Positions 1-24,656 of a stretch of DNA of 24,656 nt are shown piece after piece. The DNA comes from an uncultured Panacagrimonas sp. (lineage in GTDB: Bacteria > Pseudomonadota > Gammaproteobacteria > Nevskiales > Nevskiaceae), in contig CAMLNE010000013.1 of NCBI GenBank assembly GCA_946481265.1, positions 1-24,656 of the forward strand, read 5' to 3'. Positions within the stretch are counted from its first letter, which is position 1; every line of letters begins with the position of its first letter. The notes under the pieces are model-generated. The model saw only the letters and a list, made by a program, of their open reading frames with translations, was not told the DNA's origin and did not search any database. The position numbers were made by a program, and so were the translations under genes.

Positions 1-951
1 GCGGACGGCGATTTCGCCAGGCACTTCGCGCAGGTGGAGGACAATTTCCTGCGCATCGCGGCCGCCATCAGCCGCCATCAGCCGGTGCACATCAACTACG
101 GACGACAGGCCGCTTCCCTGCTCACCCGGCTCGAGGCGGCCGGTGCGCGCCGCGACCGCGTGCGCATCTGGAACGTGGAATCCGATGACGTCTGGGCGCG
201 CGATCACGGGCCGATCACGGTGCGTCGCGGCGACGGACTGGTGCACCTGGACTTCGGCTTCAACGGCTGGGGCGGCAAGTTCGAATCCGCACGTGACGAT
301 GCGCTGACCCGCCGGCTCGCCGAGCTGGGCGCCTGGACGGCACCGGTGGAGACCCAGGACTTCATCCTCGAAGGCGGCGCCATCGAGGTGGACGGCCAGG
401 GCAGCCTGCTGACCACCGAGCGCTGCCTGCTCGCGCCGACGCGCAATCCGCAGCTGGACAAGCCTGGCATCGAGGCCTTCCTGAAGCCGCGGCTGGGCGT
501 GGCCCGGGTGCTGTGGCTGCGCCACGGCGACCTGATCGGCGACGACACCGACGGCCACATCGACACCATCGCGCGCTTCTGCGGTGCGCACACGATCGCC
601 TACCAGGCCTGCGCCGACCGTGCGGATCCGCACTACGAGGACCTCGCGGCGATGCAGGAGGAGCTGCGTGCACTGCGCACGCGCGAAGGCAGGCCGTACC
701 GCCTGGTGCCCCTGCCCCTGCCCTCGGCCATGCACGACGAGCATGGCCAGCGCCTGCCGGCGGGCTACGCCAATTTCCTGATCGTCAACGGCGCGGTGCT
801 CGTGCCGGTGTACGGCGCGCCGCAGGACGAGGCCGCGCTCGCCGCGCTGCGCCCCTGCTTCCCGGATCGCGAGGTCATCGGCATCGACTGCCGCTGGCTG
901 ATCCGGCAGTACGGCAGCCTGCACTGCGTGACGATGCAGATTCCCGCCTAG
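1..951 (+). CDS. aguA: Agmatine deiminase, 5'-truncated by the window edge
   Basis: The reading frame is open from base 1 and ends at TAG 949-951, giving 316 residues without the true N-terminus. Agmatine deiminase hydrolyses agmatine to N-carbamoylputrescine and ammonia in the cytoplasm, on the route from arginine to putrescine. Visible family motifs are the VWARDHGP segment, the EGGAIEVDG segment, DDTDGHID with the catalytic Asp/His region, and the C-terminal GSLHC with the catalytic Cys (codon at 925). These belong to the guanidino-group-modifying (PAD_porph) fold. Compared with the copy that begins at 24564, about 21 N-terminal residues are missing, so the full protein would be about 337 residues, normal for the family. 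No aguB (N-carbamoylputrescine amidase) is visible. The gene converges on radA. The product call is secure; only the start is unknown. Confidence 0.93.
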   Translation, partial: ADGDFARHFAQVEDNFLRIAAAISRHQPVHINYGRQAASLLTRLEAAGARRDRVRIWNVESDDVWARDHGPITVRRGDGLVHLDFGFNGWGGKFESARDDALTRRLAELGAWTAPVETQDFILEGGAIEVDGQGSLLTTERCLLAPTRNPQLDKPGIEAFLKPRLGVARVLWLRHGDLIGDDTDGHIDTIARFCGAHTIAYQACADRADPHYEDLAAMQEELRALRTREGRPYRLVPLPLPSAMHDEHGQRLPAGYANFLIVNGAVLVPVYGAPQDEAALAALRPCFPDREVIGIDCRWLIRQYGSLHCVTMQIPA

Positions 952-1012
952 GAAACGCCGTACGCGCCGATGCGCCTGGCGTCCCGCGCGATCGCCGGGT
1001 GATCGGCCCGAC

Positions 1013-2368
1013 CTAGGTCGCGATATCCAGCGCCTGCTCGAGGCGGCTGACCGCGGTCACCTCGATGTCGAGCTTCACGCTCTTGCGCGGCTTGTTCGCC
1101 TCCGGCACCAGCGCGCGCTTGAAGCCCTGCTTGGCCGCCTCGACCAGGCGTTCCTCGCCGGACTGCACCGGCCGGATCTCGCCGGCCAGGCCCACTTCCC
1201 CGAACACGACCAGGTCGGTCGGCACGGGCCGGCCGCGGAAGCTCGACAGCGCCGCCAGCAGCAGCGGCAGGTCGGCGGCCGGTTCGCTGATGCGCATGCC
1301 GCCAACCACGTTGACGAACACGTCCTGGTCGCCGAGCGCGATGCCGCCGTGTCGGTGCAGCACGGCGAGCAGCATGTTCAGGCGGTTGCCTTCCAGGCCC
1401 AGCGCCACGCGCCGCGGATTGCCGATCATGGAGCGGTCGACCAGGGCCTGGACCTCGACCAGCATCGGCCGCGAGCCCTGACGCGTCACGGTGATCACGC
1501 TGCCCGGCACCGGGTCGGCATGGCGCGACAGGAACAGCGCGGAGGGATTGCTCACCTCCTTGAGACCGGCGTCGGTCATGGCGAACACGCCGAGCTCGTT
1601 GACCGCGCCGAAGCGGTTCTTCACCGCGCGGATCAGCCGGAAGCGTGAACCGGGATCGTGCTCGAAGTAGAGCACCGTGTCGACCATGTGCTCGAGCACG
1701 CGCGGGCCGGCGATGGCGCCCTCCTTGGTCACGTGGCCGACCAGGATCACGGTCGTCCCCGAGTGCTTGGCCTGCCGCACCAGTTGCGCGGCGCATTCAC
1801 GCAGCTGCGACACCGAGCCCGGCGCCGAATCGAGCGCCTCGGTGTACAGCGTCTGGATCGAGTCGATCACGACCAGCCCGGGCCGGGTGGCCGCGATCGT
1901 GGCCAGGATCGACTCGATGGAGGTCTCGGCCAGCGCCGGCAGATCCACCCGCGGCAGGCCCAGCCGCTGCGCGCGCATCGCGACCTGGGACAGCGATTCC
2001 TCGCCGGTGACGTAGAGCGTGTCGACGCGTCCTTCGACCGCGGCCAGCAGTTGCAGCAGCAGGGTGGACTTGCCGATGCCGGGATCGCCGCCGATCAGGA
2101 TCACCGCGCCGCGGACCAGGCCGCCGCCGAGCACGCGGTCCATCTCCGGCATGCCCGATGCCACCCGCGGCGCCGACTCCGCGTCGACCTCGTGCAGGCG
2201 TCGCACCGTCCCGGCACTGACCGCCGCCGGACGGCCGCCGCCGCGCGCCGGCGCCAGCGTGGACTCCACCAGCGTGTTCCAGGCGCCGCAGTCGGCGCAC
2301 TGGCCGGCCCACTTGGAGGCCGTGGAGCCGCAGTTCTGGCACACGTAGGCGGTCTTCGGCTTGGCCAT
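1013..2368 (-). CDS. radA: DNA repair protein RadA
   Basis: This 451-residue protein is the RecA-like ATPase that promotes branch migration during recombinational repair. An N-terminal C4 zinc finger is visible (C10, C13, C24, C27), then a Walker A motif GGDPGIGKST at about residues 93-102, the RadA-specific KNRFG motif, and a C-terminal Lon-protease-like domain. Length matches the family (about 450-460). The ATG at 2366-2368 starts the conserved MAKPKTAYVCQNCG sequence. The frame stays open upstream to 2944, but that extension is low-complexity Arg/Pro/Ala sequence antisense to the kinase gene and is rejected. It is the only - strand gene, divergent from the kinase with about 90 bp between starts, and convergent with agmatine deiminase. 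Confidence 0.96.
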   Translation of the reverse strand: MAKPKTAYVCQNCGSTASKWAGQCADCGAWNTLVESTLAPARGGGRPAAVSAGTVRRLHEVDAESAPRVASGMPEMDRVLGGGLVRGAVILIGGDPGIGKSTLLLQLLAAVEGRVDTLYVTGEESLSQVAMRAQRLGLPRVDLPALAETSIESILATIAATRPGLVVIDSIQTLYTEALDSAPGSVSQLRECAAQLVRQAKHSGTTVILVGHVTKEGAIAGPRVLEHMVDTVLYFEHDPGSRFRLIRAVKNRFGAVNELGVFAMTDAGLKEVSNPSALFLSRHADPVPGSVITVTRQGSRPMLVEVQALVDRSMIGNPRRVALGLEGNRLNMLLAVLHRHGGIALGDQDVFVNVVGGMRISEPAADLPLLLAALSSFRGRPVPTDLVVFGEVGLAGEIRPVQSGEERLVEAAKQGFKRALVPEANKPRKSVKLDIEVTAVSRLEQALDIAT

Positions 2369-2408
2369 GCAGCTCCTGGACTCTGTTTCGTAAGGGCCTG
2401 AAAACCAC

Positions 2409-2418
2409 GCTAGTATCG
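2409..2418 (+). promoter_or_regulatory. Candidate -10 region upstream of the kinase gene
   Basis: GCTAGTATCG contains the -10-like hexamer TAGTAT at 2411-2416, about 45 bases before the GTG start. No convincing -35 hexamer is seen at 16-18 bases upstream. A nearly identical string, GCTAGTGTCG, lies at 6084-6093 before the FHA gene. The call rests on similarity alone. Confidence 0.25.
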
Positions 2419-2445
2419 CTGCATAACGAGAGTGGGGGTCGCGTC

Positions 2446-2453
2446 GGGGGAGG
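2446..2453 (+). promoter_or_regulatory. Shine-Dalgarno that fixes the GTG start of the kinase
   Basis: GGGGGAGG lies 7 bases before the GTG at 2461. No other start in this frame nearby has such a site, so it decides in favour of GTG. Confidence 0.6.
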
Positions 2454-2460
2454 CGGACAG

Positions 2461-5196
2461 GTGGAGCAGGGATTCTGGTCGAAGGACTGGTTCGCGGCGC
2501 TCGCTTTCTCCGCAGCCTTCGTGCTGCTGGCCTACGCGGTGCTGCCGGACCGCTTCCAGGCCCTCGAGCGCCATGCCTACGACCTGGGCCTTCGCGCGAA
2601 TACGCGCGTGCCTTCGGACCGTATCGCGGTGATCGCAATCGACGACGACAGCATCGGCCGGATCGGCGGCCCTCCCTGGCCGCAGCGGGTGCATGCCCAG
2701 ATGCTGGATCGCCTGCGCGAGGCGGGCGCCAGCGCGGTCGCCAGCCTGACCCCCCTTCCCGGATCGCAGGATGCACCGGCCCTGGACGCGCTCGACGAGC
2801 TGTCGGCCTTCCTGCAGCAGTCGCCGCTGACGCGGACGGTGCCCGGCGAGATCGAGGCCCTGGGCCGCAGCATCGCCGAGGTCGAGGCCTTGCGTGCACG
2901 CCTGGACCAGGCCTTCGCGGCGATGAAGCCGGCCGACCCCGCACTGCCGGCGCCGCCCGACCTGGCGGCGCTGCATGACCTGGAGAGGACCTGGGCCGGC
3001 GCCACGCTGTCGACGCAGTACGTCGACGATCTGGCCGCGCTGCGCGGCAGGCTCGACACGGTGCGCGGCCGCCTGTCCGCCGACGACGTGCTGGGCGCGG
3101 CGATGCGCCGCCAGGGCGCCACCCTGCTGCCGATCACGTTCACCTCGGGGCGGCCGCCGGGAACTCCGAATGCGCCGCTGCCGGACTACGTCAGCCGCTT
3201 CGCGCTGGAAAACCTGCAGGGCCGCCTGCGCACCGGCGCGCAGCCGACGCCGATGACCTCGGTCGACCTGATGCCGCTTCCCGAGCACGGCGAGGCAGGC
3301 GCGGGCATCGGCCACCTGCTGTACCTGCCCGATTCCGATGGCGTGCTGCGCGTGGAGCCGCTCGCCGTGCTGTACGACCAGCGGATCTATCCCTCGCTGA
3401 GCCTGCTGGTGGCGGCCGCGGCGCTCGGCCTCGAGCCGCAGGAGATCCAGGTGCGGCTGGGTCGGGGTCTGCAGCTCGGTGGCATCCGGCTCAAGACCTC
3501 GCCCGACCTGCAGATGCGTACCCATTTCTACGCCGACGCCAACGGCCGCCCGCCTTTCCCGGTGTACTCGTTCGTCGACGTGCGCGAGGGCCGGGTCCGG
3601 AACGACGCGCTGAAGGACAAGATCGTGCTGATCGGAGCCGCTGGCGTCGGCACTGGCACTGGCATCGGCGGCACCCTGGCCACGCCGGTGGCGGCCGGCC
3701 TGCCACCGGTGGTGGTGCTGGCGCACTCGGTGTCCAGCATCCTGCAGGGCCACTATTTCGTCGAACCGGCCTGGGGCCGCGTCGTGGGCACCCTGGCCCT
3801 GCTGCTGGTCATCGCCTACCTCGCCTTCCTGCTGGCGGCGCTCGCGCCCGCGATCGGTGTCGTGGTCAGCGCGGGCCTGGTGGCGGCGCTGCTGCTCACC
3901 GAGTTCTACCTGCTGTCGGCCAGCGCGCTGTGGGTGCAGCTCACGGCGCCAGCCCTGCTGGTGGTGCTCGGCCACCTGTTCATGGCGACCCGGAAGCTGC
4001 GCCTAGGCGGGGTGCTGAAGCGACTGCGCCAGACCACGGACGCGGCGCCCGGCAAGGCGCGGGGCCCGACCCTCCGGAGCCAGGGTCGGCTCGACATGGC
4101 GGTCCAGAACTTCGGGCGCATCTCGCCGGCGGACGACCGGCTGCTCGACCTGCTCTACGAGCTCGCGCTGGATTTCGAGCGCCGGCGCCAGTTCGCCCAG
4201 GCCGAGCGCGTGTACACGTTCATCGACTCGAAGAGCCCCGGCTTCCGTGATGTGCAGACCCGGCAGGCCCGCGTCCGCTCGCTGTCCGCGTCCGCCATTG
4301 CGGCCAGCGGCACCGGCATCCAGGGCGTGGACGGCAGGCCGGCCTCGCCCGGCCCGGGCGAGATGGAGATGCCCATGCTCGGGCGCTACCGGATCGAGAA
4401 GGAACTGGGCAAGGGCGCGATGGGCGTGGTCTACCTGGGGCGGGATCCCAAGATCGGCCGCAGCGTGGCGATCAAGACCATGGCGCTGTCCGGGGACTTC
4501 TCCTCCGACGACATCGGCTCGGTCAAGGAGCGCTTCTTCCGCGAAGCCGAGGCGGCGGGAAATCTCTCCCATCCGCACATCGTGCAGATTTTCGACGCTG
4601 GCGAGGAACACGACCTGGCCTACATCGCGATGGAGTTCATCCAGGGCCACGACCTGGTGCGCTACACCCGGCCCGATGCCCTGCTGCCGGTCGGCGACGT
4701 GCTCCGGTACATCGCCGATGCGGCCGATGCGCTGGATTACGCGCAGTCGCGCAAGGTCGTGCATCGCGATATCAAGCCCGCCAACCTGATGCTGGTCGCC
4801 GACACCCGGACCATCAAGGTCACCGACTTCGGCGTGGCGCGCCTGATCGACGCCAGCAAGTCCTGGACCGGCATGGTGCTGGGCACGCCCAGCTACATGA
4901 GCCCCGAGCAACTCTCCGGCAAGAAGGTGGACGGACGCTCCGACCTGTTCTCGCTGGGCGTGACCGCCTACCAGCTGCTCACCGCCTCGCTGCCCTTCCA
5001 GGCCGAATCGATGACCACGCTCATGTTCAAGATCGCCAACGAGCCGCAGGTGCCGGTCACCATGGTGCGCCCCGGACTGCCGCCGGCGCTCGATGGCATC
5101 ATCGACAAGGCGCTGCAGAAACACTACGACGCGCGTTACGCGCGCGGCGGCGATTTCGCGCGCGACCTGCGCGCCGTACTGGCCGCGCTGGCCTGA
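2461..5196 (+). CDS. CHASE2-domain membrane Ser/Thr protein kinase
   Basis: This 911-residue protein starts at GTG, supported by a strong Shine-Dalgarno. In order it shows an N-terminal membrane helix (about residues 10-30), a large CHASE2-type sensory region expected outside the cytoplasmic membrane (to about 435), and about three membrane helices between 441 and 516. A TPR-like linker follows (GRLDMAVQNFGRI ... QFAQAERVYTFI), then a Hanks-type kinase domain from about 641. Kinase motifs are complete: GKGAMGVVYLG loop, VAIK with K672, HRDIKPANLM with D770, DFG with D789, and GTPSYMSPEQ. It should therefore be an active kinase responding to an unknown extracytoplasmic signal. Fifteen bases separate it from a PP2C phosphatase, its likely antagonist, with an FHA protein beyond. 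No type VI secretion genes are present. Confidence 0.92.
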   Translation: MEQGFWSKDWFAALAFSAAFVLLAYAVLPDRFQALERHAYDLGLRANTRVPSDRIAVIAIDDDSIGRIGGPPWPQRVHAQMLDRLREAGASAVASLTPLPGSQDAPALDALDELSAFLQQSPLTRTVPGEIEALGRSIAEVEALRARLDQAFAAMKPADPALPAPPDLAALHDLERTWAGATLSTQYVDDLAALRGRLDTVRGRLSADDVLGAAMRRQGATLLPITFTSGRPPGTPNAPLPDYVSRFALENLQGRLRTGAQPTPMTSVDLMPLPEHGEAGAGIGHLLYLPDSDGVLRVEPLAVLYDQRIYPSLSLLVAAAALGLEPQEIQVRLGRGLQLGGIRLKTSPDLQMRTHFYADANGRPPFPVYSFVDVREGRVRNDALKDKIVLIGAAGVGTGTGIGGTLATPVAAGLPPVVVLAHSVSSILQGHYFVEPAWGRVVGTLALLLVIAYLAFLLAALAPAIGVVVSAGLVAALLLTEFYLLSASALWVQLTAPALLVVLGHLFMATRKLRLGGVLKRLRQTTDAAPGKARGPTLRSQGRLDMAVQNFGRISPADDRLLDLLYELALDFERRRQFAQAERVYTFIDSKSPGFRDVQTRQARVRSLSASAIAASGTGIQGVDGRPASPGPGEMEMPMLGRYRIEKELGKGAMGVVYLGRDPKIGRSVAIKTMALSGDFSSDDIGSVKERFFREAEAAGNLSHPHIVQIFDAGEEHDLAYIAMEFIQGHDLVRYTRPDALLPVGDVLRYIADAADALDYAQSRKVVHRDIKPANLMLVADTRTIKVTDFGVARLIDASKSWTGMVLGTPSYMSPEQLSGKKVDGRSDLFSLGVTAYQLLTASLPFQAESMTTLMFKIANEPQVPVTMVRPGLPPALDGIIDKALQKHYDARYARGGDFARDLRAVLAALA

Positions 5197-5211
5197 ACCC
5201 CGGACGCGCGC

Positions 5212-6030
5212 ATGACGATCAGCGACAAGGTCAAGACGGTACTGCTCACCGACATGGGTCGGGTGCGCAGCAACAACGAGGACGCCGTGGCCGAGGACCT
5301 CGAGCTGGGCCTGCTCGTGCTGGCCGACGGCATGGGCGGCTACAACGCCGGCGAGGTCGCCAGCGGGATCGCGACCCGGACCATCCCGGAAGTCGTGCGC
5401 CGTGAATGGAAGAGCCTGCCCCGGCAGGGCCAGCCGGAGGCCGGCCTCGGGGCCGAAGCGCGGCTGCTGCGCCAGGCGGTGGAAGAGGCGCACCGGACGA
5501 TCCACCAGACTGCGCAGACGCAGCCCAAGTGCGCCGGCATGGGCACCACGGTGGTCGTGGTGCTGCTGCACGACGACCGCGCGAGCATCGCCCACGTCGG
5601 CGACTCCCGGCTGTATCGGTACCGCTTCAGCAAGCTCACCCAGCTCACCCGCGACCACTCCCTGCAGGAGGAGATGATCGCCAAGGGTCACTACACGCGC
5701 GAGGAAGCCGCGGTGATGGTGCGCAAGAACATCGTCACCCGCGCCCTGGGCGTGGAGACCCTGGTCGACGTCGAACTCAACGAGGCGCCGGTCGAGATCG
5801 GCGACACGCTGCTGCTGTGCTCGGACGGGCTGACCGACATGGTGTCCGACGAGCAGATCGGCATCAGCCTGCGCCGCAACGGCGATGACCTGGAGGGGGC
5901 GGCGAAGGACCTGGTGGAGCAGGCGCTGCAGGGCGGCGGGAAGGACAACGTCTCCCTGATCCTGGCGCGGATCGACCACTCGTTCGCCCGCGGCCGGCCC
6001 TGGTACCGCCGCATCCTGGAATGGTTCTGA
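5212..6030 (+). CDS. PP2C-family Ser/Thr protein phosphatase
   Basis: This 272-residue protein is a PPM/PP2C phosphatase, the Stp1/PppA type that reverses Ser/Thr phosphorylation using two divalent metal ions. Family motifs are in order: RSNNEDA (residues 19-25), ADGMGG with metal-binding D39, GMGTTVV, HVGDSRLYRYR, TRDHSL, VTRALG, CSDGLTDMV (D205), and GGKDNVS (D245, N246). Length and motif set indicate a complete soluble enzyme with no signal peptide or membrane segment. It starts 15 bases after the kinase stop, so the two are probably co-transcribed. The kinase and its phosphorylated targets are the natural substrates, but that is inferred from position. The upstream ribosome site is weak, compatible with translational coupling. 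Confidence 0.95.
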   Translation: MTISDKVKTVLLTDMGRVRSNNEDAVAEDLELGLLVLADGMGGYNAGEVASGIATRTIPEVVRREWKSLPRQGQPEAGLGAEARLLRQAVEEAHRTIHQTAQTQPKCAGMGTTVVVVLLHDDRASIAHVGDSRLYRYRFSKLTQLTRDHSLQEEMIAKGHYTREEAAVMVRKNIVTRALGVETLVDVELNEAPVEIGDTLLLCSDGLTDMVSDEQIGISLRRNGDDLEGAAKDLVEQALQGGGKDNVSLILARIDHSFARGRPWYRRILEWF

Positions 6031-6083
6031 TGGCAGCCGGTGCCTCGCCGGAAGACGGGCAGCGCGACGCGCAACAGGATTCG

Positions 6084-6093
6084 GCTAGTGTCG
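6084..6093 (+). promoter_or_regulatory. Candidate -10 region upstream of the FHA gene
   Basis: GCTAGTGTCG with hexamer TAGTGT (6086-6091) differs by one base from the string before the kinase gene (2409-2418). It sits in the 226-base gap between the phosphatase and FHA genes. No clear -35 is seen and the leader would be about 160 bases. Otherwise I see no gene or strong structure in 6031-6240. Confidence 0.2.
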
Positions 6094-6244
6094 TGTTCCG
6101 CAGCCAGCTGGATGAAGCCGATCCGGGACCTTCGTGCCGGACCGGCCACGATGATGCGGTCTGGCGGCGCCGAAACGGGGCGGGCAATGCGGCCGGATGC
6201 AGGAACCGCCGGCTGATTCGCGGCAATATCTGCGGGAAGGACAC

Positions 6245-6250
6245 AGGAGG
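6245..6250 (+). promoter_or_regulatory. Shine-Dalgarno deciding the FHA start
   Basis: AGGAGG lies 6 bases before the ATG at 6257. It favours this start over the in-frame ATG at 6197, which has no such site. Confidence 0.65.
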
Positions 6251-6256
6251 CGATTC

Positions 6257-6934
6257 ATGGGAAAGCTGGTGATCACGGACTGCAACGGTGTCACGACCTC
6301 CTTCGAACTCGACACCGAGCGCGTCACGATCGGGCGCCAGTTCGGCAACGACGTGGTGCTCTCGGACAAGGCGACCTCCGGCCGCCACGCCGCGATCGTC
6401 ACCATCCTCGACGATTCCTTCCTCGAGGACCTGGGCTCGACCAACGGCACCCAGGTCAACGGCCAGCCCGTCACCCGGCATCCGCTCGCGCACGGCGACG
6501 TCATCGCCATCGGCCGCACCACGCTGCGCTACTTCAGCGCCGAGGCCTCCGAGGCGGAGATGGACAAGACCATCATGCTGCGCCCCGCAGCCGTGCCGCC
6601 GCCGGGACGCGTCCCGCCGCCCCGCCCCGCGGCCGATGCCGGCCTGATCACGGCCGGCAAGCCGCTGCTGGCCAAGCTGCGCATCAGCAGCGGCAGCAGC
6701 CAGGGCCGGGAACTCCAGCTGAGCAAGCCGCTGACCACGCTGGGCAAGCCCGGCGTGCAGGTGGCGGCCATCACGCGCCGGGCCGACGGCTACTACGTCG
6801 TGCAGGTCGACTCCAGCGGCGGGCGCAAGCTGCGCATCAATGACGTCGAGGTCGAACCGCAACCGCGCCGGCTGGCGGATCACGATCGGCTTGAGTTGGC
6901 CGGCACCAGGATGGAATTCATCGTCGTCGCCTGA
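6257..6934 (+). CDS. FHA-domain protein, probably two FHA-like domains
   Basis: This 225-residue protein begins directly in a forkhead-associated domain, a phosphothreonine-binding module. Conserved FHA positions are clear: TIGRQFGNDVVLSD, the SGRHA Ser-x-x-His element, and LGSTNGTQVNG. The first domain ends near residue 95, followed by a Pro-rich linker (PPPGRVPPPRPA) and a second region from about residue 130 to the end. The second region has FHA-like rhythm (LTTLGKPGVQVAAITRR ... LRINDVEVEP) but lacks the Arg/Ser/His signature, so it may be a degenerate FHA fold without phosphopeptide binding. No membrane segment is seen. As the third gene after the kinase and phosphatase it is a likely reader or target of the kinase. 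The 226-base gap before it suggests its own promoter is possible. Confidence 0.88.
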   Translation: MGKLVITDCNGVTTSFELDTERVTIGRQFGNDVVLSDKATSGRHAAIVTILDDSFLEDLGSTNGTQVNGQPVTRHPLAHGDVIAIGRTTLRYFSAEASEAEMDKTIMLRPAAVPPPGRVPPPRPAADAGLITAGKPLLAKLRISSGSSQGRELQLSKPLTTLGKPGVQVAAITRRADGYYVVQVDSSGGRKLRINDVEVEPQPRRLADHDRLELAGTRMEFIVVA

Positions 6935-6978
6935 GCGCCTGCGCACTCGCGGTCGCGGCAGGCGACCGGCGCAGGCTC

Positions 6979-6984
6979 TAAAAT
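6979..6984 (+). promoter_or_regulatory. Candidate -10 of cysM
   Basis: TAAAAT stands out in a GC-rich gap and ends 9 bases before the ATG at 6994, implying a very short or absent leader. I see no good -35 hexamer at the expected distance. Confidence 0.35.
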
Positions 6985-6993
6985 CCGACGACC

Positions 6994-7884
6994 ATGAATA
7001 TTTCGACCCTCGCCGAGACGATCGGCAACACGCCCCTCGTGCGCCTGTCCCGGCTGCCGGGCATCGGCAGCAACACGCTGCTGGCCAAGCTCGAAGGCAA
7101 CAACCCGGCCGGCTCGGTGAAGGACCGCCCGGCCTACTCGATGATCCTGCGCGCCGAGGAGCGCGGCGAGATCAAGCCCGGCGACACGCTGATCGAAGCC
7201 ACCTCGGGCAACACCGGCATCGCGCTGGCGATGGCCGCGGCAATGCGCGGCTATCGCATGGTCCTGATCATGCCCGAGCACATGAGCGCGGAGCGCCGCG
7301 CCCAGATGAAGGCCTACGGCGCCCAGATCGTGCTGGTGACCAAGGAACAGGGCATGGAGTACGCACGCGACCTGGGGCTGAAGATGCAGAAGGACGGCCA
7401 GGGTCATCTCCTCGACCAGTTCGCCAACCCGGACAATCCGCGCGCGCACTACGAGGGGACCGGGCCCGAGATCTGGCGCGACACCGATGGCAAGGTCACC
7501 CACTTCGTCGCCACCATGGGCACGACCGGCACGATCATGGGCACGGGCCGCTTTCTCAAGGAGCAGAATCCCGCTATCGAGGTGATCGGCGTCCATCCGG
7601 CCGGCGAATCCTCGATCCCCGGCATCCGCAAGTGGCCCAAGGAGTACGAGCCGGGGATCTACGACGTCAGCCGGGTCGACCGCATCCTCGAGATCGAGGC
7701 CAGCGACGCCGAAGGCATGATGCACGCCGTGGCGCGCGCCGAAGGCCTGTTCTGCGGCCCCTCCTCCGGTGGCTCGATCTTCGCCGCGGTGGAAGTCTGC
7801 AAGCGCGTGCAGAACGCCACCGTCGTCTGCATCGTCTGCGATCGCGGCGACCGTTACGTGTCGACCGGCGTGTTCCCTGCATGA
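6994..7884 (+). CDS. cysM: Cysteine synthase B (O-acetylserine sulfhydrylase)
   Basis: This 296-residue PLP enzyme makes cysteine from O-acetylserine and sulfide or thiosulfate in the cytoplasm. The PLP lysine is K43 in NPAGSVKDRP, the acetylserine-binding loop is TSGNTG, the phosphate-cup glycines lie in GTTGTIMGTG, and the C-terminal CGPSSGGS segment holds the pyridine-ring Ser. The CysM type rather than CysK is suggested by the KDRPAYSMI sequence after the lysine and the short length; this remains a family-level judgement. Its neighbours are unrelated, and the small gap from the FHA gene holds a TAAAAT -10-like box, so it is probably transcribed alone or as a new unit. A long imperfect palindrome starts 15 bases after its stop. 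Confidence 0.94.
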   Translation: MNISTLAETIGNTPLVRLSRLPGIGSNTLLAKLEGNNPAGSVKDRPAYSMILRAEERGEIKPGDTLIEATSGNTGIALAMAAAMRGYRMVLIMPEHMSAERRAQMKAYGAQIVLVTKEQGMEYARDLGLKMQKDGQGHLLDQFANPDNPRAHYEGTGPEIWRDTDGKVTHFVATMGTTGTIMGTGRFLKEQNPAIEVIGVHPAGESSIPGIRKWPKEYEPGIYDVSRVDRILEIEASDAEGMMHAVARAEGLFCGPSSGGSIFAAVEVCKRVQNATVVCIVCDRGDRYVSTGVFPA

Positions 7885-7899
7885 ACTCATGAATCCACG

Positions 7900-8003
7900 A
7901 ACGGCCAGCGCAAAGGACGCAAAGGGAAAAGAAAGGCGCAAAGGACCCCTGTTTTTCTTCGCACCTTTCCTGGCCTTTCTCCGCGCCCTTTGCGTTAGCC
8001 GTT
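7900..8003. repeat. A/G-rich long imperfect intergenic palindrome
   Basis: The outer arms AACGGCCAGCGCAAAGG (7900-7916) and CCTTTGCGTTAGCCGTT (7987-8003) pair at 15 of 17 positions. The left half is purine-rich with repeated GCAAAGG words and the right half pyrimidine-rich, so pairing continues imperfectly inward. AT content is far above that of the flanking genes. It fills the gap between cysM and the exonuclease gene and could terminate cysM transcription. I recognise the CGCAAAGGACGCAAAGG style from dispersed intergenic repeats in other proteobacteria, but cannot confirm other copies here. Confidence 0.65.
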
Positions 8004-8016
8004 TTTCGTGACGCGC

Positions 8017-8793
8017 ATGCCCGGCCCGACGCTCGTCTTCGACATCGAGACCATCCCCGACCTCGAGGGCGCACGGCGCATCCTGGGCATCGAGTCGATG
8101 GACGAGGACGTGATCTGGAACGCGATGCGCACGCTGCGCCGCGCCGAGAAGGGCACCGAGTTCCAGCCCGCCCACCTGCAGCGCATCGTCGCGATCTCCT
8201 GCGTGCTGCGCACCGGCGACACCCTGCACTGCTGGTCGATCGGCGACGAGACGGCCCAGGAAGCCGAGCTGATCCAGAAATTCTTCAACGGCGTGGAGAA
8301 GTACCGTCCGACCCTGGTGTCCTGGAACGGCGGGGGCTTCGACATGCCGGTCCTGAACTACCGCGGCCTGATCCATGGCGTACGCGCGCAGGCCTATTGG
8401 GACAACGGCCATTTCGACCGCGAGGCGAAATGGAACAACTACCTCAAGCGCTACGAGTTCAAGCACACCGACCTGATGGACGTGCTGGCGCTCTACACCG
8501 GTCGCCAGAACGCGCCGCTCAACGAGATTGCGCTGCTGCTCGGCCTGCCGGGCAAGCTCGGCATGGACGGCTCCAAGGTGTTCGACGCCTACCGCGCGGG
8601 CAAGCTCGGCGAGATCCGCGCTTACTGCGAGACCGATGTCATGAACACCTGGCTGGTCTACCTGCGCTTCCAGTTCATGCGGGGCCACCTGTCCGAGGAC
8701 GAGTATGAGCAGGAGATCCTGCTTGCGCGCGATTTCCTCGAGGGCAGCGACGCGTCGCACTGGACGGAATTTGCGGCGGCCTGGACGGAGTGA
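8017..8793 (+). CDS. Predicted 3'-5' exonuclease, DNA polymerase B-like fold
   Basis: This 258-residue protein has the three DEDDy exonuclease motifs: Exo I FDIETIPD (D9, E11), Exo II SWNGGGFDMPVL (N104, D109) and Exo III YCETD (Y203, D207). It matches the small family of predicted 3'-5' exonucleases related to the polymerase B proofreading domain, which lack a polymerase domain. A role in DNA or RNA end trimming is inferred; no substrate can be read from the sequence. The ATG at 8017 puts the first motif at residue 8, usual for the family. A GTG at 8008 is an alternative start, right next to the preceding palindrome, and neither has a good ribosome site. rlmD begins 31 bases downstream. Confidence 0.85.
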   Translation: MPGPTLVFDIETIPDLEGARRILGIESMDEDVIWNAMRTLRRAEKGTEFQPAHLQRIVAISCVLRTGDTLHCWSIGDETAQEAELIQKFFNGVEKYRPTLVSWNGGGFDMPVLNYRGLIHGVRAQAYWDNGHFDREAKWNNYLKRYEFKHTDLMDVLALYTGRQNAPLNEIALLLGLPGKLGMDGSKVFDAYRAGKLGEIRAYCETDVMNTWLVYLRFQFMRGHLSEDEYEQEILLARDFLEGSDASHWTEFAAAWTE

Positions 8794-8824
8794 GCGCGCG
8801 ACAGGCCAGGACCTTTCGACGCCG

Positions 8825-10351
8825 ATGAGATCCAGATCCGGTCGCAGCAAACCCCTGCCCGAAGGCGACTTCGAGGCGCGGATCGTCGACCTGGCAGAAG
8901 ACGGCCGCGGCGTGGCCCGCATCGAGGGCAAGGTCTGCTTCATCCACGGCGCCCTGCCCGGCGAAACCGTGAAGTTCCGGTATACGCGCAGGCGTCGCGA
9001 TGCCGACGAGGGCGAGACCGTGCAGGTGCTCGAACCCTCGCCGGACCGCGTCGATCCGCCCTGCGCGCACTTCGGCCTGTGCGGCGGCTGCTCGCTGCAG
9101 CACCTCGCGCCGGCGGCGCAGATCGCCCTCAAGCAGCGGCAACTCGTCGAGGCCCTGCACCGCATCGGCAAGGTCGAGGCGGGGACCATGGCGCCGCCGA
9201 TCACCGGACCGAGCCTGGGCTACCGCCGCCGCGCCCGCCTGGGCGTGAAATACGTGGACAAGCGCGGCACGACGCTGGTCGGATTCCGCGAGCGTTCGAG
9301 TCCCTTTCTCGCGGTGCTCGAAACCTGCGCGGTGCTGGATCCGCGGGTGGGCCGGAAGCTGCGCGCAATCGGCGATTGCGTCGCCGAGCTGTCGATCCGC
9401 CGCGACCTGCCGCAGATCGAAATCGCCTGCGCCGACACGGTGCCTGCGCAGCAGTGGGTGCGGGAGGCGCAGGACGAACCCGCGTCCGCACCCGCCTCGC
9501 TGCGCTCAGACACCGTGACGCGGGTTCGCGCCGACACGGTGCCTGCGCAGCAGTGGGTGCGGGAGGCGCAGGACGAACCCGCGTCCGCACCCGCCTCGCT
9601 GCGCTCGGACACCGTGCCACCGGCCCATGCCAGTCCGGTTGCACTGGTGCTGCGCGTGATGCGGCCGCCGACCGAGGCCGATCTCGCGCGGCTCGATCAA
9701 CTGGCCCGCGACCACGACTTCGAGCTCTACCTGCAGAGTGGCGGCCCCAGCACGGTGGCGCCCATGCGCCCGCCCGCTCCCCGGCTCGACTACTCGCCGG
9801 ACGGCTCGGCCGACCGCCTGCAGTTCCAGCCCACCGACTTCATCCAGATCAACGCCGCGGTCAGCCAGCAGGCCGTGCGCCAGGCGCTGGACTGGCTGCA
9901 GCCGCAAAGCGGCGAGGCGATACTCGAACTGTTCTGCGGCCTGGGCAATTTCTCGATCCCGCTGGCGCGCCGCGGCGCGTGCGTCACCGCGGTCGAAGGC
10001 GACGCCGGCCTGGTCGCCCGCGCACGTGCGAATGCGCAGCGGCTGGGCCTGGACATCGACTTCCACGCCGCCGACCTGTTCCAGCCGCGGGCCGACGCCC
10101 CCTGGCTGCAGGCGCCATTCGATACCGTGCTGCTCGACCCGCCGCGGGCGGGCGCCGAGGCGGTCATGCCCGTCATCGGCGCGCGCAGGCCCGGGCGGAT
10201 CCTCTACATCTCCTGTCACCCGGGGACCCTGGCGCGCGACGCCGGTCTGCTGGTCCACGGCCACGGGTACCGCCTCGTGCGTGCGGGCGTCATGGACATG
10301 TTTCCCCACACGACGCATGTCGAGTCGATGGCCCTGTTCGAACGTGCGTAA
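8825..10351 (+). CDS. rlmD: 23S rRNA (uracil-1939-C5) methyltransferase RlmD with in-frame insertion
   Basis: RlmD (RumA) methylates U1939 of 23S rRNA using SAM. An N-terminal TRAM domain is followed by the iron-sulfur ligands C80, C86, C89 and C168, a SAM motif LELFCGLGNFS (C371), the DPPRAG motif, and the catalytic Cys C464 in YISCHPGTLARD. At 508 residues it is about 70 longer than the E. coli enzyme (433). The surplus maps between C168 and C464: about residues 203-268 hold two near-identical 29-residue repeats 33 residues apart. The flanks (LPQIEIACAD and PVALVLRVMRP) read as continuous family sequence. The frame is preserved, so a functional enzyme with a surface loop is likely. The frame is open upstream to 8705, but that would overlap the exonuclease gene and lacks family sequence; ATG 8825 is preferred. 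Confidence 0.93.
   Translation: MRSRSGRSKPLPEGDFEARIVDLAEDGRGVARIEGKVCFIHGALPGETVKFRYTRRRRDADEGETVQVLEPSPDRVDPPCAHFGLCGGCSLQHLAPAAQIALKQRQLVEALHRIGKVEAGTMAPPITGPSLGYRRRARLGVKYVDKRGTTLVGFRERSSPFLAVLETCAVLDPRVGRKLRAIGDCVAELSIRRDLPQIEIACADTVPAQQWVREAQDEPASAPASLRSDTVTRVRADTVPAQQWVREAQDEPASAPASLRSDTVPPAHASPVALVLRVMRPPTEADLARLDQLARDHDFELYLQSGGPSTVAPMRPPAPRLDYSPDGSADRLQFQPTDFIQINAAVSQQAVRQALDWLQPQSGEAILELFCGLGNFSIPLARRGACVTAVEGDAGLVARARANAQRLGLDIDFHAADLFQPRADAPWLQAPFDTVLLDPPRAGAEAVMPVIGARRPGRILYISCHPGTLARDAGLLVHGHGYRLVRAGVMDMFPHTTHVESMALFERA
9429..9616. repeat. Tandem palindromic insertion inside rlmD
   Basis: Bases 9429-9517 and 9528-9616 are an 89-base direct repeat with one difference (A9508 against G9607), period 99 bases, so the frame is kept. 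Each copy is itself a hairpin. In copy 1, 9436-9442 pairs with 9511-9517 (CACGGTG/CACCGTG), 9446-9452 with 9499-9505, and 9456-9463 with 9486-9493 (GGGTGCGG/CCGCACCC), with a 22-base apical loop. The linker 9518-9528 (ACGCGGGTTCG) is the exact reverse complement of 9475-9485 within the unit. Confidence 0.9.
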
Positions 10352-10357
10352 GCCCGA

Positions 10358-10385
10358 TTGACTTGGACGGGCCTTGTCTTAGCCT
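10358..10385 (+). promoter_or_regulatory. Candidate sigma-70 promoter of the CYTH gene
   Basis: TTGACT at 10358-10363 and TAGCCT at 10380-10385 are separated by 16 bases. They lie about 30 bases before the ATG at 10416, just after the rlmD stop. This is the best two-box promoter in the window. Confidence 0.45.
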
Positions 10386-10415
10386 TCCAGCACCGTCCCT
10401 CGCCCGCATACGCCC

Positions 10416-10892
10416 ATGCCGATCGAAATCGAACGCAAGTTCCTGCTCGCCAACGACCATTGGCGCCTCGAGGTCTATCGCCGCTGCCACATGCTGCAGG
10501 GCTATCTCGGCGCGCCGGGTGGCCGGGCTTCGATCCGCGTGCGCCTGCAGGGCAAGCGCGCACGCCTGAACATCAAGTCCTCCGTCATCGGCAGCACGCG
10601 CGCGGAGTACGAGTACCCGATCCCCTACGCCCAGGCCCGCGAAATGTTCGACACGCTGTGCATCGGCTGCGTGGAGAAGACGCGCCACTACATCAGGCGC
10701 AATGGGCTGATCTGGGAGATCGACGAGTTCCACGGCGACAACGAGGGGCTGGTCGTTGCCGAGGTCGAGCTCACGGACGAGAACCAGGACCTCGCCCATC
10801 CCGCCTGGATCGGTCGCGAGATCACCGAGGAGCCGCGCTACTACAACCACAGCCTGTCGGTGAAACCGTTCCGCGCCTGGCATGCACATTGA
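10416..10892 (+). CDS. CYTH domain protein (triphosphate tunnel fold)
   Basis: This 158-residue protein starts with the CYTH signature EIERKFL (E4, E6, K8) that binds metal and triphosphate in the tunnel. Further charged tunnel positions are visible in RVRLQGKRARLNIKS, EYEYPIP, EIDEF and AEVELTDEN. Bacterial relatives are inorganic triphosphatases or of unknown role; class IV adenylate cyclase activity is a less likely alternative. The substrate cannot be told from sequence. There is no signal peptide, so it is cytoplasmic. The next gene starts inside its last codons, overlapping by 11 bases, so the pair is probably translated together. A TTGACT-16-TAGCCT promoter candidate precedes it. Confidence 0.88.
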   Translation: MPIEIERKFLLANDHWRLEVYRRCHMLQGYLGAPGGRASIRVRLQGKRARLNIKSSVIGSTRAEYEYPIPYAQAREMFDTLCIGCVEKTRHYIRRNGLIWEIDEFHGDNEGLVVAEVELTDENQDLAHPAWIGREITEEPRYYNHSLSVKPFRAWHAH

Positions 10893-11358
10893 GATCGACC
10901 TTCGCCGGCAACGCCTGCTGCTGTGGGACCAGGGCCGGCTCGTGCGGGAGTCGCCGGTCTCCACCGGCGGCAATGGCGTGGGCGAGATCGGCGGCTCGGG
11001 CTGCACGCCACGCGGACGCCACCTGATCCGCGCCAAGGTGGGCGGCGGCGCGCCGGCCGGCATGCGCTTCGTGCGCCGGCGGCCCACCGGCGAGATCTGG
11101 TCACCCGAACTCCACGCGAAGTACCCCGGACGCGACTGGATCCTCACGCGCATCCTCTGGCTGTCCGGCACCGAGCGCGGGCGCAACCGGCTCGGCTGTG
11201 TCGACACCTTCCGCCGCTACATCTACCTGCACGGCACGCCGCCGACCACGCAACTGGGCGTGCCGGGATCCAAGGGCTGCGTGCGCATGGCCGACACGGA
11301 CATCATCGGGCTCTACGATCTGCTGCCGGTCGGTACGGAAGTGGAACTACACGAATAG
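10882..11358 (+). CDS. YkuD-family L,D-transpeptidase/carboxypeptidase, no signal peptide
   Basis: This 158-residue protein is almost only a YkuD domain. The active-site pattern is present: H117 in HGTP and the nucleophile C133 in SKGCVRM, with an N-terminal strand pattern (IEIDLRRQRLLLWDQGRL...SPVSTGGNG) that starts at residue 2. There is no room for a signal peptide or membrane anchor, and an upstream start would lie deep inside the CYTH gene. YkuD enzymes normally act on periplasmic peptidoglycan. A cytoplasmic member would fit an L,D-carboxypeptidase role in murein recycling, as described for ElsL of Acinetobacter. NagZ, another cytoplasmic recycling enzyme, is encoded about 190 bases downstream. 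The fold assignment is strong; the recycling role is inference. Confidence 0.88.
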   Translation: MHIEIDLRRQRLLLWDQGRLVRESPVSTGGNGVGEIGGSGCTPRGRHLIRAKVGGGAPAGMRFVRRRPTGEIWSPELHAKYPGRDWILTRILWLSGTERGRNRLGCVDTFRRYIYLHGTPPTTQLGVPGSKGCVRMADTDIIGLYDLLPVGTEVELHE

Positions 11359-11437
11359 CGGCCGGCCCGGACACCCGCTCGTCACGCGGGCTTCTCGAAT
11401 ATCCTTTGCTGGTCGTCCCCGGCGTGGCGCGAAGGTC

Positions 11438-11455
11438 CCGCTCCCGCGGGAGTGG
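11438..11455. repeat. Short palindrome in the gap before nagZ
   Basis: CTCCCGCGGGAG (11441-11452) is a perfect palindrome extended by CCG/TGG flanks to 9-base arms (one G-T pair). It lies in the 193-base gap before nagZ, which otherwise shows no gene. It may be a REP-like remnant or a protein site; function unknown. Confidence 0.4.
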
Positions 11456-11551
11456 CCGCACCGCGCGCTCCGGATCCGGCCGGAGGCTCGTGCCGCGACC
11501 GCCGGACCGGCGTCAACAAGCTGTCAACTGGCTCTAGGAAAACCACTCTTC

Positions 11552-12535
11552 ATGGCAGGCAAGCTTGCGCGCGGGCCGATCGGCCCCCTGATGCTCGACG
11601 TAGGCGGACTCGAACTGACGCCGGAGGATCGCGACGTGCTGGCGCATCCGCTGGTCGGCGGCGTGATCCTGTTCACCCGCAACTACCGGGATCCCGACCA
11701 GCTGCGCGCGCTCTGCTCGGGCATCCTGGGCATCAAGCGCGAGCCGCGCCTGCTGCTTGCCGTCGACCACGAGGGTGGCCGCATCCAGCGCTTCCGCATG
11801 GGCTTTTCGCGCATCCCGGCGATGCGCGCGATCGGCCGGCACCACGAGGAAAACGCCAGGGCGGCCGGCGACGAGGCCGAGACCCAGGGCTACCTGATCG
11901 GCTCGGAGCTGGGCGCTTTCGGCATCGACCTGTGTTTTGCCCCGGTGCTGGACCGCGACATCGGCGTGTCCAGCGTGATCGGCGATCGCGCCTTCGCCAC
12001 CCGGACCGAGGTGATCGTGGAGCTCGCGCGCGCGTTCCGCGCCGGCCTGAATCGCGCCGGCATGGCGGCCACCGGCAAGCATTTTCCCGGCCACGGCGCC
12101 GTGGCCGCCGACTCCCACCAGGAGCTGCCGGTCGACCGCCGCGCGCTGGCGGAGATCGAGCGCACCGAGCTCGTGCCGTTCCGCGCGCTGATCGAGGACG
12201 GCATCGAGTCGCTGATGATGGCGCACGTGCGTTACACCGCGGTCGACCACCTCCCCGCCTCGCTGTCGCGCCGCTGGATCAGCGCCTACCTGCGGCGCAG
12301 GCTGAAATTCCGTGGCGCGCTGTTCTGCGACGACCTGTCGATGAACGGCGCCGCGGTGGTCGGCACCATGACCGAGCGTGCACGGCTGGCGCTGGCCGCC
12401 GGCTGCGACATGATTCCCGTATGCAACGACCGTCCCGCCGCGATCGGGCTGATCGACGAACTGCGCGACGTGCGGCCCAGCCTTCCGCGCAGTCGGCGGC
12501 TGGCCACGCTGTTCCGCCAGGACGGACCGCGGTGA
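11552..12535 (+). CDS. nagZ: Beta-N-acetylglucosaminidase NagZ (GH3)
   Basis: NagZ removes GlcNAc from GlcNAc-anhydroMurNAc peptides in the cytoplasm during peptidoglycan recycling; its products can feed AmpR signalling in species with inducible AmpC. The 327-residue length is normal. Family motifs are KHFPGHG (residues 176-182) followed by DSH (D188, H190), the acid/base dyad typical of NagZ, and FCDDLSM near residues 258-264 with the nucleophilic Asp. The sugar-binding region DHEGGRIQRFR is also clear. No signal peptide is present. The ATG at 11552 begins the conserved GPLMLDVGGLELT region; the open frame upstream is not family sequence. The stop overlaps the GTG of the next gene, so nagZ, hpt and the phosphorylase form one operon. 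Confidence 0.95.
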   Translation: MAGKLARGPIGPLMLDVGGLELTPEDRDVLAHPLVGGVILFTRNYRDPDQLRALCSGILGIKREPRLLLAVDHEGGRIQRFRMGFSRIPAMRAIGRHHEENARAAGDEAETQGYLIGSELGAFGIDLCFAPVLDRDIGVSSVIGDRAFATRTEVIVELARAFRAGLNRAGMAATGKHFPGHGAVAADSHQELPVDRRALAEIERTELVPFRALIEDGIESLMMAHVRYTAVDHLPASLSRRWISAYLRRRLKFRGALFCDDLSMNGAAVVGTMTERARLALAAGCDMIPVCNDRPAAIGLIDELRDVRPSLPRSRRLATLFRQDGPR

Positions 12536-13086
12536 GCCGGCTCGAGGAGGCACTGCGGGTGCGCCGGCAGGCGGACTGCCTGCACGACGAGGCGGCGGTG
12601 CAACGGGCTTTCGACCTCATGGCCACCCGCATCGGGCAGGACTACGCCGGGCGCACCCCCCTGGTGCTGTGCGTGATGAACGGCGGGCTGTATCCCACGG
12701 CCGAGATCACGCGCCGTCTCGATCTTCCCTTCGAGCAGGACTACCTGCATGCCACCCGCTACCGTGGCGCGACCGCGGGCGGCGGACTGGTCTGGAAGCG
12801 CCAGCCCGAGGCACAGGCCATCGCCGGGCGCGAGGTGCTGGTGATCGACGACATCCTCGACGAGGGCCACACCCTGGTGGCCATCCGCCGCGCGCTCGAG
12901 GAATTCCGTCCCGCCTCGCTGCAGGTGGCGGTGCTGGCCGAGAAGCGCCACGATCGCCGCGCCGCCGGCGCGCACGCGGAATACATCGGCCTGGCCGTGG
13001 ACGACCGCTACGTGTTCGGCTGCGGGATGGACTACAAGGAATACTGGCGCCAATTGCCCGCGATCTACGCGGTGAGGGACTCATGA
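12532..13086 (+). CDS. hpt: Hypoxanthine (guanine) phosphoribosyltransferase
   Basis: This 184-residue type I phosphoribosyltransferase converts hypoxanthine or guanine plus PRPP to IMP or GMP. The PRPP loop is VLVIDDILDEGHTL (residues 102-115, with the acidic pair D106 D107), and the N-terminal CVMNGGLYPTAEI matches the pyrophosphate-binding loop region. The start is a GTG whose last two bases belong to the nagZ TGA stop, a classic coupled junction. The longer open frame upstream overlaps nagZ and is rejected. The gene ends in ATGA overlap with the phosphorylase gene. Purine specificity cannot be proven by eye, but the neighbouring enzyme would supply hypoxanthine. Confidence 0.92.
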   Translation: MSRLEEALRVRRQADCLHDEAAVQRAFDLMATRIGQDYAGRTPLVLCVMNGGLYPTAEITRRLDLPFEQDYLHATRYRGATAGGGLVWKRQPEAQAIAGREVLVIDDILDEGHTLVAIRRALEEFRPASLQVAVLAEKRHDRRAAGAHAEYIGLAVDDRYVFGCGMDYKEYWRQLPAIYAVRDS

Positions 13087-13832
13087 AGCGCATCGCGGTC
13101 ATCGGCGGAACCGGCATGAACCAGTGGCCCGGGCTGGTCATCGAGTCGCGCCAGGAAATGCGCACGCCCTACGGCATGGCCTCGGCCCCGTTGCTGGGCG
13201 GGCGCATCAACGGCACGCCGGCGTGGTTTCTCGCCCGCCATGGCGAGGGTCACCGTATTCCGCCGCACCGCATCAACTACCGCGCGAACCTGTGGGCGCT
13301 GAAGAACGCGGGGGTCGAGCAGGTGCTGGCCATCGCCGCCGTCGGCGCGATCGCCGAGTGGTTCGCGCCAGGCGAGATCGCCCTGCCGCGCGACCTGATC
13401 GACTACACCTGGGGTCGCGAGCACACCTATTCCGACGGCTCGCCGGATACCGACGTGCACCACGTCGAGTTCACCCTGCCCTACACGCCCTCGCTGCGCC
13501 AGATGCTGTTCGAGGCCTCCGCCGCGGCGGACGTGGTGGTCAGCGGCGCGGGCACCATGGCCGTCACCCAGGGGCCGCGGCTGGAGACCCCCGCCGAGAT
13601 CGCAAGGCTCAAGCTCGACGGCTGCGACATGGTCGGCATGACCGGCATGCCCGAGGCGGCGCTGGCGGCCGAACTGGGGCTCGAATACGCCTGCATCGCG
13701 GTGTCGGTGAACTGGGCTGCCGGCATCGGCAGCGGCGGCATCCACGACGAGATCCGCGCCAGCGTCGAGCGCGGCATGCTCAAGGTGCAGGGCACGCTCG
13801 CGCGCTTCCTCGCGCAGGCCGCCGGCGCCTGA
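13083..13832 (+). CDS. S-methyl-5'-thioinosine/thioadenosine phosphorylase family
   Basis: This 249-residue protein belongs to the PNP/MTAP phosphorylase family. It has the N-terminal phosphate-binding GGTG (residues 8-11), RHGEGHRIPPHRINYRAN, the LPRDLIDYTWGR segment, GPRLETPAEI, and DMVGMTGMPEAALAAELG. It is most similar in context and sequence style to the Pseudomonas S-methyl-5'-thioinosine phosphorylase, which is also next to nagZ. It would split methylthioinosine with phosphate to hypoxanthine and methylthioribose-1-phosphate. The late SVNWAAGIG segment has Asn where purine-amino-specific enzymes often have Asp, consistent with 6-oxopurine preference; this is a tentative reading. The start ATG overlaps the hpt stop by 4 bases. 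It is the last gene of the operon; a short GC stem follows its stop. Confidence 0.88.
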   Translation: MKRIAVIGGTGMNQWPGLVIESRQEMRTPYGMASAPLLGGRINGTPAWFLARHGEGHRIPPHRINYRANLWALKNAGVEQVLAIAAVGAIAEWFAPGEIALPRDLIDYTWGREHTYSDGSPDTDVHHVEFTLPYTPSLRQMLFEASAAADVVVSGAGTMAVTQGPRLETPAEIARLKLDGCDMVGMTGMPEAALAAELGLEYACIAVSVNWAAGIGSGGIHDEIRASVERGMLKVQGTLARFLAQAAGA

Positions 13833-13851
13833 AGCCGGCGCATCGCCGGCT
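13833..13851 (+). terminator. Weak stem-loop after the phosphorylase gene
   Basis: AGCCGGC, a 5-base loop and GCCGGCT form a 7-bp stem right after the stop codon. No T-run follows, so it is at best an RNA 3' end or pause structure. Confidence 0.3.
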
Positions 13852-13960
13852 GCGCCGTCGGGTCGGCCTGGGGAAAATCCGAACCGGCGGCTGCGCCCGG
13901 CGTCCCATGCGACGGCGGGACCCGGAATCTCCGGGGCATCCACCCGTACGCCCCGCCCCC

Positions 13961-13996
13961 GCGCCCTCGCGCCCTCGCGCCCTCGCGCCCTCGCGC
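13961..13996. repeat. GCGCCCTC tandem repeat, four and a half units
   Basis: Four perfect 8-base units run from 13961 to 13992, followed by a partial GCGC. It lies in the 463-base gene-free stretch 13833-14295 and no open reading frame of interest crosses it. A unit length of 8 could change by slippage. Confidence 0.85.
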
Positions 13997-14032
13997 AGGC
14001 TGCCTTCGCCCGTCGCGTCCCCTGGGGTTCCC

Positions 14033-14286
14033 CTAGCCCGCATTTCTCACAGGGGGATCGAGCGATGGCCGTGCGTCGAGGACGTGCAGCGCGCCGGGAC
14101 GGAGCGAACCCCATAGTGGTTCTATGGGGTGAGTGAGTCCCAAGCGATGCGCGCCGCAGACAGGCCAGCGCCGATCCAGCCGGAGAATCCAGGCGACACT
14201 CTGTTTCCGGCGCGCAGCCCAAACATCGCACTCAGATCAGTAGATTGAAGCGGATGCTCCGGCGACCTGTGAGAAATGCGGGCTAG
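14033..14286. mobile_element. MITE-like element with 17-bp perfect inverted ends
   Basis: The ends CCCGCATTTCTCACAGG (14037-14053) and its exact reverse complement (14266-14282) bound 246 bases, with CTAG directly outside both ends (14033-14036, 14283-14286) as a possible 4-bp target duplication. Because CTAG is self-complementary, the ends could also be read as 21-bp inverted repeats. The interior has no transposase frame but holds a strong hairpin. The ends resemble those I associate with IS1380-family elements; I could not verify this. It lies just upstream of the His-rich gene and the metal-efflux operon. Confidence 0.72.
14096..14141. repeat. Hairpin inside the MITE-like element
   Basis: ACCCCATAG (14108-14116), loop TGGTT, and CTATGGGGT (14122-14130) form a perfect 9-bp stem. 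GGGAC (14096-14100) and GTCCC (14137-14141) extend it after an internal loop. It may act in transposition or as an RNA structure. Confidence 0.7.
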
Positions 14287-14289
14287 ACT
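14284..14289 (+). promoter_or_regulatory. Candidate -10 at the MITE edge
   Basis: TAGACT ends 6 bases before the ATG at 14296, so transcription would start at or near the start codon, giving a leaderless message. No -35 is evident, and the box partly overlaps the right CTAG flank of the element. Confidence 0.25.
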
Positions 14290-14295
14290 GGCGCC

Positions 14296-14706
14296 ATGTT
14301 CGTCCGCTCTTCCCGGCAGGCCTGGATGCTCGCGCTGGTCTGCGTGACCCTGCTGTGGGCACGCGTCGACGGCGCCCATTTGCACCTGTGCTTCGATGGC
14401 AACGGGCCCGCGACCAGCCTGCACCTGACCGACATCGATCACCACGGCGCCGATCACGGCGGCCACCACGACAGCGGGGAGGGCCACCAGGACCTCGACA
14501 TCCCGCTCGGCGATGCGCCGCTGGCCAAGGCGGGCGAGATGCTCGGCGACCTTCCGCTGTTCCTGCTGACCGTGCTGTGCATCGCGCTGCCGGTCCTGGC
14601 TTCGGCGCGGTTCCCGCGCCGTGAACCGGCGCGGACCTGGACGCTTGCCAGGGGTCATCTGCGCCCGCCACTGCGCGGGCCGCCGACCGGGATCGGGCAC
14701 GCCTAG
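14296..14706 (+). CDS. His-rich membrane-associated protein upstream of czcCBA
   Basis: This 136-residue protein has an N-terminal hydrophobic signal or anchor (about residues 8-27). A central region with a dozen His residues follows (HLHL, DIDHHGADHGGHHDSGEGHQD, about residues 28-66), then a second hydrophobic segment (LPLFLLTVLCIALPVLA) and a basic Pro-rich tail. I do not recognise a named domain. His-rich small proteins of CzcI or similar type often precede Czc/Cnr-type efflux genes, so periplasmic metal binding or sensing is likely. The start at 14296 gives a good signal sequence; no Shine-Dalgarno is visible. About 140 bases separate it from czcC. The MITE-like element ends 10 bases upstream. 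Confidence 0.75.
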   Translation: MFVRSSRQAWMLALVCVTLLWARVDGAHLHLCFDGNGPATSLHLTDIDHHGADHGGHHDSGEGHQDLDIPLGDAPLAKAGEMLGDLPLFLLTVLCIALPVLASARFPRREPARTWTLARGHLRPPLRGPPTGIGHA

Positions 14707-14846
14707 GCCGCGGCGCGGCCCTGGCGGGCGGATGGCCGCGCGGTACCGCTGCGCCCGCACCGGGCGCTGACCCAGCCCTGCCGTTTCGCCAATCCCACGG
14801 CTCCGCCGCGTGCGGACGCCTGTTCGTTTCCGATCCGGGAGCCTCC

Positions 14847-16162
14847 ATGTCGCCGTTTCTGCCGTTCCGACCGGCCTGCCGCCGCCGGTCCCCCACCCTG
14901 GTCCTGCTCATGGCGCTGCTCTGCCCTGGCATTGCAGCCGCGGGCACGGCACCGGCCGTCGAGCCGGCCGCCCCGCCCTTCACCCTGGGCGAGGCCCTGC
15001 GCCGCGCCGAGGCCCAGCACCCTGCACTTGCCGCTTGGCGGGCGCGCCTGCGAGCGGCCGAGGGCCGCGCGCAGCAGGCCCGGCTGCGCCCCGCGCCGGA
15101 GCTGCACGGGGAACTGGAAAATGTCTTCGGCAGCGGTGCTCATTCCGGCCTGGAGCGCGCCGAGACGACCATCGGCTTCAGCCAGGCGATCGAGCTCGGC
15201 GGGCTGCGCGAGCGTCGCATCGAGGCCATGGACGCGGAGCGCACGACGCTCGACATCGACCAGCGCATCGCCTGGCTCGACCTGCGGGCCGAAGTGGCGC
15301 GTCGCTTCGTGCACGTCCTGTCCGACCAGGCGCAGCTCGATATCACGCGGCGTGCCACGCTCCATGCCGGCAGCACCCTGGACGAGGTGTCGCGCCGCGT
15401 CGAGGCCGCCCGCTCTCCCCTGGCCGAGCGGGCCCGCGCGCAGGTCTCGCTGGAGCGCGCGCGCCTCGAGGAAGAACACGCCGAGCACGAACTGCTGTCC
15501 TCGCGCCGCCACCTGGCGGCCGCCATCGGCAGCCTCGACGCCGACTTCGGCAGGGCCAGCGGCGAACTGCTGCGACTTCCGGACGTCGACGACTTCGACA
15601 CCCTGCTGGAGCGCGTGCGCGACACGCCCGACCTGCTGCGCTTCGCCAGCCAGATCCGCCTGCGCGAATCCGAGCTGCGCCTGGCGCAGGCACGCGCCGC
15701 CGGAACGCTGAGGCTGGGAGCCGGCTTGCGCCACCTGCCGGAAGGCGACGACACCGCGCTGGTGTTCTCGGCCACGCTGCCGCTGTTCGGCGCAACGCGC
15801 CAGCGCGGCCAGGTGATCGAAAGCCAGGCGCGGCTCGCGCAGGTCGGCCCGGACCGCGAGCAGGCCTTCCTGCGCAGCCAGGCGCAGCTCTACGAGATCT
15901 GGCAGGAGCTGCACCATGCGCGCGTCGAATTCGAGGCGCAGCGCGATCGCGTGGTGCCGACGATGGAGGAAGCACTGCGCCAGACCCGGTACGCCTACGA
16001 CCGCGGCCGCTACTCGCTTCTGGAGCTGCGCGATGCACAGACCGAATGGGCGGTGCAGCAGCGCCGCCTGATCCAGTCCGCCGCCAGCTACCACGGCTAC
16101 ATGGTCGAGATCCGGCGTCTGACCGGGGTCGATCCCACGTCCACGAATCCGCGGAGTGCGCC

Positions 16163-16166
<4 letters not shown>
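14847..16166 (+). CDS. czcC: Outer-membrane efflux protein, CzcC/TolC family
   Basis: This 439-residue protein is the outer-membrane channel of a heavy-metal efflux pump. A signal peptide is clear (basic start, LVLLMALLCPGIAAAG at about 18-33). Two long coiled-coil-like repeats rich in Ala, Arg, Glu and Leu follow, as in the two OEP repeats of the TolC family: FTLGEALRRAEAQHPALAAWRARLRAAEGRAQQARLRPAPE starts the first and DTPDLLRFASQIRLRESELRLAQARA the second. Length fits CzcC. A GGGAG Shine-Dalgarno-like site sits just before the ATG. The stop overlaps the czcB start by 4 bases, so the pump genes are one operon. The preceding 140 bases hold a 6-bp GC stem at 14706-14720 but no other feature. 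Confidence 0.9.
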
Positions 16167-20534
<4,368 letters not shown>

Positions 20535-20690
20535 AGGCCGACTTGCGCGAGGGGCAGCCCTGAAATCGCGGCATGGCGGTGCGGGCCTGCGGTCGGCGGG
20601 TACGCGCCGATGCGCGATGCAGCGCCATCGCCTGGCGAGCGGGTTCCCGGCAAGGGGAAAGGGCGATGCGGTCCGTCGCCGGGCCGGTGC

Positions 20691-20722
20691 TATGGTTCGT
20701 CCAGGACCTGCAAGCAAAGGAG
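20691..20722 (+). promoter_or_regulatory. Candidate -10 and Shine-Dalgarno before E1-alpha
   Basis: TATGGT at 20691-20696 is a -10-like box. AAAGGAG at 20716-20722 lies 6 bases before the GTG at 20729 and decides that start. The Shine-Dalgarno part is convincing; the -10 is tentative, with no clear -35. Confidence 0.5.
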
Positions 20723-20728
20723 ATTCGC

Positions 20729-21847
20729 GTGAGCGACACCTCGCCTGCTGCCGTGACTGCCGAGACCGCCGTTGCGAGCTTCGAGGTGCGCCTGACGCGC
20801 TTCGTCGACGCCGACGGCACGCTGCTCGCGCCCTTGCCGGCCTTCGCGCAGGACGCCGCGGAACTGCGGCGCATGTACCGCGTGATGGTCGAGACGCGCG
20901 CCATCGATCGCAAGGCCGTGGCCCTGCAACGCACCGGCCAGCTCGGCACCTATGCCTCCTGCCTGGGACAGGAGGCCATCGGCACCGCCACCGGCCTGTC
21001 GCTGCACGCCGATGACGTGCTGATCCCGGCCTACCGCGACTACGCGGCGCAGTTCCTGCGCGGCGTGCCGCCGGAATCGACCTTCCTGTACTGGGCCGGC
21101 GACGAGCGCTCGATGTGCTTTCCCGAAGGCACGCCCTCGCACCACGACTTCCCGTTCTCGGTGCCGATCGGCACGCACATTCCGCAGGCCATCGGCGTGG
21201 CCTACGCGTTCAAGCTGCGCCGGCAGCCGCGCGTCGCCGTGGCCGCCTGCGGCGACGGCGCGACCTCGCGCGGCGATTTCTACGAGGCCGTGAGCAGCGC
21301 CAAGGTGTGGAACCTGCCCGTGGTGTTCCTGGTGACCAACAACCAGTGGGCGATCAGCCTGCCGCGCGCGCGCCAGACCGGCGCACAGACCCTGGCGCAG
21401 AAGGCGATCGCCGGCGGCATCCCGGGCGAGCAGGTCGACGGCAACGACGTCATCGCGACCCGCCACGTGCTGCAGCGCGCCCTGGCCGCCGCGCGAGCCG
21501 GCGAGGGGCCGCGCCTGATCGAGGCGCTCACCTACCGCCTGCACGATCACACCACCGCGGACGATGCGCGCCGCTACCGGTCGGAGGAGGAAGTGAAGGC
21601 GGCATGGACGCGGTGCCCGATCAAGCGGCTGCGTGCATGCATGGCCACGCTCGGCTGCTGGAGCGCAGACGACGAGGAGGAACTCGAGCGGCAGGCCGCG
21701 GAGAAGGCCGAGGCCGTCGCCAGCGCCTACCTGGCCACGCCCCCGGAAGGACCCGAGGCGATGTTCGATTCGCTCTATGCCAGCCTGCCGGTCGCGCTCG
21801 AGACGCAGCGCGCGCAGGTGCTGGCCGCCGCGTCGAAGGGATCCTGA
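20729..21847 (+). CDS. pdhA: 2-oxoacid (pyruvate-type) dehydrogenase E1 alpha subunit
   Basis: This 372-residue subunit carries the thiamine diphosphate site: GDGATSRGDFYEAV (G175-D176-G177) and the closing NN at N204-N205 in VTNNQWAIS. Further family features are LGQEAIGTATGLSL, IPAYRDYAAQFLRGV, PIGTHIPQAIGVAYAFK, and YRLHDHTTADDARRYR, the regulatory-loop region. It decarboxylates a 2-oxoacid and passes the acyl group to E2. Pyruvate or branched-chain oxoacids are both possible; sequence alone does not decide. The start is a GTG with AAAGGAG upstream; a longer in-frame start at 20573 has no ribosome site. E1-beta begins 1 base after the stop. Confidence 0.92.
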   Translation: MSDTSPAAVTAETAVASFEVRLTRFVDADGTLLAPLPAFAQDAAELRRMYRVMVETRAIDRKAVALQRTGQLGTYASCLGQEAIGTATGLSLHADDVLIPAYRDYAAQFLRGVPPESTFLYWAGDERSMCFPEGTPSHHDFPFSVPIGTHIPQAIGVAYAFKLRRQPRVAVAACGDGATSRGDFYEAVSSAKVWNLPVVFLVTNNQWAISLPRARQTGAQTLAQKAIAGGIPGEQVDGNDVIATRHVLQRALAAARAGEGPRLIEALTYRLHDHTTADDARRYRSEEEVKAAWTRCPIKRLRACMATLGCWSADDEEELERQAAEKAEAVASAYLATPPEGPEAMFDSLYASLPVALETQRAQVLAAASKGS

Positions 21848-21848
21848 C

Positions 21849-22838
21849 ATGGCCGACCTGAACATCATCGAGGCGGTGAACCTCGCGCTGAAGTCGGAGA
21901 TGGCGCGCGACCAGAACGTGCTGGTGCTGGGCGAGGACATCGGCCGCAACGGCGGCGTGTTCCGCGCCACCGTCGGCCTGCTCGACGCCTATGGTCCGGA
22001 GCGCGTGATCGACACGCCGCTGGCCGAGAACCTGATCGCGGCCATGGCCATCGGCATGGCCACCCAGGGCCTGCGGCCGGTGGCGGAGATCCAGTTCAGC
22101 GGATTCCTGTATCCCTGCCTGGACCAGATCGCGAACCACGCCGCGCGCTATCGCAACCGCACGCGCGGCCGCATCAGCTGCCCGCTGGTGATCCGGGCGC
22201 CCAATGGTGGCGGCATCCATGCGCCCGAGCACCACTCGGAGTCGATGGAAACCTTCTTCGCGCACATGCCGGGCCTGCGCGTGCTCGCACCCTCCAATCC
22301 GGCACGCGCCTACGGCCTGCTGCTGGCTGCCATCCGCGATCCCGATCCGGTGATCTTCCTCGAGCCCACGCGCTGCTACCGGCTGTTCAAGCAGGCGGTG
22401 GAGGACAACGGCGAGGCGCTGCCGCTGGATACCGCCTTCGTCGAGCGCGAGGGCGCCCACCTGAGCCTGGTGAGCTGGGGCGCGATGATGCACGACACCC
22501 GCCTGGCGGCCGATGCGCTGGCGCAGGAGGGCGTGAGCTGCGAGCTGATCGACGTCGCCTGCCTCAAGCCGCTGGACATGGACACGATCCTGGCCAGCGT
22601 GGCCAAGACCGGCCGCTGCGTGATCGTGCAGGAGGCGCCACGCGCCTATGGCCCCGCCAGCGAGATCGCCGCGAACCTTGCCGAGCATGGACTGCTCAGC
22701 CTGTTCGCGCCGGTGATGCGGGTGTCCGGCTACGACACCGTGATGCCGCTGGCGCGCCTGGAGAAGGCCTACCTGCCGGACACCACCCGCATCCTGGACG
22801 CGGCGCGAAAGCTGCTGGAGCAGGCCCCGGTCGCCTGA
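21849..22838 (+). CDS. pdhB: 2-oxoacid dehydrogenase E1 beta subunit
   Basis: This 329-residue subunit completes the alpha2beta2 E1. It has the transketolase-like pyrimidine-binding domain (VLVLGEDIGRNGGVFRATVGL, DTPLAENLIAAMAIGMATQGLRPVAEIQFSGF) and the C-terminal domain (LVSWGAMMHDTRLAADALAQEGVSCELIDVACLKPLD). The glutamate in the GEDIG segment is in the place of the residue that activates thiamine diphosphate. Length is normal and no anomaly is seen. The ATG at 21849 follows the E1-alpha TGA by a single base. The longer frame upstream from 21633 lies within E1-alpha and is a shadow. E2 follows after 29 bases with its own strong ribosome site. Confidence 0.93.
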   Translation: MADLNIIEAVNLALKSEMARDQNVLVLGEDIGRNGGVFRATVGLLDAYGPERVIDTPLAENLIAAMAIGMATQGLRPVAEIQFSGFLYPCLDQIANHAARYRNRTRGRISCPLVIRAPNGGGIHAPEHHSESMETFFAHMPGLRVLAPSNPARAYGLLLAAIRDPDPVIFLEPTRCYRLFKQAVEDNGEALPLDTAFVEREGAHLSLVSWGAMMHDTRLAADALAQEGVSCELIDVACLKPLDMDTILASVAKTGRCVIVQEAPRAYGPASEIAANLAEHGLLSLFAPVMRVSGYDTVMPLARLEKAYLPDTTRILDAARKLLEQAPVA

Positions 22839-22867
22839 GCCGATCCGACCCAAGGAGGAGAACCCCG

Positions 22868-24070
22868 ATGAGCGTGTTCAAGCTTCCCGACCTCGGCGAA
22901 GGCCTGCAGGAAGCCGAGATCCGCGAGTGGCTGGTGCAGGAAGGCGACACGGTGAAGGCCGACCAGCCGCTGGTATCGGTGGAGACCGACAAGGCGGTGG
23001 TCGAGGTACCCAGCCCGCAGGCGGGGAAGATCGCGCAGCTGCACGGCAAGGTCGGTGACAGCATCGAGGTCGGCAAGCCGCTGGTGACGTTCGAGGGCGC
23101 GGCGCAGACCCCGGCCACCGCCGCGTCCGGCACGCCGGCACAGACACCGCCGGCGCGCACGCCGACACCCGCCGCGCAGGACGCCGCGGCAGGCGCGGCG
23201 GAGGCGATCCGCGACACCGGCGTGGTGGTCGGCGCGATGACCCAGAACAACGAGGTGGTCACCGAGAAGGTCACCACCGTGGGCGCCGCCACCGGCCTGA
23301 AGGTCGCCCCCGCGGTGCGCGCGCTCGCCCACCGCCTCAACGTGGACCTGACCATCATCACGCCGTCCGGACCGGACGGCATCATCACGGCCGCCGACGT
23401 GCAGCGGGTGCACAAGATCCTTGCCGAGGTCGGCCCGCTGGAAAAGCTCAAGGGCGCGCGCAAGGCGATGGCCCATGCCATGAGCCAGGCGCGCGACGAG
23501 GTGATGCCGACCACGCTGATGGACGATGCCGTGCTGCGCGACTGGGCGCCGGCGCAGCAGGACGTCAGCATCCGCCTGATCCGCGCCATTACCGCGGCGG
23601 TCGCCTGCGAACCGGCACTCAACGCCTGGTTCGATCACGCCGAGATCGGCCGGCGGGTGCTCGACAAGATCCACCTCGGCGTGGCGGTCGACACGCCCGA
23701 AGGCCTGTTCGTCTGCGTGATGCAGGACGTGGGCAATCGCGACGAGGATTCCCTGCGTCGCGGCCTCGACAAGATGAAGGCCGATGCGCGCAGCCGCGCG
23801 GTGCCGCCGGAGGAGCTGCGCGGCTACACCTTCACGCTGTCCAACTTCGGCCGCTTCGGCGGCCGCTATGCCACGCCGGTGATCGTGCCGCCGACGGTGG
23901 CGATCCTCGCCGCCGGCGCCGTGCGGTCTGGCGTGATCGCGCTGGATGGCGCGCCGGTGGTCAGCCCGGTGCTGCCGCTGTCGCTCAGCTTCGACCATCG
24001 CGCGGTCACCGGCGGCGAGGCCGCCCGCTTCCTGGCGGCGCTGCTGGAGGACCTGCGCAAGCCCGCGTGA
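22868..24070 (+). CDS. 2-oxoacid dehydrogenase E2, dihydrolipoyl acyltransferase
   Basis: This 400-residue E2 has one N-terminal lipoyl domain with the lipoylated K42 in VETDKAVVEV. An Ala/Pro/Thr-rich linker follows (about 78-115), then a peripheral subunit-binding domain (VAPAVRALAHRLNVDLTIITPSGPDGIITAADV, about 143-176) and the catalytic acyltransferase core with H377 in FDHRAVTGGE. It transfers the acyl group from lipoyl to CoA and forms the core of the complex. A single lipoyl domain is typical of branched-chain or Gram-positive-type pyruvate complexes rather than E. coli AceF. AAGGAGG at 22852-22858 precedes the ATG. No E3 (lpd) gene follows; E3 must come from elsewhere. It ends the operon. 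Confidence 0.92.
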   Translation: MSVFKLPDLGEGLQEAEIREWLVQEGDTVKADQPLVSVETDKAVVEVPSPQAGKIAQLHGKVGDSIEVGKPLVTFEGAAQTPATAASGTPAQTPPARTPTPAAQDAAAGAAEAIRDTGVVVGAMTQNNEVVTEKVTTVGAATGLKVAPAVRALAHRLNVDLTIITPSGPDGIITAADVQRVHKILAEVGPLEKLKGARKAMAHAMSQARDEVMPTTLMDDAVLRDWAPAQQDVSIRLIRAITAAVACEPALNAWFDHAEIGRRVLDKIHLGVAVDTPEGLFVCVMQDVGNRDEDSLRRGLDKMKADARSRAVPPEELRGYTFTLSNFGRFGGRYATPVIVPPTVAILAAGAVRSGVIALDGAPVVSPVLPLSLSFDHRAVTGGEAARFLAALLEDLRKPA

Positions 24071-24096
24071 ACTGTCGGGGCAGCCGGCGCCGGTGC

Positions 24097-24122
24097 TATC
24101 CTGAAGGCGAGATTGTGGAGGT
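24097..24122 (+). promoter_or_regulatory. Candidate -10 and Shine-Dalgarno of the small secreted protein
   Basis: TATCCT (24097-24102) is a -10-like box and GGAGGT (24117-24122) a good ribosome site 9 bases before the ATG at 24132. The -35 region is not clear. Confidence 0.4.
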
Positions 24123-24131
24123 AAGCCCCCC

Positions 24132-24482
24132 ATGCGCCTGAAATTTCTCTGCCTTGCTGCCGCCAGCTTCCTGCCCTTCGCGCCGGCCTGGTCGCAGGAG
24201 CCTGAGGTCATCGTGATCACCGGCGCCTCGGCCCCGGCCACCAGCTCGATGCTGCCGACCAAGGGCATGACCAAGACCATCGTGGCGCGCGACTACGGCC
24301 AGCCGGCCACCCGGCATGCGCCGGTGGGCGGTGGCTCGCCGCAGCAGCCGCCAATCACGCGCTGGGACTACGACGGCTTCTCCGTCTTCTTCGAGCACGA
24401 GCATGTCGTGGACGCGGTGCAGCGCGGCAATCCCGCGCCGATCGCCGTGTACGACGGCCTGTCCGGCGGCCCGCGGCCGTAA
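24132..24482 (+). CDS. Small secreted protein of unknown function
   Basis: This 116-residue protein has a clear signal peptide (MRLKFLCLAAASFLPFAPAWSQ, cleavage near residue 22), a short low-complexity stretch, and a conserved-looking core GMTKTIVARDYGQPATRHAPVG followed by PPITRWDYDGFSVFFEHEHVVDAV. The core reads like the short repeat of the SmpA/BamE family (G-T-x-x-x-V, G-x-P, W-x-Y, V-x-F-x-x-x-x-V). Similar small proteins occur in xanthomonads and are sometimes labelled phosphodiesterase without support. I assign no function. It has its own Shine-Dalgarno and is followed by a strong terminator, so it is probably monocistronic. Confidence 0.75.
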   Translation: MRLKFLCLAAASFLPFAPAWSQEPEVIVITGASAPATSSMLPTKGMTKTIVARDYGQPATRHAPVGGGSPQQPPITRWDYDGFSVFFEHEHVVDAVQRGNPAPIAVYDGLSGGPRP

Positions 24483-24503
24483 CCCGCGCGTCACCGGCAA
24501 GTC

Positions 24504-24542
24504 CCAGCCTCGACGGTCGCCCGGCCGTCGGGGCTTTCTCAT
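24504..24542 (+). terminator. Rho-independent terminator
   Basis: AGCCTCGACGG (24504-24514), an 8-base loop, and CCGTCGGGGCT (24523-24533) form an 11-bp stem with one G-T pair, followed by the T-rich TTCTCATTT. It closes the small secreted protein gene and is the clearest terminator in the window. Confidence 0.85.
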
Positions 24543-24563
24543 TTGTTCCCTCGCATTCCCGCC

Positions 24564-24656
24564 ATGACCGATTTCCTTCCCCCCGAGTGGGCACCGCAGT
24601 CCGCGGTGATGCTGACCTGGCCGCGCGCCGACGGCGATTTCGCCCAGCACTTTGCG
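24564..24656 (+). CDS. aguA: Agmatine deiminase N-terminus, cut by the window end
   Basis: The first 31 codons begin at ATG 24564 and read MTDFLPPEWAPQSAVMLTWP then RADGDFAQHFA. The EWxPQSAVxLxWP pattern is the standard start of agmatine deiminase. The frame is open to the last base. Codons 22-31 match the first ten codons of the window (ADGDFARHFA) with one amino-acid difference, so this is either a second copy of the gene truncated at the left edge or a related segment. No Shine-Dalgarno is evident in the 22 bases after the upstream terminator. Confidence 0.85.
   Translation, partial: MTDFLPPEWAPQSAVMLTWPRADGDFAQHFA

Follow-up and report, generated by a model that had tools for sequence, protein, structure and literature searches.

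The tandem repeat inside rlmD of an uncultured Panacagrimonas sp. is very probably a mobile element, a non-autonomous palindrome of the REP/REPIN-like kind that survives in frame within a conserved gene. Rickettsia provides the best-known palindromic insertions that keep the reading frame, and an earlier note on the window (the whole stretch of 24,656 nucleotides analysed here) had proposed a mobile palindromic element of that type. This reading was borne out, since the element behaves like a Rickettsia palindromic element (RPE) or a REPIN: it is dispersed among related genomes, occurs in frame in unrelated conserved genes and is present or absent at the same sites in close relatives.

Tandem Repeats Finder placed the repeat of the window at 9429-9616, with a period of 99, 1.9 copies and 98% matches. 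Comparison of the two units showed that 88 of the first 89 bases are identical, the sole mismatch among them being position 80, and that the full 99-base units also differ at positions 90, 92, 94, 97 and 98. The final ten bases of copy 2 are not copied from copy 1. The host gene was identified as rlmD by NF009639 (511.6 bits against a cut-off of 458) and it also matches E. coli RumA (1uwv). The features of the locus are as follows.

8825-10351, plus strand: rlmD, 23S rRNA (uracil1939-C5)-methyltransferase, 508 codons including the insert, start picked by eye
9429-9527, plus strand: element unit 1, 33 codons
9528-9626, plus strand: element unit 2, 33 codons, whose second module does not retain its outer arm (differences at 9617-9626)
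9426-9433, plus strand: outer arm of module A in unit 1, CCTGCGCC, with identical letters in the empty allele of genome G031
9434-9465, plus strand: core of module A in unit 1, consisting of GACACGGTG, the hairpin CTGC-GCA-GCAG (9444-9454), GGGTGCGG and GA
9466-9473, plus strand: inner side of the outer stem of module A in unit 1, GGCGCAGG
9475-9484, minus strand: inner side of the outer stem of module B in unit 1, 10 bp with 9519-9528
9486-9519, minus strand: core of module B in unit 1, inverted
9519-9528, minus strand: outer arm of module B in unit 1, the 'linker'
9520-9532, no strand assigned: 13-nt link between the tandem units, equal in length to the links at loci L125 and L327/L328
9533-9562, plus strand: core of module A in unit 2
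9585-9618, minus strand: core of module B in unit 2, inverted

The tandem 89-base duplication described in the earlier note is hence confirmed, and its remark that the linker reverse-complements a stretch of the unit is equally correct: 9519-9528 (CGCGGGTTCG) pairs with 9475-9484 (CGAACCCGCG) and constitutes the outer arm of module B, the second module of unit 1. The estimate of about 65 residues added before the catalytic half was right in place (query residues 203-271 in the match to 1uwv) and slightly off in size, as the two units add exactly 66 residues (2 x 33 codons) after the N-terminal part of RlmD and ahead of its catalytic half. Each copy was said to form a segmented hairpin, and the fold is indeed strong: the 84 bases at 9434-9517 reach -54.3 kcal/mol compared to -36.1 (sd 3.0) for shuffled sequences (z -6.1), and none of 200 shuffles was as good. 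It is better described as a pair of modules in inverted order, both having an outer stem and an inner one, given that modules are also found alone. The note took the near-identity of the copies to suggest recent duplication, but a simple recent event is not required, because the 13-nt tandem geometry recurs at L125 and L327/L328 and the last ten bases of copy 2 differ.

The module, a smaller unit than the 99-base repeat, emerged when loci were aligned. It reads as a variable outer stem, GACACGGYG, a variable hairpin, GGGTGCGGGA and the outer stem again. As one strand, its ~50 nt fold into an outer stem of ~8 bp followed by tandem G-A pairs (GA/GA) and the inner parts, where three fixed pairs (CAC/GTG) adjoin an unpaired CGG, and the short hairpin inside usually ends in a GNA triloop. 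The set analysed comprised 171 distinct modules from 141 sources (the window, 60 loci and 80 regions). Conservation of the blocks is by construction, since the collecting expression demands them, while the stems are free of that demand. GA/GA was present in 157 of the 171 modules (107 different arm pairs), and the outer arms of these 157 were paired over 6.05 bp compared to 1.83 when shuffled (maximum of 500 shuffles: 2.17); the eight positions outside the blocks were 91.2% paired, against 53.1% with shuffled partners (maximum 56.8%). The first outer pair was C-G in 103 of 107 distinct arm pairs, and in 79 of 101 distinct inners a stem of 2 bp or more was closed by a GNA triloop, compared to a mean of 5.3 and a maximum of 13 after shuffling. 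DNA favours loops of the GNA and GNNA types. Many inners contain d(GCGAAGC), which a title in the reference list of PMC10527192 calls an extraordinarily thermostable DNA mini-hairpin.

The outer and inner stems of the module covary. Two gapless subsets, A2 (38 modules with 13-base inners) and A3 (40 modules with 11-base inners), had 96.3% and 95.2% of cells paired, compared to 81.5% and 73.2% after shuffling, and two-sided changes numbered 79 against 23.4 and 107 against 37.0. The covariation score was 0.385 in A2 (shuffled 0.131) and 0.507 in A3 (shuffled 0.134), and none of 500 shuffles scored as high; shuffle tests are inflated by the kinship of the copies, and the slid-structure controls, which retain that kinship, gave at most 63.5% paired in both subsets. 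The number of A3 pairs with two-sided changes is weak by count alone, 66 of 500 shuffles reaching it. Template switching in DNA replication is described as another source of stem covariation (PMC8794818), and the covariation is therefore not proof of a fold in use. The invariant columns of A2 and A3 are GACACGG.G and GGGTGCGG. A kink-turn, in which tandem G-A pairs beside a 3-nt bulge look similar, was considered and rejected; GA/GA is replaced by GT/AC in 4 and by GC/GC in 4 of the 171 modules, so that a kink is not required in all copies.

Outside the window, the modules form 117 distinct groups, 75 of which are singles and 29 are '+-' pairs, with no '-+' pair. The remaining groups are 5 '++', 4 '--', 2 '---', 1 '+--' and 1 '+-+-+', and the order '-' before '+' does appear within tandem arrays. 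The gap in '+-' pairs is 21-24 or 53-58 nt, and a frequent compound unit of ~100 bp or more thus consists of two inverted modules. The two pairs of the window are joined by 13 nt, as are the tandem pairs at L327 and L328 (genome G058), and at L125 (G032) a further outer end is 13 nt off. Same-strand tandem arrays with periods of 101-137 were seen in several genomes. At G033:C411, G041:C4, G058:C9 and G058:C12, tandem arrays of modules have regular periods of ~101-132 bp, and the copy number there could vary among strains.

The 58 genomes searched, which may be incomplete or mixed, represent the family of a Polycyclovorans MAG (G001, from L001), Stenotrophobium (G002) included. The window probably belongs to the same family, judging from its nearest named RlmD relatives, which are Panacagrimonas and other Nevskiaceae. 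The exact pattern GACACGGYGN{9,24}GGGTGCGGGAG was found in 176 copies in 25 of the 58 genomes, with at most 20 per genome, and the reversed-pattern control gave 1 copy; blastn (E<=1e-4) matched the 99-base unit in 21 of the 58, its copies per genome being lower bounds because scoring covered no more than 15 candidates in each. The unit is consequently dispersed and not unique to the window. The exact pattern, which divergent forms would escape, was absent from all 369 genomes sampled evenly across the class (G001 included), and the element is, as far as sampled, restricted to the family of the window's nearest relatives. Plasmids and phages gave no match at E<=1e-5, and three viral contigs hold a 17-base piece and no module. 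One IMG/VR contig, L224, carries the full module pattern at 10049-10077.

In-frame copies were found at the DNA level in eight other conserved genes, supported by Pfam, NCBIfam or PDB matches to the parts before and after the element.

purL (G022, L198): in-frame module
metH (G056, L122): in-frame module
htpG (G055, L322): in-frame module
enoyl-CoA hydratase gene, ech (G053, L314): in-frame module
UbiH-like hydroxylase gene (G037, L299): three tandem copies of ~43 residues each
queG (G037, L300): in-frame module
pyruvate carboxylase gene (G054, L320): in-frame module
NUDIX-MBL protein gene (G037, L297): module between two domains, on a basis other than PDB comparison

These eight genes, out of 117 groups, are a floor, because the Pfam scan covered 60 module-spanning frames and 10 neighbours and mostly left out frames below 200 residues. 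At the protein level the element peptide also occurs in a molybdopterin oxidoreductase (P0122), in ImuA (P0124, over the cut-off), in P0123, which has a weak match to DNA polymerase IV and is taken for ImuB, and in the glucose/sorbosone dehydrogenase-like P0126, the start of which maps to L298 (G037) and which the Pfam scan of frames had missed. These repair proteins, ImuA and the putative ImuB, recall the bias reported in PMC3733652. At L111, L118, L211, L310 and L316 the module precedes the conserved domain, and these were discarded as genic copies. The resemblance to RPEs suggested from the single rlmD case is strengthened by the eight further genes, in a comparison of described features.

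Copies were also noted at riboswitches. At L112 (1463-1660, G058:C20) one lies in the terminal loop of a match to the yybP-ykoY manganese riboswitch (E 8.9e-11; at 43.9 bits it falls slightly short of the gathering score, 45), and at L125 (1501-1870, G032:C43) the element immediately precedes two glycine riboswitch aptamer matches.

The coexistence of filled and empty alleles among relatives indicates that the element moves. Four comparisons at the DNA level (purL, htpG, ech and a repeat in G040) gave a net gain of 93-99 bp, and no target duplication was present in any of them. The purL site is filled in G022 and empty in eight close relatives, which are 93-97% identical before the site and 91-97% after it; 9 bases are replaced by 105, ~9 native bases being lost, and half of the replacement is not recognisable as module. 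This is the single pattern copy in G022, and the eight relatives hold none; in G025, one of the eight, the second piece contains a TAG. Among 51 genomes with a match, htpG is filled in G055 only (gain 93 bp). The ech site is filled in G053 and empty in G054 and G057, going from 8 bases (G057) to 104 with ~8 lost. In G040 a module pair splits a MITE-like repeat, the site going from 5 to 104 bases (net 99 bp) with both outer arms inside the insert; an empty copy of the repeat in the same genome reads CCCAAG-CCATT-GGCCCC. The insert edges of P0006, P0122, P0123 and P0124 show short repeats (ACA or AC, C), at the protein level only, which could be target duplications, and in all four CCTGCG, back-translated from protein, stands at both edges. 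Guide/target pairing of the IS605 kind was prompted by the rlmD left arm, which also occurs in the empty allele of G031; it is not claimed, because the outer arms are non-native in ech, purL and the G040 repeat, and in htpG only partly so.

Other repeats were noted in the window. A 254-bp MITE-like repeat at 14033-14286 has perfect 21-bp terminal inverted repeats (CTAGCCCGCATTTCTCACAGG) and matches in 9 of the 58 family genomes, with 10 in G040. The octamer CGCCCTCG is repeated 5.4 times at 13954-13996, and the ends of the window (1-30 and 24627-24656) are 87% alike over 30 bases.

The absence of target duplication in the four cases, the one-strand structure and the inverted doublets together suggest HUH-type chemistry, as described for REPs (PMC8266576, PMC3116915). 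We tentatively propose that the element may move as folded single-stranded DNA that would be cut in trans by an HUH-type or similar enzyme, a step in which our confidence stays somewhat below even. The short edge repeats of the four protein-level inserts speak against it, as does the outcome at the Y1_Tnp loci examined, where no mobilising enzyme was found linked to the modules. The in-frame copies would be remnants that purifying selection leaves from insertions into loops.

An alternative that we consider rather unlikely is that these are REP sequences moved by a host RAYT (TnpA-REP), that is, a REPtron with a changed tag. The inverted doublets and tandem clusters are as reported for REPINs (PMC3116915), the four cases without target duplication agree with it and Y1_Tnp is over the cut-off in 39 of the 58 family genomes. 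However, the invariant columns of A2 and A3 hold no GTAG tag, no module flanks a Y1_Tnp gene at the 50 loci examined of 102 Y1_Tnp matches in the 58 genomes, and a search at E<=1e-3 found no Y1_Tnp match in four carriers (G014, G017, G037 and G042). Thirty Y1 loci with +/-1.5 kb contained no full module, and three of 20 larger Y1 regions had full modules at distances of ~1.5, 5.8 and 6.6 kb. Two one-mismatch matches, in L180 and L189, do not resemble modules. In G024:C490, three dimers follow from ~1.5 kb of a weak Y1 match onward, with TetR-, GNAT- and RibD-like genes beside and between them.

It is improbable that the module is a structured RNA, a processing, stability or regulatory motif selected in transcripts. 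The strong stem covariation would fit such a role, and according to PMC3733652 REPs are believed to be active in RNA as well, but no Rfam family reached its gathering score on the element in the window or in 20 loci; the loci gave only riboswitches beside or around it, and the window gave miRNA models at E 0.97 or worse. Moreover, the module is antisense to the gene in metH and purL, G-T mismatches in the arms (25) are little above A-C (17), and among the loops other than GNA are GACA, GCCA and GTCA, none of which is of the GNRA type.

The protein consequence was addressed with RlmD itself. Of 120 listed relatives the first 32 were aligned, and 30 of these lack the insert, some having 4-6 other residues there; in the relatives examined it is accordingly not ordinary conserved protein sequence. 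P0006 (78% identity) and P0009 (75%) carry one 33-residue unit at exactly the same site where the window has two. In a tree built from insert-free RlmD, the window, P0006 and P0009 fall on three branches, with 3 changes, and the starred branches force 3. The AU test rejects the three carriers as one clade (p 1.85e-5), a group that was defined by the insert before the tree, and likewise P0006 with P0009 (p 3.1e-4). This distribution could stem from recurrent insertion at one spot, from alleles exchanged among species or from numerous exact losses. The AlphaFold2 model of RlmD (33-row alignment) has a mean pLDDT of 76.4, with 367 of 508 residues at 70 or above, and falls below 50 at residues 205-268, as well as at 1-6 and 157-174. 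The insert is most likely a disordered loop according to this prediction, which fits the suggestion of a tolerated loop in the earlier note.

It is very improbable that RlmD retains the insert as a segment useful to its function: the three branches share codon position and frame, but its absence from most of the relatives aligned, the predicted pLDDT below 50 and the reading of the conserved block in another frame in queG all speak against it. Least probable of all is a local minisatellite, a piece of rlmD duplicated by replication slippage, for although the 99-bp units are tandem and near-identical, the empty rlmD alleles read contain nothing from which the unit could derive, and it is present elsewhere, in further genes and regions of 25 genomes; only the doubling may be local.

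The occurrence of this probably mobile, REPIN-like element matters in several respects. REPs in genes of other bacteria have also been described (PMC3733652), and a gammaproteobacterial family now offers an element with a large population of copies, in which filled alleles can be set against empty ones. Its carrier proteins HtpG, PurL, MetH, pyruvate carboxylase, QueG and RlmD have solved homologues. Two questions thereby become testable, the means by which such elements move when no transposase is linked to them and the frequency with which mobile DNA adds new loops to conserved proteins, and the sharp internal-loop signature may serve as bait for enzyme discovery. One may speculate, doubtfully, that a further class of bacterial palindromic mobile DNA is represented here by its first family, recognised by fold and not by sequence (a fixed GACACGGYG/GGGTGCGGGA internal loop, two changeable stems and a stable GNA cap), moved as single-stranded DNA by a non-RAYT enzyme, perhaps across species, and editing proteins, and once a riboswitch loop, through cassettes of ~31-33 codons. 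This speculation is tempered by TGTC on the complementary strand, which leaves a distant tie to CGTC REPs.

Like GTAG REPs, REPINs and BIMEs, the element consists of many short palindromes in inverted doublets of fixed spacing and in tandem clusters, some of them genic, and the 29 '+-' pairs with no '-+' among 117 groups agree with the conserved-spacing doublets of a REPIN. Unlike GTAG REPs, it has no GTAG tag at the hairpin foot, its conserved blocks sit between two variable stems, and no module was found beside a RAYT-type gene at the 50 Y1_Tnp loci examined. The ends of IS200/IS605 elements and derived MITEs form one-strand hairpins and leave no target duplication. The element resembles them in its one-strand hairpins and in the four DNA-level cases, with possible short edge repeats in the four protein-level cases; it differs by having no linked tnpA, and it pairs no flanking target, because in ech, purL and the G040 repeat the outer arms are themselves inserted. 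CGTC REPs, considered with Rickettsia RPE-4 and RPE-6, share the predominance of inverted doublets and the in-frame genic copies, and are likewise not known to have a dedicated transposase (PMC3733652). The element shows no CGTC tag, and its complementary strand reads TGTC beside the outer stem, a listed variant of the CGTC tag (PMC3733652). In the CGTC REPs described there, a single stem of 8-9 bp starts with A-T pairs, the loop has 4-5 bases and there is a CCA tail, whereas the element has two stems and G+C-rich blocks. RPEs, of ~150 bp and with nearly half within reading frames (PMC10969869), are likewise palindromes in frame in unrelated conserved genes, whereas the element is G+C-rich and belongs to another bacterial class. 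Among the open-licence papers listed in capped literature searches, Solimonas REPs included, there was no description of it, and the element represents a new family within a known kind of DNA, unusual in its two-stem anatomy.
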